Source: Thermogladius calderae 1633
Lineage (GTDB): Archaea; Thermoproteota; Thermoprotei_A; Sulfolobales; Desulfurococcaceae
Assembly (NCBI RefSeq): GCF_000264495.1
Contig: NC_017954.1
Coordinates: 1,178,001 to 1,242,000, forward strand
Direction: 5' to 3'
DNA: 64,000 nucleotides
Position numbers and translations under genes: made by a program. The first letter of the stretch is position 1, and each line of letters opens with the position of its first letter. This document shows, in pieces, positions 1-64,000 of the stretch. Below the pieces are notes generated by a model. That model worked only from the letters and a program-made list of their open reading frames with translations. It had not been told where the DNA came from and did not search any database.

Positions 1-1
1 A

Positions 2-241
2 AAAGTCGTAGCGGTAATGGAGAAGGGGGTGAGCCCGGGTAGCTACGGCCCGCTATTCCTCGAGGTCAACACAGCCCTGTACGACCTGAAGAGCAGGCCA
101 GCGCTGGTCAACTACGTCTACGGGCTAGGCGGTAGAGACCTCGTCCCGGACCTCGTCGAGGGGATGATAAGGGGGCTGTTTAAGGAGCTCGAGAAGGGGG
201 TATTCGAGCCCAAGCTCAGGTACCTCGGCGTGAGGGAGTGA
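2..241 (+). CDS. porA: 2-oxoacid:ferredoxin oxidoreductase alpha subunit, C-terminal end (partial)
   Basis: Only the last 79 codons are in the window; the reading frame is open from base 2, so the gene starts upstream. The piece carries the pattern VVAVMEKGVSPGS followed by LFLEV, which resembles the last strand-loop of the alpha (pyrimidine-binding) subunit where the family shows a 'vavvdr..s.G..g.l..ev' segment. It stops one base before the GTG of the beta subunit gene, so the two are cotranscribed. The enzyme oxidises pyruvate or another 2-oxoacid with CoA and passes electrons to ferredoxin in the cytoplasm. The exact 2-oxoacid cannot be told from this end. Family assignment rests mainly on the neighbour. 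Confidence 0.8.
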   Translation, partial: KVVAVMEKGVSPGSYGPLFLEVNTALYDLKSRPALVNYVYGLGGRDLVPDLVEGMIRGLFKELEKGVFEPKLRYLGVRE

Positions 242-242
242 G

Positions 243-1310
243 GTGGTAGGCGTGGTCGTGAAGACCCTGCCCGAGTTCCCCGTCAAGAAGGGCGAGCCGG
301 CGTACAAGCTCTGGTTGTTCGAGCCAGGACAAAAAGTGGAGATGCCACTGGTCTTCAACCTCAGGCAACTAGCTGAGACGAGAAGGCCCGCCCTACTGCC
401 GGGCCACAGGCTGTGCGCTGGCTGCGCTGCCCCAATAGTAGTCAAGCTCGCGAGCTTCGCCTTCAGAGGCCCCACTATAGTCGTCACGGCAACGGGCTGC
501 CTCGAGGTCTCGACCACCATCTTCCCGTACACCAGCTGGGCTGTCCCGTGGATCCACAACGCGTTCGAGAACGCCGCGGCGACAGCCTCCGGTATAGCGG
601 CCGCTGTAGAGGCCATGAAGAAGACCGGGAGACTGCCCTACGAGCACGTCGACGTCGTCGTCTTCGCGGGCGACGGCGGCACCTTCGACATCGGCTTCCA
701 GGCCCTCAGCGGTGCGGCAGAGAGGGGCCACGACTTCCTCTACATACTCTACGACAACGAGGCGTACATGAACACCGGGATACAGAGGAGCGGCGGCACG
801 CCCAAGTACGCTTGGACCACGACGTCGCCCGTGGGGAGCGTGCTGCCGGGTAAGATGGAGAACAAGAAGCCCATAGCAGAGATAATGGTGGCTCACAGGA
901 TACCCTACGTAGCGACCGCGACGCCGGCCCACTGGATGGACTTCATGAAGAAGGTGAGGAAGGGTATAGAAGTGAAGGGCCCCGCTTTCATACACGCCCT
1001 GAGCAGCTGCGACAGGGGTTGGAGGCACGACACAGCGCTGACGCTAGAGGTGACGAGGAGGGCTGTCGACACCTGCTACTTCCCGCTGTGGGAGTGGACG
1101 CCCGAGACAGGCTACGTGCTCACCGATAGGAGCCTGGCCATCGCCAGGAACCCCAAGCTGAAGCAGCCGATCGAGAAGTACCTCGAGCTGCAGGGTAGGT
1201 TCAGGCACCTGCTGAAGCCCGAGAACAAGCACCTGGTGAAGGAGCTACAGGAGCTAGTCGACGCCGCCTGGGAGGAGCTACTCAGGAAGGCGAGTAACGC
1301 CCCAAGGTGA
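243..1310 (+). CDS. porB: 2-oxoacid:ferredoxin oxidoreductase beta subunit (TPP-binding)
   Basis: A 355-residue beta subunit that binds thiamine pyrophosphate and a [4Fe-4S] cluster and reduces ferredoxin. Residues 57-62 (LCAGCA) hold the first cluster cysteines, TATGCLEV follows with another, and the TPP/Mg motif is GDGGTFDIG near residue 140 followed by YDNEAYMNTG. This spacing and the 'AVPWIHNAFENAAA' type segment are those of pyruvate synthase-type beta subunits rather than the short 2-oxoglutarate type. Start is GTG at 243, one base after the porA stop. The likely electron acceptor chain is ferredoxin to the Mbh hydrogenase encoded at 29553-37632. The precise 2-oxoacid specificity (pyruvate, isovalerate) is not decided by sequence reading. 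Confidence 0.93.
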   Translation: MVGVVVKTLPEFPVKKGEPAYKLWLFEPGQKVEMPLVFNLRQLAETRRPALLPGHRLCAGCAAPIVVKLASFAFRGPTIVVTATGCLEVSTTIFPYTSWAVPWIHNAFENAAATASGIAAAVEAMKKTGRLPYEHVDVVVFAGDGGTFDIGFQALSGAAERGHDFLYILYDNEAYMNTGIQRSGGTPKYAWTTTSPVGSVLPGKMENKKPIAEIMVAHRIPYVATATPAHWMDFMKKVRKGIEVKGPAFIHALSSCDRGWRHDTALTLEVTRRAVDTCYFPLWEWTPETGYVLTDRSLAIARNPKLKQPIEKYLELQGRFRHLLKPENKHLVKELQELVDAAWEELLRKASNAPR

Positions 1311-1351
1311 ACGGCGAGGAGTAGAACGAGTTTTTTAGACAAGATCGATTT

Positions 1352-1357
1352 AAGGAG
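1352..1357 (+). promoter_or_regulatory. AAGGAG ribosome-binding site without a canonical start codon downstream
   Basis: AAGGAG is a strong match to the archaeal anti-Shine-Dalgarno sequence. It is followed in the frame of the hydrogenase protease by AGC CTC GTC GCC; no ATG, GTG or TTG exists in that frame between the porB stop (1308-1310) and 1416. The best spaced codons are CTC at 1362 (4 bases) and GTC at 1365 (7 bases). A T-rich TATA-like run lies at 1331-1339. Confidence 0.5.
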
Positions 1358-1364
1358 TAGCCTC

Positions 1365-1832
1365 GTCGCCTGCGTTGGGTCCCCGCTGAGGGGAGACGAC
1401 AGGATAGGGCTTATCGTGTGCGAGGAGCTTTCCAGGTGTGGAGTCCCCAGCGTGGTCTGCGAGTACGGCCTAGAGAACTGCCTCTCACACATCTTCTCGG
1501 CCAGGCCCGAGAACCTGGTAGTGGTGGACGCGGTCTACTCGGACAAGCTGGGCGAGGGGGACGTAGTCCTAGTAGACCTCGACAAGGTCTCCGAGTACTA
1601 CATCCCCACCACGCATAGTCTCCCCCTCAGGATGCTCGTTGACATGCTGGTGAGAGGGGGTGCTGTAAAGAGGGTCTACATCATAGGGGTCTCGGTCAAG
1701 AATCTGGACGTGTCCCTGGAGGTCTCGCAAAGGGTGTTAGAGGCCGGCATGAATCTCTCTAAAGCGTTATGCGACGCTTTTAAAGAGGGTAAGGTAGACG
1801 AGGAGGGGCGACGCAGCGGTCTTCAGGATTAG
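1365..1832 (+). CDS. Hydrogenase maturation protease (HycI/HyaD family), unusual start
   Basis: Peptidase that cuts the C-terminal tail from a NiFe-hydrogenase large subunit after nickel insertion. The N-terminal strand and loop VACVGSPLRGDDRIG is the family signature, with the metal-binding acidic residue in LRGDD; further on come VVVDAVYSDKLGEGD (second acidic ligand region) and THSLPL (the conserved His). About 155 residues, normal family length. The signature lies upstream of the first conventional start (GTG 1416), so a protein begun there would lack its active site. I place the start at GTC 1365 behind AAGGAG, tentatively. It overlaps convergently by 66 bases with the next gene. Its natural substrate is MbhL at 35437-36657, which has a 34-residue tail. 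Identity is firm; start is not. Confidence 0.8.
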   Translation, partial: VACVGSPLRGDDRIGLIVCEELSRCGVPSVVCEYGLENCLSHIFSARPENLVVVDAVYSDKLGEGDVVLVDLDKVSEYYIPTTHSLPLRMLVDMLVRGGAVKRVYIIGVSVKNLDVSLEVSQRVLEAGMNLSKALCDAFKEGKVDEEGRRSGLQD

Positions 1833-2840
1833 CCTGAAGTGCTCGTCGTAGTCGAGAGGGTTGAACAACCCGCTAGAGCTTACGACTTTTAATATAGGCG
1901 GTGCTAGCTCTGGTACTCCAATGCCCGAGAACCCCCTCTCCAGCGAGTTCAGACGCGCTAGTCTCTTGACCTCCCTCTCGTAAGTCGCCGGGTTCTCAAG
2001 CGACTCGACGAGAACCCTAGCCAGCCTGGCGACGTAGTAAAGACCCCCGTAGGTGAACGGCTTCACCAGTCCGAGGGCGTCCCCTATAAAGAAGACCCTA
2101 CCACGTATGTGAGGCCTAGACAATTGCCCCGGCTTGACCACCACCCCTCCGAAGAAGCCCAGTAGCCTCCTGTACTTTACCCCCGCAACGCCGAGCACCT
2201 TCTTGACGGCCGACCCGGGGTCTCCGACGTGCCTCTCGGTCAGGTACCCCGCTAAGCCGAGGCCGTCGCCTATCGGCACAAACCAGGAGAACAGCGCGCC
2301 GCCTACACCGTACTCTACGTGTATTGTGTCCTCGCCTCCCTCGTGTTCAACGAGTGCCTGGAGACCATACAAGTACTCCCGTCTCCTCCCGTTGAAGAAC
2401 CTGAAGAACTCGCCCGTAGAGCCGTCGGCTACAACGAGCCTGTCGAAGCGTACAATGCCATCACCCGCCCTCACGCTGTACGTGTCTAGCGGCTTAGCCC
2501 TCACGCCCGTCTGGAGGCTGTGGCCGAGCCTGCTCGCCTTATCGGCTAGCTTCTCCTCGAGTAGCGGTCTCTCGAGGTAGAAGGCGACCTCTCTACTAAA
2601 CTCCACCAGGTAGCTCCCCAGCCTGGTGTGGAACAGGAACCTCTTGTAGCCCCGTTTAACGACCCTGGGTGTTAAAAGCTTGGCGAAAAAGCTCGCAGTG
2701 TAGAGGCCGACGATGCTTGTACAGTGACGTGGCTCTCCGAACCTGGGGTGCTCCTCGTAGAGCAGTACATCCCGATCCCTGATCAGTGACGCTACCGTGA
2801 GGCCGGCGGGGCCGCCGCCGACCACTACGACTCTACTCAT
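1767..2840 (-). CDS. Geranylgeranyl reductase family FAD-dependent oxidoreductase
   Basis: A 357-residue flavoprotein. Residues 3-15 form the dinucleotide-binding loop VVVGGGPAGLTVA, followed at about residue 35 by PRHCTSIVGL, the position where geranylgeranyl reductases have a conserved Cys, and later by VVADGSTG and FIGDALGLVKPFTYGG, the second FAD motif. Members saturate the isoprenoid chains of archaeal membrane lipids or related prenyl compounds. The gene overlaps the end of the AdoMet/arginine decarboxylase gene by 8 bases (AATGAGTAG carries both stop and start), so the pair is cotranscribed. A second, longer member is at 8414-9799; which of the two works on archaetidyl lipids is unknown. 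Confidence 0.82.
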   Translation of the reverse strand: MSRVVVVGGGPAGLTVASLIRDRDVLLYEEHPRFGEPRHCTSIVGLYTASFFAKLLTPRVVKRGYKRFLFHTRLGSYLVEFSREVAFYLERPLLEEKLADKASRLGHSLQTGVRAKPLDTYSVRAGDGIVRFDRLVVADGSTGEFFRFFNGRRREYLYGLQALVEHEGGEDTIHVEYGVGGALFSWFVPIGDGLGLAGYLTERHVGDPGSAVKKVLGVAGVKYRRLLGFFGGVVVKPGQLSRPHIRGRVFFIGDALGLVKPFTYGGLYYVARLARVLVESLENPATYEREVKRLARLNSLERGFSGIGVPELAPPILKVVSSSGLFNPLDYDEHFRLILKTAASPLLVYLTLFKSVA

Positions 2841-3216
2841 TCTCCTCCTCGTAGTCCCTCGAAGACGTCCGCAACGTGTATCTCGCGGCTCTCAGGGCCT
2901 TCGCGATGTACTTGAAGGCAGCCAGGGGGTCGGTCTTCTCCCCACAAGTGTATACGTCTACCGTGGCGAAGGAGTACTCGGGCCACGTGTGTATCGATAT
3001 GTGGCTCTCGAGGACCACCGCGAAGACTGTAACGCCCGGGTCGATCTTCCACGTCTTCACGTCTAGGATCGTGAAGTTGCCCACCTTAGCCGACTCCTCG
3101 ACGACCTTTCTCAAATACACGGGGTCACTCAACAAATCTGGGTCGCAACCGTAGAGCTCGCCGTAAACGTGCTTCCCCACGACCTTCTTTTTCAAACTCT
3201 CTATGTAAACACTCAT
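2833..3216 (-). CDS. speH: Pyruvoyl-dependent S-adenosylmethionine (or arginine) decarboxylase proenzyme
   Basis: A self-processing decarboxylase of polyamine synthesis. The cleavage region is LESHISIHTWPEYSF, where the Ser after Glu becomes the pyruvoyl group; DVYTCG follows with the catalytic Cys. About 127 residues, the size of class 1B enzymes. Crenarchaea carry two close paralogues, one acting on AdoMet and one recruited to arginine decarboxylation, and I cannot separate them by eye. The longer GTG start at 3231 is less likely than ATG 3216, because GGTGAT sits 7 bases upstream of the latter. The first gene of a two-gene operon with the flavoprotein. Confidence 0.85.
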   Translation of the reverse strand: MSVYIESLKKKVVGKHVYGELYGCDPDLLSDPVYLRKVVEESAKVGNFTILDVKTWKIDPGVTVFAVVLESHISIHTWPEYSFATVDVYTCGEKTDPLAAFKYIAKALRAARYTLRTSSRDYEEENE

Positions 3217-3223
3217 CCCTGAA

Positions 3224-3229
3224 TCACCC
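3224..3229 (-). promoter_or_regulatory. GGTGAT ribosome-binding site of speH
   Basis: Perfect complement to the archaeal 16S rRNA 3' end, 7 bases before ATG 3216. It decides the start in favour of that ATG over GTG 3231. Confidence 0.7.
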
Positions 3230-3253
3230 ACTAAATAACTCCCCCCTGGGGGC

Positions 3254-3261
3254 TTTTAAAG
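3254..3261 (-). promoter_or_regulatory. TATA box for speH
   Basis: On the minus strand CTTTAAAAGC lies about 38-45 bases before the ATG, giving a transcription start just before the GGTGAT site. Confidence 0.5.
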
Positions 3262-3352
3262 GTTTCACCCCCTCCCCCCTTCCCGTGATCAAGGGTATGG
3301 GGGGTTGGCCGCGTGTATGGGGTGGGTGTCTGAACGTGATACAAAAAACAGG

Positions 3353-3359
3353 TATATAT
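3353..3359 (+). promoter_or_regulatory. TATA box for the phosphomutase gene
   Basis: GGTATATATC at 3351-3360. A start some 25 bases downstream (about 3380) excludes GTG 3361 as the true start codon and favours TTG 3394. Confidence 0.6.
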
Positions 3360-3393
3360 CGTGGTATACTATTGCTTTAACCGGGGTTTTGGT

Positions 3394-4791
3394 TTGAGAC
3401 TCTTCGGCACTGCCGGCATTAGGTTACGGTACCCCGGCGAGATAGACCCTGTTCTATGCTACAGGATAGGGCTAGCAGTCTCGAGGCTGGGGCTTTCCCG
3501 CAAGGCGTTTATCGTCCACGACTCAAGGACGACAAGCCAAGTCCTGACACTCGCTACGGCTGCAGGCCTTATGGCTGGAGGGGTGGACGTCTACTTAGTC
3601 GGCTTAGCACCCACGCCCGTCGCGGCTTACGCGGCTAAGAGGGGGAGGGGGGTCGGCGTCAGCGTAACTGCAAGCCACAACCCCCCCGAGTACAACGGGC
3701 TCAAGTTCTACGACCCGGAAGGCTTTGAGTTCGTCAGGGGCCTGGAAAAAGAGGTCGAGGAGGCAGTCTTCAACAAGGCCCTATCACCCCTGGGGTGGAG
3801 CGAGGCGGGTAGGTTCTACACTGAGCCGGGCCTCGTGGACGACTACGTCGAGGACCTGTACGAGTTGACGCGGCCGCGGAAGATGGCCTGGAGGCCCGTA
3901 CTAGTAGTCGACCTGGCAAACGGGGCCGCCGGCCATGTGACGCCCGCTCTCCTGAGGATGATGGGTGCCATCCCCCTCACGGTCAACGCAAACCCGGACG
4001 GCTTCTTCCCTGTGAGGACGCCCGAGCCGAGGAAAGACGTCCTCGAGTCTTACATAGACCTCTACTCCAGCGTCAAGCCGGCGGCCGTCCTCGCACACGA
4101 CGGTGACGCCGACAGGCTAGCAGTACTCGACCCAGTAGAGGGCTTCATAAAGCAGGACAGGGTCATAGCCTTCTTCATCGACGAGCTGGGCGGAGGCTCG
4201 AAGGGGAAGGTAGTCGTGAGCGTGGACACTGGGCGGGTCGTGGACGAGGTCGCCGAGAGGCACGGGCTCAGCGTAGAGAGGTACCTGCTTGGCAAGACGC
4301 ACGAGAAGGTGAAGGAGGACCCCGATATCGTGATAGCGGCAGAGCCCTGGAAGCTCATCTACCCCAGGTGGGGGCCCTGGGTCGACGGCGTGCTACAGGC
4401 CGCGCTGATAAGCAGGGTAGTAGTAGAGGAGGGTAAGAGGTTCGCCGAGGTGTTAAAGGATAGGGGGATTAAGGAGTACCCGTGGGACAGGAGGAGCTAC
4501 AAGTTGAGACCCGAGGAGAAGCTGGACGCCGTCTACCGCAGGCTGGCCGAGAACCTCAGGAACAAGTTCGGGGAGCCCGTGAAGGAGACCCTCATAGACG
4601 GGTACAGGTACGACTACGACGACGGCTCCTGGGTCTTGGTCAGGCGCAGTGGTACGGAGCCTAAGATAAGGTTCTACATGGAGGCCCCTTCGAGAGACAA
4701 GCTCAAGACAATGGTGGTTGCCGTGGAGTCGGAGGTAAGGAGAACGGTAGGAGAGTACTCTGCGATGGTCGAGGAAGTGACGGTGGGCTAG
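3394..4791 (+). CDS. Phosphomannomutase / phosphoglucosamine mutase family protein
   Basis: Alpha-D-phosphohexomutase that moves phosphate between C6 and C1 of a hexose or hexosamine for sugar-nucleotide synthesis. It begins LRLFGTAGIR, the usual family N-terminus, and shows the phosphoserine loop TASHNPPEYNG near residue 90, the Mg site DGDADR near residue 232, and the C-terminal phosphate loop RRSGTEPKIR. About 465 residues, full length. The frame is open to GTG 3361 but TTG 3394 fits both the family start and the TATA box at 3353. Family members differ in preferring mannose, glucose or glucosamine phosphates; this is undecided. Ends 4 bases into the convergent HAD gene. Confidence 0.92.
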   Translation: MRLFGTAGIRLRYPGEIDPVLCYRIGLAVSRLGLSRKAFIVHDSRTTSQVLTLATAAGLMAGGVDVYLVGLAPTPVAAYAAKRGRGVGVSVTASHNPPEYNGLKFYDPEGFEFVRGLEKEVEEAVFNKALSPLGWSEAGRFYTEPGLVDDYVEDLYELTRPRKMAWRPVLVVDLANGAAGHVTPALLRMMGAIPLTVNANPDGFFPVRTPEPRKDVLESYIDLYSSVKPAAVLAHDGDADRLAVLDPVEGFIKQDRVIAFFIDELGGGSKGKVVVSVDTGRVVDEVAERHGLSVERYLLGKTHEKVKEDPDIVIAAEPWKLIYPRWGPWVDGVLQAALISRVVVEEGKRFAEVLKDRGIKEYPWDRRSYKLRPEEKLDAVYRRLAENLRNKFGEPVKETLIDGYRYDYDDGSWVLVRRSGTEPKIRFYMEAPSRDKLKTMVVAVESEVRRTVGEYSAMVEEVTVG

Positions 4792-5540
4792 AGCAGCCTC
4801 TTCAAGAACACGGGCAGGTCTTGTTGCCAGACCTCTACGACCCCTAGCGGGTTTAGGTGACGGTTGTACTCGTTCCTGACAAAGACGGGGTGCTCGACCT
4901 CGCCGAACACCTCTATGTCGCTCTCGCTGTCCCCGAAGAAGTAGGCCTCTGAGACTCCGAGAAGCGCCCTGGCGACCCTCAACCCCGCGGCCTTGCTCGT
5001 CTCAGCTACGTAGACCTCTATGAACGGGCGCTGGTACTTGAACACGAAGAGCCCCCTCCTTTCAGACTCCTCCTCGACCGCGATGACATCCGCCGGCTTA
5101 TTGGGGCACCTCCTCCACCCGACCCCCAGCCCGAGAGCCCTCCCTAGAAGGCTCTTCTTCAGCTCTACCCGTAGGCAGGGTTCTCTCAGCCTCATGTACA
5201 GCTCCTCGACGTCTCTAGACCTGCGCTCGTCGAGAGCCCTTAAGGGGTACACGAGGTAGCCCCCCGCGAGGACCTCGAGGCCGTTAACCCCGATGTACGC
5301 GTCGGCAGAGGGGACTTGCTCGACCAGAAAGCTCGTGCTCCTCGTAGAGGCGATCAGCAGCCTGTACTTCCTCTTCAGCTCTCGGAGGACACCCTGTACC
5401 CAGGGCAGTGGGATGTCCTTCCCTATCTCCGCGAGTACCCCGTCGTAGTCGAACACGAGGGCCTTGTCTACCAAACGTGTCTCCACCAGCGCTCTGACTT
5501 GGTTAGGCTCACTCTCCGAATGCCCTGTCTCCTGCATCAC
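4788..5540 (-). CDS. HAD-superfamily phosphatase (sugar-phosphate type)
   Basis: A 250-residue hydrolase. Motif I is VFDYDGVLAE (nucleophile Asp and acid Asp, residues 30-38), motif II falls in LLIASTRST, and motif IV is FGDSESDIEVFG near residue 200, with a cap between them. The order and the ST(R)S after strand 2 recall the Cof / trehalose-phosphate phosphatase branch, so a sugar phosphate is a fair but unproven substrate. It overlaps the upstream upp gene by 32 bases in another frame, so the two are translated from one message. The first 25 residues are polar and unlike the family, so a start further in is possible. Confidence 0.78.
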   Translation of the reverse strand: MMQETGHSESEPNQVRALVETRLVDKALVFDYDGVLAEIGKDIPLPWVQGVLRELKRKYRLLIASTRSTSFLVEQVPSADAYIGVNGLEVLAGGYLVYPLRALDERRSRDVEELYMRLREPCLRVELKKSLLGRALGLGVGWRRCPNKPADVIAVEEESERRGLFVFKYQRPFIEVYVAETSKAAGLRVARALLGVSEAYFFGDSESDIEVFGEVEHPVFVRNEYNRHLNPLGVVEVWQQDLPVFLKRLL

Positions 5541-6177
5541 CTAGGCCGGGGACTATATAACCCTTCTCGTTGACTGTGAGGTCGACCGCTGCTGTGTAGA
5601 TCGTGGCGTCCAGGTTGTACTCCTCGACCACCTCTCTAACCCTGTCGATCGCGAGCGGTGTAGCAATAGCGCCCACGACGAAGACCTTCCGGGGCCTGCT
5701 CTTGGACAGCACTATCTTGAGGACCTCTCTGATCGTCGAGCCCGTAGCCAGCATAGGGTCCACTATGATGACGGTGTCCTCATTACTTATTTTCGGCAGC
5801 CTCACGTACGTGATCTCGACGTCGAAGGTTTTGTCAGCGCGCATCCCCTTCTCTTCCACCCTCCTGGCGGAGACTACGCCTTGCCTAGCGTTGTAGAAGA
5901 TCTTTATCAGCCCCTCTGTCATAGGCATGCCTGCTCTCAAAACGGTTATTATCACCACCTTGTCCATGTCCTTGAACCTGACTCCCTCTGTCTTGACGCC
6001 TAGTGGTGTCTCGACTTCCACGCGCTCCAGCTCTAGGTCTCTCGTTATCTCAAAGCCCATGGCCCTGCCGAGCCTTACCATGGCCTTCCTGAACTCTATC
6101 TGCCTGATGTTCTTGTCTCTTAGAGTGGTGAGGACTACCTGTATATACGGGTGATCTAGTACTCGGACCTTTAGCAA
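5509..6177 (-). CDS. upp: Uracil phosphoribosyltransferase
   Basis: Converts uracil and PRPP to UMP in pyrimidine salvage. The PRPP loop is IIVDPMLATGST near residue 140, preceded by VLRAGMPMTEG, and the uracil-binding stretch near the C-terminus is YIVPGLGDAGDRAFG. At 222 residues it has the normal length. Start is TTG 6177 giving LKVRVLDHPYIQ; 'DHP.iq..lt.lRd' is the standard family opening. It leads the operon with the HAD phosphatase gene. Confidence 0.97.
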   Translation of the reverse strand: MLKVRVLDHPYIQVVLTTLRDKNIRQIEFRKAMVRLGRAMGFEITRDLELERVEVETPLGVKTEGVRFKDMDKVVIITVLRAGMPMTEGLIKIFYNARQGVVSARRVEEKGMRADKTFDVEITYVRLPKISNEDTVIIVDPMLATGSTIREVLKIVLSKSRPRKVFVVGAIATPLAIDRVREVVEEYNLDATIYTAAVDLTVNEKGYIVPGLGDAGDRAFGE

Positions 6178-6254
6178 AGCCCTGGCTAACTAATCCCCCT
6201 GGAGACTATTAAACTTGATGTAACGGATAGGGATATTACCCCACTGAGCTAAAA

Positions 6255-6878
6255 ATGGAAAATGTGAGGCAAATGCGCGAGGACCTATACGGCTACGGGG
6301 ACAACAGGTGTAGGGTGATATACGAGCAGAGGCCAGGCATACCAGTCCTACTCCTACACGGGTACAGCTTCACTAGCGATGTCTGGAGGGACATAGGGCT
6401 CCTAGACGAACTCGACGGGAGGAGGATCCCCTACCTCGCGGTAGACATGCCGTACGGCAAGGTCTCGAAGTGCATTAAACACACTAGGAGCCCCGTGGAG
6501 AACGTGGAGTTCGCCAAGAGCGCCTACAAGGCTTTCTTCGGCGAAGTCCCGCCCCTAGTCATAGGGGCGAGCCTCGGCGGCTACATCGCCATGAGGTACG
6601 CTGTGTCAAACCCTGTCGCGGGTCTACTACTAGTGGCGCCCGTCGGGGCAGGGGAGTTTGTAGACGCCTTCAAGAGGATGAAGGTGAGAATGAGGATATT
6701 TTACGGGGAGAGAGACGACGTAGTCGACTACGCCGAGCTGAGGACCTTCGCCTCAGCCACGGGTGGGGAGCTAGTGGTCTACGAGGGCGCGGGCCACGCG
6801 TTGTACCTAGACCAGCCTGGTAGGTTCCTCAGGGACTTCGCAGACTTCTACAACAAGATTCTGTCTAAACCTCCGTGA
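6255..6878 (+). CDS. Alpha/beta-fold hydrolase
   Basis: A compact 207-residue hydrolase. Oxyanion-side motif LLLHGYSFTSD near residue 33, nucleophile elbow GASLGG (Ser near residue 103), acid in GERDDVVD near residue 155, and catalytic His in EGAGHALYLD near residue 180. No signal peptide and no cap domain, so a small cytoplasmic esterase or thioesterase is likely. Substrate unknown. ATG start with an A-rich leader; a separate short unit between upp (divergent) and the DHH gene. Confidence 0.85.
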   Translation: MENVRQMREDLYGYGDNRCRVIYEQRPGIPVLLLHGYSFTSDVWRDIGLLDELDGRRIPYLAVDMPYGKVSKCIKHTRSPVENVEFAKSAYKAFFGEVPPLVIGASLGGYIAMRYAVSNPVAGLLLVAPVGAGEFVDAFKRMKVRMRIFYGERDDVVDYAELRTFASATGGELVVYEGAGHALYLDQPGRFLRDFADFYNKILSKPP

Positions 6879-6941
6879 GCTGATATCGCACCTTTTTAAA
6901 ACACCCTTGAGTCTCAGAGTGTTTAGAGAGCGTGGTCTACA

Positions 6942-7886
6942 GTGGTCGAGTACGCCGTCATAACACACACCGACATGGACGGTGTAGGGGGCGCCGGCAT
7001 ATACGCGCTGGCGTCGGGGGAGTGGCCTAGGTACGTCTACTTCACCGAGCCCTACAAGCTGCACAGGCTCCTCGGCGAGAAACTGAGCACGATCAAGGGG
7101 GTGGAGAAGCTGGTGCTGATAGACCTCGGGATCAACCCAGGCGGTTTCCCGGAGCTGGTAGGCTTGGCCAGAGAGCTTACGGCGAAAGGGGTGAGCGTCG
7201 AGTGGTACGACCACCACTTGTGGGACGACGAGTGGGTGTCGGCGGTAAGCGGGGCCGGCGTCAAGCTCTACCTCGACACGTCGACATGCGCGACCGGTGT
7301 CGTGTACAGGTACTACGCTGCGGGGAGGGTGAACAGGGAGATAGCCGAGGAGCTCGTCCCAGGTGTCTGCGCCGGGGACTTGTGGACGTTCGACCACTGG
7401 AGGGGGGGCTGGTACCTCAGGCTCATAAGGAGAGGCGACAGCGACTCGTGGAGGCTTAAGGTCATGAGAGAGGTCTTCAAGGGGAGGGCCTGGGCTAGTA
7501 GCTTCACAGAAAAAGTGGAGGAGGCAATGGACGGGGAGCTCAGGGCTTTATCCAGTGTAGAGAACATCGTCGTGAGAGAGGCAGACGGTGTACGCGTGGT
7601 CGCGGCTTACGAGAACAGCGATGTCGAGAACAGCTTCCTCGCAGCCTACCTGCTCACCAGGTACAGCGCCGACGTCGCCGTGATCGCATCGGTAGACGGA
7701 AAGCTGAGCCTGAGGAGTAGGAGCGTAGACGTCAGAAGGGTCGCGGTGAAGCTGGGTGGGGGAGGGCACATGTACGCCAGCGGCGCCAAGGTGACGATTC
7801 CCCTGTCGAGGAAGCTCCTCTCGATCGTAGACAAGAAGGCGCTCCTGAACTACGTAGCCGACAGGGTATACTCCGCTCTAGTCTGA
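6942..7886 (+). CDS. DHH/DHHA1-family phosphoesterase
   Basis: A 314-residue protein with the metal-binding motifs of the DHH family: THTDMDGVGG (residues 7-16), LIDLGIN near residue 64, DHHLWDD near residue 89, and the DHHA1 domain loop GGGGHMYASGA near residue 275. Members include oligoribonucleases that degrade nanoRNA or cyclic dinucleotide products and RecJ-like exonucleases; length here fits the NrnA-like group. Start is GTG 6942, with an AT-rich TATA-like element near 6891-6899. Ends 9 bases into the convergent DUF429 gene. Confidence 0.85.
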   Translation: MVEYAVITHTDMDGVGGAGIYALASGEWPRYVYFTEPYKLHRLLGEKLSTIKGVEKLVLIDLGINPGGFPELVGLARELTAKGVSVEWYDHHLWDDEWVSAVSGAGVKLYLDTSTCATGVVYRYYAAGRVNREIAEELVPGVCAGDLWTFDHWRGGWYLRLIRRGDSDSWRLKVMREVFKGRAWASSFTEKVEEAMDGELRALSSVENIVVREADGVRVVAAYENSDVENSFLAAYLLTRYSADVAVIASVDGKLSLRSRSVDVRRVAVKLGGGGHMYASGAKVTIPLSRKLLSIVDKKALLNYVADRVYSALV

Positions 7887-8420
7887 GCCCCCGCACACCG
7901 GGGGCAACAGGTAGATCCTGCCGTCCACGCCCTCTACCTCGACGACTGCGCCCTCCACGTACATGAGGCTCACAGCCGAGGCTACCACCGCGTCCTCCTC
8001 GTCCCTCGTGAGCCTGCCCGGCAAGACCAAGCCTAGCTTGGACACCAGCTCCCCGAGGCCGCGGCACTTACTCGACTTTAGCGCACTCCTTGGGTGTGTC
8101 TCGAGCACGACTACGCCCATGCTACTCAAGCGCGAGGCGAGTCTCACCCCCCTCTCAACGAGCATGCTCATGCCCCTCCAGCCGGGCGGGAGCACCCTGA
8201 AGCCCAGCCTGACCATAACCCTGTCGACGTGCCTGTAGGAGGGGCTGTGCGAGAGAGGGGAGTCGATGGCGACAACCAGGGCTCTATGGCGCGTGAGGAA
8301 GTCTACTATCTCCTCGTCGCTGTAAAGCGACTCGACGCTTAGGTCTCTACCCGATATCACTGCTACGCCCGAGGGCCTCCGGTCACTCCCCCGCAGGTCT
8401 ACGCCGGCTACTGTCACCAT
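7878..8420 (-). CDS. DUF429 family protein (predicted RNase H-like nuclease)
   Basis: 180 residues. It opens with VAGVDLRGSDRRPSGVAV, an RNase H-fold first strand with an acidic residue, then VVAIDSPLS near residue 50, and ETHPRSALK and RDEEDAVVASAVSL near residues 110 and 140, the pattern of DUF429 proteins predicted to share the RNase H fold. No activity is established. The start overlaps the end of the geranylgeranyl reductase gene by 7 bases, so it is the last gene of that operon. Confidence 0.75.
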   Translation of the reverse strand: MVTVAGVDLRGSDRRPSGVAVISGRDLSVESLYSDEEIVDFLTRHRALVVAIDSPLSHSPSYRHVDRVMVRLGFRVLPPGWRGMSMLVERGVRLASRLSSMGVVVLETHPRSALKSSKCRGLGELVSKLGLVLPGRLTRDEEDAVVASAVSLMYVEGAVVEVEGVDGRIYLLPPVCGGSD

Positions 8421-9799
8421 TTAACTCTAGGTCCCCTGTTGAACCCTATGAGCCTCGCGTACTCGTCGAACAGCTCCTCGACTCTACTCGCCCAGCTCCT
8501 AATCCCCTCTGGGCTCCTCGGGTACTCGTCCCTGTACAAGGTCGTAACCTTGTTCATGTAGTTCCTGACTATCCTCAGCTCACCCAGCAGGCTAGGCCTC
8601 CCGAGGAGCTTGATCACTGTGCTGATAGAGCTGACGACCCTGTCCCCCAGGCTGCCCTTTACGCCTATGTCGTATACGGCCGAGCCGTCTACCAGCCTGT
8701 TCCTTATTATCCAGTCGAAGTCGTCGTTTGACAGCCTCTGGAGGTACATGCGAAGGACGTCGAGACTGGCCTGTTTGACCCCGTACGCTTCCAGGTACTT
8801 CAAGTTCACCTCCCACATATTGCCCGTGTCCGGCTCCCCCTGCTCCAGGACGTTCGCCAGGTGCGTTGCTAGTATGTTCGCGGCCTCCATAGTCGACCCT
8901 ATCCCGCCTCCGTGAACCGGGTTCACGGTGTACGCCGCGTCTCCCACGCTCCCTACGTTACTCCAGACCATTGTTGGGAGGGGCCTCCTCGTGGGCACTA
9001 TGCCACCCCCCGCGTGGACTACCCTCCCCTTGAACCTATCCCTCAAGTACCTGTCGTAGTTGTGCCTCGGGTTGAACCCCGACCCTCCTATCACCCCGAG
9101 CCCGACGTTCACCACCGTGCCCTCTCTGTTCTTGGGGAACATCCACCAGTAGCCGCCGGGGGCGACTCTCGCGTTGAGGTATATGACGGCGTAGTGTATG
9201 TCCGCCTCGCTCACCCCGCTCTCGAGCTCGACGACCTCCCTGTACGCGAGGTTGAAGTCCGTCTCGTACGGCCTCTCGGAGATAGGCCAGTCCTCGGGTA
9301 GCCTGGTCCTCAGAGCAGGCCTCGCACCACTCGCGTCTATGTAGAACCTCGCCCTGAGGTCGACTACCCTGCCACCGGTCTTCTTCACCTTTACACTGCT
9401 CACCCTCCCTTCTCTCACCTCTACGCCAACCAGGAAGTGCTCGTCGTATAGCTCGACACCCCGGTCTAGGGCGTTTTTCAGGAGCCACTGCCCGAACCCG
9501 ACCCTGTTGACGCTGATTCCTTCTCCTGGGACAATTATCTCGTGCTCCTCGCTGGGGCTCTTTATCTTCACACCCCTGTACCTGTGGTCTACCACGCTGT
9601 CGGGGATTTGTAGCCCGATGTGCTCGAAGTGGTGTACTCCGATCGCGTCGCCGCAGGTCTTGTCCCCGATCTTCCCCCTCGGCTTGCTCTCAACGAGGGC
9701 TACCTTGAAGCCCTTGTAGGCTAGCACGAGCGAGGAGTAGAGCCCGCCGACCCCTGCGCCTACCACGACTACGTCGTACACGCGAATACACCTCTGCAC
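8414..9799 (-). CDS. Geranylgeranyl reductase family protein (archaeal lipid saturation candidate)
   Basis: A 461-residue flavoprotein with VVVGAGVGGLYSSLVLA at the N-terminus, KTCGDAIG near residue 48 (the conserved Cys region), FYIDASGARPALR near residue 145, and SVGDAAYTVNPVHGGGI near residue 275 for FAD. Length and the C-terminal helical part match digeranylgeranylglycerophospholipid reductases, which hydrogenate the isoprenoid chains of archaeal membrane lipids. Start is GTG 9799, or GTG 9781 seven codons in. A TATA-like element lies near 9826-9838. Probably the main lipid reductase, with the 357-residue paralogue at 1767-2840 as a second one. Confidence 0.85.
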   Translation of the reverse strand: MQRCIRVYDVVVVGAGVGGLYSSLVLAYKGFKVALVESKPRGKIGDKTCGDAIGVHHFEHIGLQIPDSVVDHRYRGVKIKSPSEEHEIIVPGEGISVNRVGFGQWLLKNALDRGVELYDEHFLVGVEVREGRVSSVKVKKTGGRVVDLRARFYIDASGARPALRTRLPEDWPISERPYETDFNLAYREVVELESGVSEADIHYAVIYLNARVAPGGYWWMFPKNREGTVVNVGLGVIGGSGFNPRHNYDRYLRDRFKGRVVHAGGGIVPTRRPLPTMVWSNVGSVGDAAYTVNPVHGGGIGSTMEAANILATHLANVLEQGEPDTGNMWEVNLKYLEAYGVKQASLDVLRMYLQRLSNDDFDWIIRNRLVDGSAVYDIGVKGSLGDRVVSSISTVIKLLGRPSLLGELRIVRNYMNKVTTLYRDEYPRSPEGIRSWASRVEELFDEYARLIGFNRGPRVKW

Positions 9800-9852
9800 T
9801 GGGTGAGGCTAATCCCTGTTGAATGAAATAAGCTTTAAGCGGAGCTAGGGGG

Positions 9853-11397
9853 TCACGGGAGAGTCTTCAGCAACATGCCCTCCACGGTTATAACGGAGTA
9901 CTTCGACGCCAGCGAGATGGCCTCCTCGAGCCTGCTCTCGCTGTTACTGTATATGGTGAACAGGGGGTCGCCCTTGTTGACCCTGTAGCCCACCTTCGCG
10001 TGGAACTGTACCCCGGCGCCCTTGTCGAACGGGGCCCCCGCCGCTCTAGCCACCATGGTTACCGCCGCGTTGTCGATGTACGTCACCGCCCCCTCTAGAG
10101 GCGACTTGAACGTGTAAGTGTACTTACCCAGCGGGACCTCCTCTGGTTTAATGTTCGGTTTGCCGCCCTGGGCCTCGATTATCTCCCTGAACTTCTCGTA
10201 GGCCTTGCCCGAGGAGAACAACTCCCTAGCGTAGCTCTCGCCCTGACCAGGCGGCACCTTCCCGCTCAACTCCATGGTCAAGCCGGCTATCAGGATAGCC
10301 TTGTCGACGAGGCTCCTCGACCCCCTCTTGTTCAACAGGGCCTCTAGTGCCTCCTTGGCCTCGAGGGCGGGCCCCACGCTCATGCCGATCGGCTGGCCCC
10401 CGAATGTTATGGCTACCTTGACCCTCATGCCTAGCTTTGCGGCCTGCCTTATGAAGAGGCCGGCCAACTGGTCTGCGTGAACCGGCTCCTCTATCTTCGC
10501 CTTCTTCCCGACGGGAATGTCTATAACTAGGGACTCGACGCTCATGGCGAGCTTCTTACTCAGTATACTCGCGACCATCTGGTGCCACGGGTCTATGGAA
10601 AGCTTCCTCTCCACGTTCACGAAGATGTCGTCTGCTGGGGCTAGGTTGAGCTTCCCGCCCCAGACCAGGAGCCCTCTCGTCTTCTTAGCGAGCTCTCTAA
10701 TCTCTTCCGCTGTCAAGTCTACTCTTGCTAGGACCTCCATCGTGTCGGCCGTACCGGCCGGGCTGGTTATAGCCCTGCTACTAGTCTTCGGGATGAGTAG
10801 GCCGAACGACGCGACTATGGGTACCGCCACCATCGCGACCTTGCTGTTCCCCGGGACACCGCCGATACTGTGCTCGTCGAAAACGGGCTCGTCGAAGCTT
10901 ATTTTCACTCCTGTCTCGACCATGGCCTTTATCAGGCTAGTGAGCTCGTCCTCGTCTAGGACGTAAAACTGTTGGCTGAGCAAGAAAGCGGCTATCTCGG
11001 CCTCGTCGTAGGCCCCGTTCACGACGTCCTTTATTATCGAGTACATCTCGTTGTAGCTCAGGCGCTCTCCCCGAATCCTCTTGAGCAGGGAAGCGTACGA
11101 CCCGGGGAGGCCTGCGGGCTTGACCTGGACTGGATAGCCCTCTTTCAGGCCGAGCTTCTCGGCCAATTCAATGGACGCGAGAACCCTCCCCTTCGCTACC
11201 ATGGTCTTGGTCAGCGTGACCGAGGCGTAGGCCTCTCTGCCCTCGTACTTGACCATGACCTTGGAGTGGGGTGTTAAACTCATCTCGAACGCGTCTTGCT
11301 CGTTCATGACTAGAAGAGGACTCCCCGTGGAAACCTCTAAGACGCTCACAGTAAAATTCCTGGCCTCCTTGGATACGAGCATTCCCACTACCCTCAA
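9853..11397 (-). CDS. deoA: AMP phosphorylase (archaeal thymidine-phosphorylase family)
   Basis: About 514 residues; cleaves AMP with phosphate to adenine and ribose 1,5-bisphosphate, the first step of the archaeal nucleotide pathway that ends in ribulose bisphosphate and Rubisco type III. It has the archaeal N-terminal domain (residues 1-90), then the phosphorylase core with DEHSIGGVPGNSK near residue 167, KTSSRAITSPAGTADTME near residue 195, and SVESLVIDIPVGKKAK near residue 285. The C-terminal domain ends in a beta-rich segment as in the family. Start is uncertain: TTG 11397, GTG 11388 or ATG 11382. It lies between tfx and the lipid reductase gene on the same strand. Confidence 0.92.
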   Translation of the reverse strand: MRVVGMLVSKEARNFTVSVLEVSTGSPLLVMNEQDAFEMSLTPHSKVMVKYEGREAYASVTLTKTMVAKGRVLASIELAEKLGLKEGYPVQVKPAGLPGSYASLLKRIRGERLSYNEMYSIIKDVVNGAYDEAEIAAFLLSQQFYVLDEDELTSLIKAMVETGVKISFDEPVFDEHSIGGVPGNSKVAMVAVPIVASFGLLIPKTSSRAITSPAGTADTMEVLARVDLTAEEIRELAKKTRGLLVWGGKLNLAPADDIFVNVERKLSIDPWHQMVASILSKKLAMSVESLVIDIPVGKKAKIEEPVHADQLAGLFIRQAAKLGMRVKVAITFGGQPIGMSVGPALEAKEALEALLNKRGSRSLVDKAILIAGLTMELSGKVPPGQGESYARELFSSGKAYEKFREIIEAQGGKPNIKPEEVPLGKYTYTFKSPLEGAVTYIDNAAVTMVARAAGAPFDKGAGVQFHAKVGYRVNKGDPLFTIYSNSESRLEEAISLASKYSVITVEGMLLKTLP

Positions 11398-11473
11398 GAC
11401 GGGCCGTAGGGGATACTTTTCTATCTCCTTAAGGGATTAAAAACCTGGTCAAGCGGGCTCTCCGAACACGGCC

Positions 11474-11884
11474 TCAGCCGGTCTCCTCCACGTCTATGCT
11501 CCCGTCCCTCATCAGGTAGATCTTGACCTTCTTCTTGAGTCTCGGGTAGCCAGCGCCTGCCTTGAAACGTAGAAGCCCGAATATGTAGTCGAAGTTCGCC
11601 TTGACTTTGACGCCCGCTTTGTCTGCCTCGTCGATGACCGTCCTGGGTACGTCCACTAGCCTGACTCCCTCGTCGAGCGTTATCACTTTCACGGCCATGA
11701 TCTCCCGGTAGACCCTGAGAGTCTCGGCCGCGAGCTCTATCTTCCTGAGGGCCCTCTTCTCCGCGATAGCAACCGCCGACCTAGACATCCCCAGCCTAGA
11801 AGCGACCTCTGCCTGGGTGAGACCCTTGGCTCTCAGCTTCAAGACCTCGTACTGCTTCTCGGTCAAGAGGCCGTACTTTCCCAT
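11474..11884 (-). CDS. Tfx-family HTH DNA-binding protein
   Basis: 136 residues. An N-terminal helix-turn-helix of the LuxR/sigma-like type (LTEKQYEVLKLRAKGLTQAEVASRL, split here over residues 7-31, then GMSRSAVAIAEKRA) is followed by the Tfx C-terminal domain with KVITLDEGVRLVDVP and a terminal KKKVKIYLMRDG. In methanogens Tfx binds near the formylmethanofuran dehydrogenase operon; in a non-methanogen its target is unknown. It lies 76 bases upstream of the AMP phosphorylase gene and divergent from trpB2, so either could be its target. Confidence 0.85.
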   Translation of the reverse strand: MGKYGLLTEKQYEVLKLRAKGLTQAEVASRLGMSRSAVAIAEKRALRKIELAAETLRVYREIMAVKVITLDEGVRLVDVPRTVIDEADKAGVKVKANFDYIFGLLRFKAGAGYPRLKKKVKIYLMRDGSIDVEETG

Positions 11885-11935
11885 ACTTACACCACTTACT
11901 GCTTTAATACACGGAGCGGCTCTATAAAGTGAAAG

Positions 11936-11945
11936 CTTTTATACT
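11936..11945 (+). promoter_or_regulatory. TATA box for trpB2
   Basis: GCTTTTATACTG in the 101-base divergent region. With a start about 25 bases downstream it places ATG 11986, not GTG 11929, as the translation start. A second element CTATAAAG at 11920-11927 can serve tfx on the other strand. Confidence 0.5.
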
Positions 11946-11985
11946 GAGGTGGCCTCCGATATGGGGTTGGTGGGACCATGTTGGA

Positions 11986-13299
11986 ATGGAGTTAAGGTCT
12001 TCCCAAAGACCCGACCTCCTACCCAAGTCCTGGTACAACATAGTCCCAGACCTCCCGGAGAAGATACCTCCCTACATCCTGCCAGACGGAACCGTTGTGA
12101 AACCCGAGATGTTCCACGCCCTGTTCGCCAGGGAACTCGTCAGGCAGGAGTTCAGCGACGAGAGGTTCATTAAAATACCCGACGAGCTCTCCGAGTACTA
12201 CCTTCAGGCCGGGAGGCCCACGCCGCTGCTGAGAGCGAGAAACCTCGAGAAGTACCTCGACACCTGCGCGAGGATATACTTCAAGTACGAGGGAGTCCTG
12301 CCGGCGGGCTCCCACAAGTTCAACACCGCGATAGCCCAGGCGTTCTACAACAAGCTCGAGGGCGTCAAGAGGCTCAGTACAGAGACTGGCGCCGGCCAGT
12401 GGGGTAGCGCCCTATCTCTAGCCGGTAGCCTAGTGGGCATCAAGGTAAGGGTCTTCATGGTGAGGGCGAGCTACAACCAGAAGCCCTTCAGGAGGATACT
12501 GATGGAGACCTACGGGGCCGAGGTCTACCCCAGCCCCTCCACTATAACCTCTTTCGGCAGGAAGCTACTCCAGGAGAACCCGGACCACCCGGGCAGCCTC
12601 GGCATCGCGATATCGGAGGCCATAGAGGACGTCATCAACAGCGGGGGAGAGGCCAAGTACAGCCTCGGGAGCGTCCTCAACCACGTCCTCCTACACCAGA
12701 CCGTGATAGGGCAGGAGGCGATCAAGCAGTTGGAGGAGTTGGGTGTCGGAGTCGAGGACGTATCATACGTCGTGGGGGCTGTCGGCGGCGGGAGCAACTA
12801 CGCCGGCCTGGCGTACCCCTTCCTCTACTACAGGCTTAGAGGGAAGACGAGCACCGTCTTCGTGGCTGTAGAGCCCAGAGCAGTGCCGTCAATGACCAGA
12901 GGGGAGTACAGGTACGACTTCGGGGACACTGCCGGGCTGACGCCGATGCTGAAGATGCACACGCTCGGGCACGACTTCGTCCCGCCCCCCATACACGCCG
13001 GGGGCCTCAGGTACCACGGGGTGGCGCCGTCGCTAAGCATACTCGTAAACCACAAGCTGGTGGAGCCCGTGGCGTACGGGCAGAGGGAGGTGTTCGAGGC
13101 CGGCGTCCTGTTCGCGAGGTTGCAGGGGATAGTGCCCGCCCCGGAGAGCGCCCACGCCGTGAAGGCCGTGATAGACATAGCGAGGAGGTACAGAGGATCC
13201 TGCGAGAGGCCCGTCATAGTCTTCAACCTCAGCGGGCACGGGCTACTCGACCTAAAGGGTTACGAGGAGTACCTCTACAACGCCCTACCGGACACGTAA
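11986..13299 (+). CDS. trpB2: Tryptophan synthase beta subunit, TrpB2 type
   Basis: PLP enzyme joining indole and serine. The PLP lysine is in [10 protein letters not shown], the glutamate-rich [10 protein letters not shown] motif follows, and the glycine loop [13 protein letters not shown] binds the cofactor phosphate. The long N-terminus ([17 protein letters not shown]) and about 437 residues mark the TrpB2 class, which lacks a stable TrpA partner. No other trp gene lies nearby, so this may salvage indole or deaminate serine rather than finish a local trp operon. The frame stays open to GTG 11929, adding 19 residues with four Trp; the TATA box position argues against that extension. Confidence 0.93.
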
Positions 13300-13330
13300 C
13301 TTTTATTTTTTCGAGAGTAGGAAAAACAAC

Positions 13331-14911
13331 ATGGGTAGGCTCTTGATCAAGAAGTGGAGGGTCTACACCCTCGAGCGGGGGCTTGGCTGGTTCGAGGTCT
13401 TCCTCTGGGTCGTCGCCAACCCCGTAGCCTCGGGCTTCACCTTCTTCACAGTCCAGATGCTGGGTACGCCCGGGCTCTACGGGGGCTCGAACCTACTGGC
13501 CTACCTCCTCGCGGGCCTGGTCTACGTCCCGGTGGTCCTCGCCTTCATGTACGTCGCGCTTAACGTCCAGAGGGCGGCCGCGCCCTACGTGCTGATATCC
13601 AGGGCCGTCTCTCCCGTCGTGGCCTTCATTGCGATCTGGTACTACATGGCCGCCAGCGGTGGTCTACTCTCTCTCGGCTTCCTCGTATACTACGGGTTCA
13701 AGGCGCTGGCGGGGAACGTCCTCTTGGCTGGGCTCGCCTCCGGCGACCAGCTCCTGGTGGACCTGGGCGTGGTGTTAAACCAGCCTTTGACGGAGCTCTA
13801 CCTGGGCGTACTAGTTGTAGCGGCACTATTCATCCTCGCGAGCGTGGGGACTAGGCGGCTGAAGTGGGTCCTAGCCCCAATAGTAGTAACGCCGCTGTTA
13901 ATCACGCTCGCGTACACGGTGGCCCTGTACCTCGCAGACCCTGGCACTATATACGAGAACTGGGCTAGAGCCACCGGTTTAAACCCCGTGCTACTCGAGG
14001 ACGTCGCGTTGAAGGGGGCCCTCAGAGGGGTGACCCCTCTAACCCCGGCTCCTCTCGCGGCCGCCACCGGTGGTATGATGGTCGCCGCTCTCTGGGCTTA
14101 CGCGGGGCTGGAGTCGGCCAGCTTCGTAGCCGGCGAGGTCAAAGACCCGGTGAAGTCGTACACGAGGGGCTACCCGCTCGGCTTCCTGACAGTCTTCGCT
14201 CTCTACCTCCTAGTCCCCTTCGTCGTCGAGACCAAGCTAGGGGTAAGCCTCGTCGCGTCGCACTCCTACCTCTACTACAACTACCGCGGAGTCTTGAGGA
14301 GCCTCAGCGGGAGACCCCTAGTACCCCCGTCGATCTTCGTGTACCTGTCCCTCTTCACCAGCGACAAGTACCTGATACTACTGGCTGGACTAGCGGCTTT
14401 CATGTGGTTCCTCAACACAGCTTACACAATCTGGCTGGCAGCAATTAGAATTTTATACGCCCTCGCGGTCGACAAAATGGCGCCTTCGTCGCTGGCAAGG
14501 GTGACCGGTGTCAGAGGCGTGCCTATAGTTGCTAACAATGTTGTCTTCTCGTTCGGGATAGTGGGACTCCTCCTAGGCTGCTTGACCGTGAAAGGCCTGA
14601 TACCAGTCGCGTCTCTCCTGAAGCTCTTCGGCTTCAGTTACAGTATACTCGTCTGGTTGACAGGTCTCTCCCTCGCGGTTCTGCCCTGGACCCGGGGCGG
14701 CTTCTACGAGGGCCTACCCTTCAAGAGGCGCGTCTTCGAGACCGCTGTCGGCGCGGCCTGCTTCGCCTCGGGCTGGTTCATGCTGCTCTACTCCGGGTCT
14801 AATGTGAGTCTCGTAGAGGTCGTCGCAAACTCCTTCATAGGTCTGCTAGCGCTTGTATCACTGCTACTGGTGATGAGGAGGTTCTGGGCCCCCGAGGCGG
14901 TAACTACCTAA
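13331..14911 (+). CDS. APC-superfamily amino acid permease
   Basis: 526 residues with about 12-14 hydrophobic helices. The first helix region GWFEVFLWVVANPVASG resembles the substrate-binding unwound helix of amino-acid/polyamine transporters, and the helix pair ending in GLESASFVAGEVKDP is the typical APC helix 6 region with a conserved Glu. Likely imports amino acids or peptide-derived compounds by cation coupling. It is a clear paralogue of the protein at 56563-58182 (matching segments: NPVASGFTFF against CPAASGMTFY, and GLESASFVAGEVKDP against GLEVTTFIGSEVKDP). Transcribed alone 31 bases after trpB2. Confidence 0.88.
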   Translation: MGRLLIKKWRVYTLERGLGWFEVFLWVVANPVASGFTFFTVQMLGTPGLYGGSNLLAYLLAGLVYVPVVLAFMYVALNVQRAAAPYVLISRAVSPVVAFIAIWYYMAASGGLLSLGFLVYYGFKALAGNVLLAGLASGDQLLVDLGVVLNQPLTELYLGVLVVAALFILASVGTRRLKWVLAPIVVTPLLITLAYTVALYLADPGTIYENWARATGLNPVLLEDVALKGALRGVTPLTPAPLAAATGGMMVAALWAYAGLESASFVAGEVKDPVKSYTRGYPLGFLTVFALYLLVPFVVETKLGVSLVASHSYLYYNYRGVLRSLSGRPLVPPSIFVYLSLFTSDKYLILLAGLAAFMWFLNTAYTIWLAAIRILYALAVDKMAPSSLARVTGVRGVPIVANNVVFSFGIVGLLLGCLTVKGLIPVASLLKLFGFSYSILVWLTGLSLAVLPWTRGGFYEGLPFKRRVFETAVGAACFASGWFMLLYSGSNVSLVEVVANSFIGLLALVSLLLVMRRFWAPEAVTT

Positions 14912-15542
14912 TGTGACCGGGGCCCTCTGCTTCGTGGGGCTTCGGCGGCCAGCCGTAGCCTGTGTGGAGTAGAGTGGAAAGAGTGGAGGACAGGAGTGTT
15001 GCCAAGGCCAGTACTAGGTGTACCAGGGGGTTCAGCAGTAGGCTCGTGTAGGGGAATTGCTGCACGTTCGACGAGCCAAGTATCAGCCTCCCAGCCGAGG
15101 TAACGTGGTCTAGGCTGAAGGACAGGCTCGCGACAGCCCTCGTGAAGAAGTAGCTGTAGAGACCCAGGAACACCGCCGAGGAGACCGCGCCCACCAGCCC
15201 TCCCGTGAAGCACAGCCTGAGCTGGGTGGTGTAGTCCTCACCCTCTAATAGGGCGAGCAGCAGGTTAGCCCCGCTGAACACCATGTAGACGGTGAACAAG
15301 ACGAGGGGTGCGGCCATGTAGCTCGTTCTGTCGAGCTCGTCTACCGTTATCGGCGTGCCGTAGTAGGTGACCCGGTAGTAGGAGAACGCGACTAGGCCGT
15401 CGAGGACCCCGTAGACCCGGTAGAGCGGTAGCACTAGTGCGAGGACCATGTAGACTCCGTAGAACAGGGTGAGGAACCCTGTGACGTAGTGGATCTTCCT
15501 GTACCTCTCCTTCTCAGTGGCTACAGGACTCGACTCTCCCAA
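14904..15542 (-). CDS. Membrane protein of the pilin / signal peptidase cluster
   Basis: 212 residues with about four membrane helices (roughly 16-40, 72-93, 102-132 and 168-190) and a polar C-terminus. No family recognised. It starts inside the last codons of the signal peptidase gene (29-base overlap, TTG 15542), so it is translated from the same message. An export, assembly or anchoring partner for the secreted protein of the operon is a reasonable guess and no more than that. The stop overlaps the convergent permease gene by 8 bases. Confidence 0.6.
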   Translation of the reverse strand: MGESSPVATEKERYRKIHYVTGFLTLFYGVYMVLALVLPLYRVYGVLDGLVAFSYYRVTYYGTPITVDELDRTSYMAAPLVLFTVYMVFSGANLLLALLEGEDYTTQLRLCFTGGLVGAVSSAVFLGLYSYFFTRAVASLSFSLDHVTSAGRLILGSSNVQQFPYTSLLLNPLVHLVLALATLLSSTLSTLLHTGYGWPPKPHEAEGPGHIR

Positions 15543-16629
15543 CCCAGACCACGCTCTCGTTCCCGTAGTAGTAGGAGACTCTTACGTATGCGTAGTCGAA
15601 TACCCCCTGGAGCTCCAGCCTGTACGTCTTCAGAGGCTGTACTGTCACGTCAAAGGACTCCTCCCGGCTGTGCACAAGGTTCACTAGGCCGGCCCACGTG
15701 GAGTTCACGTAGGTGACTTTTACCGAGACGTTCTCGAGGGGGAAAGGCAGGGTGTTCTCCACGAGCAGGCTACAGCCCTCTACCTTCACCGCTGGCTTGA
15801 GTAAAGCGAAGTGTACCGGGTAGTAGCCTATGAGGAGTCCCTTGTCGAGCTTCGCGGTCAGGTTCACGTAGAAGTAGTTTAATCCGGCCTGGAAGAGCTC
15901 CTTGTACAAGCTTGTTGGTACACCGACCTCCACCCTGCTACCGTTGACCACCTCTGCGAAGGTGCAGGGGTAGACGCCTACCGCGCTTATACTGCAGTTA
16001 GAGACGCCGACTATAGTAGTGTTGAAGGTCGTGTAGTCCAGTGTGAGAGCCGTGTAGTCCCCCGAGATCTCGTAGCCTGCGAGCTCGAGGCTGGGGGCTT
16101 GGAGGACGGTTCTATAGGGCGGCTGGCCCACCACGTAGAGGGCTGTGAACACCGCGTAGAGTGTTACGAACAGGACGAACAAGGTGGTCTCCAAGTTCAG
16201 GGGCTGGAAGAGTCTCCTCAAATCCCAGAGGGGTACGAACAGCGGGGTCGTAAGGAACACTGCCAGTGGGAGCCACACCTCCAGCGGTATAACAAGGACT
16301 GCTCTGTACTTGACAGCCTTCTCCGGGAATGGCGGGTCTGGAGCCGGGTTGAAGTCCCCCTTCGTCAAGACAGTTCCCCCGGCTACTTCGACCACCCTGT
16401 GTATCACGCAGTGGAATAAGCCTGTACAGTAGATCACAACGTCGCCTTTCGAGAAGCCCGTCAGCCAGACGGCGGTGCTCAATACCAAGTCGCCCGGCTT
16501 GAGAGTAGGGTACATAGAGTAGCCGGCGACCAGGCTGAGGGCAAGAGGCAGGAAGCCTAGATAGGGGGCTAGGAACGCCGTGCTCAGGAGTATCGCTACA
16601 ACTAGTAAGGGCAGGTCCCTCGGGTACAT
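15514..16629 (-). CDS. Signal peptidase I (SipW/ER type) with large exported C-terminal domain
   Basis: Residues 1-135 are a type I signal peptidase of the archaeal/ER group: an N-terminal helix, then GYSMYPTLKPGDLVL with the catalytic Ser (near residue 38), VIHRVVEV with the His that replaces the bacterial Lys, and GDFNPAPDP with conserved Asp residues. After two further membrane helices (about 110-130 and 150-172) comes an exported domain of about 200 residues, rich in beta propensity and N-X-S/T sites, with four Cys. Archaeal peptidases usually end soon after the catalytic core, so this tail is unusual. It is 56 bases downstream of the secreted candidate pilin and probably processes it. 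Confidence 0.82.
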   Translation of the reverse strand: MYPRDLPLLVVAILLSTAFLAPYLGFLPLALSLVAGYSMYPTLKPGDLVLSTAVWLTGFSKGDVVIYCTGLFHCVIHRVVEVAGGTVLTKGDFNPAPDPPFPEKAVKYRAVLVIPLEVWLPLAVFLTTPLFVPLWDLRRLFQPLNLETTLFVLFVTLYAVFTALYVVGQPPYRTVLQAPSLELAGYEISGDYTALTLDYTTFNTTIVGVSNCSISAVGVYPCTFAEVVNGSRVEVGVPTSLYKELFQAGLNYFYVNLTAKLDKGLLIGYYPVHFALLKPAVKVEGCSLLVENTLPFPLENVSVKVTYVNSTWAGLVNLVHSREESFDVTVQPLKTYRLELQGVFDYAYVRVSYYYGNESVVWVGRVESCSH

Positions 16630-16685
16630 GATAGCACCGTGAAGGTTGATAGAGATGATAAAAAAGTGGTTTTATAGAGTCGTGT

Positions 16686-17282
16686 TTACGGCGGTGTCTC
16701 GGTGGACGGGCTGTAGACTAGGAGTAGCTGTGCGTTAACTGACGCAGGTAGCTGATAGCCCTCTGGTATGTACACGTAGACGTCGAGCTCTATCGCGTTA
16801 CCCGCCGTAATCGCTATCTGGGGGGTCTGCGAGGTGGTGGTCAGGTCGAGGCTGGTGTGATAGCCCGACGGCGTGGGCGTCGGGTGGCCCGAGAGGCTCC
16901 TAGCCGCACCCTTGCTGTACACGTAGAGGACCAGCTTGGAGTTAGCCGGTAGACCCGAAGCGGTGGTTACGACCTTCAGGGTCACGTAGTATGTCTTCGA
17001 GTCTCCGTTCACTATGAGGCTGATGTTCTTGTAGTACGACACCTGGTAGGTTGGGTGTATAGTTATCTCGAGGCTAGTCTTGTTAGACCCGAGGTTGACG
17101 GCTATGGTGTTGGCTCCGCCTAGATCCGGTTGGTTGGCGTTAGTGCCGTATTCGAAGTAGACAGGTGGTGCTACGGGGCTGACGGCCACTGAAACCGGGT
17201 AGTACACGAAGACGCTGGCGAAGACTATGCTTGTGAAGACTGCTACTGCAACTAGGGCTAGTATTCTCCTGTCGAACCTCAT
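16686..17282 (-). CDS. Secreted fibre subunit candidate, TasA/AbpA-like
   Basis: 198 residues from ATG 17282 (GGTG six bases upstream). Residues 1-6 are charged, 7-22 hydrophobic, and FASVFVYYPVS offers a signal peptidase I site near residue 23. The remainder is beta-rich with no Cys, has N-X-S/T sites (NKTS, NISL), and ends in a Pro/Thr/Ser tail. The order 'exported small beta protein, then its own SipW-type peptidase' is that of Bacillus tasA-sipW and of the donor-strand pili described in Pyrobaculum. The stretch YYKNISLIVNGDS is like the 'yknv..v.N' strand of such subunits. No homology search was possible; other exported beta-sandwich proteins would look similar. Confidence 0.55.
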   Translation of the reverse strand: MRFDRRILALVAVAVFTSIVFASVFVYYPVSVAVSPVAPPVYFEYGTNANQPDLGGANTIAVNLGSNKTSLEITIHPTYQVSYYKNISLIVNGDSKTYYVTLKVVTTASGLPANSKLVLYVYSKGAARSLSGHPTPTPSGYHTSLDLTTTSQTPQIAITAGNAIELDVYVYIPEGYQLPASVNAQLLLVYSPSTETPP

Positions 17283-17316
17283 ACTGAGCACCACTAGGGG
17301 TTTGTATCACGAAATA

Positions 17317-17325
17317 ATCTATAAA
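17317..17325 (-). promoter_or_regulatory. TATA box of the pilin-peptidase operon
   Basis: Minus-strand AATTTATAGATT, 36-43 bases before ATG 17282, in the divergent region shared with the glycosyltransferase gene. Confidence 0.55.
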
Positions 17326-17431
17326 TTCGCCTTTTAAGCTTTGTGCCCTGTAAGGCCTGTAGGCACCTCCTCCAGGCCCCGGAAACAGTTTTATTTTTCG
17401 AGGCACTCAATATTTTCTGTCAAACATTAAT

Positions 17432-18547
17432 GTGATAGTGATGCCGGACCTGGTCAGCGACGCTATAGGGGTTGTCGAGGGGCTAGCCATAGCCTACATG
17501 GCTATTCTCGCTATAGGTTTGACGGGCTACATCCTGTACAGGCCTAAGAGGGAGGGCGTGAAGGCGAGCAGCTTCGAGATCGTCGTAGTCTCCAAGGCCG
17601 ACGAGAGGGTGAGGAAGAGCCTGTTCGAGACGGTCCGCTACCACGCGAGGAGGTTCGGAGGCGTAACGCTGGTAGTAGACGAGGAGTCTCCGCTACTACC
17701 CGAGCTGAGGAGGCTCGGGCACGTCAAGCTCGTGGTCGTCCCCAGGTGGTACAGGAGGGACCTCGTCGGTAAGGGGAGGGCCCTCAACTACTTCATCGAA
17801 AACTACGTGGACAGGGAGAAGTGGTACGTCTTCATAGACGACGACAACATTATACTAGACGACAACTTCCTCTACGAGATACCCTACTACGAGTCTAGGG
17901 GTGTTTTCGTCGGGAACGGCGTCCTCGTGCCGAGGATGGGTAGGAGCAAGCTGGCCTACGTCATGGACTGGGTCAGGTTCCTAGACGACGTAACCCTGTA
18001 CAGGTTCTTCACAGGCCTGCTCGGGAGGCCGCTCCTAGGGCTACACGGCGAGCTACTCATAGTGAAGGGGAGGGTGTTGAAGGAGGTGGGGTTCAGCTAC
18101 AGGAGCATCACCGAGGACTTCAGGTTCTCTGTAGAGCTCGTCAAGAGGGGGTACAGGACGTGGCAGAGCAGTACGAGGGTCCTCATCAAGAGCCCCAACA
18201 GCATAGCCGACCTGATCAAGCAGAGGGGGAGGTGGTTCAAGGGGGTCATCTCGGACGTCAAGCACAGCCCCCTGCCCATGAAGCTCGTTGTAGGGTTCAG
18301 GGCGTTCTTCTGGAGCCTAGTCTTCACCGCGTCCTGGGCGATGCTACCGGCTGTACTGGCAGCAGGTATATTCTGGTTCATACTACCAGCCGGCCTATAC
18401 TACGCGTCGGCGTACCTCTACGGCTCATACAAGGCTGGAGAGCCCGTACTCGTCTTCACCATCCCCTTATTCGGCTTGATCGAGGCCTCCGCGAGGATCT
18501 ACGGGCTTCTAGCCGTGAAGGACTTCATCGTCATAGACAAGAATTAA
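17432..18547 (+). CDS. Membrane glycosyltransferase, family 2 (processive-like)
   Basis: 371 residues. An N-terminal membrane helix (about 12-35) precedes a GT-A domain: FEIVVVSKADE at the start of the fold, VFIDDDNIIL as the metal-binding DXD region near residue 135, TEDFRFSVEL as the acceptor-side acidic motif near residue 228, and QRGRWFKG as the Q-x-x-RW motif near residue 263. Two to three helices follow at the C-terminus. The four motifs together mark processive or single-transfer polysaccharide synthases such as cellulose/mannan-type enzymes. Divergent from the secreted fibre operon, so it may make a surface glycan. ATG 17441 is an alternative start. Confidence 0.85.
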   Translation: MIVMPDLVSDAIGVVEGLAIAYMAILAIGLTGYILYRPKREGVKASSFEIVVVSKADERVRKSLFETVRYHARRFGGVTLVVDEESPLLPELRRLGHVKLVVVPRWYRRDLVGKGRALNYFIENYVDREKWYVFIDDDNIILDDNFLYEIPYYESRGVFVGNGVLVPRMGRSKLAYVMDWVRFLDDVTLYRFFTGLLGRPLLGLHGELLIVKGRVLKEVGFSYRSITEDFRFSVELVKRGYRTWQSSTRVLIKSPNSIADLIKQRGRWFKGVISDVKHSPLPMKLVVGFRAFFWSLVFTASWAMLPAVLAAGIFWFILPAGLYYASAYLYGSYKAGEPVLVFTIPLFGLIEASARIYGLLAVKDFIVIDKN

Positions 18548-18574
18548 ATAGGCTTGTAGAGAAAATTAGTCAAG

Positions 18575-19729
18575 GTGAGTAAAGTGAAGCCTTTTAGACT
18601 GAAGCACGAAGAAGTGACACTCTATTTCGGGGAGAACTCTCTCGAGAAGGCCGCGTGGTTTCTCGAGGGTAAGAAGAAGGTAGGTATAGTTATGGGCCGC
18701 CAGTCGGCAAAGGTCTCCGGTGCCCTCGACGACCTCTTTAATATTCTGAACGAGAGGGGGGTCGAGCACGTTGTCTTCAGCGACGTGACTCCGAACCCGT
18801 ACCTTAGCCAGGCGCTCCGAGCGGGCGAGCTGTTCTGGCGGGAGAGCGTTGACGCAGTGGTGGCTGTAGGCGGGGGCAGCGTGATCGATGTAGCGAAGGT
18901 CGCCTCGGTGATAGCCGTGGCCGGGTCGAGGTTCGAGGACCTACTGAAGGGGGCCAAGCCGAAGAGGAAGCTCCCACTACTCGCCGTCAACCTGACCCAC
19001 GGCACTGGCACTGAAGTCGACAGGTACGCTGTCGTCACCGTCGACGAGACGAAAGAGAAGCACGGTCTTTCGGTGACCTACCCGGACGTCAGCGTGGACG
19101 ACCCCAGGTACACCCTTACGCTCAGCTTGGAGCAGACCATTTACACGAGCCTCGATGCTTTCTACCACGCCTACGAGTCCGCTACGTCCACTGTCTCCTA
19201 CCCCTTAGTCGAGACGCTGTCGTACGAGGCGATCGCGATAATAGGCGAGAAGCTCCCTAGGCTAGTCAACAACTTGAAGGACATAGGTCTAAGGACGAGT
19301 ATGCTCTACGCTAGTATGCTGGCGGGTCTGAGCATAGACATGGCGTCTACTCACCTCGTCCACGGGATAGAACACGTCCTCAGTGGCTTCGAGCCCAGGC
19401 TAGCCCACGGAGCGGGCCTAGCGTTGCTGGGGCCAAGGGTGGTCTACTACACCCACAAGGTTCTCCCAGAGGTGTCCGCGAGGCTACTCAAGCCTATAAA
19501 CCCGTACATCAAGCCTGTCGCCGAGGACGCCGAGAGGGCTATGAAGAGCGTAAAGGCCTTCCAGGAGCGAGTCGGCTTCAAGGAGAGGCTAAGCGACTAC
19601 GGCTTCACGGAGAAAGACGCGGGTAGAGTCGCGGAGTTCTTGTTCAGCAGACTGAAGTACATGGTTGGGAACACGCCCTTCCCTGTCACCGAGGAGGTAG
19701 TCAAGGACGTGTTCTTGTCGGCTCTGTAG
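18575..19729 (+). CDS. Iron-containing (group III) alcohol dehydrogenase
   Basis: 384 residues. NAD(P)-binding loop VGGGSVIDVAK near residue 94; metal ligands fit YTSLDAFYHAYES (Asp, His near 195), STHLVHGIEHVLSG (His near 262, 266) and ARLAHGAGLALLG (His near 280). Cytoplasmic; reduces aldehydes to alcohols or the reverse, perhaps as an electron sink in peptide fermentation. The opening KPFRLKHEEVTLYFGENSLE is typical of hyperthermophile members. Start GTG 18575, leaderless or nearly so behind a TATA-like AATTAAATAG, or GTG 18584. Confidence 0.9.
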   Translation: MSKVKPFRLKHEEVTLYFGENSLEKAAWFLEGKKKVGIVMGRQSAKVSGALDDLFNILNERGVEHVVFSDVTPNPYLSQALRAGELFWRESVDAVVAVGGGSVIDVAKVASVIAVAGSRFEDLLKGAKPKRKLPLLAVNLTHGTGTEVDRYAVVTVDETKEKHGLSVTYPDVSVDDPRYTLTLSLEQTIYTSLDAFYHAYESATSTVSYPLVETLSYEAIAIIGEKLPRLVNNLKDIGLRTSMLYASMLAGLSIDMASTHLVHGIEHVLSGFEPRLAHGAGLALLGPRVVYYTHKVLPEVSARLLKPINPYIKPVAEDAERAMKSVKAFQERVGFKERLSDYGFTEKDAGRVAEFLFSRLKYMVGNTPFPVTEEVVKDVFLSAL

Positions 19730-19832
19730 ACCCCTCGAGTTTTGCCCCCCGTCCTCACCCCACGCTTTTTCCGCACATAGGACCCTTCGGGCATCAGAAA
19801 CAGCTCACTGGACACGAGAGGAGTTGGCCATT

Positions 19833-20036
19833 GTGGCAACAACTGTGGTTCTACTCATCACACTGGTGGGCCTTCTGACCCTGCTACTAGTCCTTCCCTC
19901 GCTCAAGCTCATCGGTGCGACCCGACCGTGTTATCCTCTACGGGTGGACTCTCGTAGCTTGGGCGGCCATTTAAGGCTAATCAAGGTAGACGGGTACGAC
20001 CTCGCCCTCCTCGAACCCCTCACTACCCTCCTCTAA
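19833..20036 (+). CDS. Possible small single-helix membrane protein
   Basis: A short frame with GAGAGGAG at 19816-19823 ending 9 bases before GTG 19833 (TTG 19824 is an alternative start, too close to that site). It encodes one strongly hydrophobic helix in the first 25 residues, then a basic tail with one Cys. It overlaps the convergent moeA gene by 60 bases. No family recognised. The ribosome site and clean helix are the only support, so it may be chance. The rest of 19730-19823 shows nothing. Confidence 0.3.
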   Translation: MATTVVLLITLVGLLTLLLVLPSLKLIGATRPCYPLRVDSRSLGGHLRLIKVDGYDLALLEPLTTLL

Positions 20037-21209
20037 CCTGATGTACGAGTTCGTCTCCGCTAGGCTTCTCAACAACCCGCTACCCCTCAACATGAACGGC
20101 TCCACTAGCGGTAGCCCCCCGACGCCGGCTGTCAACGTGCTTCTCACGAACGTGGTGTAGCCCGCCTGGTTAGGCAGTCTCCTCGTGAGCTTGGCGTAGA
20201 CGATCAGGTTGCCGAGCCCCTTTAAGCCAAACGCTTCCACGAGCGCCGCCTTAAAGACCCCCTCCAGGCCGACCCACGCAGCCAGGGGGAAGCCGCTGAG
20301 GTGGAGCACGGGCTTCCCGTCGACCACCGAAGCACTGGTCGGCCTACCGGGCCTCATCGCCACCCCCCTGAAGACCCAGGCCCCGCCCCTCTCGACGAGG
20401 TCGTAGACCAGGTCTCCCTCGCTAGGGCCTGTTCCCCCGGTGGTTATGACAATGTCGTTCAACGCGAGCGCCCTGGTTACGAAGTCAGCGAGCAGGTGTA
20501 GGTCGTCGGGTATGACGCCGTAGTACCTAGCCTCAATGAACGGGAGCCTCCTCAAGTATGACAACACAACGTATCCCGTTGAGTTGAAGACACGGCCTCC
20601 CTCCAAACCAGCTGTGCCGGGGCCGGGCTCGACGACCTCGCTACCTACAGTTACCACGCCTACTCTCAGTCTCCTAAAGACTCTTACAGTGCTGTAGCCA
20701 GAAGCGTATATGATGGGTATCTTCCTGAAGTCGAGGACTGTTCCAGCCCTGACCAAGACCTCGCCTCTAGCGAAGTCTTCAGCGCGCCTCGAGACGTTAG
20801 AGCCCTGGGCTACTGGCTTGTACACGAGTATCTTCCCGCCGACCCTCTTCACGTCTTCCTCCATGACCACGGCGTCGGCCCCGCTCGGCAGGGGTGCGCC
20901 GGTACTGATCGGTCTAGCCTTACCAGGGCCTATGACGGGGGCGTCTACCAACTCCAGCTCGGCGGGATTGAACACGCTGGCACTATACGTGTCGGAGCTG
21001 ACGACCGCGTACCCATCCACCGCACTCCTATCGAAGCCCGGGTGGTCTACTAAGGCGACGACGTCGCCTGCTAGGACTCTACCATAGGCCTCTGCCACGT
21101 CTACTTCTTCCACGTCCAACTCTATCTTCGCTAGTACTCTCGCTAGTCTAGAGACAGCCTCGTGTATGCTGACCAGCTCTTTAATGCCTTTCACTCCCAA
21201 CGTAAACAC
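19977..21209 (-). CDS. moeA: Molybdopterin molybdenumtransferase (MoeA)
   Basis: Inserts molybdenum or tungsten into the pterin cofactor. 410 residues with DHPGFDRSAVDGYAV near residue 57, the substrate-site ISTGAPLPSGADAVV near residue 102, and the cofactor-binding TTGGTGPSEGDLV near residue 265, followed by PGRPTSASVV. Two MoeA paralogues are common in hyperthermophiles, one of them tungsten-specific; which this is cannot be told. Probably follows the flippase gene (49-base gap). A MoaB protein is encoded at 42367-42846. Confidence 0.95.
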   Translation of the reverse strand: MFTLGVKGIKELVSIHEAVSRLARVLAKIELDVEEVDVAEAYGRVLAGDVVALVDHPGFDRSAVDGYAVVSSDTYSASVFNPAELELVDAPVIGPGKARPISTGAPLPSGADAVVMEEDVKRVGGKILVYKPVAQGSNVSRRAEDFARGEVLVRAGTVLDFRKIPIIYASGYSTVRVFRRLRVGVVTVGSEVVEPGPGTAGLEGGRVFNSTGYVVLSYLRRLPFIEARYYGVIPDDLHLLADFVTRALALNDIVITTGGTGPSEGDLVYDLVERGGAWVFRGVAMRPGRPTSASVVDGKPVLHLSGFPLAAWVGLEGVFKAALVEAFGLKGLGNLIVYAKLTRRLPNQAGYTTFVRSTLTAGVGGLPLVEPFMLRGSGLLRSLAETNSYIRLEEGSEGFEEGEVVPVYLD

Positions 21210-21258
21210 CTTGCGTGCTGTTTGCTCTATAATTAGGGTACCCAGGTAATTTATCGGT

Positions 21259-22824
21259 TCAGAGTAGTCTTGCCAGGAAATCTCTCAGCCTGGTATAGAA
21301 GACGACGTAAGCCCCGAGTATCCAGCCGAGTACAGGGATGCTCCTGGAGATCCTTACCAGGAAGGAGAGCTCTACGTCGCTTAGTGCGTTGAGGGCCGCC
21401 AAGAGTACGCTGTAGAAGAGGGCCGTGAACGTAAAGCCGAGTACGAGTCTAGCAACGGAAAGCGCCAGGAGCATTGTTAGGGGGATTGAGGCGAGGACGG
21501 AGAGCACAGACGCTACAGCTGTCTTCAGGTACTTCGAGTACTCCATCCTAAACCCGGAGCCCTCTAGGTATGAGAGCTGGTAGACTAAGACGGGTATACT
21601 GGCCAGGGCGCTGGCTATAGCCAGCCCGGCTACGCCGAGGGTTAGGCCCAGACCTAGGTAGAGGAGGACGCCAGAGACCAGCGATATCGTGTTGGAGAGC
21701 AGGATCACCCGCTTGACACCGTAAGCCTGGATCACACTGCCCGCGACGACGCTGAAGGGCCATAGGAGTAGAGAGACGGATATTACTGTATAGTAGAAGC
21801 CTGCTTCAGCATACTCCGGGCCGTACACTGTCCTGATTACGTCGCCGGAGTACAGGATCGAGATTAGGGATAGCGGTAGTGTGAGGGCGAAGAGGGTCGC
21901 TAGCACCGCCTCGACTATGCCTTTAAAGCCCTCCTCGTTCTTCGACTGGTGGACGAAGAGCGGGAGGAGGGGTGTTGCCAGAGCCCCGTAGACCGCTCCT
22001 ATAGCGCCCAGGAAATTGTATGCGGCGTTGAAGTAGCCCGCCACGCTGTTGCCGACCACGCCCATGGGGGCCGTTATGAACCCTAGTAAGTAGCTCTGGA
22101 GCCTCGCGACAACAGCTCCAGCCACGCTCCCCGTGTAGACCGTCAGCGCGTACCCGACGACCTCGTTCATCTCGAAACCGCAGCCACGCGACGACAAGAC
22201 GTCCTTTACCAAAGTTAGTGATACTGTGATACCCACCACGTAGGAGACGGCTAGGGCGAGTATCGCGTTTTCAACTGTTGGACCCACTAGACTGAAAAGT
22301 GCCAGTACTGCTGCCAGCCTCGCGAGTGGTTGGGCTATGACCACTATAGTCCTGGACCCCGCCCTCCCCAGGCCGACCATGAGGCTAGCGGCGTCTGCGA
22401 CGAGTACTTGGGGGACTAGCACGAGAGTATAGAGGGAGACGTAGAGTCCGATACCGCTCCTGCTACTCAGGGCTTGACCTAGAGGCTCCGCCAGTAGGAG
22501 AGCCGGGGCTACAACCGATAGGGACAACGTGAGCTTGAGTAGGAACGCTCTCTTAGCCAGCGAGGCGACCCGGCAGACCTGCCCTCTACTAGCGTAGAGG
22601 GAGGAGTACCTCAGCACCGCCGCGTCTATCCCGAAGTCTGTGAGCAACGACAACACGCTTACGGGTATAGACGCCAGGTTGTAGAGGCCGTAGTTGGCAG
22701 GACCAAGTAGCCTGGCCACGACCATTAGTGTAACGACTTGGACTAGTAGATAGACGATTGTTGAGGCGGCGTAGAGGAGGGCGTGAGCGCCGGCCCTCTC
22801 TACGGTGTACTCTAGCTCGCTCAT
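21259..22824 (-). CDS. Polysaccharide flippase-like membrane protein (MOP superfamily, Wzx type)
   Basis: 521 residues with about 14 hydrophobic helices and few charged loops. The N-terminal ALLYAASTIVYLLVQVVTLMVVARLLGPANYGLYNLA is the standard beginning of Wzx/RfbX proteins (quoted here in pieces: VVARLLGPANYG is the key part, residues 34-46). These move lipid-linked sugars across the membrane for surface glycans or N-glycosylation. Fits with the glycosyltransferase at 17432-18547 although not adjacent. Substrate unknown. Confidence 0.85.
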   Translation of the reverse strand: MSELEYTVERAGAHALLYAASTIVYLLVQVVTLMVVARLLGPANYGLYNLASIPVSVLSLLTDFGIDAAVLRYSSLYASRGQVCRVASLAKRAFLLKLTLSLSVVAPALLLAEPLGQALSSRSGIGLYVSLYTLVLVPQVLVADAASLMVGLGRAGSRTIVVIAQPLARLAAVLALFSLVGPTVENAILALAVSYVVGITVSLTLVKDVLSSRGCGFEMNEVVGYALTVYTGSVAGAVVARLQSYLLGFITAPMGVVGNSVAGYFNAAYNFLGAIGAVYGALATPLLPLFVHQSKNEEGFKGIVEAVLATLFALTLPLSLISILYSGDVIRTVYGPEYAEAGFYYTVISVSLLLWPFSVVAGSVIQAYGVKRVILLSNTISLVSGVLLYLGLGLTLGVAGLAIASALASIPVLVYQLSYLEGSGFRMEYSKYLKTAVASVLSVLASIPLTMLLALSVARLVLGFTFTALFYSVLLAALNALSDVELSFLVRISRSIPVLGWILGAYVVFYTRLRDFLARLL

Positions 22825-22893
22825 TTAAACCCCTATTCGAGAGGCCAGGATAGAATATTTATCGCCTTCTCTTAAAATGAGTTAGGTGCCCTA

Positions 22894-23883
22894 ATGAAGC
22901 TGGGAGAGCTCACGGAGAGGCTCTTCATCGAGGGCGTGCTACGCAATTACCTCGGTAAGAGACCGCCCTTCTCGCGGCTCGGTTTCCCAGACGACGCAGT
23001 GGACTTCCTGCCGCTAGCTCCTAGGATCGTAGTCTCAGTCGACGCCTCCTCTATCGCGAGCGTTAAACTCCCTTGGAGGAGCCTCGGGGACGCGGCTTGG
23101 GCTATCGCTACGGGGGCTGTTAGCGACCACATCGCCAAGGGCTCGAGACCGGCTTACGCGCTCGTCTCGCTCGGGCTGAGCCCCGACCTGGACCTGTCCG
23201 AGGCGAAGGCCATTGTCCGCGGGCTGAGCGAGGCCTTCAACTACTACGGTGTGAGCTGGGTTGGTGGCGACACTAACAGTTCAAGGGACCCCTGGATATC
23301 AGTGACGATGATCGGCTTCACTACAGCCAAGAGGCCCCCGCCCAGGAGCGGCGCTAGGCCCGGAGACGCCGTGGTCGTCACGGGGAGGTACGGGGCGATG
23401 GGCTACGTAGCCCTTAGAGGTGTAGAGGAGGCCTCGAGAACCACCTGGGTTGTCGAGAAGACGAGGAGGCCCCTCGTGGACGTGAGGGTGGGGACTGTGA
23501 TCGCCCTCAACTACAAAAGCATCCACGCAAGCATGGACGTGAGCGACGGGCTGGGGTTCACCATCATGGAGATCTCTAGGTTGAGCGGGGTCGGCTTCAG
23601 GGTCGAAAAACCGCCTCTAGTCTTCAAGGAGGTCTACGAGCTCTGCGAGGGGAGGCTCCAGTGCTTGTACGAGCTGTCCTTGAACGGGGGAGAGGAGTAC
23701 GGGGTAGTCATGACCGTGAGCAAGGAGGGTCTCGGCAACGTCGTCGAAGACCTTGAGTCCTACGGCGTGGAGTACGAGGTGATAGGCGAAGTCGTAGAGG
23801 GCTCCGGGCTCAAACTAGAAGGGGTCAACAAAGTAGCTATCTACGGCTGGGACCAGTTCGGGGGCTACGTGAAATCCGCCTGA
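22894..23883 (+). CDS. thiL: Thiamine-monophosphate kinase
   Basis: ATP-dependent kinase making thiamine pyrophosphate, the cofactor of PorB. 329 residues of the PurM/AIR-synthase fold: PDDAVDF near residue 30, VVSVDASSI near 45, GDAAWAIATGAVSDHIAKG near 68, GGDTNSS near 124 and DVSDGLG near 215 give the Mg/ATP and substrate loops. The first acidic cluster reads DDAVDFLPL, a little different from the usual GDDAA; the protein is otherwise complete. ATG start following an AT-rich TATA-like stretch at about 22853-22862. Confidence 0.9.
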   Translation: MKLGELTERLFIEGVLRNYLGKRPPFSRLGFPDDAVDFLPLAPRIVVSVDASSIASVKLPWRSLGDAAWAIATGAVSDHIAKGSRPAYALVSLGLSPDLDLSEAKAIVRGLSEAFNYYGVSWVGGDTNSSRDPWISVTMIGFTTAKRPPPRSGARPGDAVVVTGRYGAMGYVALRGVEEASRTTWVVEKTRRPLVDVRVGTVIALNYKSIHASMDVSDGLGFTIMEISRLSGVGFRVEKPPLVFKEVYELCEGRLQCLYELSLNGGEEYGVVMTVSKEGLGNVVEDLESYGVEYEVIGEVVEGSGLKLEGVNKVAIYGWDQFGGYVKSA

Positions 23884-23943
23884 CTACACGAGACACCCCC
23901 GTTTAAAAACTAGACGCCACGGGAGTTAATTCTGGCGAACCAT

Positions 23944-25146
23944 ATGTGGCTCTATATAGCCGGTCTAGCGCTAGCGACACTGGGCGTCATGGACTTACTG
24001 GTCAACATCGTAGCTGTCAGGTTGCTCAACTTCACCCTAATCGAGCTCGGTATACTCAACGCCTTGTGGACCGCCGCGGTCATTCCCTCGCTGAGACACT
24101 CGAACGTGCTCTCAAACGCCGGTTTAACCAAGAGGCCTACCTTGATAGGCTTCTTGGTGTTCGCTTCCTTCTTCCCTCTCTTCTACATGTCTGTCATGTG
24201 GAAGAGTGCGACCTTGCTGTACACGGCGTACGTGCTCCACGCGGTCACGTACTCGTACGTAAAGACAGGCTGCCAGACGGCTGTTCTCGAGTCCTACCCA
24301 AGCCACCAGTGGTCTCACTACAGCAGGAGGCTCGCACAGCTGGCCGTCCTATTCGAGGGGCTACTTTTGCTGGGTATCTCCAGGGTGTGGAGTAGCCTAT
24401 TGGAGGCCTGGTACTTTCAGCTCATAGCAGTATTCGTATTAGCCGGTAACGCCCTCCTAATACTGGAGATACCGCAGCCGTCACTGCGCTTCGAGAAAAT
24501 ACTGACTAGAATAGAGAGCTACCTGAAGAAGGGCCTTACAAGGATACACGGTTACCTGACCATTTCCAGCCTGGACTACGCGGATGGCGAGAAAGTCAAT
24601 ACTATCATTGAGAGGTTTGTCAAGGACGGGATTAGTTTGAGTCTCATCGCCGCTGCGCTGGCCGCCTTCAGGGTCGGTAACGAGTACCTGTTCACGCCTC
24701 TACCATTCGTATTCATACGATTAATGGGCCTCAAGACCCCTGACGTCATCACCTTATACGGGGTGGGGAAGATGATCGGGTTCACGGTAATGCTCGTCCT
24801 ACCGCCGAAAGTCGTTAGCAAAGGAGCCTTCACTCTGGCCACTCTAATCAAGATCGTGAGCGTGGTGGGGATCATATTCTGGAGGCCTGACCTCGGCTTC
24901 TCCTCGGTTCTCCTGGCGGCGATCTACATCTCTAACCTGGTGATCGACACGACGATTTACACCCTTTACGTAACTACGACGAGCGGGAGTAACGTAGGCC
25001 TGTTCAACATGGTAGCCGAGGCCTCAAGCCTGGTAGGCACCCTGACGTCTGGCTTCGTTATGACTATCCTAGGGCTCAACACGACGGTGTTTCTACTAGT
25101 GATACTCAACCTAGTACCGTTGCTCCTAGTGAAAAAAGGTTGGTAG
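23944..25146 (+). CDS. Multispanning membrane protein, MFS-transporter-like
   Basis: 400 residues, about 10-12 membrane helices in two halves separated by a polar loop at about residues 180-225, the layout of a major-facilitator protein. No loop motif strong enough to name a subfamily. In the first half the sequence between helices 2 and 3 lacks the classical GxxxDRxGRR. Stands alone between thiL and a convergent MscS gene. Function unknown. Confidence 0.6.
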   Translation: MWLYIAGLALATLGVMDLLVNIVAVRLLNFTLIELGILNALWTAAVIPSLRHSNVLSNAGLTKRPTLIGFLVFASFFPLFYMSVMWKSATLLYTAYVLHAVTYSYVKTGCQTAVLESYPSHQWSHYSRRLAQLAVLFEGLLLLGISRVWSSLLEAWYFQLIAVFVLAGNALLILEIPQPSLRFEKILTRIESYLKKGLTRIHGYLTISSLDYADGEKVNTIIERFVKDGISLSLIAAALAAFRVGNEYLFTPLPFVFIRLMGLKTPDVITLYGVGKMIGFTVMLVLPPKVVSKGAFTLATLIKIVSVVGIIFWRPDLGFSSVLLAAIYISNLVIDTTIYTLYVTTTSGSNVGLFNMVAEASSLVGTLTSGFVMTILGLNTTVFLLVILNLVPLLLVKKGW

Positions 25147-25157
25147 GCGTTAGAAGA

Positions 25158-25802
25158 CTAGCTGGCTCTAGACCTTATGACTATCTTCTGGGCGACGATC
25201 ATGGAGCTCGGTATTAGGACTGTCAGTCCGTCCCTCCTCTTAACGACTGTGAACATAGACCCTATGTCCTCTACTGTAACCTCGCTCTCGCCAGCTATGT
25301 CGACCACATCCCCTATCTTGAACGGCCTCGCCAGTAGAATGAACATGCCCGCCACGGCCTGGCTCAGCACGTTCTGAGTGGCGAAGCCCACCACTAAGCC
25401 TATGAAGCCTCCAAGGGCCACCCCGGCCGCCCCGCCTGCCACACCACCGGCTATACCCGCGAGGAGGCCGCCGATACCCAGTATCCTGATCATGCTCCTC
25501 ACGGCTGCTGCCGTGGACTTGCCGTACTTGGGCAGTGTCATGGCGTAGAAGAGCGAGGCCACAGCGTTTACGATCATCCAACCGAGCACCAGCAACACTA
25601 TTATGTAGACGTACACCGCGTAGTCCTTTAAAGTCAGGAAGCCACCTAATTTCGTGGCCTCGTAGAGCATGCTGAGGCCCTGAGTGAAGAACCACTGGAG
25701 GACGCCCATCACGAGGCTACTAAGATCGCGTAGAGTATTACCCTGGTCATAGCCTTTGAGACGGGCTCCTCTGCCAAGGTCCCCCCTGTTATTTTTCCTC
25801 AC
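25158..25802 (-). CDS. MscS-family mechanosensitive channel, short form
   Basis: 214 residues. Two to three N-terminal membrane helices, then a glycine/alanine-rich pore helix (GIAGGVAGGAAGVALGG and GLVVGFATQNVLSQAVAG around residues 115-150) and the beta-domain start RPFKIGDVVDIAGESEVTVEDIG, with VLIPSSMIV. The cytoplasmic alpha/beta vestibule of MscS is missing: the protein stops directly after the beta domain, which is shorter than the usual 270-290 residues. I see no frameshift at the end, so it may be a natural short form. Releases ions under osmotic downshock. Confidence 0.8.
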   Translation of the reverse strand: MRKNNRGDLGRGARLKGYDQGNTLRDLSSLVMGVLQWFFTQGLSMLYEATKLGGFLTLKDYAVYVYIIVLLVLGWMIVNAVASLFYAMTLPKYGKSTAAAVRSMIRILGIGGLLAGIAGGVAGGAAGVALGGFIGLVVGFATQNVLSQAVAGMFILLARPFKIGDVVDIAGESEVTVEDIGSMFTVVKRRDGLTVLIPSSMIVAQKIVIRSRAS

Positions 25803-25914
25803 GGGTAAAATTTAAACTTTGCGGCCAAGAAACAGGTGGTCAGCGCCCGCTTTAAGTCTATCATGTCATCGCTCGAGGCTACATTCCCGGGTTCTTCTTC
25901 ATCCCACCTACTTC

Positions 25915-26655
25915 TTACATCCTGCTCCTGATAAAGCTTAGTACCCTTGTCACCGACCTGGCTAGGTGCCTAAAGGGCTTTACGAGGGCGTCGGCAACAG
26001 ACACGAGGACGAACTTTAAGGTCGTGGCCAGACCGCGGCTAGCGTATAACTCGGTCGCTTTGACCCAGTCCACCTGCCCGACTACGTAGACTACGATGAC
26101 CGTCAACGCGATGAGCAGGAGTGTGGACAGCCAGAGTGGGAGGCCCAGTTTCTCCTCGAACAGGTTTAACACTGTCCTCCCGTAGACGACGGCCAGTATC
26201 GAGTGGACTATTTTGCCCAGGAACACGGCGATCGCGTACAAAGCAATGCTGTAGGACGCGAACCCCATCGGTATCAAGACGACGTCGTCGGGGGCTGGTG
26301 TAATAGCCACGAACAGGATTGCGAAGAAGCCCGCCACCCTGTGCCTGGAGGCCAGGTACGACCAGTTCCTGACAGTCCTCGAGGCGGGCGATATGCTGCT
26401 AAAGCCCCTGCCTATAAAGTAGATGATGATCTTGCCCAGTCCAGCACCTATCCCGCTGACGACCGCTATGAGGACCAAGCTCCTGAAGTCTGTGAACCGC
26501 GAGGCGTAGACGACTATGTACACCAGGTAGGGTAGAGCAACGAAAGGGATAGAGTTCGACACGAGCGAGACAAAGAAGACACCGTAGAGCCCCGTACTCC
26601 TCAGCACTCTCTCGGCGAGCGCGAATACCTCGTCCACCACTCTGTGGAAGGGCAT
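25915..26655 (-). CDS. DedA/VTT-domain membrane protein
   Basis: 246 residues with about five to six helices. The VTT (SNARE-associated) pattern is visible in NSIPFVALPYLVYIV, GAGLGKIIIYFIGR (the conserved G...G.Y.iGR) and FVAITPAPDDVVLIPMG. Family members act as lipid scramblases or flippases, for instance for undecaprenyl-phosphate or phosphatidylethanolamine. In archaea the lipid is unknown. The start and a polar region follow a gene-free spacer of about 110 bases, in which I see nothing but AT-rich DNA. Confidence 0.8.
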   Translation of the reverse strand: MPFHRVVDEVFALAERVLRSTGLYGVFFVSLVSNSIPFVALPYLVYIVVYASRFTDFRSLVLIAVVSGIGAGLGKIIIYFIGRGFSSISPASRTVRNWSYLASRHRVAGFFAILFVAITPAPDDVVLIPMGFASYSIALYAIAVFLGKIVHSILAVVYGRTVLNLFEEKLGLPLWLSTLLLIALTVIVVYVVGQVDWVKATELYASRGLATTLKFVLVSVADALVKPFRHLARSVTRVLSFIRSRM

Positions 26656-26756
26656 GTCGTTTCTCCTTTTCTTACAACAACAGCTCTCCGCGCTTCTCTA
26701 CGGTATATGAAGGGTATTATACTCAAATAAGCTTATAGACAGTCGTAGCGCGGCCG

Positions 26757-27365
26757 GTGGCACGCCGGATGATGATCAGGCTCTACACTGGCGTGGTCTA
26801 CGAGTCGATCGCCTCGACGTACGTAGACGGCGCGGTCTACCACACGCCCTTAGGGTTCCGGGTCTCCGGCCACCTTTTGAGGGCGAGGCTCTACCCGGAG
26901 ACGAGGCTCTACAGGGTCGTAGACCAAGTGAGGTTCGTTGTGCTGAACCTGGCTAGGAACCCTTTCTACTACTTGGCCTCCGCTTTCAAGGGCCGCGTCG
27001 AGACCCGCCTAGAGTTCGTGGACGCCCGCTGCGTTAAGGCGCCGCGCCTAGTCGGGGCTGAGGCGTATATAGAGACGCTCGTCACCGGTGTACGGCCCTC
27101 CAACGGCGTCAAGGTAGTAGACCTCGAGCCTCTATGCGTAGACTTGGGGGAGGCCCTCACCCCCTACTCCAGGGCCGACGCCGCGCTGATCGAGATGATC
27201 GTGTACGCGACGAAGGTACCCGTCCTCAGGGAGAAGGGCGACGTGGAGGGCTCGAGCTACTACACCACGCTCTTCAATGTGGTGAGGGGGATAATAGGGA
27301 GGGTGTCCGATAACAAGCTGTATAAGGACGCGGTGGAATTCCTCGGTAGAGTGGTGTCGGGATGA
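26757..27365 (+). CDS. DUF447 family protein (modified-folate cluster)
   Basis: 202 residues. The pattern is that of the DUF447 group, archaeal flavin-binding-like proteins: VYESIASTY at the start, TPLGFRVSG, then VRFVVLNLARNPFYYLASA and YTETLVTGVR-like segments. DUF447 genes are regularly found beside beta-RFAP synthase, as here, where the ATGA overlap couples the two. A role in methanopterin-like cofactor synthesis is inferred from that link. Start GTG 26757; ATG 26769 is an alternative. A TATA-like TTATAGAC lies near 26731. Confidence 0.72.
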   Translation: MARRMMIRLYTGVVYESIASTYVDGAVYHTPLGFRVSGHLLRARLYPETRLYRVVDQVRFVVLNLARNPFYYLASAFKGRVETRLEFVDARCVKAPRLVGAEAYIETLVTGVRPSNGVKVVDLEPLCVDLGEALTPYSRADAALIEMIVYATKVPVLREKGDVEGSSYYTTLFNVVRGIIGRVSDNKLYKDAVEFLGRVVSG

Positions 27366-28297
27366 GCAGAGGCGTCGAGGTGTCGGCCCCGTCGCGTCTG
27401 CACTTCGGGCTGGTGAACCCGCACGGCGTGGCCCCTTACAGGCTGTACGGTAGCGCCGGAGTGGCAGTGAAGAGCCCGCGCGTAGTAGTGGAGGTCTACC
27501 CGAGCGACCGCTTCGAGCTACCGCCTGTACTGGAGGAGGGTGAGAAAGCTACGCTGGCGAGCGTGTTGCGTGGTAGGGGCGTCAGGGGCGTAAGAGCCGT
27601 CGTAAGAGAGGTCCCTCCCAGGCACGCTGGTTTCGGGACCACTACTCAGCTACTCCTGTCAATTGCCGTGGGCGCCCTGAGGCTCCACGGCATAGAGTAC
27701 AGCCCCCTAGACCTGGCGTGGGAGCTGGGTAGGGGGAGAGTGTCCAGTATAGGGGTATACTCCTTCATGAGAGGCGGTTTCATAGTGGACGCGGGGCGGG
27801 GTAGGAGTACGCGTATAGCCCCACTCGCCGTCAGGCTGGACTTCCCCGAGGAGTGGAGGTTCGTGCTCATCCTGCCGAGGGGCACAGGGTTGAGCGGTGA
27901 AGAAGAGGAGAGGGCGATGAGGAGGCCCAAGTTCTACGAGGTGGCTAGAGTTCACGAAGCAGCGTGGCTCTTACACTACGGGCTAGTCCCCGCTGTCATC
28001 GAGAGAGACCCGTCCACCTTCGCCGAGGCGCTGGGCAGGCTGCAGGAGCTCGTTGGCGGCTTCTTCCAGGAGGAGCAGGGCGGCTTGTTCAATCCGGCCT
28101 CCGCGAAGGTGGTCGAGCACCTGGAGAAGCTGGGTGTGAGAGGTTACGGTCAGAGCTCGTGGGGGCCCCTGATCTACGTCTTCGCGGAGAGCGAGGGCAG
28201 AGCTAGGGAGGTAGCTGACTCGGTATCGAGGTTAGGCGAGTACAGGGTCTGCGTAACAGGGGCGGACAACAGAGGTGCCGTGATTAGGGAGGTCTAG
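27362..28297 (+). CDS. Beta-ribofuranosylaminobenzene 5'-phosphate synthase (GHMP family)
   Basis: Condenses 4-hydroxy- or aminobenzoate with PRPP in synthesis of methanopterin-type folates. 311 residues. APSRLHFGLVNP at residues 8-19 is the opening of the family, the GHMP glycine/serine loop is PPRHAGFGTTTQLLLSIAVG around residue 85, and GYGQSSWGPLIYVF near residue 262 is the C-terminal motif. The 4-base overlap with the DUF447 gene couples translation. In a non-methanogen this suggests a modified one-carbon carrier such as the sulfopterin of Sulfolobales; identity of the cofactor here is unknown. Confidence 0.87.
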   Translation: MSRGVEVSAPSRLHFGLVNPHGVAPYRLYGSAGVAVKSPRVVVEVYPSDRFELPPVLEEGEKATLASVLRGRGVRGVRAVVREVPPRHAGFGTTTQLLLSIAVGALRLHGIEYSPLDLAWELGRGRVSSIGVYSFMRGGFIVDAGRGRSTRIAPLAVRLDFPEEWRFVLILPRGTGLSGEEEERAMRRPKFYEVARVHEAAWLLHYGLVPAVIERDPSTFAEALGRLQELVGGFFQEEQGGLFNPASAKVVEHLEKLGVRGYGQSSWGPLIYVFAESEGRAREVADSVSRLGEYRVCVTGADNRGAVIREV

Positions 28298-28302
28298 TCG
28301 CT

Positions 28303-29475
28303 CTAGAGGGACGTGAGTATCACGTAGAGGGATATCAACACGAGGGCGAGCCCTGTAAGGAAGTTCAACACGCTTGAGTTACTGGAGAGCCACTTCGCAA
28401 GCCTCTTCTGCCTCACGGCACTCTTTACTACGACCAGTATCACAATGAGAGGTAGGACGAAGATCAGGTTGTAGAGCAGGAGGAGTGCGATCGCTAGCAT
28501 TGGCGCCACGCTCTTGAGGATTGCCGCGAAGACAGCGTATGGCCCAGCCGTACACGGTAGTAGAACCGTGACAGAGATTATAGCGAGGAGGACTGCTGTA
28601 AGGTAAGAGACGCTACTCGAGACGTTGATCCCGAGCCTCTCGCACCACCCGCACTTCAACTTCTCCAAGGAAGATGGCGTGCTCGGCCTCAGCGTATTGT
28701 AGACGCCTATTGCGAGTGCTACGAGTGCGAGGGGGAGTGGGTTAACGACTCTCGCGAAGTGGTATAGACCCAGGCCTAGTAGGAAGTAGCCAATATAAAT
28801 GAGTAGTATGAAGAGTATGGGTGGTCCGTAAGACCTTCTCTTCCCGCTAATAGAGGTGGTCGCGAGGCTGAAGAAAGTCACTAGCTCGCACGGGTTGACG
28901 GAGTCGAGTAGGCTGAGGAACACCAGTGATGGTATCAAAGCGAGGTAGTCCACACCGCTCACCGCCACGCTGACCATGGGACCCGTACTACCGTGGCTGT
29001 AGAAGACGTCGTACTTCTCTAGTAGCGCCTGTTGCGACGCCCCTGTAACGTTGCTCACCTCAAGAAGCTTTTTGTTGAAGATGACGTAGGCTTTCACCGT
29101 AGTGGAGTTGTTGGGCGCCAGCAGAGGGTCAAGTATACTGGGGCTGTTTACCGTGTAGTTTGATATCTCCCCCATTACGACTCCGGATATAGTGTTGTCG
29201 ACCACGAAGAGTGTTATTGGCACCGCCTCGTAGCCCTCGTAGAAGTCCCTCGCGATGTTCTCGTAGCACCTCTGGCAGGAGCTGTTGGACGATATGTCAC
29301 AGAAAGTTACGTCGGACCCGAAGAGGCTGCTCAGGTAAGCGTAGGTGTTTCTACAGTGAGGGCACCTCGGGTCTCCGTAGATGATGATCTGCCTCCCAGC
29401 CTCCGACCAGGCCTGGTAAGCCAACGCGAGAACCGATATCACCAGGAAGACCAGCGCTAGAGCTAGAACCCTCAT
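28303..29475 (-). CDS. Thioredoxin-like and CcdA/DsbD-like fusion membrane protein
   Basis: 390 residues. A signal-anchor helix (4-22) precedes an exported thioredoxin-like domain with DPRCPHCRNTY (CxxC near residue 38), a second Cys pair CQRC near residue 68, and EAVPITLFV, the cis-Pro loop. From about residue 180 come six helices with the CcdA signatures DSVNPCELVTFF and LLPCTAGPYAVF, the two conserved Cys of DsbD-type electron carriers. So one chain holds both the membrane electron carrier and its outside partner. Likely moves reductant across the membrane for thiol chemistry or metal-site assembly. Convergent to the RFAP synthase gene and upstream of the mbh operon end. Confidence 0.8.
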   Translation of the reverse strand: MRVLALALVFLVISVLALAYQAWSEAGRQIIIYGDPRCPHCRNTYAYLSSLFGSDVTFCDISSNSSCQRCYENIARDFYEGYEAVPITLFVVDNTISGVVMGEISNYTVNSPSILDPLLAPNNSTTVKAYVIFNKKLLEVSNVTGASQQALLEKYDVFYSHGSTGPMVSVAVSGVDYLALIPSLVFLSLLDSVNPCELVTFFSLATTSISGKRRSYGPPILFILLIYIGYFLLGLGLYHFARVVNPLPLALVALAIGVYNTLRPSTPSSLEKLKCGWCERLGINVSSSVSYLTAVLLAIISVTVLLPCTAGPYAVFAAILKSVAPMLAIALLLLYNLIFVLPLIVILVVVKSAVRQKRLAKWLSSNSSVLNFLTGLALVLISLYVILTSL

Positions 29476-29552
29476 ACCCGCCCCTTCTACTCTATCGTGA
29501 TTCAGCTCGACATTTTATCTTTTCACACCTTTTTAGGTGTCCAGACCCGTGC

Positions 29553-30536
29553 TTAGTGTAGTGTGTAAATAGAGGCCAGGATTACGCCTAGCAAGGAGGG
29601 TGCTAGAGAATACTTGGCCATGACGTCGAGTGCCTGCTCGACCCTCAGCCTGCCCATTGAAGCCCTCAGTAGGCTCGACGCCAGGAATACGAGCGCCATC
29701 TTGGCCGCGAGCAGTACCAAGCCCTGGACTGAGAGGTGGGGGTAAGGGTAGGGGCCTCCGAGGACCAAGTAGACTATCGACAGCATGGTGACGGAGTATT
29801 CGATGTCGTGGAACAGCCTGGCCAGCCCGAGAACGGGGCCCGAGAACTCGGTCTCGAAACCCGCTATGATCTCCTGCTCCGCCTCGGGTACGTTGAACGG
29901 GTTGAGCATCGCCCTTGCCTGCAGCGTCACGAGGGACGAGACAAGGGACAAGACCATTAAGGGGGCCGTTAGCGGGTTAGCCCAGTACATGTAGACCGAC
30001 CTTGACGTGGCGTAGATGCTGTAGCCGGGGTCTACCCCGCTCGAGAGCACCATTGGTATTAGGAGCGAGGCGAAGTACGCTGGCTCACAGACCGTGACGA
30101 AGCTCAGTATTCTAGAAACTCCCACCACGGTGTAGGGACCGGGCATCGAGAGGCTGGCAAAGATCAGCAGGAGTGGTGACACTAAGCAACAAAGGTACAT
30201 GTATATGAAGAAGTCGAAGGGCGCCGATATAGCGTAAGGGTTGAGCGGTGTGAACAGGACGGCCACTACTAGGGACGATATCCCGAGTGCCAGCAAGGAC
30301 TCGGCTAGTCTCGGCATCGAATACCTGTTGGCCACCACCTCCTTGTCTCTGACCAGCTTAAGCAAGTCCGCGAACGGCTGGAGCACACCGCCCGGTCCCG
30401 TATACGACGGGCCCATCCTCCGCTGCATTCGGGCCACTACCTTCCTTAAAGCGTATTCTACGAGCAGCGAGAACACGAACAGGAATAGCAGGCCGGGGAA
30501 GACGAGCGCCGTGAACACGAGCATTAAGTAGTCCAT
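29553..30536 (-). CDS. mbhM: Membrane-bound hydrogenase membrane subunit MbhM (NuoH-like)
   Basis: 327 residues, eight helices. The loop RRMGPSYTGPGGVLQPFADLLKL (pieces: RMGPSYTGPGG and QPFADLLKL, residues 40-65) is the quinone-loop region of NuoH/HycD/MbhM, followed by KEVVANR. FETEFSGPVLGLARL near residue 240 carries the conserved acidic loop. It anchors the hydrogenase arm to the ion-pumping arm. Last gene of the twelve-gene minus-strand mbh run; only 1 base separates it from mbhI. Confidence 0.92.
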   Translation of the reverse strand: MDYLMLVFTALVFPGLLFLFVFSLLVEYALRKVVARMQRRMGPSYTGPGGVLQPFADLLKLVRDKEVVANRYSMPRLAESLLALGISSLVVAVLFTPLNPYAISAPFDFFIYMYLCCLVSPLLLIFASLSMPGPYTVVGVSRILSFVTVCEPAYFASLLIPMVLSSGVDPGYSIYATSRSVYMYWANPLTAPLMVLSLVSSLVTLQARAMLNPFNVPEAEQEIIAGFETEFSGPVLGLARLFHDIEYSVTMLSIVYLVLGGPYPYPHLSVQGLVLLAAKMALVFLASSLLRASMGRLRVEQALDVMAKYSLAPSLLGVILASIYTLH

Positions 30537-30537
30537 C

Positions 30538-30906
30538 CTACCACCTCGCCGCCAGGTACAGCAAGCTTAAGATGATCGATAGCAGTACGAGCACGCCTAG
30601 CCACGACGAGATGAAGTAGAACCAGTCCGCTAGGCTACCCGTCTGGACCCTGTCCAGTAGTAGTCTGTAGACCCTCCTCGCGTACTGCCTTATGAAGGCC
30701 CAGTACAGCCCTCCTACGCCAGGCGTCGGGTTTGACACGACGTCTTCGCCCTCAGCGGACAAGTATACACTCGTGTACCTCACGTTCTTGTTGCGTACTA
30801 GCAAGTAGAGGCCGTAGAGTGCAGCGAACACGAGTACCATGAGCCCCGTTGTCAGGATGACAGCATGGTAGACGTCGAGCTCTAGTACCCTACCCATACG
30901 GACCAC
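30538..30906 (-). CDS. mbhI: Mbh subunit I (two helices joined by a lateral helix)
   Basis: 122 residues with a membrane helix at about 12-34, an amphipathic middle (residues 60-85, LYWAFIRQYARRVYRLLLD) and a second membrane helix at 98-119. That is the layout of MbhI in Pyrococcus, where the middle helix lies along the antiporter module and links it to the other subunits. Assignment rests on layout and on its place between the H and M genes, not on a sequence signature. It overlaps the end of mbhH by 17 bases. Confidence 0.65.
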   Translation of the reverse strand: MVRMGRVLELDVYHAVILTTGLMVLVFAALYGLYLLVRNKNVRYTSVYLSAEGEDVVSNPTPGVGGLYWAFIRQYARRVYRLLLDRVQTGSLADWFYFISSWLGVLVLLSIILSLLYLAARW

Positions 30907-32467
30907 CGAGCGTCTTTCTAGCCTCGAGGTAAGCCTTGATGTAGTCGTCCACGCCCTGTGGTGTAAGGCTCGAAGCCGGCTGGGAGAAAACGCCTGGGTT
31001 CAGCCCGAGGATGAGCCCTAGTCCCAGGAGGCTCGCGGTCATCGCGACTAGGAGGACCTCTACCGGCTCGATCTTCGGGCTCGAGACAGGCGCGTCCTTC
31101 TTGAAAGAGAATGCTATCGAGTAGATAGGCTTCATGTAGCCGAGTAAGCTTACCGCCGACACGAGTATCACGATGAACGCGAGGATCGGTAGGCCCGCGT
31201 CTAGGAAGGCCTGGTACATCATAAGCTTCGAGAAGAAACCTACGAACGGTATGAAGCCAGCCAAGTTCATGAAGGAGACGGTCATAGCGATAGCGGAGAG
31301 AGGCCTCACACGCCCAAGCCCTCTCATCGCGTCGAGGTCTCTCGACCCCGCCTCGTGTATGAACACTCCACTGGCCATGAATAACGTGGCTTTACTAATG
31401 CTGTGGGAGACCAGGTGGGCGACCATTGCTGTGAGCGCTAAGACTAGAGCACTGCCCGCTACCACGAAACCCAGGGAGCCGACCATTAGAGCTAGGCCTA
31501 TGTGGCTGATAGTGCTGTAGGCCAGTAGCCTCTTGATATCTCTCTGGACGAGCATCATGAAAGCCCCTAGTAAGGCACTGGCGCACCCGAGTAAGAGTAG
31601 TGCCAGTAGTACAACGTGACGGTATACACCGAGCGCGTTGTTGTACCCGAATATGGTGTACAAGAACCTGGCCACAGCGTAGACGCCGATGTTGACGACG
31701 AGCCCCGACAAGGCCGCGGAAACCGGTGTGGGCGCTTCTGGGTGCGCGTCGGGGAGCCAGAAGTGGTTGGGGAAGACGGCCGCCTTGTACGTGAAAACCC
31801 ATAGTGAGAAGGAGACCGCCAGGAGTGCTGGTAGAGGCGACGCCAAGTAGGCCCTACCGACCAGGGCGAGGTCGGCCATGTTGAGGGTTGAGTAGTTCCC
31901 GTATATTATCACGAGTGCCAGGAAGTACATGTTGGTGGCCACCGCGCCTATCAGCGCGTACTTGCTCGCTGCCTCAACAGCCTCGGCCCTCTGCTTGTGG
32001 TAGGCGACCAGCCCATAAGCGGAGATGCTTAAGACCTCTATCATCACGAACAAGTTGAAGGCGTCGCCTGTGTACAGGCACCCTAGCAGGCCTATCATGA
32101 GGCCTACTAAGAGAGTGTAGTACCAGACCGGCTCGTCCATCTCCTTCTCATACCACTTGGAGTAGATGGTTATCGCCAAGACCACCCAGCCGGTTAGCAA
32201 GCCTAAAACCCCGTTGAAGGCGTCGATCTCGTACGTTATGCCTATCGGTGGAGGCCACCCGCCAAACGGGTAGACTAGCGGTCTATCGCCCGTTGCGACC
32301 GCGGCGTAAACGACGGTCGCTGTGACCGCGTCGAAAAGAGCTGCGAACATTGCTAGTGCCCAGGGAACACTATTCCGCGCCCTTCCTAACAGAGGGATGG
32401 CGAACGCCACGATTGCTGTCACGGGTAGGAAAACACCCAGGAGGTTGAAAGCCAGCTCTCTCAGCAT
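30890..32467 (-). CDS. mbhH: Mbh antiporter-like subunit H (MrpD/NuoN-like)
   Basis: 525 residues from ATG 32467 (AGGTGGGAGG directly before it); the frame is open another 112 codons upstream but those are the shadow of mbhA. Fourteen helices. Key residues of the ion path are present: VMIEVLSISAYGLVAY (Glu of helix 5), KAAVFPNHFWLPDAHPEAPTPVSA (Lys and His of helices 7-8, residues about 230-253) and a Lys-bearing TISHIGLA/SKATLFMASG pair. Pumps Na+ or H+ driven by H2 formation. Only one such subunit is present in the cluster, as in Mbh and unlike the Mbs/Mbx complex, which has two. Confidence 0.92.
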   Translation of the reverse strand: MLRELAFNLLGVFLPVTAIVAFAIPLLGRARNSVPWALAMFAALFDAVTATVVYAAVATGDRPLVYPFGGWPPPIGITYEIDAFNGVLGLLTGWVVLAITIYSKWYEKEMDEPVWYYTLLVGLMIGLLGCLYTGDAFNLFVMIEVLSISAYGLVAYHKQRAEAVEAASKYALIGAVATNMYFLALVIIYGNYSTLNMADLALVGRAYLASPLPALLAVSFSLWVFTYKAAVFPNHFWLPDAHPEAPTPVSAALSGLVVNIGVYAVARFLYTIFGYNNALGVYRHVVLLALLLLGCASALLGAFMMLVQRDIKRLLAYSTISHIGLALMVGSLGFVVAGSALVLALTAMVAHLVSHSISKATLFMASGVFIHEAGSRDLDAMRGLGRVRPLSAIAMTVSFMNLAGFIPFVGFFSKLMMYQAFLDAGLPILAFIVILVSAVSLLGYMKPIYSIAFSFKKDAPVSSPKIEPVEVLLVAMTASLLGLGLILGLNPGVFSQPASSLTPQGVDDYIKAYLEARKTLGGPYG

Positions 32468-32475
32468 CCTCCCAC

Positions 32476-32979
32476 CTAGTCGAATATTTTCTTCGAGTAG
32501 TACTCGAAGGTCTCGGAAACACCCTTCTTTGCCTCCTTGGGCTCTGTAGACGCGACGTCTATCCAATGGACGTAGAAGACCTTGTTCTTCTTGTCTACTT
32601 CTACCACAACAGTACCGGGTGTATTCGTTATCGAGTTCGCGATAGCGGTCATGGTGTAGTCCGACTCGGCGTCGAAGGGTACCATTACTATACCAGGGTT
32701 GACAGGCATTCGCGGGCTCAGTATACGCTTGGCGACGTCGATGTGACACTTGGTCTCGTCGATTATGAAGTACCTGAGAGCATACCTCGAAGCCCAATAC
32801 CACCTCTTTGGAGAAAGGAGCTTGCTCGGTCTCTCGACTGTTATATTGGCGAATAGTGCTCCTACGACCACGGACACCATGAGCCCTGTCACCAAGTCGT
32901 AGCCACTCGTGCTACCAGAGAACACGATGTAAGTGACGAAGGCTAGTAGCACGACCGGTATAGCCTTGGCTGCCCTCAC
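32476..32979 (-). CDS. mbhA: Mbh antiporter module subunit A (MrpE-like)
   Basis: 167 residues. Two N-terminal helices and a soluble tail with the MrpE pattern RPSKLLSPKRWYWASRYALRYFI and ANSITNTPGTVVVEVD (quoted in part: SITNTPGTV is the conserved loop near residue 115). Supports the antiporter module. Its start overlaps the end of the MrpC-like gene by 4 bases. Confidence 0.88.
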   Translation of the reverse strand: MRAAKAIPVVLLAFVTYIVFSGSTSGYDLVTGLMVSVVVGALFANITVERPSKLLSPKRWYWASRYALRYFIIDETKCHIDVAKRILSPRMPVNPGIVMVPFDAESDYTMTAIANSITNTPGTVVVEVDKKNKVFYVHWIDVASTEPKEAKKGVSETFEYYSKKIFD

Positions 32980-33389
32980 CCTCTCAGCCTCCTGATCTCC
33001 CTCATGTCGAGTGTTCCGTAGTGCTTGAACAAATTGTCTCCCAGGAAGATCAGGAAGACCATTACCGCCAAGCCTATGACGACAGCTGTTAAAACGAGTG
33101 CCTGGGGTAGAGGGTCTACAGCTCTAGAAGTGAACTCCACTAGGACACTCGTGTTCTCGAAAGGATAAGTGAGGAGGATCGGCGGCCTGCTAGGAGTGGT
33201 GGGGGTTGGCCAAGCCCTGTAGCCGAGGAAAATCGTGAACATGTTCAAAGTGTCCCCGAGGATACTCAGCATTATCAGCTTCTTAATATAGTGGGGCTTG
33301 TAGAACAGGCCGAAGAGCGTTAGCCCTAGGTTCACGAAGAGCGATAGGTAGATGACGGTGAACATGTACTCGGCTAGGAAGCCTACCAC
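32976..33389 (-). CDS. mbhG: Mbh antiporter module subunit G (MrpC/NuoK-like)
   Basis: 137 residues with three helices. The second contains LTLFGLFYKPHYIKKLIMLSILGDTLNMF (residues 23-51; NuoK-type helix with a buried polar residue), and ALVLTAVVIGLAVMVFLI follows DPLPQ, the MrpC 'DPlPQALvLTAIVIg' motif. Part of the ion-translocating module. Overlaps mbhE/F by 7 bases. Confidence 0.9.
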   Translation of the reverse strand: MVGFLAEYMFTVIYLSLFVNLGLTLFGLFYKPHYIKKLIMLSILGDTLNMFTIFLGYRAWPTPTTPSRPPILLTYPFENTSVLVEFTSRAVDPLPQALVLTAVVIGLAVMVFLIFLGDNLFKHYGTLDMREIRRLRG

Positions 33390-34168
33390 TTCTCCTCAGC
33401 CTCCGGGGTCATAAGTATTATAAAGGCGAGCGTGAAACCAGAGGAGACCGCGAGGAACTCGAACAAATTGAACCACCAGAGAGTACCACTCAATAGAGCC
33501 CCGTGAACGTCGTAGGGCATCGAGAGAGGTGAGGTTGTCTTGTCTATGTTCTGGAAGACGTAGGATGGGAGTCCGAGTAGTAGTCCTGCCAGGAAGAGCG
33601 CTATCGACGTAAGACCGATCCCTATCAACCCGGCACTCCTTAGAGTCAGCATCCTCTGCGAGGAGACGCCCTTCCACAACAAGTAGAAGGACGAGAACAC
33701 TACGATGAAGACCACGGGTACGACAGCCGCAGTAGCCCCGCCTTGGAAGCCTCCTCCCGGAGTAAGGTGCCCGTGTAACCCTATCGAGGCAGCCACTGCG
33801 AGTATCATGGGGCCTGTTATCTTCGTAACGGTCTTGACTATGGGGGAGAGGCCTGACTCGTCTGTGGGTTTCTGGTTCAGCCTCTTGACACCCCTGCCTA
33901 GGGCTAGGCCAGCTATTATAGCGAGGTAGAAGACGGTCGTCTCGTAGAGCGTGTCAAGCCCTCTGTAGTCCCAAACGATCGCCGTAACCGACTCGGGGCT
34001 CCAAACAGTAAAGTCCGGTAGGTACGGGTTGTACGTGGTGTTCAAGTAAACTACTGCGAGCCACCGGAGGTTCTCGGAGGGGTAGAAGGACTGCCCCGAG
34101 AGGACTATGAGGAGGCTCATCCCGAGGACAATACTGACGAGCACAGCGAGACTTACGACCCTTCTCAT
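33383..34168 (-). CDS. Mbh antiporter module, fused E/F (MrpB-like) subunit
   Basis: 261 residues. The N-terminal third (one helix, an exported loop, a helix ending in VFYLAIIAGLALGRG) matches the MbhE part, and from about residue 105 the MrpB domain begins: SPIVKTVTKITGPMILAVAASIGLHGHLTPGGGFQGG, in which GHLTPGGGFQGG is the MrpB signature. In Pyrococcus these are two genes, mbhE and mbhF; here one uninterrupted frame covers both. Overlaps mbhD by 4 bases. Confidence 0.85.
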   Translation of the reverse strand: MRRVVSLAVLVSIVLGMSLLIVLSGQSFYPSENLRWLAVVYLNTTYNPYLPDFTVWSPESVTAIVWDYRGLDTLYETTVFYLAIIAGLALGRGVKRLNQKPTDESGLSPIVKTVTKITGPMILAVAASIGLHGHLTPGGGFQGGATAAVVPVVFIVVFSSFYLLWKGVSSQRMLTLRSAGLIGIGLTSIALFLAGLLLGLPSYVFQNIDKTTSPLSMPYDVHGALLSGTLWWFNLFEFLAVSSGFTLAFIILMTPEAEEKW

Positions 34169-34425
34169 TCCCTCTCGAACCTCTCGGTCTTACTTATCAA
34201 GACAAGTAGGAGAGCGGGCAAGACGCCTCCTGCCACAGGTAGGTAGACCAGGACTATGTCGGGCGACATGAACAAGTAGAAGAGTAGGGAGTAGAACACG
34301 CTCTGAATAGCGCTGTATATCACGGCCTTCACGAGGTCTCTCTCGACTAGAGCGAGGTACACCGCTACCACGGACATCAGGGACGCCGCCGCGCCGACCG
34401 CGTATATCAAGAGGTCTAAACTCAC
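34165..34425 (-). CDS. mbhD: Mbh antiporter module subunit D
   Basis: 86 residues from GTG 34425, which overlaps the mbhC stop by 4 bases (GTGA). Three helices; the segment ERDLVKAVIYSAIQSVFYSLLFYL and LVYLPVAGGVLPALLLVLI are those of the small MrpA-C/MbhD protein that resembles part of NuoJ. The open frame extends 7 codons upstream, but the coupled GTG is preferred. Confidence 0.85.
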   Translation of the reverse strand: MSLDLLIYAVGAAASLMSVVAVYLALVERDLVKAVIYSAIQSVFYSLLFYLFMSPDIVLVYLPVAGGVLPALLLVLISKTERFERE

Positions 34426-34802
34426 GAGCCGCCACCCCTGACGCACATGGAGGGGTCTAGCGCGTCGTGTACACAGGGCTCGACGAGGGCTTGCCTCGTC
34501 TTGTGTGCGGCTCTAGCGAGTGCGTGAGAGCCGGCTGGCGAGAGGATCAGGATTAGGAAGGAGGTCACAAACGCCGCCCCCGCCATGAAGGTCGAGTAGG
34601 GCCCGAGCTCCTTGTAGCCCAACGCTACGAGCCCGGCACCAGCGATCGGGTAAACACAGCCCCATATAGAACCTATCGTAGCAGCGTGAAGCCTCAAGTA
34701 GAAGTTCCTGAACCTGTTAACACCAATCCCCGAGACCAGCTGAGCGAAGGCGCCGAGTGCGATCAGGCCGAGCCCCGTGTACACCAGGAGCTCCTCTATC
34801 AA
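34422..34802 (-). CDS. mbhC: Mbh antiporter module subunit C (MrpG-like)
   Basis: 126 residues from TTG 34802, which overlaps the TGA of mbhB. Three helices, with the MrpG pattern NRFRNFYLRLHAATIGSIWGC (residues 30-50; 'DfytRlHAat.g...G' is the family core) and a polar C-terminus with Cys. The open frame continues 178 codons upstream but that part is a shadow of mbhB and mbhN. Role in the ion-translocating module. Confidence 0.88.
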   Translation of the reverse strand: MIEELLVYTGLGLIALGAFAQLVSGIGVNRFRNFYLRLHAATIGSIWGCVYPIAGAGLVALGYKELGPYSTFMAGAAFVTSFLILILSPAGSHALARAAHKTRQALVEPCVHDALDPSMCVRGGGS

Positions 34803-35071
34803 GCCCCCATCACCTTCCTCTCCAGGTACTTTGCCACGTAGATGTCGAGAGCGTAAATCCAGAGAGCCAGAGGTATAGCCGTGACTATCAGTATCGGCTC
34901 CTCGAAAAAGATGCCCAGGACTATGAATAGCACTGCGAGGTTGTAGCTTAGCAGGTCTACTCCGAGGACGTGGTCTGGTATCGTTGGGCCTTTCAAGGCC
35001 CTGTAGAGGTAGAGTACTGTCGCGACCAGGTACAGGGGGATCACGGCTGCTATGAACTCCTGGACAAACAC
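34799..35071 (-). CDS. mbhB: Mbh antiporter module subunit B (MrpF-like)
   Basis: 90 residues, three helices. The core ALKGPTIPDHVLGVDLLSYN (residues 25-44) is the MrpF signature, with the conserved Asp residues of PDHVLGVD. Its start adjoins the stop of mbhN without a gap, and its stop overlaps the TTG of mbhC. Confidence 0.92.
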   Translation of the reverse strand: MFVQEFIAAVIPLYLVATVLYLYRALKGPTIPDHVLGVDLLSYNLAVLFIVLGIFFEEPILIVTAIPLALWIYALDIYVAKYLERKVMGA

Positions 35072-35467
35072 TCAGACCACCTTTTCGAGAGTGGTAAAGC
35101 TCAACTGCTCGCTCGTGTTCTCCCTCGGCCCCGCCATCTCGTAGAAGTTCGTGGTGACGTACGCGTCGAACGGGCACACCGTCACACACCTGTAACAGAA
35201 CACACACCTTCCGTAGTCGATCTTGGGGTAGACTCTCCTGGGGTTGGACTTCGGGGCCTCGAAGTGTGCCGGTATCTGAGTCATAGTTATCGCGTCTGCT
35301 GGACACTCGATCGCGCAGAGTGAGCAGCCAGTGCACTTCTTCAGGTCAGCGTAGTGCCTGCCTCTGTAGGACGCCTCGACATCCGTCTTGACGTAGGGGT
35401 ACTGTACTGTTGAAGGCCTCCCTAGGAGGCTCTTGACTATAGCAGGTAGAAGTCTCGGCCTCGCCAC
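35072..35467 (-). CDS. mbhN: Mbh ferredoxin-like subunit N (NuoI-like)
   Basis: 131 residues with two [4Fe-4S] sites: KCTGCSLCAIECP near residue 40 and RCVFCYRCVTVCP near residue 87. Receives electrons from soluble ferredoxin and passes them to the J/L hydrogenase core. The stretch YRGRHYADLKKCTGC is the NuoI/HycF type lead-in. Overlaps the end of mbhL by 31 bases, so the two are translated together. Confidence 0.95.
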   Translation of the reverse strand: MARPRLLPAIVKSLLGRPSTVQYPYVKTDVEASYRGRHYADLKKCTGCSLCAIECPADAITMTQIPAHFEAPKSNPRRVYPKIDYGRCVFCYRCVTVCPFDAYVTTNFYEMAGPRENTSEQLSFTTLEKVV

Positions 35468-36657
35468 TTCCTATCCACCCCGCTGAGCTGGGTGAAGGGC
35501 ACGGTCCTCCGTTCACCCGTCCTGAGATCCGTGACGACAGCCCTCTCCATACACGAGATACACGGGTCTAGACTCGCGAGTATGACGGGAAGGTCCGCTA
35601 TCGTGTAGCCCTCGTAGAGGAAGGCGGAGTTGATGATGTTGGTGAACGAGGGAGTCCTAATCTTGACCCTATAGGGGTTAGCCTTCCCATCACTCATTAC
35701 GTAGTAGGTGAGCTCCCCTCTCGGGGCCTCTACTCTAGTATAGGCCTCCCCGGGCGGGAACTTTCTCGGCAACTTTCTCTCGTCGGGGACAGGGCTGCCG
35801 TCTCTCGGGAGCTTACTCAGCGCGCCGAGGACTATCTCGGCCGATACCAGTGCCTCGTCCCACCGCACCATCATCCTAGCCCAGCTGTCGCCCTCACCCC
35901 GCACTACCACCTCCGGGGGTAGCTCGTCGTAGGCGTCGTACTTGTCGCTCACCCTCGCATCGATCCTCACGCCACTGGCCCTGGCAACAGGGCCTAGCAG
36001 CGTGTGCCTGACGGCGTCGACTCTCTTCAAGACGCCTACCTCCATTAGCCTCTTGGATATCGTGGTGTCCTCCTCGAACACCCTCTTGTAGTAAGACAGC
36101 CTCTCCCTCACTTGCTCAACGAGCTTGGATATCCTCCCGGCGTCCACGTCGCTCAGGTCTCTCCTGACCCCTCCTACCATCATGTAGTCGGCCATTACGC
36201 GCGCCCCCGTTAGGATCTCCTTGGCCTTCATGACCTTTTCCCTGTCCAACATGATGTTCATGAAGAGCGTGTCGAAGCCCACTACCTCGGCCATGACCGC
36301 GTTTATCAGCATGTGGCTGTGTATTCTCTCCAGCTCCATCGCCACGACCCTTAGATACTTTGCTCTCCTGTTAGGCTCTAGGCCGAGTATCTGCTCCAGG
36401 GCCCTCACGTACACGTCGGTGTGGACTGTGTTGCAGATCCCGCAGACTCTACCCACTATGAATATGTCCTTGTAGAACGTGTTCTGCTCGCAGAGCTTCT
36501 CGATCCCCCTGTGGTTGTACCCCGTGTTTACTTCGACCTTGACTACCGTCTCGCCGTCGACGTAGGCCTTCAAAAGGATGGGCTCGTGGAGCGCCGGGTG
36601 TTGCGGGCCCACAGGTACCTCAATGCTGACAGGTAGCTCTACGACCTTGTCCACCAT
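35437..36657 (-). CDS. mbhL: Group 4 [NiFe]-hydrogenase large subunit MbhL
   Basis: 406 residues; the catalytic subunit making H2. Both nickel-ligand pairs are present: GRVCGICNTVH near residue 69 and DPCISCMER near residue 366, so it is a real hydrogenase and not a ligand-poor Nuo or Mbs homologue. HRGIEKLCE carries the conserved Glu. After MER comes a tail of 34 residues (AVVTDL...FYLL, 35440-35541), the type that a HycI-like protease removes after the Arg. Such a protease is encoded at 1365-1832. The N-terminal PVGPQHPALHEP is the NuoD/MbhL opening. Starts 1 base after the mbhK stop. Confidence 0.96.
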   Translation of the reverse strand: MVDKVVELPVSIEVPVGPQHPALHEPILLKAYVDGETVVKVEVNTGYNHRGIEKLCEQNTFYKDIFIVGRVCGICNTVHTDVYVRALEQILGLEPNRRAKYLRVVAMELERIHSHMLINAVMAEVVGFDTLFMNIMLDREKVMKAKEILTGARVMADYMMVGGVRRDLSDVDAGRISKLVEQVRERLSYYKRVFEEDTTISKRLMEVGVLKRVDAVRHTLLGPVARASGVRIDARVSDKYDAYDELPPEVVVRGEGDSWARMMVRWDEALVSAEIVLGALSKLPRDGSPVPDERKLPRKFPPGEAYTRVEAPRGELTYYVMSDGKANPYRVKIRTPSFTNIINSAFLYEGYTIADLPVILASLDPCISCMERAVVTDLRTGERRTVPFTQLSGVDRKWRGRDFYLL

Positions 36658-36658
36658 T

Positions 36659-37075
36659 CTAACCCCTCCTCAACGGGTAGACACCTTTTTCGGCGACGTC
36701 GCTGGGGACGAAGAACCCCCTCCTGAGGTGGGGGTTGCCCCGGAACAAGACTCCAAGGAGGTCGTGAGTCTCCAGCTCCCCGCTCAGCGCCCCGGGGACG
36801 ATGTCCACGATACTGTCTACTACTGGGTTGTCCCGCGGAACCGATGTACGGAATACCACTGTCTCTTCCTCGGGTAGTAGGACGACGAAGTAGTCTACTC
36901 TGATCAAGCCCTCCTCCTTCAAATCCACGCCGACAATAGTCGAGACGTAAAACCCCTCCTGACCTCTCTCCCGGACCAAATCCAGGAATACATTCCTGAC
37001 TCTGGAAGGCTCTACGGTGAAAACTCTCCTGTTCGGTTTTACGAATCCTCCCGCTTGGGCTACAGTGGTCGTCAT
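36659..37075 (-). CDS. mbhK: Mbh subunit K (NuoC-like)
   Basis: 138 residues from ATG 37075. The soluble connecting protein of group 4 hydrogenases: VGVDLKEEGLIRVDYFVVLLPEE and SVPRDNPVVDSIVDIVPGAL, then HDLLGVLFRGNPHLRRGFF (GVLFRGNP near the C-terminus corresponds to the 'lfGi.F.gHP.lrrll' motif of NuoC; the His is replaced by Asn). The frame is open 31 codons further, but that would run through mbhJ and the shared promoter. First gene of the minus-strand mbh operon. Confidence 0.85.
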   Translation of the reverse strand: MTTTVAQAGGFVKPNRRVFTVEPSRVRNVFLDLVRERGQEGFYVSTIVGVDLKEEGLIRVDYFVVLLPEEETVVFRTSVPRDNPVVDSIVDIVPGALSGELETHDLLGVLFRGNPHLRRGFFVPSDVAEKGVYPLRRG

Positions 37076-37083
37076 AGGACTCT

Positions 37084-37632
37084 GTGAGTTTTTACTTCGA
37101 GACAAGGCTAATAAAACGAGTGTTAGTATGGGTAACCAAACACCTCGGTTTTTACACTGGTCGAGCACTCATAACTAGTGGGGCGTGCGGTAAGGTGAAG
37201 TGTAGATTCGTTAGGTACTCTCCCTGGTTAGTCCACTTTAATACCGGTGCTTGTAACGGTTGCGATATAGAGGTCTTGGCTGCGATCACGCCCTTGTACG
37301 ACCCGGAGAGGTTCGGGGTGAAGCTGGCCCCCTCCATAAGGCACGGGGACATACTCGTTGTGACAGGGGCCTTGACGAAGAAGAGTGCCGAGAGGCTCAA
37401 GAGGCTCTACGACCAGATGCCCTCGCCTAAGTTCGTTGTAGCCGTGGGCGCCTGCGCTGTTGACGGGGGGGTGTTCCAGAAGTCGTACAGCGTACTGAGG
37501 GGGGCTGACAAGGTAGTGCCCGTGGACATCTACGTACCAGGGTGCCCGCCTAGGCCCGAGGCCATACTAGACGCCATTGTAAAGCTCAGAGAGAAACTGG
37601 CTCAGCCACAGTCCTCAGAGACCAAACAGTAG
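37084..37632 (+). CDS. mbhJ: Group 4 hydrogenase small subunit MbhJ (NuoB-like)
   Basis: Carries the proximal [4Fe-4S] cluster: NTGACNGCDIEVLAA near residue 56, AVGACAVDGGVF near residue 121 and VPGCPPRPEAI near residue 155 give the four Cys ligands. Sequence from SPWLVHFNTG onward matches MbhJ closely. The gene is on the opposite strand to all other mbh genes, divergent from mbhK. Start is uncertain: GTG 37084 lies only 8 bases from the mbhK ATG; GTG 37120 or GTG 37195 are possible and all keep the cluster ligands. It ends 31 bases into the convergent hypF. Confidence 0.92.
   Translation: MSFYFETRLIKRVLVWVTKHLGFYTGRALITSGACGKVKCRFVRYSPWLVHFNTGACNGCDIEVLAAITPLYDPERFGVKLAPSIRHGDILVVTGALTKKSAERLKRLYDQMPSPKFVVAVGACAVDGGVFQKSYSVLRGADKVVPVDIYVPGCPPRPEAILDAIVKLREKLAQPQSSETKQ
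37109..37116. promoter_or_regulatory. Divergent AT-rich promoter between mbhK and mbhJ
   Basis: TAATAAAA on the plus strand, TTTTATTA on the minus strand, the only AT-rich core near the two divergent starts. It lies 34-41 bases before ATG 37075, a good TATA distance for mbhK. If it also serves mbhJ the transcript would start near 37138, which would need an mbhJ start downstream of that. Confidence 0.45.
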
Positions 37633-39911
37633 ACGACCTGCCCAAACGAGACCCCCTCGTCGTTCGGCGGTACTCTTGAGGGTAGCAGTAATTTGAGGCC
37701 CTCCTCCCTCACGACCCTCTCTAGGCCCCTCACTATAAACTCGTTAACGGCTGCACCCCCGGAAACTACGACCTCGCTTCCTACACCTAGCCCCCGCGTA
37801 GACCTGATTAGCAGCCTCCCGAGGTTCTCGCCTAGCGACTCCAGGAAGGTCCTCGCGATAACCGGCCTAGGCTCGTCTATCTTGTCCAGTACCCACTCGA
37901 CGTAGCTCCAGGTGTCCAGCCTGAACACGCCGTTCTCTTCGTATAACGTGACCTCGGGTGGGTCGGCGTACTCTCCCCTGAAGGCTTCTGCTTCTAGCCT
38001 TATAGCCGGCTCACCGTCGTAGGACCTCTCGCGGCACACGCCGAGTACCGCTGACACGACGTCGATCAGCCTACCCGTGCTCGAGGCAGGCCTGTACAAG
38101 CCCTTCTCGACGAGCCTGCGTACTAGTAGAAGCTCGCCGGACTCTTTCTCCCCGACGCCTATTCTCCGCAACACTCTTGCGAGCTCCTCCTCGCTGTACC
38201 CTCTCAACGTCATGAGGCCGGCGAATACCCTGAGTGGTCTCAGCGTGTCCATGTCTCCTGTGAGAGGGACGGGGCGTATGCTCGCGACTCTCTGGTAGGC
38301 CCCGCTCTCAGCGTCTACCACAATGACCTCTCCACCCCATATAGTGCCGTCGTCGCCCCAGCCTAAGCCGTCGATCGCGAGGCCCGCCACCCTCCCGTTG
38401 AGGCGGTGGTCTCCGACAACCGATAACACGTGTGATAGGTGGTGCTGTACACTGACTAATCTAGCACCTGTCTCCCTGGAGTACTCCCTTGCCAGCGCGG
38501 TGGACACGTAGCCGGGGTGTTTGTCTGAGACCACAACCATGTCTTCTCTGCTAATGCGGTAGGACGCGATGAGGAAATCTAGGTACTCTCTCAGCTCCGA
38601 GACGGTCTCGACCTCGTCTAAGTCCCCCACGTAGGGTGACACCACCACCTTGTCCTCGAACCCTACTGCTATGGTGTTGTTCAAGTCGCCGCCGAACGCT
38701 ACGACGTTATGCCTAAGTTTCTGTGGTAGCCTGGTCCACAGCGGTGCGTAGCCCCTACTCCTCCTCAACAGGACGTACCTCCCGTTTGTCTTCCTCACCA
38801 CGCTGTCGTCTACTCTGTGGACGATCTCCCGGTCGTGTACAAGGAAGTAGTCCGCTACGTTCTTTAGCTCCCTGAAGGCGCACTCCTCGTTCTTGCACAT
38901 GGGCTCCCCCGATAGGTTCCCGCTCGTCATGATCAAGAACTTGTCGCGTGTAGCCCTCAGTAGGAGGTAGTGGAGTGGGGTATAGGCGACGAATACCCCC
39001 TCGTGGCTCAGCCCCGGAGACACCAGGGGCGAGACGGGGGTGTCCTCTCTCTTGGGGAGCAGGAGGATGGGGGCTTGCGGCGAGTTTAGGAGCTCCTCGT
39101 CCTCCTCTGTGATGTAGACCAGTCTCCTCAGGACTACCGTGTCTATACCCATGACAGCGAACGGTTTACGGGGCCTACGCTTCCTAGCCCGAAGTACCGC
39201 CACTACGTCGTCGCTTGTTGCGAGGGCAGCGAGGTGGAAGCCCCCGACCCCCTTGACTGCGACTATCCCCCCTTCTTCGACAAGCTTCGCTGCTGTCTCT
39301 ATCGGGCTTTTCTCGTCGACGACCGAGCCGTTCCTGTCTAGCAGGAGCAGTCTAGGGCCGTCACGGGGACAGCTGATGCCCTGTGCGTGGTACCTCCTCA
39401 AGTTCTCCGGGTCTCTGTATTCTAGCGTGCACTCGCCGCACAGCTGGTACTTCCTCATGCTCGTGTTCTCCCTATCGTAGGGCACTCTGTAGATCATGGA
39501 GAACCTCGGGCCACACCAGGCGCAGGAGTTGAAGGGGTAGCCGTACCTCCTGTCCTCGGGGTTGAGCACCTCGAGTAGACAGTCGTGGCACATTGCCAGG
39601 TCTGGCGGTATGTTCGACCTCGCCTTGAAGTCGTAGCCGCTGGGCTTTATAGTGAACCCGCTGTAGCCCTCCGGCTCCACGTCCTCGACTCTCAGCTCCT
39701 CGATGAAGGCGGGCGGCGGTCTCTCGGAGACCAGCCTCTTGACGAACTCCTCGAGTACGCCCTCTTCCCCTTCGACCCAGATCTCGACCTCTGAGCCGCC
39801 GACATTCCTCACGTAGCCCGCGACCTTTAGCCTTCTCGCCAGCCTGTCTATGAAGGGCCTGAAGCCGACGCCTTGTACCAGGCCGACTACCACGATCTTC
39901 TTTGCGCGCAT
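37602..39911 (-). CDS. hypF: Carbamoyltransferase HypF
   Basis: About 769 residues; makes the carbamoyl group that HypE turns to the CN ligands of the NiFe site. Order: acylphosphatase domain (VVGLVQGVGFRPFIDRLA, residues 6-23), zinc fingers (CHDC...CAWC near 105-130; CGEC...CPRD near 155-185), YrdC domain (VKGVGGFHLAA and TSGNLSGEP) and Kae1-like domain (VQHHLSHVLSV, VSGGAAVNE). In the second finger the last Cys is replaced by Asp (CPRD instead of CPxC). Start ATG 39911 with GGAGGAGGG before it; TTG 39926 would overlap hypC. Confidence 0.95.
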   Translation of the reverse strand: MRAKKIVVVGLVQGVGFRPFIDRLARRLKVAGYVRNVGGSEVEIWVEGEEGVLEEFVKRLVSERPPPAFIEELRVEDVEPEGYSGFTIKPSGYDFKARSNIPPDLAMCHDCLLEVLNPEDRRYGYPFNSCAWCGPRFSMIYRVPYDRENTSMRKYQLCGECTLEYRDPENLRRYHAQGISCPRDGPRLLLLDRNGSVVDEKSPIETAAKLVEEGGIVAVKGVGGFHLAALATSDDVVAVLRARKRRPRKPFAVMGIDTVVLRRLVYITEEDEELLNSPQAPILLLPKREDTPVSPLVSPGLSHEGVFVAYTPLHYLLLRATRDKFLIMTSGNLSGEPMCKNEECAFRELKNVADYFLVHDREIVHRVDDSVVRKTNGRYVLLRRSRGYAPLWTRLPQKLRHNVVAFGGDLNNTIAVGFEDKVVVSPYVGDLDEVETVSELREYLDFLIASYRISREDMVVVSDKHPGYVSTALAREYSRETGARLVSVQHHLSHVLSVVGDHRLNGRVAGLAIDGLGWGDDGTIWGGEVIVVDAESGAYQRVASIRPVPLTGDMDTLRPLRVFAGLMTLRGYSEEELARVLRRIGVGEKESGELLLVRRLVEKGLYRPASSTGRLIDVVSAVLGVCRERSYDGEPAIRLEAEAFRGEYADPPEVTLYEENGVFRLDTWSYVEWVLDKIDEPRPVIARTFLESLGENLGRLLIRSTRGLGVGSEVVVSGGAAVNEFIVRGLERVVREEGLKLLLPSRVPPNDEGVSFGQVVYCLVSEDCG

Positions 39912-39922
39912 ACCCTCCTCCG

Positions 39923-40159
39923 TCAACTACCCAGCTCTCTCATTATGTCCCTGTAAAGCTCGAGTATGTCCTTCAGCTCTTCTTCCTCGATCTTCGATAT
40001 CGCGACGCCCGCGTGGACTATTACGTAGTCGCCCTTCTTGACGCCCTCGACTGCGAGGATCACCTCTTTGACTAGCCCCCCTATCCTCACCTTGGCCAGC
40101 GGGAGACCCCTCTCGGACTCGTAGATGTCGACTACCTCGGCTGGGTACCCCAGGCACAT
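39923..40159 (-). CDS. hypC: Hydrogenase assembly chaperone HypC
   Basis: 78 residues beginning MCLGYPAEVV, the invariant opening whose Cys2 must be at the mature N-terminus to bind the iron and the large subunit precursor. The open frame has six more codons to 40177, but initiation there would bury Cys2, so ATG 40159 is chosen. Typical HypC beta-barrel pattern GDYVIVHAGVAISKI near residue 45. Ends against hypF and starts 11 bases after the hypE stop. Confidence 0.93.
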   Translation of the reverse strand: MCLGYPAEVVDIYESERGLPLAKVRIGGLVKEVILAVEGVKKGDYVIVHAGVAISKIEEEELKDILELYRDIMRELGS

Positions 40160-40170
40160 CTGGCACCGCC

Positions 40171-41205
40171 TCAGCATATCCTCGGGAGGTTCAACGGGTT
40201 GGACGAAACTAAGACAAGCCCCCCGACCTCTGTACGGGCTACCACTCTGCCTTTGAGCTCCGGCATCTCGACGACCTCCCCCACGATCCTAGCGTCTCTC
40301 TCCCCGGCTCTAGCTAGCTCTCTTACCACCTCGTCGGCGACGGATGCGTCGACGCTTAAGACGGCTACACCCTCGGACGCGACGTTTAAGGGGTCGACAC
40401 CCATAGCCTCCAAGAACCCCCTAACCTCGTCCCTGACCGGCACCTCGCTCCTGTCGACTACAATGCTCACCTCTCTCCCGTAAACCCACTCGTTTAAGAC
40501 CCCCGCTAGTCCACCGCGGGTGGGGTCCCGCGCCGCGCTTATGTACGGCCTGTACTTCTGGATCACGGGGAGGACGGTCTTCACCAAGGGCCTACTATCG
40601 CTCTTCAGCCCCTTGTTCTCCTCTAGGAGGCCCAGCTGGGCTGCCAGTATCGTCGAGCCGTGCTCCGCGATGGGGCCTGTGACGATGACCTTGTCACCCA
40701 CCTTCGGGTAGTCGATTATAGGCTCGTAGCTCGAGACGCCAATGCCGAAACCGCTCACGACGATCTTGTCCACGCTCCCCCTGGGCATCACCTTGAAGTC
40801 GCCCCCGATCAACGCCACGTTGTTCTCCCTCAAGACCCTGAGCATGGACTCCACGACCCTGTCGAGTACGTCTAAGTCCAGCCCCTCTTCGACGACTATG
40901 TTGTCCATGAAGGCAACTGGAGTCGCCCCCATTACCACGAGGTCGTTCAAGACCCCGCTGGCCGCCAGGTGGCCGATGTCTCCTCCTGGGAAGAAGATCG
41001 GGTTCACTGTGTAGGAGTCGCTGGTGAACACCAAGTAACTGTCGCCGACCTTCACGTACGAGCCGTCGTCCATGACGTCTACTCCCCTACCGTTCATCGC
41101 TCTCCTCAACGCGTCGGGGACTCTCGCTACGATCAGCTTCGACACGACCTCGAACGTCTCTAGACCTCCCGCCCCGTGTAGTAGCTCGACCTTCCTCGAA
41201 TACAT
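40171..41205 (-). CDS. hypE: Hydrogenase maturation protein HypE
   Basis: 344 residues of the PurM fold. HGAGG near residue 10, DDGSYVKVGD with the ATP-site Asp, SDSYTVNPIFFPGGDIGHLAASG near residue 62, and RDPTRGGLAGVLNE near residue 225 are the family motifs. The C-terminus is PRIC, whose Cys carries the thiocarboxamide dehydrated to thiocyanate. Leads the hypE-hypC-hypF operon; a TATA-like GTTATAGATT lies on the minus strand at about 41249-41258. HypA, HypB and HypD are not in the window. Confidence 0.97.
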   Translation of the reverse strand: MYSRKVELLHGAGGLETFEVVSKLIVARVPDALRRAMNGRGVDVMDDGSYVKVGDSYLVFTSDSYTVNPIFFPGGDIGHLAASGVLNDLVVMGATPVAFMDNIVVEEGLDLDVLDRVVESMLRVLRENNVALIGGDFKVMPRGSVDKIVVSGFGIGVSSYEPIIDYPKVGDKVIVTGPIAEHGSTILAAQLGLLEENKGLKSDSRPLVKTVLPVIQKYRPYISAARDPTRGGLAGVLNEWVYGREVSIVVDRSEVPVRDEVRGFLEAMGVDPLNVASEGVAVLSVDASVADEVVRELARAGERDARIVGEVVEMPELKGRVVARTEVGGLVLVSSNPLNLPRIC

Positions 41206-41299
41206 GGAGTTAGCCCCGAGAGAGAAGACGTCGACCTTTATTCCATGTTAATCTATAACGTGGTCCGGGGGATTTAACAAATCATGTTACAAAAACGGC

Positions 41300-41596
41300 T
41301 CACTTTATCGATAGCTTCTTGAGGACGTTGTAGACCCTGGAAGGCCTGAGACCGAACTCCTTGGCTATCCGGTATATGGAGTAGCCCTCCAAGTAGAGTC
41401 TCTTTATCCTCTCGATCTCCTCCTCGGTGAGTTTCCGGTGAGACGACTTCCTGAGCTTCTCCCCCCTCTCCTTCAGAGCCTTGTACAGGGTCTTGGTAGA
41501 GATGTGCACCTCCTCGACTATCTTCTTGATCGGTGCGCCCTGCTTGTATAGCTCGATGGCCCTCTCTATCTTGTCGCCCACACTCAATTTTCCCAC
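41300..41596 (-). CDS. Small protein with two helix-turn-helix motifs
   Basis: 98 residues. Two repeats of a homeodomain/resolvase-like helix-turn-helix: residues 9-40 (ERAIELYKQGAPIKKIVEE, then HISTKTLYKALKER) and 57-95 (IERIKRLYLEGYSIYRIAKE, then GLRPSRVYNVLKKL). The duplication is clear from the matching 'ERIkrLYxxGxSixxIaxE' halves. Likely a DNA-binding regulator; lies 94 bases upstream of hypE on the same strand, so hydrogenase maturation genes are candidate targets. No wing or ligand domain. Start GTG 41596, GTG 41581 possible. Confidence 0.7.
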   Translation of the reverse strand: MGKLSVGDKIERAIELYKQGAPIKKIVEEVHISTKTLYKALKERGEKLRKSSHRKLTEEEIERIKRLYLEGYSIYRIAKEFGLRPSRVYNVLKKLSIK

Positions 41597-41665
41597 CGCG
41601 TTTTTTGTTTTCCACTAACCCTAATAAACTTAACTACGAGGTACTGGCGTAGACGAGGGTTGGTG

Positions 41666-42364
41666 TCATATCAATCTTATTACGCTGGGTAATTGCCTCA
41701 AGGAGGACACCACGGCCAACCCGAGCAGGTTTATAGAGAGAGTCAGCTTTAAGTCCCTCCTGATCAGGACTGCCTTCATACCCATGCTCATGGGCCCTCC
41801 AACGTCCTCTATAACGTTGTCGCCGACGTGCACTACTGACCCGGGCTCGACCCCTAGCTTCTCGAGAAGAGCTATGAAGAAGCCCCTGTCCGGTTTGTTG
41901 AAGCCCACCTCGTCCGAGAACACCCTAGCTTCGAGGAACTTGCCTAGACTTAGCCTCTCGAGCAGCCTCCACGTGTAGGAGCTAGGCCAGAACAGGACGT
42001 TGCCGGCCACGGCCAGTCTTAGACCCTCCTCGTAGAGGTCTTCAACTGTCTCGACTACGTCGTCGTAGACGATCCTATGAGGGTCGACTTCCTGGAAAGC
42101 CTTGTGGATTAACGAGTCAACCCCCGACGGGTCTACACCGATGTGCTTGGCGAGTATTGCCTGGCCCGTTTTAACGGTCTCGTTGCCCGGGATAAGGGAT
42201 GATCGCCTCACCTTACGGGCCTCCTCGTGGGCCTTGAGAACCCTACTGTAGACGGTCTCGAAGGGGGCTCCCAGCGCCTCGGCTATAACGCGGCTGGCTT
42301 CTTGAAGCGTCTTGTCCAGGTCTAGGAGAGTCCCCCACACGTCGAAGGACACGGACTCGACCAC
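41666..42364 (-). CDS. HAD-superfamily hydrolase
   Basis: 232 residues of the haloacid-dehalogenase-like subfamily. Motif I SFDVWGTLLDLD (residues 6-17), motif II VAGNVLFWPSS near residue 120, motif III Lys in GFNKPDRGFF near residue 155, motif IV HVGDNVIEDVGGPMSMGMKAVLI near residue 178. Phosphatase of unknown substrate. Starts at GTG 42364, two bases after the moaB stop. Confidence 0.85.
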   Translation of the reverse strand: MVESVSFDVWGTLLDLDKTLQEASRVIAEALGAPFETVYSRVLKAHEEARKVRRSSLIPGNETVKTGQAILAKHIGVDPSGVDSLIHKAFQEVDPHRIVYDDVVETVEDLYEEGLRLAVAGNVLFWPSSYTWRLLERLSLGKFLEARVFSDEVGFNKPDRGFFIALLEKLGVEPGSVVHVGDNVIEDVGGPMSMGMKAVLIRRDLKLTLSINLLGLAVVSSLRQLPSVIRLI

Positions 42365-42366
42365 TG

Positions 42367-42846
42367 CTACCCCACCCGGTGCGCGCCCGTTATTCTCGAA
42401 GACTCCTCCAGTAAGTGGTGAGCTATCTCTAGTAGAATACTTAAACCTACCTCGACTCCGTCAGCGCTACCGGGCAACACTGCCATTACCCTCCCGTCGA
42501 ACGTCTCGTAGAGGCCGGCCCTGGACAACAGGGCTCTCAGCCCCACTCTGTTAATCGACCTCCTCCTGAACTCCTCGCCGAAGCCAGGGAACTCCCTCCA
42601 GGCAATAGACTCCACGACGTCGACAGAGACGTCTCTTGGGCTTGGTCCGGTGCCTCCAACGACTACCACGAGCCTGGCGTCGTGCTCCCTCAGACTCCTT
42701 ATTATTTCGGCCGGCTTATTCGGTGAGACCACTTTCACGACCTCGAAACCCCTCTCCCTCAACATCCTCACCGCGAGCTCGCCACTCGTGTCTTCCCCTC
42801 TACCCTCGTAGACCGTGTCGCTCACGACTAGGACGAGTGCCTTCAA
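42367..42846 (-). CDS. moaB: Molybdenum cofactor biosynthesis protein MoaB/MogA family
   Basis: 159 residues. Adenylates molybdopterin before metal insertion. LVVSDTVYEGRGEDTSGE at residues 6-23, VVVGGTGPSPRDVSVD near residue 60 (the cofactor loop) and FGEEFRRRS near residue 90 are the family motifs, and VLPGSADGVEVGL near residue 123 is the second glycine-rich loop. It supplies the substrate of MoeA (19977-21209). Confidence 0.93.
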   Translation of the reverse strand: MKALVLVVSDTVYEGRGEDTSGELAVRMLRERGFEVVKVVSPNKPAEIIRSLREHDARLVVVVGGTGPSPRDVSVDVVESIAWREFPGFGEEFRRRSINRVGLRALLSRAGLYETFDGRVMAVLPGSADGVEVGLSILLEIAHHLLEESSRITGAHRVG

Positions 42847-42906
42847 ATCCCGGCCACCACGTGTTCTTAAGAACTACCCCGTGTTATATTAACTGCACCC
42901 GAGCTG

Positions 42907-43296
42907 GTGCCCTTGGCGAGGATACCACTCCTAGTGTACGAACGCGGGATATTCAGAGAGGCACACCTGGAAGACCTGAGAGAGGCCGTTTACATGCTAG
43001 TGTCCACCATACCGGTGGGGAAGGTCGCAACTTACAAGTGCATCGCAAACATTCTCGGCGTCAGCCCCCGGCTGGTGGCCCTCGTCCTAAAGGAGAACAA
43101 GCAGCCGATTGTAGTCCCCTGCCACCGTGTGGTGATGTCTAGTCTCAGAGTAGGCGGCTACAGTATGGGGGGGAGTAGAGTCAAGGAGAGGCTCCTGTCC
43201 ATAGAGGGCGTCACAGTAAGGGCTGGCGGGGTCTCCGAGAGCAGCGTCTTAGACGAGTGTAGAGTCGGGAGTACTAAGGGGAGGCGAAAATCTTGA
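42907..43296 (+). CDS. ogt: O6-alkylguanine-DNA alkyltransferase
   Basis: 129 residues. The acceptor Cys is in VVPCHRVVMS near residue 63, with PVGKVATYKCIANILGVSPRLVALVL (residues 36-62; the recognition helix and Arg finger) before it and GGYSMGG after. The protein lacks the usual N-terminal ribonuclease-like domain of 150-175-residue members; only about 25 residues precede the catalytic domain. It therefore resembles the short alkyltransferase-like arrangement but keeps the Cys. Overlaps the convergent amylase gene by 23 bases. Confidence 0.88.
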   Translation: MPLARIPLLVYERGIFREAHLEDLREAVYMLVSTIPVGKVATYKCIANILGVSPRLVALVLKENKQPIVVPCHRVVMSSLRVGGYSMGGSRVKERLLSIEGVTVRAGGVSESSVLDECRVGSTKGRRKS

Positions 43297-45343
43297 AGCC
43301 TAAGGAACCGATAGCGGGCCCCGGCTCGCTGGAGACTACTTCTCGGAGACCTTCGGTAGCGGTGCAAAGGGAGGCCTCCACAGGCTCGCTACCAGCGTTG
43401 AAGAGGCCGACTACCCTCCCCTTAAGCCATCTCTCGACCACGATCACGTCGTCGCGGCACAGCCTCACACTTGCGAAGCCGTGTCTGAGCTCCTCGAGCT
43501 TCTTGTGCAGGTCTATGAAAGTCCTGTAGGCCTCGTAAACCTCGAGGTCCCAGTCTTTGCTATCCCATGGCATGGGCCTTCTATTGTCGGGGTCGTCTCC
43601 ACCCTCTAGCCCGACCTCGTCGCCGTAGTACACCGCCGGGGAGCCGGGGAGCGTGAAATTGAGCGCTATTAGTAGCTTCAGGAGCCTCTTGTCGCCTTTA
43701 ACGAGCGTCTTGACCCTCGGCGTGTCGTGGGAGCCGAGGAGGTTGTAGAGGGAGAGGAGCTGGGGGTAAGGGTGGTTGGCTATCTGGAGGTTTATCATCT
43801 CGACTGCCTGCCTCAGCCCCGTCTTTTTGAGGGCTATAGAAGAGACCAGCCAGTATCTCAGCCAGTAGTTCATGTAGGAGTCCATGTATTCCCTGTAGAG
43901 GAACGGGTAGTCGCATATCTCGCCTAGGACTAGGAAGTCGTCGCTCAGCTCCTTGACTCTACGGTAGTAGCTTCCAAGCCACTCCTCTTTGATACCGTGG
44001 GCTACGTCTACCCTGAAGCCCGCTACCCCTCGCTCCATCCACGCCTTCGCTACCCCGACGAAGTAGTCTAGGGTCTCCGGGTTCTCGTGGTTGATCTTCG
44101 GCATAAGCCAGTTGGAGAAGAAAGACTCGTAAAAGGGGGTAGTCAGTGCTCTCCTACGAAGGTACTCCCTGAGTGCGGTGACGTCGCAGTCTCTTAACAT
44201 CCTTACGACTCCTTGGTCGACGTACTTCGACGGGTCGTCGAGGAAGTTGTACCACTCCCAGTACCTCGACGCCCTCCCGTGCTCGAGAGCGTCTACGAAG
44301 AACGGGTGGCAGGCGCCCGTGTGGTGTAGTGTGATGTCGAGCACGAGCTTCAGCCCGCGTTTCTCGAGTTCCCTGACCAGCTCGTTGAATACGGAGATGT
44401 CGCCCAAGTACTTGTCCACGGACAAGTAGTCTCTCACGTCGTACCTGTGGTAAGTCCCTGCGGGGTATATCGGAGTGAGATAGACGGCTTCGACGCCGAG
44501 CCTCACTAAGTGGTCTACCTTTGCTAAGACCCCCTTCAGGTCGCCCCCGTAGTACCCGTGCTCCCTCGGTGCCAGCCGCCTTATCTTGACGGGCGGGTCG
44601 TTGCTGGGGTCGCCGTTGTAGAAGGAGTCTACGAATATCTGGTAGTAGACGGTGCCCATGAACCACTTGGGCTTGTCCAAGCCCGGTAGTTCGCGTCTAC
44701 GGGTCTTGATCGGGCGGACCCCTCTACCCACCCCGTTGAAGCCGTACTCTAGGCACACACCCTCAGCACAGACCTGGAAGTGGTACGAGAACGACTCGCC
44801 TAGGCGTTCCTCGGGGACAACGAACTCGAATACCCTCTCCAGGGGGAGGTCGTGGACGGCTGTTGGCCCTTTATCTCCCCCCTCTATGTGTAGCCAGGCT
44901 GCCTCAACCCGTTTACCAGTCCTGAGCCTGAAAACCACGTACCCCGAGAAGCGGTGTAGGTACGCTGGGTCCTTCTCGTCGTGAATAACGTATTCGAAAG
45001 GGTCGTCTGGAACAGCCAGGTCGAGGAGGCTACCTTTAATCCCCGGCTTCTCGGGGTGCATTATGTTCGGGAGGACGGCCGTCCGCTCGTTCTCCTCGTC
45101 TAAGATAGGCGTCGGGGTGTTGTCGGCTTGGAACCAGTAAGCATAAGTACCGGGGTAGAGGTAAAGTCTAGCGTGCCCCTCCTCCCCGGTTTTAGCCAGC
45201 CTCTTAAATCCCGGAAACCAGCTAGTGAAGTTGCCCACGAGGTACATCCTCTTGGCTCCCCGTCTCCACTTGGTCTTGAAAAATACCTCGAACTCCTTCA
45301 ACCTCCCGCCTTGGATGACCCTTCTACCCACGACCTTGTACAA
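43274..45343 (-). CDS. Maltogenic amylase / cyclomaltodextrinase (GH13)
   Basis: About 689 residues, no signal peptide, so an intracellular enzyme degrading maltodextrins or cyclodextrins. An N-terminal E-set domain (YLVGNFTSWFPGF near residue 33) and a second beta domain precede the (beta/alpha)8 core. Catalytic residues: nucleophile in GFRVDVAHG, acid/base in VLGEICDYPF, and the third Asp in LLGSHDTPR. From memory, the maltogenic amylase of Staphylothermus marinus has about the same length and begins MYK..GRE, which favours TTG 45343 (encoding MYKVVGRR) over the 45367 start. GGTG lies just before that TTG. Confidence 0.88.
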   Translation of the reverse strand: MYKVVGRRVIQGGRLKEFEVFFKTKWRRGAKRMYLVGNFTSWFPGFKRLAKTGEEGHARLYLYPGTYAYWFQADNTPTPILDEENERTAVLPNIMHPEKPGIKGSLLDLAVPDDPFEYVIHDEKDPAYLHRFSGYVVFRLRTGKRVEAAWLHIEGGDKGPTAVHDLPLERVFEFVVPEERLGESFSYHFQVCAEGVCLEYGFNGVGRGVRPIKTRRRELPGLDKPKWFMGTVYYQIFVDSFYNGDPSNDPPVKIRRLAPREHGYYGGDLKGVLAKVDHLVRLGVEAVYLTPIYPAGTYHRYDVRDYLSVDKYLGDISVFNELVRELEKRGLKLVLDITLHHTGACHPFFVDALEHGRASRYWEWYNFLDDPSKYVDQGVVRMLRDCDVTALREYLRRRALTTPFYESFFSNWLMPKINHENPETLDYFVGVAKAWMERGVAGFRVDVAHGIKEEWLGSYYRRVKELSDDFLVLGEICDYPFLYREYMDSYMNYWLRYWLVSSIALKKTGLRQAVEMINLQIANHPYPQLLSLYNLLGSHDTPRVKTLVKGDKRLLKLLIALNFTLPGSPAVYYGDEVGLEGGDDPDNRRPMPWDSKDWDLEVYEAYRTFIDLHKKLEELRHGFASVRLCRDDVIVVERWLKGRVVGLFNAGSEPVEASLCTATEGLREVVSSEPGPAIGSLGFKIFASP

Positions 45344-45466
45344 GTCCCACACCACCCGAAGAAGCACTCTACGAACGCCGCGGCTGCTGATGAGGCCGGT
45401 AACTAGTTAATCAGACCCCCACAAAATAGTTTTACGGTACAGCACGGATCCTACTATACGCAGGGA

Positions 45467-46174
45467 GTGCGATCCTTGGAGTACACGGTGATCTACGACG
45501 ACCTGCCCAGTTTTATCGAAGGCTGTACTAGGGACTTCGGGCTCTCAGTCCACATATCGCTGGAGGGCTTAAGCCTACTCTTCGACGCGGGAAGTAGACC
45601 CGAGGTATTGCTGAAAAACTCGAGGACGGCTGGCCTCGACCTGTCCAAGATCCGCTTAGTGGTGGTCAGCCACCCGCACACCGACCACACAGGGGGTCTG
45701 AAAGCCCTTGCCTCAGGCGGACCCACCGTGTATGTCCCACACGGACAGCACAAGGGGTTGCAGGAGTGGCTCAATTTGATCGGCCTCAAGGAAGTTGTAG
45801 TCGTGAAAGGGGTAAGAGAGTTGTACAGAGGCGTCTACGTTATACCCTTCCCCGAATCCCAGATATCCGAGCAGGCACTACTCGTAGAGTCGGGCGGCGG
45901 CTATACTATGTTCGTGGGCTGCAGCCACCCCGGCGTTCACTACATGGTGGGCAGGGCTGTCGAGGAAGGGTTCAAAGTAGAGAGGGTTGTAGGCGGGCTA
46001 CACTTGTCGGGGCAGCCCGAGTACAAGGCGAGAGCCACGGTTATGGAGCTCAAACGGCTCGGCGTGAAGGAGTTGCTCCCCCTCCACTGCAGTGGAGACC
46101 TGGTACTCCAGTACGCCAATCTTCTCGGGATGCTACGCGAGAAGCCCTCTCTATGCAAGACCTACCGTGCCTGA
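45467..46174 (+). CDS. Metallo-beta-lactamase-fold protein (COG1237-like)
   Basis: 235 residues. Metal motif SHPHTDHTGGL near residue 66, then GCSHPGVHYMV near residue 146 and VVGGLHLSG near residue 175; PLHCSGD near residue 200. The combination 'GCSHpGi' plus 'GGLHL' is that of the MBL group annotated after an enzyme acting on dihydropterin-ribofuranosylaminobenzene phosphate in methanopterin synthesis. With DUF447 and the RFAP synthase at 26757-28297 this makes a coherent but scattered set. Substrate not proven. Confidence 0.8.
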   Translation: MRSLEYTVIYDDLPSFIEGCTRDFGLSVHISLEGLSLLFDAGSRPEVLLKNSRTAGLDLSKIRLVVVSHPHTDHTGGLKALASGGPTVYVPHGQHKGLQEWLNLIGLKEVVVVKGVRELYRGVYVIPFPESQISEQALLVESGGGYTMFVGCSHPGVHYMVGRAVEEGFKVERVVGGLHLSGQPEYKARATVMELKRLGVKELLPLHCSGDLVLQYANLLGMLREKPSLCKTYRA

Positions 46175-46284
46175 GGTGTGGTTTAAAGGCTTCCAAAGCG
46201 TAGGCTAGGTCGGGTGGGGAGAAAACCCTTTCCTGGAGACCGGAGTCGATGAAGAGAGTGGCCAGGGCCGACATTTAACGTAGT

Positions 46285-48540
46285 TCACGGCGGTTTCTCG
46301 ATGAGGCTCTCGACGAACGCCCTGTAGTTCTTGTCCAGTTCCCCCTCGTACGACACCTGTGTGGCTCCTTCGCGTAACACCAGCCTTACCCTAGTAGACC
46401 CCGCCTCTAGCAGGTCCGTGTCGTGCGTTACTACGACAATGTGCGCCCTCTGCTCCTCGTCAAGCTTGTTTAACAGGTCCCTGAGCCTGGCCACGAGCTC
46501 TCTACTTAGACCTATCGTCGGCTCGTCCAACAACAGCGTTGAGTCCTTGAGCCGCGGGCTAATAGCCCTCAGGGCTTGGTTCACGGCTAGCCTGAGGGCT
46601 AGCGACGCCACCGACTGCTGTCCTCCGCTTGGTAGGACTACCAGCCCCCTCCCCTTCTCGGTCGCGTAGTAGAAGCGGATCTCGTAGTCCTTGCTCAGCT
46701 CTATGCTGAGAGCCTTGTCCGGCGCTAGCATGGTGAATATTGTGGTGAAGCTCTCGGAGACGAACTTGAAGGTCTCCTGTGCCAGCACTCTACTGACCTC
46801 GTCGACCATATCGGCCACTTTCTTGACGACCTCCCTACTGTTCACCAGCTTGTTGAGCTCTGATCGAAGAGACTTCAGTTTCTCCTCCAACACCTGGATC
46901 TTCTGGAGCTGGTCGTTCAGGGTCCTCAACTCCCCTTCCAGCTCTGAGAGCCTGTTGCTCATAGCCCTCTCGGCCTCCCGTAGCCTGTTCAGCTCGTTCT
47001 TCAGGCTGGCGTACTTCTCCTTCTTCTCCCTCAGCGTGGCCTCGAGCGACTCTACCTCCTGCTGCATCCGCTTGATGGCCTCCTCGTTCGAGGCGACTTC
47101 GGCGACCCTCTCCATTAGGCTCTTCAACTCCAGTAGGAGCTTCTCCGCCTCCCGGACACGGTCCTTTGTCCCGGACAAGTCCACTAGCTCCGCTTGTACT
47201 TTATCGATCTCGGACCTCAGCCGGGACCTCTCCTCTCTTACCACCCCGCGTCTCCTCCGCGCCTCCTCTAGTTCCTCCTTTATCTTCGCTGCTTTCTCCC
47301 TTAGCTCTGCCAGTAGCCTGAGCCCGTGCTCGTGGGGTATTCTCTGGCCACACACGGGGCAGATCCCCTTCTTGACTATCCCCTCCTTCTCCCTGTAGTC
47401 GCTCTCGACCTCGCCCAACCTCCTTTCTAGCATCGCGATTTCTGCGTCGAGCCTGTTCTCCTCGGCTATCACATCCTTCTCCCTGGTTATGAGAGCGTTG
47501 AGTCTCTCCCTTAGCCCCAGCTCCCTCTGCTGGATCGCGCGGATCTCCTCCTCGACCTTCTTAGTCGCCTCGTCCAGGTTGTCTAAGGAGACCCCGAGGA
47601 CCTGCGTGTAAGACGCTAACTTGGACTTGACAGCGTTGATCTTGTCTCTGAGAAGCCTGTTCTCCTGTTGCAGCCTGGAGATCAAACCCCTCTTCTCCTG
47701 TATAACGGAGTTTACCTTGAGGATGTCGTTGTTGACGTCCTCGAGCTCCTTCTCGGCCTTTTCTCTCGCAGAAACCACCTTCTCGAGCTCTCTCTTTACT
47801 CTGGCCTTCTCCTCTTCAATCTTCTTGACTCTTGACTGGAGCCCCTGCTTGTCGAGGCTCCTCAACGTGTCCTCTAGCCTCGAGAGCTCTAGCTGGACTC
47901 CTTTGACCTTCTCCCCGATGGCGTCGATCACTTTGGACACGTTAGCTCTGAAGTCGGTGTACCGCGATAGACCGAGTGCTATCTCTATAACCTCCCGTCT
48001 CTTGGATGGCTCGAGTTCGAGTATGCTCGTCAAGTTGAACTGTGGGGAGTAGATGATGTTCGTGAACACCTCGGGCCTCTGCCTGCCGCTTTTCTCTACG
48101 AGCCCGAGTAGACTCCGGAGCTTCTCGATGTACTCGCCCGAGCTGAGCCTGAGCTTGAGTACAGGCTTTACCTGTAACCCGCCTTCTCCAAGTAACTCGT
48201 ACACGTATATCGCATTACCGCTGTTAACCACCCTGTCGCCCTCCCTCTGTAGAACCCGCTCGAGGAGGAACAACCTATTGCCCTGCTTGACCAAGACCCG
48301 TATGAGACCTCTAGACTCCCCCGTCCTGAGGAGGTGCCTCGGCTGCGGTGTGGCGAAGGCGTCAGCGTACTCTACCCGACCCCCTGTCGGGGTCTCGAAG
48401 GCGTAGGCGATGGACATGAGGATACTTGTCTTCCCCGACCCGACCTCCCCCTGGATGACCGTTATGCCTCTTGGCGGGAAAACGATCAGCCCCTTGCGGA
48501 AGCTCCTGATGTTCTCCAAGTAGACGCCCAGGATCCTCAA
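46285..48540 (-). CDS. rad50: DNA double-strand break repair ATPase Rad50
   Basis: 751 residues. Walker A in GEVGSGKTSILMS near residue 32; two long coiled-coil arms (about 180-390 and 425-600) joined by the zinc hook CPVCGQRIP near residue 390; signature LPSGGQQSVASLALRLA near residue 625 and Walker B LLLDEPTIGLS near residue 665. Forms the Mre11-Rad50 complex that opens and tethers broken ends; the arms are shorter than in eukaryotes. Overlaps herA by 4 bases as the last gene of the operon. Confidence 0.97.
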   Translation of the reverse strand: MRILGVYLENIRSFRKGLIVFPPRGITVIQGEVGSGKTSILMSIAYAFETPTGGRVEYADAFATPQPRHLLRTGESRGLIRVLVKQGNRLFLLERVLQREGDRVVNSGNAIYVYELLGEGGLQVKPVLKLRLSSGEYIEKLRSLLGLVEKSGRQRPEVFTNIIYSPQFNLTSILELEPSKRREVIEIALGLSRYTDFRANVSKVIDAIGEKVKGVQLELSRLEDTLRSLDKQGLQSRVKKIEEEKARVKRELEKVVSAREKAEKELEDVNNDILKVNSVIQEKRGLISRLQQENRLLRDKINAVKSKLASYTQVLGVSLDNLDEATKKVEEEIRAIQQRELGLRERLNALITREKDVIAEENRLDAEIAMLERRLGEVESDYREKEGIVKKGICPVCGQRIPHEHGLRLLAELREKAAKIKEELEEARRRRGVVREERSRLRSEIDKVQAELVDLSGTKDRVREAEKLLLELKSLMERVAEVASNEEAIKRMQQEVESLEATLREKKEKYASLKNELNRLREAERAMSNRLSELEGELRTLNDQLQKIQVLEEKLKSLRSELNKLVNSREVVKKVADMVDEVSRVLAQETFKFVSESFTTIFTMLAPDKALSIELSKDYEIRFYYATEKGRGLVVLPSGGQQSVASLALRLAVNQALRAISPRLKDSTLLLDEPTIGLSRELVARLRDLLNKLDEEQRAHIVVVTHDTDLLEAGSTRVRLVLREGATQVSYEGELDKNYRAFVESLIEKPP

Positions 48541-50537
48541 GACCCTTCTTCCTCTGTGAGCATCTTGTAGACCTTTTCGTCTAAGACGGGGTGGGCCTCC
48601 TCTCCACGGCTCGAGAATATCAAGTCCTCCTCGAAGTCGCCGGGCAGGTACACTGGTAGGGGTTTTCTGATCGGGATGTCGACAGAGTACAGGTACGCCT
48701 CTCTCTCGCCCAGGAGAGGTAGAGTCTCCTCGGGTATGCCTATGCTCTTGAAGAACTCTAGGTCAGGCTCGTGGTTGGTGCGCATCGCAATAATGGTGTT
48801 GAAGTTGGAGAGGATCTGCCTATCCATCATCGTGGCCATTTGCGTTATAGCCACTATGCCTATGTTGAATTTCCTGCCCTCTCTCGCGATCCTGGCGAAC
48901 GGGTTGTACACCGACTTCACCTTTTCGCTACTCAGGTAGAGCGGTGCCTCTTCGGATACAAGCGCTACGGGGGGCAAGGACGCCGCTGTGGCTGGGCCCT
49001 TCCGCATCCTCTCCTCTAGGATTCTCCGCGCGATAGCGAGTGCTACCACATCCCCCTCCCTAGTGGTGACCCGCGAGAGGTCCACTACGAACAGCCTCCC
49101 GTCGTCTAGGTGGGAAGCCAGGTCGGTCAACGACATTCCTGGGTCGACCGTGACTGGTATTTGACTAGCTCTCGCGATCAGCTCTTCTCTCACTCGGGAG
49201 TCAAGTCCTGGAGGGATGAACTTGTACGGCCCGGTACTCGGGTATGAGTCTAAGCCCTTGAGTCTATTGAGAGCATAGAGGAGGACGTAGAGGATCGCTG
49301 CCACACTCTCCGGCTCCTTCAGCGGTTCGATGGTCTTGAAGACGCTTGACGAGTCGTCTACAACGTGGACGTACCTCCTGTTACCCTTGGCGTCGACGTA
49401 GACTTTGGGCCGGGTTCTAATGTTGAGTGTCTCCGTTATCTCCCTCTTCATCTTCCTCAAGACTTGAATACTCTGGAACCCCTTGTTTAGGAGGTACTCG
49501 TGGAAGCCGTACTTTGTCTTCGTCTCCACACTCATAGCTGCCTCTGCTCTTATGGCGTTGTCGAACAACAGCAGGTACAACGAGAAAAGGTGCCCCCTGG
49601 GTACGACTTCGTCGCCCGTCTGCGTGATCAGGTGCTGGCACACCGAACCGCTCAGCAAACGCTCACTACACGCCTCGAGCACGACAATAGAGAGAGCCTC
49701 CAGCAACTCCTCTAGTTGAGCAGAGGAGTCCTCGCCGAGGTTCATCGCCGTAGTGATGTCGTCTACTTCTATGTCGGCCAGGGATATCGGGGTTCTCCTG
49801 ACACCCAGTGCGGTGTCTCCAGCCGTGTAGTCGAGGACGATAGTGTCTATCACGACGTTCTTCCACGTGCTGACGACCTCCAGGGCCCTCTTGAAGTCCA
49901 CGCCGCCGGTGAGGCCGGAGTACTCGCCGTGTCTATCGAGTATCACCCAGTTGATCGGGCGGTCTGAGTAGGCGGTCGCCGAGACCACGATACCCTTCAC
50001 GCCACTCGTTTTACCGGCTCCGGTCTGGCCCGATACAAGGATGTGCTTCGGTATCATTTTGTCTACTGGGAGCCTAATCTTCGAGGAGAGGAAGTACGTC
50101 CTTTTTCTAAGCCTCGCGTGCGTCGCGAGGCCTGCTCTGAGGTAGCATGCCGGGACTCCTTCACTGACCGCCTCGCCGATCTTACTCAGTATGCTAGTGC
50201 TTGTAACGTCCAGCGGGTCTACCTTGAAGACCGGGCTTCCGGGCCTCGGTAGTGAGGATGGTGTGTAAAGCGCTCCCTCGCTCTCGTCGTACTCGAGGAA
50301 GGGTTCTGCGAGCCCTGTCTGCGTGTACGCGTCCGATATCAAGGCCGAGGAGTGCAACGCCTCTATCGCGGGTACCACGGCCTCCATCCAGCTGTTCAGG
50401 GACGTCAACTGTAGAATGGTCTTCCTACCCCCCTGGTTTACGTAGTAGAAGTCTCCTATAGCCGGGCTAAAGTCCCTGGCGAACTGTATAACTACTCTGT
50501 TCTCCCTCCAGCCCGCTATAAAGCCAGCCGTGCTCAA
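48537..50537 (-). CDS. herA: DNA end-resection helicase HerA
   Basis: 666 residues, larger than the usual 480-550. Walker A is SGQTGAGKTSGVKG near residue 170, the Asp-rich strand WVILDRHGEYSGL near residue 197, Walker B-like LFVVDLSRVTTREG near residue 485 and the sensor region REGRKFNIGIVAITQ near residue 545. The first 130 residues form the HAS-barrel region. HerA forms a hexameric pump that works with NurA to cut back the 5' strand. Overlaps nurA by 4 bases. Confidence 0.95.
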   Translation of the reverse strand: MSTAGFIAGWRENRVVIQFARDFSPAIGDFYYVNQGGRKTILQLTSLNSWMEAVVPAIEALHSSALISDAYTQTGLAEPFLEYDESEGALYTPSSLPRPGSPVFKVDPLDVTSTSILSKIGEAVSEGVPACYLRAGLATHARLRKRTYFLSSKIRLPVDKMIPKHILVSGQTGAGKTSGVKGIVVSATAYSDRPINWVILDRHGEYSGLTGGVDFKRALEVVSTWKNVVIDTIVLDYTAGDTALGVRRTPISLADIEVDDITTAMNLGEDSSAQLEELLEALSIVVLEACSERLLSGSVCQHLITQTGDEVVPRGHLFSLYLLLFDNAIRAEAAMSVETKTKYGFHEYLLNKGFQSIQVLRKMKREITETLNIRTRPKVYVDAKGNRRYVHVVDDSSSVFKTIEPLKEPESVAAILYVLLYALNRLKGLDSYPSTGPYKFIPPGLDSRVREELIARASQIPVTVDPGMSLTDLASHLDDGRLFVVDLSRVTTREGDVVALAIARRILEERMRKGPATAASLPPVALVSEEAPLYLSSEKVKSVYNPFARIAREGRKFNIGIVAITQMATMMDRQILSNFNTIIAMRTNHEPDLEFFKSIGIPEETLPLLGEREAYLYSVDIPIRKPLPVYLPGDFEEDLIFSSRGEEAHPVLDEKVYKMLTEEEGS

Positions 50538-51847
50538 GTGCGCCCCCTCACATAGCCCAGTCTCTTCTCGAAGCTGGGTCTGAAAAACTCTGCTAGAGGG
50601 TGGTATTTACCACCAGTTTCCTCGATGATAGACACCAGCATCCTGGGCTCGAATTTGTTACTGATGTACTCCTTCTTCAATCTCACCAGCGCGTCGACTT
50701 CTAAGAACCCTAGTGGAGGATAGCCGGGCGCCCGCGTGAGCCTCGAAAAAACAGACTCGACGGCTGTTGATAGCCTGCCAGACGAGTCCTCGACGACCTC
50801 CTCGTTTACAGAGTAGGCTTGCCTGGCGTCTATGAGGGGGCCTCGAGTGTAGAGTCCAAACATGAAAACGTTCACTCCATCAACAGTGACGGGTGCCCTT
50901 AAAGCGTGGATACTGTGGTCGTTGTCGTGGAAGACAGGGGGGTTCACTATGTTGAGCAGGTGCTCAGTGAAACTCTTCGACCTCGCGCCTAAATCGCGTA
51001 GAAACTTCGCCGCTCTCTCCACGCTCTCAGAGCCTACTGAGCCATAGCCTCCCCCTACTGAGCTCAGCAGTGCTCTGCTCCTTGCGATAACCGTGAACTT
51101 CGTGGTCTTCGCTATGCCGTAGATTCTCCAGAGGTGGCGGCTCAGGATCTCCTCTCTACTGACCCCCGAGAGTATACTGGCGATATCTAGCCCGTCGAAC
51201 CCGAGCCACGCCCGTAATTGGACTGCGCCGAACCACCTAACCAGGGTCCCGTCCAGTACGCATATCGAGTCTTTGATTGTACTAAGCACCTTGACGCAGT
51301 ACGAGAGTTCAACGAGGGATATCAAGTAGTTAGCGGCGCGCCTAAAGTACTTAACACCCATCTCCCAGTAGTCTAGACCGCCTCTGAGGAATCTGTTGTA
51401 GCCGCGTGTCACTAGGCTGGTCAAGCTCTTCGAGACGTCCTCGGCTCGCGAAGCGTCCACGAGGAGAGAGTTGTCGTCTAGAGGGTGTATCGCCACCTTG
51501 AAGCCGTCAGAAGTTATCGAGGCGTACAAGATGTACCCCTCGACCTCTGGCCCCCCGGCTCTATGCCCGAAGTACTCTATCTTTTCGCCGCTCCTGAGCA
51601 CTCCACCAATGTTCATGAGTACTAGGTAGAAGCTGTCTGTCGAGTAGGACCTGCCGGTGTGGCCTGAGTCCACGAATACAACGGTCTGGTCGACTCCGCC
51701 CCTGAACGGGGTGGGCACGTAGAAGGACTTGAAAAAGTCGTCCCGGACGCGGAAGACCTCTACCTTGCCGAGGCTCCTGTAGTCCTCGAGCATCAGCTTT
51801 ACAACAGCCCTCAACTTGTCGCTCAGCTCATCCCTCCTACCCGACAT
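50534..51847 (-). CDS. nurA: 5'-3' nuclease NurA
   Basis: 437 residues. The NurA domain core starts at VVFVDSGHTGRSYSTDSFYLVLMNIGG near residue 51, where the first catalytic Asp lies, and includes VLDGTLVRWF near residue 202 (second Asp) and VKFTVIARSR-like and NVFMFGLYTR segments. Trims 5' ends together with HerA. Overlaps mre11 by 11 bases and herA by 4, so the four repair genes are one transcript. Confidence 0.9.
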   Translation of the reverse strand: MSGRRDELSDKLRAVVKLMLEDYRSLGKVEVFRVRDDFFKSFYVPTPFRGGVDQTVVFVDSGHTGRSYSTDSFYLVLMNIGGVLRSGEKIEYFGHRAGGPEVEGYILYASITSDGFKVAIHPLDDNSLLVDASRAEDVSKSLTSLVTRGYNRFLRGGLDYWEMGVKYFRRAANYLISLVELSYCVKVLSTIKDSICVLDGTLVRWFGAVQLRAWLGFDGLDIASILSGVSREEILSRHLWRIYGIAKTTKFTVIARSRALLSSVGGGYGSVGSESVERAAKFLRDLGARSKSFTEHLLNIVNPPVFHDNDHSIHALRAPVTVDGVNVFMFGLYTRGPLIDARQAYSVNEEVVEDSSGRLSTAVESVFSRLTRAPGYPPLGFLEVDALVRLKKEYISNKFEPRMLVSIIEETGGKYHPLAEFFRPSFEKRLGYVRGRT

Positions 51848-53069
51848 CGCTGACCGCCTCGACTACATCCTCGACTAGCTCGTCCAGGGGGGCACCTCTA
51901 GAGACCATGTCGATCAGCTCCTGCACCCTCTCTGGTGTCAGTTTTAAGCCGTACCTAGGGAGGAGCTGGGCGATGAGCCTCTTCTCGCCCTCGATTAAGT
52001 CCGCGACTTGGACTATGCTTGGGAGAGTGAAGGGGGAGGTGTCGTCTACGCCCCTAGTCCTGAAGTAAACGAAGGCGCCCTCCCTCTCGGCCGTGCTCCT
52101 CAGCCTGTTGAGGACGTTGCTGTCCGTGCCCTTGCTCAGAGAGACCACCACGACCCGCCACCTCCCCTTGAGCCTTGCCAGAGCCTCAGCCAGCCTGTTT
52201 TGAGCAGTCGCAGGGTCGACTCTCTCGGGTAGCTCGACGTACTCCACGTCGGGCGTATTGGAGAGCTCCACCGCCTCGTAGACTGGAGGCTCCTTGTCTA
52301 GGTCGACTACGAGGACCCTCCTCCTGAATCCCTTGCTCTTTAGGAAGAACGTGTCCAGCAGGTCGTTCGAGTCGTAGCCGACGGGGGCGCCAGGGTAGGC
52401 GGCCCTTACCTGCCCCCGCCTGTCTAGGGGTACTGGGTAGTGGACGTGCCCTAGAGCGAAGTACCTGGCCTGTGGGAACAACTGAGTGACGTCCCCCCAG
52501 GCTATAGACTTTAGGCCGCTCAGCCTGGGGACTAGCTCGCCGACCCGGGCGCCTCCTATGTCCACGATACTGTGGAGCATGACTACCATGGGTTTACTCG
52601 ACGCGCCGAGAACCCTAATCCTCCTAAAGCCAACGTAGTCTACCTCGGAGGAGTTCTTCAAGCCCGGTATGGCCGCGAACGCGAGGTCGCCTAGCTCTAG
52701 CGGTTTAGTCTCGATAACGTCGCCTACCCTGACACGCGGCTTCAACAACAGCTCCGCTCTCTCGAATATCTCTAGGACGCCGTTCTCGTCCACGTGGTAG
52801 TCGTGATTACCCGGCGAGACGACTACTCTTACACCTCCTCTCCTCAACTCCCTGAAGATGTCGATGGAGTTGAGTATGGTCTCGGTGTCCAACCTGTTGA
52901 GGGTATTCGCGTCAAACAAGTCACCGGCTACGACCAGGTAGTCACAGGACTTAGCCGTGGCCACCTCGGCGATCTCCCTGAGAGACTCCAGGAACACCCT
53001 TTTGAAAACAGGGCTCTCGGAGAAGAGGCGCGAGCCTAAGTGTAGGTCAGACGTGTGTAGAACTCGCAA
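51837..53069 (-). CDS. mre11: DNA repair nuclease Mre11
   Basis: 410 residues. Metallophosphatase motifs in order: LHTSDLHLGSRLF (4-16), VVAGDLFDANTL near residue 47, VVSPGNHDYH near residue 83, and VVMLHSIVD and FALGHVHYP near residues 165 and 203. The C-terminal capping and Rad50-binding parts follow. First gene of the repair operon, with its own TATA box at 53107-53116, about 40 bases upstream of ATG 53069. Confidence 0.96.
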   Translation of the reverse strand: MRVLHTSDLHLGSRLFSESPVFKRVFLESLREIAEVATAKSCDYLVVAGDLFDANTLNRLDTETILNSIDIFRELRRGGVRVVVSPGNHDYHVDENGVLEIFERAELLLKPRVRVGDVIETKPLELGDLAFAAIPGLKNSSEVDYVGFRRIRVLGASSKPMVVMLHSIVDIGGARVGELVPRLSGLKSIAWGDVTQLFPQARYFALGHVHYPVPLDRRGQVRAAYPGAPVGYDSNDLLDTFFLKSKGFRRRVLVVDLDKEPPVYEAVELSNTPDVEYVELPERVDPATAQNRLAEALARLKGRWRVVVVSLSKGTDSNVLNRLRSTAEREGAFVYFRTRGVDDTSPFTLPSIVQVADLIEGEKRLIAQLLPRYGLKLTPERVQELIDMVSRGAPLDELVEDVVEAVSDVG

Positions 53070-53106
53070 ATAACCGGCCCCTACTAGGTTCCATAAGTTA
53101 AGTGAG

Positions 53107-53116
53107 CCTATAAAAA
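53107..53116 (-). promoter_or_regulatory. TATA box of the mre11 operon and T-run
   Basis: Minus-strand CTTTTTATAGG. It lies at the right distance for mre11. The TTTTT part could also end a transcript coming from the upstream structured element on the same strand. Confidence 0.55.
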
Positions 53117-53168
53117 GCGTGTGGTAGTCTGCCTAGTTAGGATGCTACTAGGAGTAGCCGGCTTATCC

Positions 53169-53323
53169 CCAGTTTGAGCACTAGGACTAAACCAGGGCTA
53201 TACTTAGACTGGGAAGACAGAAGCACCAGACCCGCCAGCCCGGTTCGCCCGGGCTAGCGAACCCGGCGCCTTGCCCTCCCAGCCTAAGCTTCACCCTAGC
53301 CTAGACCTAGCGCCCAAACCTGG
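53169..53323 (-). ncRNA. Candidate structured RNA upstream of mre11 (orientation probable)
   Basis: A 155-base element that folds into one long rod. Outer arm 53169-53185 pairs with 53306-53323 (CCAGTTTG with CAAACCTGG one bulge, then GC..CTAGG with CCTAG..GC). Next 53194-53197 (AGGG) with 53294-53297 (CCCT), then 53203-53214 with 53277-53288 (11 of 12 pairs). The tip is AGCCCGG-TTCGC-CCGGGCT (53237-53255), or alternatively CCGGTTCGC with GCGAACCCGG. No frame is open through it. A small hairpin GCTACT-AGG-AGTAGC is at 53144-53158. A minus-strand TATA box at 53358-53365 would start a transcript near 53338. I could not match it to SRP RNA, RNase P RNA or 5S rRNA. Confidence 0.5.
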
Positions 53324-53357
53324 TGTAGACCCGGCAATTAATATTCTATCCTCTCCC

Positions 53358-53365
53358 CTATATAA
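53358..53365 (-). promoter_or_regulatory. TATA box before the structured element
   Basis: Minus-strand AGTTATATAGGG, between the stop of the coiled-coil gene (53439) and the rod-like element. It would give a start near 53338. A second AT-rich element ATTATATGC is at about 53374-53382. Confidence 0.45.
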
Positions 53366-53438
53366 CTGTTTTGCATATAATACGTTAAAGCTTTGCCCCC
53401 GGTCTTAAATAATTTTTGATCATGTGCTTGGAAATAAC

Positions 53439-54059
53439 CTACCCTTGTTGACTGTGACCTGTTAATCCCCCGTTGGGAGCTTTAAGTTTTACGAGCTCGA
53501 GGTACGGGGAGATCAGGGACACACCCCTCTTCTTGGCCTCCTCGATAGCTGTCGGGTGGAGGTATAGTCCGTACATCACGAGTACCGGGTCGCCTACGCA
53601 TCCGTTGTGCCCTAGTATCCTCTGTGCCTTCTCGTGGAAGAGCCTGACGTCCTCGCCGTGGATCCTGGCCTTTGCCTCCCCAACGACCACGACTGCCTCA
53701 CCCTCCGCCAGCCTCTTGCCTAGCCCGTAGATGTCCACTTCTACTGTCTTACCGTCCAGCTCGAAGAACCTCCTCTCAAGGCTTTCAACCGAGACACCCA
53801 TCTTGGTGAACAGGATACTGGGTAGGACACTTCGGGCTATGTCCTCGACTATGTGGCCGAACGACTCGGATAGCTTGTAGACCTCCCTCTGGAGGCTCTC
53901 GAGCCCGGACGACAGCTTTGATATATCGGCCTTCATGTCCATGGTCGCCCTGCTCAGCACGTCGAGCCGGTCGGATATCTCGCCAACCTTCAACTTGAGC
54001 TCCTGTATCTCATGTGCCAGAGGGTCCCTCGCTTCCCCCTCGACGGGCTCGCTTGACAC
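53439..54059 (-). CDS. Coiled-coil protein with PD-(D/E)XK nuclease-like domain (DUF3782-like)
   Basis: 206 residues. Residues 12-65 form a coiled coil (heptads in IQELKLKVGEISDRLDVL and onward). Residues 100-165 have the core of a restriction-endonuclease-like fold: VEVDIYGLG (catalytic Asp), then a strand VVVVGEAKARI with the E-x-K pair, and later DPVLVMYGLYLHPTAIEEAKKRGVSLI (strand-helix). Such proteins are frequent, uncharacterised and multicopy in crenarchaea. Preceded by a TATA-like TTCTTTAAGAGG near 54095-54104. Confidence 0.7.
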   Translation of the reverse strand: MSSEPVEGEARDPLAHEIQELKLKVGEISDRLDVLSRATMDMKADISKLSSGLESLQREVYKLSESFGHIVEDIARSVLPSILFTKMGVSVESLERRFFELDGKTVEVDIYGLGKRLAEGEAVVVVGEAKARIHGEDVRLFHEKAQRILGHNGCVGDPVLVMYGLYLHPTAIEEAKKRGVSLISPYLELVKLKAPNGGLTGHSQQG

Positions 54060-54240
54060 TTAGTTTCCCCCTGGTTGAAGTCGCATGGGATCCTCTTAAA
54101 GAAGGAAACACCTGTAGTGCGCGACCTTGTAACCGGGAGTGACCGTACGAGTCGTTCTGGCCACACGGCTGTAGTTGAGATCCTATCGGGGGAGTGGTGT
54201 CAACGTACTGATCTATACTCGGTGTACAAGTAACTTTGTT

Positions 54241-54275
54241 AAAGGCCTAATCGGCGAATTCGGCTAGGGGCCTTT
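54241..54275. repeat. Inverted repeat, AAAGGCC...GGCCTTT
   Basis: Seven perfect pairs (54241-54247 with 54269-54275), extended by TA/TA across a 2-base bulge; the loop contains CGGCGAATTCGGC. Confidence 0.6.
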
Positions 54276-54344
54276 CACCGGCCTCGTTATGTTCCTCGGT
54301 GGACTACCAACGGCGACACATGCGTGGAGGGGGTCACGGGCTTA

Positions 54345-54375
54345 AAGCCCCAGACCCTAAATAGGGGTGGGGCTT
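54345..54375. repeat. Strong hairpin, AAGCCCCA...TGGGGCTT
   Basis: Eight perfect pairs (54345-54352 with 54368-54375) closed by an inner CCC/GGG stem and a TAAATA loop. No T-run follows on either strand, so it is not a simple terminator. Confidence 0.7.
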
Positions 54376-54707
54376 CGAGCCTGGCGAGACAGGAGTGTTT
54401 CTAGTTGATTCTCCGGTACACACATTGAGTTGCTCGGAGCCAGGACTACCAACCGGTGTACCACGAGACACGCCCTCGGCAGCGTCCAGATAGCCTTGTC
54501 AAGCACCGTACTCGTTGTCTCAACTCTACTGGGTTATAGGGTCGTGCTGTAAGGGTTGCTCAGACTGGGGATTAACAAACAGGGCTTCCGATAAACCTCA
54601 AGACGAATATTTGATTTTCCCCACACTCTTTTACCCGATGAGCTGTATTAAAGGTGCCATCCGTGACAGGCCGGGCGGTGAAGCACGTTGAGGTTTACAG
54701 GTATTAA

Positions 54708-55550
54708 CTACCTCTCCAGCTCCTCTACTTGCCTGTACCACGGCTTTGAAGTGCCGATCTTAGACCTCTTAATCCAAGCCTTGCTCTTGGGTGTAGACTC
54801 GACCTTGTTGACTAGTGAGTTGACTCTACCCAGCACCAATTCGACTACGTCTTTTGTCAACGCCCCCTCGGCGAGCTTGTTCATGAGCATGTCTCTCAGC
54901 TTGGCCAGGTTTATCATGGCGTCGTACCAGAAGCCCCAGTCGTCGGAGAGGACGGATGCTATGAGGTCGTCGTCGATACACTCTCTACTCTTAGACCCCT
55001 CGAGGCTACACAGGTTGTGTGAGTAGAGCAGGACTGCGAGGTCGACTAGGTCCTTCCAGTTGATCTCGTGTATCTGGAGCTTCTCCAGTACAAGGTGTGC
55101 TAGGGAGATGGTGGGGTAGTCGAGTTCGAGCAACCCCTTGCCAGGCTTACTGCCGAAGTCGATGTCGTGGCTGAACTCGAGCTTGTCGAAGAATATGTCG
55201 ACGTGGTAGAGGTCCTGGGGGTGGTAGTAGATAAGCCTCTTACCGGCGAACAATGCCTTCACGTAAGGGTCGTAATTGAACTTGAGCTCCTTCTCGAACA
55301 GGTCAATGATCTCCTTCCTCTGCTTACTGTACCCTATCAGGTCGAGGTCTGTGAAGACGAGGCCTTCCCCCTTGAACCTCCCCAGCTTCTCGTACAGACT
55401 GATCGCGCCGGGTTTGTCGGCGGAGTGGATGTACACTCCCAGCGCCCCTATTATTCTTAGCACGACGCCTCTCTCCGAAGCCTTTGAGACTATCCCAACC
55501 GCCTCCTTGACGAACTCGTCGGCGCTTAACGCAACGCGCTTCGAGGACAA
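54708..55550 (-). CDS. Nucleotidyltransferase-fold protein (AbiEii / minimal NTase-like)
   Basis: 280 residues. The pattern LRIIGALGVYIHS (residues 31-43), then TDLDLIGYSK near residue 66 and HVDIFFDKLEFSHDIDF near residue 116 fits the G-G/S...D-x-D core of nucleotidyltransferases; the usual 'GG' is 'GA'. It is followed by LAHLVLEKLQIHEINWKDLVDLAVLL (pieces: KLQIH and KDLVDLAVLL near 160), the helical part typical of AbiEii-like and related proteins. Could be a toxin-like or housekeeping NTase; no partner antitoxin gene is visible beside it. Six bases downstream of the phosphoesterase gene on the same strand. Confidence 0.55.
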   Translation of the reverse strand: MSSKRVALSADEFVKEAVGIVSKASERGVVLRIIGALGVYIHSADKPGAISLYEKLGRFKGEGLVFTDLDLIGYSKQRKEIIDLFEKELKFNYDPYVKALFAGKRLIYYHPQDLYHVDIFFDKLEFSHDIDFGSKPGKGLLELDYPTISLAHLVLEKLQIHEINWKDLVDLAVLLYSHNLCSLEGSKSRECIDDDLIASVLSDDWGFWYDAMINLAKLRDMLMNKLAEGALTKDVVELVLGRVNSLVNKVESTPKSKAWIKRSKIGTSKPWYRQVEELER

Positions 55551-55556
55551 GGCGGT

Positions 55557-56510
55557 TTACCCCTCTATCTTGTAGTAGTTAACTAGCCTCTCCCCCTCGA
55601 TCTCCACGATGTAGGCCTTAAGTACCCCCTCGCTGTACTCGCTCCCGGGATTCACGACAACCGTCCTACCGATCATGTCCTGCCCGCCCGACTCGTGTAT
55701 GTGACCGTGTAGACCTATAACGGGCTGGTACTTCTCAATCACCTTTCTCACAGCCTTAGAGCCCACATGCTCGAACTGTGGTACACCGGCGACCGTAACA
55801 ACCCTGAGGTCCTTGGTGAGCTTGGGCGCCAGGTCTAGCATCGTGTTGTAAGGCGGAGCGTGGAAGTTGAAGATCGACTTGGACGGGTCGGACAACTTCG
55901 ATATAAGTTTCTCCAAGTACTTCTCGAGGTCCTTCTCGTCCTTTTCTCGCGGGGTTTTCCAGGGGGTCGGGTTGACGTAGGGTGACGACGCTACCTCTAG
56001 CTTCTCCACCGTGAAGACCTTTTCGAGGGGGTACACCACCCCCTTGTCCTCGAACTCCTTTATCACGTCGTCGATCACCCACTCGTCGTCGTTACCGGGC
56101 ATCACAACCGTGGTCACACTCCTCGTGTCGACCTTGCTGACGAGTAGCTCCAGCCACTTCCTCATCCTTTCGACCATCTTCTCAACCATGACCCTGTTGA
56201 CTAGGTCTGGGTTGTTCTTCAGCTCTTCCAGCTCTCTCTCGTCGACCCTTACGTAGTAGGCCCCAGCACCCTCCAGCTTCTCCTCGAAAGCCGCCACCTC
56301 GCTCTCGCTCTTCATAACCCACCTCGAGCCGAAGTAGCGGGCCGTCCAGGACCCGTCGCTGTGCCTGACGATCGGGACCAAGACTTTACCGGTCAAGTCG
56401 CCGGACAACACCAGGACGTTGGCCTTGTACATCTCCTGTGCTTTGATCCACTTCCTCCATACTAGTGTAGAGCCGTGGACGTCGACCGAGAAGAATATAC
56501 GGGAGACCAT
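55557..56510 (-). CDS. Metallophosphoesterase
   Basis: 317 residues from ATG 56510. Calcineurin-type motifs: FFSVDVHGS (residues 6-14; D-x-H with Val between), VLVLSGDLTG near residue 35, VVMPGNDDEW near residue 140 (GND in place of GNH), FNFHAPPYNT near residue 205 and IGLHGHIHESGG near residue 253. A long helical insertion (60-130) separates motifs II and III. The D-x-H / GDL / GND-E / H / GHIH order is typical of YfcE-like phosphodiesterases in archaea. Substrate unknown. Confidence 0.85.
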   Translation of the reverse strand: MVSRIFFSVDVHGSTLVWRKWIKAQEMYKANVLVLSGDLTGKVLVPIVRHSDGSWTARYFGSRWVMKSESEVAAFEEKLEGAGAYYVRVDERELEELKNNPDLVNRVMVEKMVERMRKWLELLVSKVDTRSVTTVVMPGNDDEWVIDDVIKEFEDKGVVYPLEKVFTVEKLEVASSPYVNPTPWKTPREKDEKDLEKYLEKLISKLSDPSKSIFNFHAPPYNTMLDLAPKLTKDLRVVTVAGVPQFEHVGSKAVRKVIEKYQPVIGLHGHIHESGGQDMIGRTVVVNPGSEYSEGVLKAYIVEIEGERLVNYYKIEG

Positions 56511-56562
56511 ACCGGTGCATCTCACACTCTATTCTATGGTTTGAGAGGTAAAAAACGTGGTT

Positions 56563-58182
56563 TCAAGCGGGGGGTATCTGCCCGTAGATCTTACTCGGGT
56601 CTATACCCTTCGCTCTGTTCTTGGCCATCATGTACACGTAGATCGATACGCCTAGTACGCCGGCAGCGATATTGACCATTTGGACCGAGGGCTCAGGGTA
56701 CGACGTGTAGAGCATGAGCCACCAGCCGATGGCGAAGACTATTATACCCAGCACCGAAGTCGCTACTTTCGACCTGAAAACCGTCCTCTCGAAGATCTCG
56801 GGCCTCCACCAGGGTAGTAGTGTTAGTGCCAGGCCGACAGGCCAGACGAATATGAACAGACTGAAGTCTAACCAGGAGATCAGGGCAGTGGCGAGGGTAG
56901 CGCCTAGGTTCTCGTAGTACGTTATTATGGCGCCCAGGCCGGCTATAATGGCTGTGATGTGGTTGGCCCAGGTAGGGGCGGCAAACCTGGGCGATACAGA
57001 GGCTAGCTTCTCTGGCAGGGCTCTGTCGAAGCTCATTGAGAAGAAGCCTCTCACGGCCGCTACCCAGACCGGTATAGCGGTGTTTAGGTACCACAGGAAG
57101 TAAGCCAGGCCTACTATGATGGCTAGGACTGGGTTCGGGAAGGCGATTGCTATGTAGAAGGGTACAGAGGGCTCTGGTAGAGGTTTGCCGGGTAGGATGC
57201 TCGCCAGGGCGTCCGGGTAGTTTGCCCTCAAGTAGGCGTAGGCGGCGAGGAAGTCGTAGTTGAAGACGTAGGGTAGTATGATGGCGTTGAACAAGTAGAG
57301 GGCCATGACCACCGCGTAACCGGTGAAGAGCCCCTTGAGGTAAGACCTGCTGGGGTCCTTCACCTCGCTACCTATGAAGGTAGTCACCTCGAGGCCGGAC
57401 CAGGCCCATAGTGTCCAGAACAGCATCCCGTACGTACCGATCAGCAGTGGGTTGGCTGTCAGAACAGGGACGTTGTACTGCTTGCTGACAGCCTCGTTGA
57501 AGGCGACGCTCATGATCTTGGAGGTGCTCCCAGGCCCGTAGACGGAGTCGAAGGCCGCCATCCCGTTGTCGGCCCCCACGAAGGCTAGAGCTGCGAGCGT
57601 GAGAACTGTGACAACTAGGGGTAATATCGTGGCTATTCTCATAGTCCACTTTATGACCTTGATACCGCCCATGTTGAGAGCCCAGAGTACGGCCACTAGT
57701 ATTATCGATATCACTAGCTGGTTTACGGGGTCTATGAGTGCGTTAGCCATGCTGATCAACGCCGGGTTATTAGAGGCGACCCCGGCAACAGCGAGCGGGC
57801 CGCTGAACGCCTTTAAGCCGATGTACATTACGAACCCCGCTGTCATGGCACCGCCACCGCCCACGATGTAGTACCAGAACGGGATGTAGCCTAACACTGA
57901 GTGGAGCGTCCTGGAGACCACGACATACATGCTACTAGACCTCGGGAAGGACGCCGTAATGTAGTAGAACGCTATGGTCAACGGGAGGAATATCAGTCCC
58001 GCTAGGAAGAACGCTAGCGCTATGTTGCCACCGTAGGTATCGGGGTAGCCCAGTACTTTAACAGCGTAGAAGGTCATACCCGACGCGGCGGGGCAGGCTA
58101 TAGACCACAAGGCCACGTCGATCCACGACAGTTCCCTGACGAGACCTGACGCCCTCCTTACAAAAACCACTTCTTCCGACAT
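56563..58182 (-). CDS. APC-superfamily amino acid permease (paralogue of the 13331 gene)
   Basis: 539 residues from ATG 58182, with about 14 helices. SWIDVALWSIACPAASGMTFYAV is the helix 1 region and WSGLEVTTFIGSEVKDPSRSYLKG the helix 6 region (key parts ACPAASG and GLEVTTFIGSEVKDP). Both line up with the permease at 13331-14911, so the two are paralogues. It is divergent from the class III aminotransferase gene; the shared 70-base spacer holds AT-rich promoter DNA, so uptake and transamination may be coregulated. Confidence 0.88.
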   Translation of the reverse strand: MSEEVVFVRRASGLVRELSWIDVALWSIACPAASGMTFYAVKVLGYPDTYGGNIALAFFLAGLIFLPLTIAFYYITASFPRSSSMYVVVSRTLHSVLGYIPFWYYIVGGGGAMTAGFVMYIGLKAFSGPLAVAGVASNNPALISMANALIDPVNQLVISIILVAVLWALNMGGIKVIKWTMRIATILPLVVTVLTLAALAFVGADNGMAAFDSVYGPGSTSKIMSVAFNEAVSKQYNVPVLTANPLLIGTYGMLFWTLWAWSGLEVTTFIGSEVKDPSRSYLKGLFTGYAVVMALYLFNAIILPYVFNYDFLAAYAYLRANYPDALASILPGKPLPEPSVPFYIAIAFPNPVLAIIVGLAYFLWYLNTAIPVWVAAVRGFFSMSFDRALPEKLASVSPRFAAPTWANHITAIIAGLGAIITYYENLGATLATALISWLDFSLFIFVWPVGLALTLLPWWRPEIFERTVFRSKVATSVLGIIVFAIGWWLMLYTSYPEPSVQMVNIAAGVLGVSIYVYMMAKNRAKGIDPSKIYGQIPPA

Positions 58183-58255
58183 ACCACGCCACAAATGTAT
58201 ATTTTTCCCTGAAGAATATAAATTTTAGCATCGTGTAAGTAGAGGCTTTACGTGT

Positions 58256-59617
58256 ATGGATGTTGAAAAACTTATTCTAGAAGAACGTAAAGTAGTTCCA
58301 CGACCGTTCGTCCTCAAGTACTTCCCTCTTGTCCCTTTGAAGGGACGGGGTTGTAAGCTCTACGATGAGACAGGGAGGGAATACATTGACCTCACGTCAG
58401 GGGCCGCAACCTACATAGTGGGATTCAACCACCCAGACGTCGTTAGAGAAGTCGTAGAGCAAGTGGAGAGCCTCTTCAACTACACAACGCTCTACTTCTA
58501 CAACAGACCATCCATTGAACTGGCCGGGAAGCTCGTGAACCTTACGCCGGGGGGCTTTCCAAAGAAGGTAGTGTTTGGCTTCAGCGGGGCGGACGCCATG
58601 GAAATAGCCCTCACGGCGTCTCTAAACTACACGAGGAGGGGGAGGCTGGTCAGCTTCACCGACTCCTTCCACGGGACCCTCGTCCTCCCAGCGAGCGTCA
58701 GCGGGATTATACGAGACGCTCTCGAGGGTCTAGGCGGCCCGTGGTACAAGGACGTTGTTTTCGTCGAGTATCCCAACCCGTACAGGAACAAGTGGGGTGT
58801 GGATGGCTACGAGAAGCCGGGGGAGCTGACGGCTCTGGCGCTTAAAGAGCTAGAGGAGGTCTTGAGAGGCACAGGAGGCGTGGCGGCCGTCGTGATAGAA
58901 CCCGTCCAGGGCGACGCGGGAGTGGTTGTCCCGCCCAAGGACTTCGTGAGAGAGGTGGCTAGGCTCGCCGGCGAGCACGGCTCACTTCTAGTCGTCGACG
59001 AGGCGCAGACCGGGCTCGGGCGGACAGGGGCGTGGTGGGGCGTCGAGCACTACGGTGTAGCACCCGACGTACTGGTATCGGCTAAGGCGTTGGGGGGCGG
59101 TTTCCCCTTATCCGCCGTGGTGGCTAGGAGCGATATACTCGAGGCGTTACCAAGGGTTGGTCTAGGGTTCACAAACATGGGGCACGCTGTCTCGTGTAGA
59201 GCTGCTCTTGCCACGATCAGGGTCATAGAAAGAGAGGGACTGATAGAGAGGGCCCGTACCCTTGGGGCCTACTTGACCAGGAGACTGAGAGAGATCCAGG
59301 AAAACCACCCCGTGATCGGCGACGTCAGGGGCCTCGGTCTCATGGTGGGTGTAGAGGTCGTCGAAGACCATAGGTCGAGGAGGCCCTCTAGAGTCAAGGC
59401 TCTGAAGGTCGCTTGGGGTGCGTGGAGAAAGGGGGTTATAACGACCACCCTGGGCAGGCACGGAAACGTCCTCCGGCTTACGCCGCCGCTCAACATCCCG
59501 CTCGAAGACCTAGAAAAGGCGATAACGGTATTGGAGGAAGCCGTTAAAGACGTGGAGGAAGGGAGGGTACCCGACGAGGTCGTCGAAGGCGTCGAGGGTT
59601 GGGGGTCGTGGAGTTAG
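58256..59617 (+). CDS. Class III aminotransferase (4-aminobutyrate / ornithine aminotransferase or racemase type)
   Basis: 453 residues, PLP-dependent. The PLP lysine is in VSAKALGGGFPLSAVV near residue 275; VVDEAQTGLGRTG near residue 247 holds the Asp that binds the pyridine nitrogen; FSGADAMEIAL near residue 110 and EPVQGDAG near residue 222 are standard. GFNHPDVV near the N-terminus is usual. In hyperthermophiles close relatives include ornithine aminotransferase and broad amino-acid racemases, so the exact reaction is open. Its TAG stop directly abuts the 3' end of the convergent tRNA gene. Confidence 0.9.
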   Translation: MDVEKLILEERKVVPRPFVLKYFPLVPLKGRGCKLYDETGREYIDLTSGAATYIVGFNHPDVVREVVEQVESLFNYTTLYFYNRPSIELAGKLVNLTPGGFPKKVVFGFSGADAMEIALTASLNYTRRGRLVSFTDSFHGTLVLPASVSGIIRDALEGLGGPWYKDVVFVEYPNPYRNKWGVDGYEKPGELTALALKELEEVLRGTGGVAAVVIEPVQGDAGVVVPPKDFVREVARLAGEHGSLLVVDEAQTGLGRTGAWWGVEHYGVAPDVLVSAKALGGGFPLSAVVARSDILEALPRVGLGFTNMGHAVSCRAALATIRVIEREGLIERARTLGAYLTRRLREIQENHPVIGDVRGLGLMVGVEVVEDHRSRRPSRVKALKVAWGAWRKGVITTTLGRHGNVLRLTPPLNIPLEDLEKAITVLEEAVKDVEEGRVPDEVVEGVEGWGSWS

Positions 59618-59718
59618 AGCCGGGGGCGGGATTCGAACCCGCGGTTAAACGGGTCTCTGAGCCCCTGACTCGAGAGCGCCCTGCAGCCCGCCGCCTTAGA
59701 CCGCTCGGCCACCCCGGC
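59618..59718 (-). tRNA. tRNA-Cys (GCA) with a 26-base intron
   Basis: Acceptor GCCGGGG (59718-59712) pairs with CCCCGGC, discriminator U at 59618, CCA not encoded. D stem GCC/GGC, anticodon stem GCGGG with CCCGT, loop C-U-GCA-G-A, T arm GCGGG-TTCGAAT-CCCGC. The loop is interrupted between positions 37 and 38 by 59655-59680, the standard archaeal intron position; removing it leaves 75 bases. At first sight the long middle looks like a type II tRNA, but the stem pairing only works with the intron removed. Confidence 0.85.
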
Positions 59719-59746
59719 TTCAAGTCTAATCTTGTGTTAGAAGGGG

Positions 59747-59753
59747 TTATAAG
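59747..59753 (-). promoter_or_regulatory. TATA box of tRNA-Cys
   Basis: Minus-strand GCTTATAACC, centred about 32 bases before tRNA base 1. The rest of 59754-59890 is AT-rich and without a visible gene. Confidence 0.6.
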
Positions 59754-59956
59754 CTGTCTATCATGCAGCGACTATACTGCTTTAAGGTTATTGTCTGTAT
59801 GTTCAGGGCTGTTTAGGACGTCCTGCTCTTTTACCCCTGTTTTCCTACATTAAGTTTTTTGCGTATATATTCGGTCATGTAGCCTGCGGTTAAGTATTTA
59901 AGGGTGTTAAGAAGATATGTGTGTGAAATACACGTATGTAATGAAAGGGGGCGTAT

Positions 59957-60991
59957 ATGGCGAGCGTAGAGAGGAGGAAGGTACAGAAGACTGGTAGCTC
60001 ATCGTTTATAGTCACTCTTCCTAAAGAGTGGGTCGACGCCGTAGGCTTGAAGAGCGGCGACTACGTCTACATATACGAGCACGGCGGTAGGCTCGTCATA
60101 ACCCCGGGGACCTTCGAGATAGGGCAGCTACAGGCCACTATCAGGGTATTCAGCGAGGCTAGGATCGAGGAGATCTTCAGGACGATCGTGGCCTTCTACC
60201 TAGCGGGCTACACGAACCTGACGGTGTCTTTTGACCCCTCGCTACAGAATCTCGCGAAGAAGATAAGCGACCTTAAGAGCATGGTCAGAATAAAACTGGC
60301 AGGTATAGAGGTCATAGACGAGACGTACAACACGATCTCCTTCAAGATACTGCTAGACCTACGCGAGCTACCGTTAGAGAGCAGCCTGAGGAGGCTCCAC
60401 TTGATAGTCTCGAACATGATGAGGGACAGCCTCTCCAGCTACAAGAGCGGCGACAAGGCACTAGCGGAGGCGGTCATCCAGAGAGACGACGAGGCGGATA
60501 GGTTCCACTTCATGATCGTCAGGGAGTTGTCCATGGCGCTACTCGACGTCAAGGTGATGCACGACCTCGGGCTCTCATCACCCGTTGAGACGATCAACTA
60601 CAGGATTATAGCGAGGAACCTGGAGAGAATAGCCGACCACAGCGTCAACATAGCAAAGAACGTTATAGTGTACGGTAAGCCCTCTAGCATGGCCGACGAC
60701 ATCTACAACCTCGGCACATCGCTAATAGACCTGCTCAACAGTGCTATGGGGTCTCTCTACAAGCTCGGCAGGCAGGACGCCGAGGAGGTCATACAGAAGA
60801 CACGCGAGACCGTGAGCAAGATCGACGACCTAGTCGCGAAGGTCGTAGTAGCCAACATACCAGACCGCGAGAAGGCCTTCCACATCATGGTACTGGACAG
60901 CCTGAGGAGGATAACGAGGTACTCGAACGGTATTGCGGAGACGTCGATCAACATCAAGGCCAGTAAAGTCTCGTCGATAGACATAAAGTAG
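59957..60991 (+). CDS. PhoU-domain phosphate uptake regulator with AbrB-like DNA-binding domain
   Basis: 344 residues. Residues 4-48 form a SpoVT/AbrB swapped-hairpin DNA-binding domain (RRKVQKTGSSSFIVTLPKEW, then LKSGDYVYIYE). Two PhoU three-helix repeats follow, with the E/D..D motifs ERIADHSVNIAKN near residue 232 and RRITRYSNGIAETSINI at the end. Likely represses or tunes phosphate uptake genes. The ATG follows GAAAGGGGGCG; a TATA-like AAGTATTTAAGG lies near 59893-59904. Confidence 0.88.
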   Translation: MASVERRKVQKTGSSSFIVTLPKEWVDAVGLKSGDYVYIYEHGGRLVITPGTFEIGQLQATIRVFSEARIEEIFRTIVAFYLAGYTNLTVSFDPSLQNLAKKISDLKSMVRIKLAGIEVIDETYNTISFKILLDLRELPLESSLRRLHLIVSNMMRDSLSSYKSGDKALAEAVIQRDDEADRFHFMIVRELSMALLDVKVMHDLGLSSPVETINYRIIARNLERIADHSVNIAKNVIVYGKPSSMADDIYNLGTSLIDLLNSAMGSLYKLGRQDAEEVIQKTRETVSKIDDLVAKVVVANIPDREKAFHIMVLDSLRRITRYSNGIAETSINIKASKVSSIDIK

Positions 60992-61020
60992 GCGCTTCTC
61001 CAGAGCAGCGGGTAGCCGAG

Positions 61021-61028
61021 TTTATAAC
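61021..61028 (+). promoter_or_regulatory. TATA box before the hairpin RNA candidate
   Basis: GAGTTTATAACCC, 25-30 bases before the first base of the hairpin at 61053. It points away from both neighbouring genes' starts, so it does not serve a protein gene I can see. Confidence 0.45.
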
Positions 61029-61052
61029 CCTACTAGAGAATTGTTTTTCTAG

Positions 61053-61115
61053 GTGACCCCGGTGCCCATGCTACGCCCCCGTGTACCGGGGGTGGGTGAC
61101 CATGGGTCGGGTCAC
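61053..61115 (+). ncRNA. Candidate small hairpin RNA
   Basis: Three nested stems in one rod: GTGACCC (61053-61059) with GGGTCAC (61109-61115), CCCATG (61065-61070) with CATGGG (61101-61106), and CCCCCG (61076-61081) with CGGGGG (61087-61092) around a TGTAC loop. All 19 pairs are perfect. A TATA box sits at the right distance upstream. The 3' arm covers the stop codon of the convergent 97-residue gene. It could instead be a bidirectional terminator between the two converging genes; no T-run follows on the plus strand. Known RNA families were not recognised. Confidence 0.45.
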
Positions 61116-61405
61116 TCCCGGCTCACATAAAACCTCCTGCTCCTCTCCCTCGCCGGGATAAACCTCCTGTCCTCCTCCCCCGTCTCACGTATCTCCTCGT
61201 GAGCCTCCGCGTCGACCTCTAGCTTTTTCTCGGCGATGTAGGCTTTGATCAGCTCGAGGGGTATGTTGTCGAACCTACCTATGATGTGGGTTATACCCTG
61301 TAATCTCAACCACTCGATGAAGTCTTCTTCGAGTCCTGCCTGGACTATGAGCTCGAGGTACTCCCTCCTCTCCCTTGGTTCGAGGAAGGACAATTCGACC
61401 GCCAT
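61112..61405 (-). CDS. Conserved-looking hypothetical protein downstream of aRF1
   Basis: 97 residues, highly charged, predicted helical. Begins MAVELSFLEPRERREYLEL and ends in a basic/acidic tail. No family recognised. It follows the aRF1 gene by 35 bases on the same strand, so it is probably in the same transcript. The last codons lie within the 3' arm of the hairpin at 61053-61115. Confidence 0.6.
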   Translation of the reverse strand: MAVELSFLEPRERREYLELIVQAGLEEDFIEWLRLQGITHIIGRFDNIPLELIKAYIAEKKLEVDAEAHEEIRETGEEDRRFIPARERSRRFYVSRE

Positions 61406-61440
61406 ATTTTACTTGGACTCTACGTGTAAAAACCTTAACG

Positions 61441-62566
61441 TCAACCAGCCTTGTACCTGAGTATCCCGGCTATGCCGTTGAAGGTCTTGTAGAACCACTC
61501 GCCTTCAGGCATATCGTTGTTGATCACCACTACTCTTGCCCCGTGGTTCTTGGCCTTCTCCAACCACTTCTCCACGTCACCTCTCTCCTCAGAGACCACG
61601 AGCACCTTGACGGCCCCCATCTCCAGCGCGTTGCTCACCTCGTCCTCGCCATAGACGACCATCCCGTCGTCTTTAACCAGGTGGAGCTTGAACTCCTCGA
61701 TAACCTGCAGACCCTCCACGTACTCTTGCTCCTTGAGCACGTCTTGGGCCTTCATCACCATCTCTCTTAGACCTGCCTCGCCCTGGTAGGAGACGTCGAC
61801 TAGCTGGTTTATTAGGATCTTTTTCAGCCTGTAGTCGAGGTAGTCTCCTTGAACAAAGTCGTACTTGCTGTAAGCGGGTCCACCCACGAGTACGGCCTTT
61901 AACTTGCCCTGCTCGAGCAGAGGCAGGAAGGCCTTGTTGGCGTGCTCGCCCACCTTCTTGTAGAAGTCCTCGACCATTTGCTCTATGATCCTGTCGTACC
62001 TCCTTTGGCTCTGCCCGCCTTTCTCGTGCTTGCCGGGTATGTACTCCTCCATCTCCTCCAAGACCACGAGCCTGTTCCCCTTCAGTAGGCCGAGAGTAGC
62101 GGCGTCCCGCTCGACGATTATCAGCCCTATGACGTTGTGTTCGTAGACCATCTCTTCGAGGAACTCCGTGTGGAAGTACTTGTCAGTCCTGTAGAAGAAG
62201 AGCCTCACTTCCTCTGGCGGGATCAGCATCACGGATATGAAGTCGCCGGTCTCCACGTCCTCGCCCGCGAAGTAGACTAGACCGTTGTCTGGTATCTTGG
62301 TGACCTTGCTGAACCTGTCGATCGCCGAGGCAAGCGCCCTCTGCACAGCGTTCTTAGTCCTCTTCAGCTTGATGTTGTCGGATATCGACAACTCCTGCCT
62401 GAGCAGGTTGACAACGTCGCTAACAGGCCTGCCAGGTGGGACGTAGAGCGAGAGCAGTACTGTAGCAGGGGCCTTCCACTTCTTCAGCTCTTTTATGATC
62501 TCCCTGAGCCTTTGTTTGTCGACTCTGAGGGCCTCTATCTTCTCCTCGCTGTAGCTAAAAGCCCAT
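61441..62566 (-). CDS. prf1: Archaeal release factor aRF1, apparent +1 frameshift at codon 4
   Basis: About 375 residues; recognises all three stop codons and frees the peptide with aEF1A. The hydrolysis motif is EKGGQSQRR (near 62010-62021). The N domain shows IKELKKWKAPATVL; the decoding motif reads NIKLK (62365-62376) where NIKS is usual, and the YxCxxxF region reads YRTDKYF. The long frame has no ATG, GTG or TTG between its TATA box and the conserved domain. ATG 62566, with AGGTG just upstream, reads ATG GGC TTT TAG; skipping one T of the TTTT run (62557-62560) gives MGFSYSEEKIEALRV and joins the long frame. So either the run has one T too many in the assembly or a programmed +1 frameshift is used. 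Confidence 0.85.
62555..62566 (-). promoter_or_regulatory. Candidate programmed +1 frameshift site, ATG GGC TTT TAG C
   Basis: The P-site codon UUU can re-pair fully one base on (UUU-U), and the UAG stop is followed by C, a weak termination context also seen in the bacterial RF2 site (CUU UGA C). The slip lands in the aRF1 frame. A GGG lies just upstream. Confidence 0.45.
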
Positions 62567-62613
62567 ACCCAGCACCTGGACCACTGATTTCTTTGACTCC
62601 TAATAAACGATAC

Positions 62614-62622
62614 GATTTTAAA
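62614..62622 (-). promoter_or_regulatory. TATA box of aRF1
   Basis: Minus-strand ACTATTTAAAATCG, about 50-57 bases before ATG 62566, giving a leader of roughly 25-30 bases that includes the AGGTG site. It excludes translation from the frame's distant GTG at 62727. Confidence 0.5.
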
Positions 62623-62729
62623 TAGTGAGGCCAAGATAGACCTCCGACCACAGGCTCCGGCACAACAGGCTTGCTCCGATGAGGTCGCCGGAGGAGGCCC
62701 ATGATCAGGGTCGCTGAAAGTGATCACGT

Positions 62730-63665
62730 GTGAAAGTGGGTGTGGACGTTAAAAAGTGGGCGGTGTCGGTAGTAGTGGTGTTCGCCACCATACTGGCTTA
62801 CAGCGTTGTCACTTCCAGTTATACCGCGGTCTTTAAAACCCCGCTCATAAACCTCGCCCTAGCGTCCGCGATATTGATGTTCGGCTACTTCGTCTCCTCT
62901 GTAAGGCTGATGATAATACACTCGAGGTACACGGGCACTAGACTAGGCGTGTCAGAGTACTACAAAGCCAGGCTGATGGGGAACCTCGTAGGGTTTCTCA
63001 CACCGTCCGCGGTCGGAGGCGAGATCGGTAGAGCGGGCTACCTCTCATCAAAGGGCTTCCCATTCACGGACATGGTCGCGGTGTCGTACTACGAAGTCTT
63101 CTTCGACGTCGTCTTCTGCAATATCATGGGCATCGTGTTCTCCGTGAACCAATTCCCCTGGACTCTCCCAGTCCTCGTAGTGGCCTCGTTCACCCTCGCT
63201 ACGTGGGTCGCTATTTCAGCCGTACTCCTCTACGCAGGGGGAAGACAAATCTCCAATAGCCGGACGATCCTTGGCTGGAGGGGGCTTGGGGAGCGGGTTC
63301 TACAGGTGGCCACCAACATAGCTAGGGCTTTCAAGTCCGTCTCCAGGAGAGTGGGGGCAGTAGACCTAGCGTATATCGTGTTGTTGACTACCGCCTCCCA
63401 GGTGTTACAGGCAGCGTCCCTACTCGCTATCACGGGTGTTTACGCTGCTAAAGGGCTGGTCGTCTCGATGAGTGCTTACTTCTACTCACAGAGCCTGAGC
63501 TCTATCCCGACGCCAGGGGGCGCTGTCACCTCGGAGTACGGGCTCAGCTTAGTCCTAGAGCCCGAGGCCGTGGTCTCGTTCAGGCTCGTTTACGCGCTCG
63601 CTAACATAGTCCCCGGGCTTATTATAATGCTTAAGGCCTATACTGGTAAGAGAGGGAGGGTTTGA
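62730..63665 (+). CDS. Lysylphosphatidylglycerol synthase TM-like (AglD / UPF0104) membrane protein
   Basis: 311 residues with about eight helices. SYTAVFKTPLINLALA, VRLMIIHSRYTG and FLTPSAVGGEIGRAGYL (near residue 90, the 'tPg..GGe..r...l' motif) are typical of the family, as is SIPTPGGAVTSEYGL near residue 255. Members move or modify lipid-linked groups, e.g. in archaeal N-glycosylation. Divergent from aRF1; start GTG 62730. Confidence 0.85.
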   Translation: MKVGVDVKKWAVSVVVVFATILAYSVVTSSYTAVFKTPLINLALASAILMFGYFVSSVRLMIIHSRYTGTRLGVSEYYKARLMGNLVGFLTPSAVGGEIGRAGYLSSKGFPFTDMVAVSYYEVFFDVVFCNIMGIVFSVNQFPWTLPVLVVASFTLATWVAISAVLLYAGGRQISNSRTILGWRGLGERVLQVATNIARAFKSVSRRVGAVDLAYIVLLTTASQVLQAASLLAITGVYAAKGLVVSMSAYFYSQSLSSIPTPGGAVTSEYGLSLVLEPEAVVSFRLVYALANIVPGLIIMLKAYTGKRGRV

Positions 63666-63899
63666 TTGGCCGAGATCGGGGAGAAGACCGCCTCCGCCTA
63701 CCTGTCTATCCACCTCGTGCCCTGCGACGCCAAGAGCGAGTGCCCCTTCTACAAGCTCGAGAAGGCAGAGGAGGACCAGTGCGTGGCTGTCTGTACTGTG
63801 ACCGACAGAGTCTTGACCAGGTCTAGCGCTAGGAAGTGCCTCACCCTCTGGAGAGAGTGCCCCTTCTACAAGCTCGGTGTCGAGTCAAGCAGTAGCTAA
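63666..63899 (+). CDS. Small Cys-rich protein with a repeated ECPFYKL motif
   Basis: 77 residues from TTG 63666, directly after the stop of the flippase-like gene. Six Cys: SECPFYKLE near residue 25 and RECPFYKLG near residue 65 are near-identical repeats, and PCDAK, DQCVAVC and KCLTLW hold the rest. The two halves look like an internal duplication, each with a Cys pair, which suggests a metal (Zn or Fe-S) site made of both halves. No named family recognised. Overlaps the next minus-strand gene by 15 bases. Confidence 0.65.
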   Translation: MAEIGEKTASAYLSIHLVPCDAKSECPFYKLEKAEEDQCVAVCTVTDRVLTRSSARKCLTLWRECPFYKLGVESSSS

Positions 63900-64000
63900 A
63901 CCTGTCTCCCCTAACGAGGGTGTGATCGGGATAGTTATCCTACTGGCCACGACAAGCACCTCGACGAGCTCCCTAACGCTGGGTACGTCCACTATGTGCA
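63885..64000 (-). CDS. C-terminal end of an unidentified protein (partial)
   Basis: An open frame runs off the window edge on the minus strand; its last 38 residues are HIVDVPSVRELVEVLV, then VASRITIPITPSLGE and GLATA, with stop TGA at 63885-63887. The composition is coding-like and the frame is the only open one. Too short to name. Confidence 0.45.
   Translation of the reverse strand, partial: HIVDVPSVRELVEVLVVASRITIPITPSLGETGLATA

Follow-up and report, generated by a model that had tools for sequence, protein, structure and literature searches.

A probable thread/AbpA-type pilus cluster with its own tailed signal peptidase in Thermogladius calderae

Donor-strand fibre assembly in archaea is an open question. 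Among the closest described systems are the threads of Sulfolobus acidocaldarius (7pnb, 8rzl). In the thread paper, the subunit Saci_0406 is cleaved at Ala23|Asp24, its N-terminal strand is the donor strand, the N-terminal Asp is the isopeptide-bond residue, and a YYY motif is described (PMC9715654). The same paper proposes Saci_0405 as a thread subunit able to donate a strand and not to accept one, reports no definite chaperone or usher in the thread gene cluster, and reaches no conclusive structure for saci_0408 and saci_0407 (PMC9715654). A second system is the bundling pilus of Pyrobaculum calidifontis, AbpA (7ueg). In the tapA-sipW-tasA cluster of Bacillus subtilis, the genes for a donor-strand fibre subunit and an accessory subunit are likewise joined by one for a signal peptidase (PMC9674648). 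Donor-strand logic is also common to chaperone-usher and type V pili, and type V pili too are described as freeing a strand by proteolysis (PMC9715654).

We analyzed a window of 64,000 nucleotides, the whole stretch of DNA under study, from the single-contig genome (1,356,318 bp) of Thermogladius calderae. An ORF check of the window places the genes A, S and M on the minus strand at the positions first noted for them. Homologues of all three recur in the same order in many genomes, so the cluster is not a chance ORF structure. We propose, with a probability of roughly 0.7 for the whole account including the assembly steps set out below, that the cluster specifies a pilus of the thread/AbpA kind, built by donor-strand complementation, together with a dedicated signal peptidase. 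It is common to many Thermoproteota and ties a pilin to a private tailed peptidase, a partner in the membrane and a probable cap, naming concrete proteins that bear on how such fibres start, extend and end. Its recurrence across related archaea suggests that the cluster probably shows how the fibres are cut loose and assembled. We found no description of the A-(B)-S-M gene set in the literature searched, and an earlier mention in the AbpA paper is possible.

The secreted subunit A and its structural relatives

Gene A (16686..17282, minus strand; ATG at 17282, stop ending at 16686) encodes a predicted secreted pilin subunit of 198 residues, about 176 of them in the mature protein; an alternative GTG four codons upstream of the ATG would make a protein of 202 residues. 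The ORFs agree with the first-pass annotation, which had described a 198-residue, beta-rich signal-peptide protein encoded 56 bases before a peptidase gene. By alignment, the signal peptide covers residues 1-22 (17217..17282, minus strand), with predicted cleavage at ...VFA|SVFVYYP. Ala22 is invariant in A4, the alignment of the A family, and A22|S23 aligns with the cleavage site of Saci_0406. The first 18 residues of the predicted mature protein, SVFVYYPVSVAVSPVAPP (17163..17216, minus strand), are the candidate donor-strand segment, placed from the model and the 7pnb alignment.

A search of the PDB with the single A sequence returned the thread subunit as its sole match (E 0.053), with the strongest agreement in the N-terminal tail. 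The profile A4, made from 32 relatives and containing no Sulfolobus sequence, matches Saci_0406 (7pnb) over its full length with an E value of 8.8e-7; it replaced an earlier, Sulfolobus-containing profile that was dropped as circular. The AlphaFold2 model of mature A (monomer, 42 sequences) is all-beta with a pLDDT of 94.6, and its residues 1-18 lie outside any strand. Foldseek with this model returned AbpA 7ueg (E 2.2e-7) and thread 7pnb (E 2.8e-7), and no other entry below 0.001. With VIA-align, residues 1-176 of the model align to residues 24-201 of 7pnb (Z 13.8, rmsd 3.0, 155 residues aligned), and the match to 7ueg has a Z of 12.6 (rmsd 3.8, 155 aligned). Both the fold and the sequence relation place A in the superfamily of archaeal thread/AbpA-type donor-strand pilins, and the alignment and monomer model indicate a Sec/SPI signal peptide and, after it, a free N-terminal strand. 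Computation thus supports A as a secreted subunit of predicted thread/AbpA fold with a free N-terminal strand, in line with the earlier proposal of an AbpA-like donor-strand fibre subunit.

The next VIA matches of A are the cannula protein CanA (Z 7.8) and a Natrinema pilus (Z 7.3), and FimG-type matches reach only Z ~6. The CanA match would fit an A that is a cannula-type or S-layer-associated beta protein and not a pilin; the far higher Z values of the thread and AbpA, and a sequence profile that links A to the thread only, make this highly improbable. AbpA shares the fold of A over 155 residues but, unlike the thread, is unmatched by the A sequence profile. The AbpA gene neighbourhood was not found in the class searched, which apparently does not include Pyrobaculum.

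The assignment of A to the TasA family, which the first-pass annotation had made, was not upheld: A does not match Pfam PF12389. None of the 229 genomes of the class contains this family, and the same search does match B. subtilis. TasA entries are not among the structural matches listed for A, which does not by itself exclude the TasA jelly-roll fold. Nor is A a Sulfolobus-type thread subunit in the narrow sense, as it starts with SVFVYYP and the thread with DVIYYYQ, that is, with Ser and VYY instead of the N-terminal Asp and YYY. Scanning A, M, B and the tail of S against Pfam and NCBIfam yielded no usable match. A longer pilin type, of about 220-245 residues with two invariant Cys, also accompanies S and M at six loci (L102, L108, L110, L112, L113 and L114), mostly in the arrangement A-S-M-B. 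A profile of seven of these longer pilins had no PDB match.

Signal peptidase S, its exported tail and the membrane protein M

Gene S (15514..16629, minus strand) starts with an ATG at 16629, 56 nt after A, and encodes a protein of 371 residues. It scores 57.2 bits against the archaeal signal peptidase I model TIGR02228 (cut-off 51.85; 58.4 bits in the genome search), and hydropathy places transmembrane segments at residues 8-26, 110-128 and 144-162. The predicted catalytic residues Ser38 (codon 16516..16518) and His77 (16399..16401), as well as Asp98 in the motif GDxNPxPDPP (16336..16338; all minus strand), are each conserved at ≥90% in the alignment A3 of relatives, with His replacing the bacterial Lys. 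A type I signal peptidase with Ser, His and Asp, as first described, is therefore what the alignment indicates. Membership in the SipW group did not hold, with 22.1 bits for S against a cut-off of 190 in the SipW equivalog NF046067. The cluster differs from tapA-sipW-tasA in this score and in the missing PF12389 match of A, and further in the exported two-domain tail that S adds, in a four-TM protein M, and in a B family whose two ends both carry the donor-strand motif.

The genome encodes a second, short housekeeping signal peptidase (C1:35624-36091). In a tree of 73 catalytic domains, a branch with support 94/85 separates the pilus-linked from the housekeeping peptidases; many other forks are weak, since the tree rests on 129 columns. 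The sole cluster-linked exception is the short peptidase of genome G128. The idea of a dedicated peptidase gains from both results, and computation supports S as an archaeal signal peptidase I of the pilin-linked branch with exported Ig-like domains. Relatives also carry other long signal peptidases (about 320-430 residues) that have no Ig-like tail (for example G071:C1:65129, G077:C1:856078 and G030:C1:1014966); the sampled ones form their own branch.

Residues 172-371 of S follow the third hydrophobic segment and form the exported tail of about 200 residues that had been noted at first (15517..16116, minus strand), which carries seven N-glycosylation sequons. AlphaFold models the tail alone as two Ig-like beta-sandwich domains (pLDDT 93.7). 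Its structural matches are of the Ig/Fn3 type, generic and all below Z 9; thread and AbpA are not among the matches listed, which does not disprove kinship. In three genomes (G003, G014 and G128) the neighbour of the pilin keeps the tail, as matched by the tail profile, and has no catalytic domain; in G128 a separate short peptidase lies downstream of the tail protein. Because the tail stays beside the pilin without a peptidase domain, it has a role of its own and is not a mere regulator of an attached peptidase.

Chaperone-usher chaperones are built of two tandem Ig-like domains, as is the tail in the model, and the chaperone CupB2 is a weak match to it (Z 7.6, domain 2 only). Perhaps, then, the tail anchors the base of the fibre or acts as a pilin chaperone tethered to the membrane; in this view it would be the part essential to assembly, and the peptidase would have been fused to it secondarily. 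We rate this somewhat below even odds; it refines the main account and does not contradict it. Its retention where the peptidase domain is missing speaks for such a role, as does the make-up of thread-type genomes without the tailed peptidase, in which the pilin is adjoined by a single-TM protein with ~220 exported residues and by an M-like gene. The generic nature of the Ig-like matches speaks against it, as does the hhalign comparison of the tail with the thread-cluster protein (probability 0.5%, E 0.12; sub-alignments no better), which does not show homology of the two. We suspect a parallel between them by position and topology.

In G042, the thread-type genome that carries Saci_0406, the pilin agrees letter for letter with the printed portion of 7pnb. 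The single-TM accessory protein is encoded there in two overlapping ORFs (L116:6652-7483 and 7694-8494) that correspond by position to saci_0408 and saci_0407. The M-like gene of this genome lies divergent, adjoining the split protein. The S. acidocaldarius thread thus resembles our system in the profile, fold and signal-peptide/N-strand layout of its subunit, and its cluster in the position and topology of a single-TM exported protein and an M-like protein. The two differ in that the gene cluster of the S. acidocaldarius thread includes no peptidase, and no tail homologue was detectable there.

The tail might instead regulate the peptidase or sense the surface, without handling subunits. A bifunctional signal peptidase has a precedent in SipW, which, by the title of work cited in PMC9674648, is bifunctional and controls biofilm formation. 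The tail persists in proteins without a peptidase domain that it could regulate, which makes this unlikely.

M (14904..15542, minus strand; 212 residues) has four hydrophobic segments by hydropathy, and its gene overlaps S by 29 nt, as expected for the overlapping membrane protein first noted downstream of the peptidase. Homologues of M adjoin S at −67 to +44 nt in 45 of 48 tail-bearing loci. These data support M as a predicted four-TM partner co-encoded with S. M matches the M-like protein of the thread cluster weakly, with an E value of 0.0028; the lowest value among 30 column shuffles was 0.12, and reversal gave 0.13.

Gene order in relatives, the protein B and a possible assembly route

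The search for homologues of A, S and M covered 147 genomes of the order, and sixty regions were compared for gene order. The genes usually follow one another as A, B, S, M, and in some loci B comes after M. In 44 of the 48 tail-bearing loci, A and/or B lies directly upstream of S on the same strand, and two of the remaining four begin at a contig end. The first-pass annotation had asked whether its three genes stay together in relatives, and dozens of loci share the order A-(B)-S-M. It had held that an unrelated fold, or a sole signal peptidase without a conserved link to its neighbour, would count against a fibre cluster; we found the AbpA/thread fold, a second peptidase and conserved linkage. 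The module, including fusions of M and B, occurs also in families outside the order.

Across the class, A is found in 80 and the tail in 66 of 229 genomes. Fifty-six genomes have both, 24 the pilin only and 10 the tail only (odds ratio 32, Fisher p 6e-24, a value that overstates independence because the genomes are related). The tail is not universal, as the 24 pilin-bearing genomes without a detectable tail indicate. The TIGR02228 score of S is within the normal range of signal peptidases and the S. acidocaldarius threads form without a peptidase in their cluster, which would suit an S that is a second general signal peptidase, with an incidental pilin neighbourhood and a tail that just positions it in the envelope. 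We consider this very unlikely given the co-occurrence of pilin and tail, their adjacency in most loci, the separate branch of S, and the tails that stand beside a pilin without a peptidase domain.

The B gene of T. calderae (C1:1063643-1065124, equal to L173:5644-7125; 493 residues) stands alone, 113 kb outside the window, and B is also apart from the cluster in two other genomes (G202 and G008). B proteins have 270-690 residues, and their N-terminal tail is mostly the same as that of A. A 12-residue matrix of the mature pilin N-strand picks the N-terminus in most B proteins, and a second match lies at or near the C-terminus in most of them, frequently two residues short of the end. Among 56 pilins, just 2 carry the motif past residue 80. 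The C-terminal copy in the T. calderae B scores 10.6 (shuffle mean −6.0, sd 4.4). The best of 200 shuffles reached 12.3, which is why the claim is made at the level of the family. Directly before the C-terminal copy, at least 27 of 40 B proteins have a Cys, a short hairpin and a Cys, and both Cys are invariant in an alignment of 12 B proteins. The C-terminal part of B also matches the pilin profile at positions 58-165.

Computation therefore supports a B family that carries a putative pilin donor-strand motif at both ends, and this C-terminal donor-like strand is not seen in the thread protein Saci_0405. The simplest reading is that the donor-strand copy in B would plug the pilin domain of the same protein in cis, leaving B able to donate a strand and unable to accept one. 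From its sequence, B looks like a self-plugged cap or tip and is a better cap candidate than the tail of S, which the first-pass annotation had suggested might cap the fibre base. In seven loci (L097, L098, L104, L106, L107, L109 and L111), M is fused to B in the order A-S-M::B. The signal peptide of B is an internal segment in these fusions, and they may therefore be split by signal peptidase. A lectin/LamG-like domain in B was suggested by eye and rejected, with no library or PDB match, and we therefore make no adhesin claim.

The main account would run as follows. A would be exported by Sec and stay anchored via its signal peptide until cleavage by S after Ala22 releases the N-terminal strand, which would enter the groove of the next A. 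Cutting and chain extension would take place at one membrane site, where M and the Ig-like tail of S may hold or receive subunits. B would end the chain with a C-terminal pilin-like domain plugged by its own C-terminal strand and clamped by the Cys pair; its N-terminal strand would plug an A, placing B at the tip or the start of the filament. The cluster shares this donor-strand logic with chaperone-usher pili but has no recognised chaperone or usher. By analogy with threads and bundling pili, the fibre likely serves in adhesion, cell-cell contact or biofilm.

A further version of this scheme, which is tentative and on the doubtful side, makes signal-peptide cleavage the chain-extension step itself. 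The last subunit would be held in the membrane by its uncut signal peptide; the tailed S, with M, would cut it there and hand the freed donor strand on to the following subunit, itself docked on the Ig-like tail. B, self-plugged by its C-terminal donor strand, would start the filament as its tip, and saci_0407/0408 would correspond to a tail without a peptidase. If true, this would be a peptidase-driven way of building a donor-strand pilus that is distinct from chaperone-usher and type V assembly.

Candidate transcription signals and flanking genes

By inspection, a TATA-like TTTATAG (17319..17325, minus strand) lies 43 nt upstream of the ATG of A as a candidate promoter, and CTTAAAA (17338-17332, minus strand) is another candidate element. 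A TATA-like TATAAA (16671..16676, minus strand), 47 nt upstream of the ATG of S, is a candidate second promoter, and a run of six T between A and S (16660..16665, minus strand) is a possible archaeal terminator. With TATA-like motifs before both A and S and a T run between them, the first proposal of one operon with one TATA box is not confirmed. It is possible that A and S are on separate or partly separate transcripts, and the operon structure of A, S and M is uncertain on these motifs. A bacterial promoter and terminator scan was set aside as uninformative for an archaeon.

Divergent from A lies a gene for a family-2 glycosyltransferase (17432-18547 of the window), and the same spot in a genome of the same genus (G202) also carries a long ORF. 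Elsewhere in the window, at 59618-59718 on the minus strand, there is a tRNA match that is unusually long (101 nt) and possibly intron-bearing.
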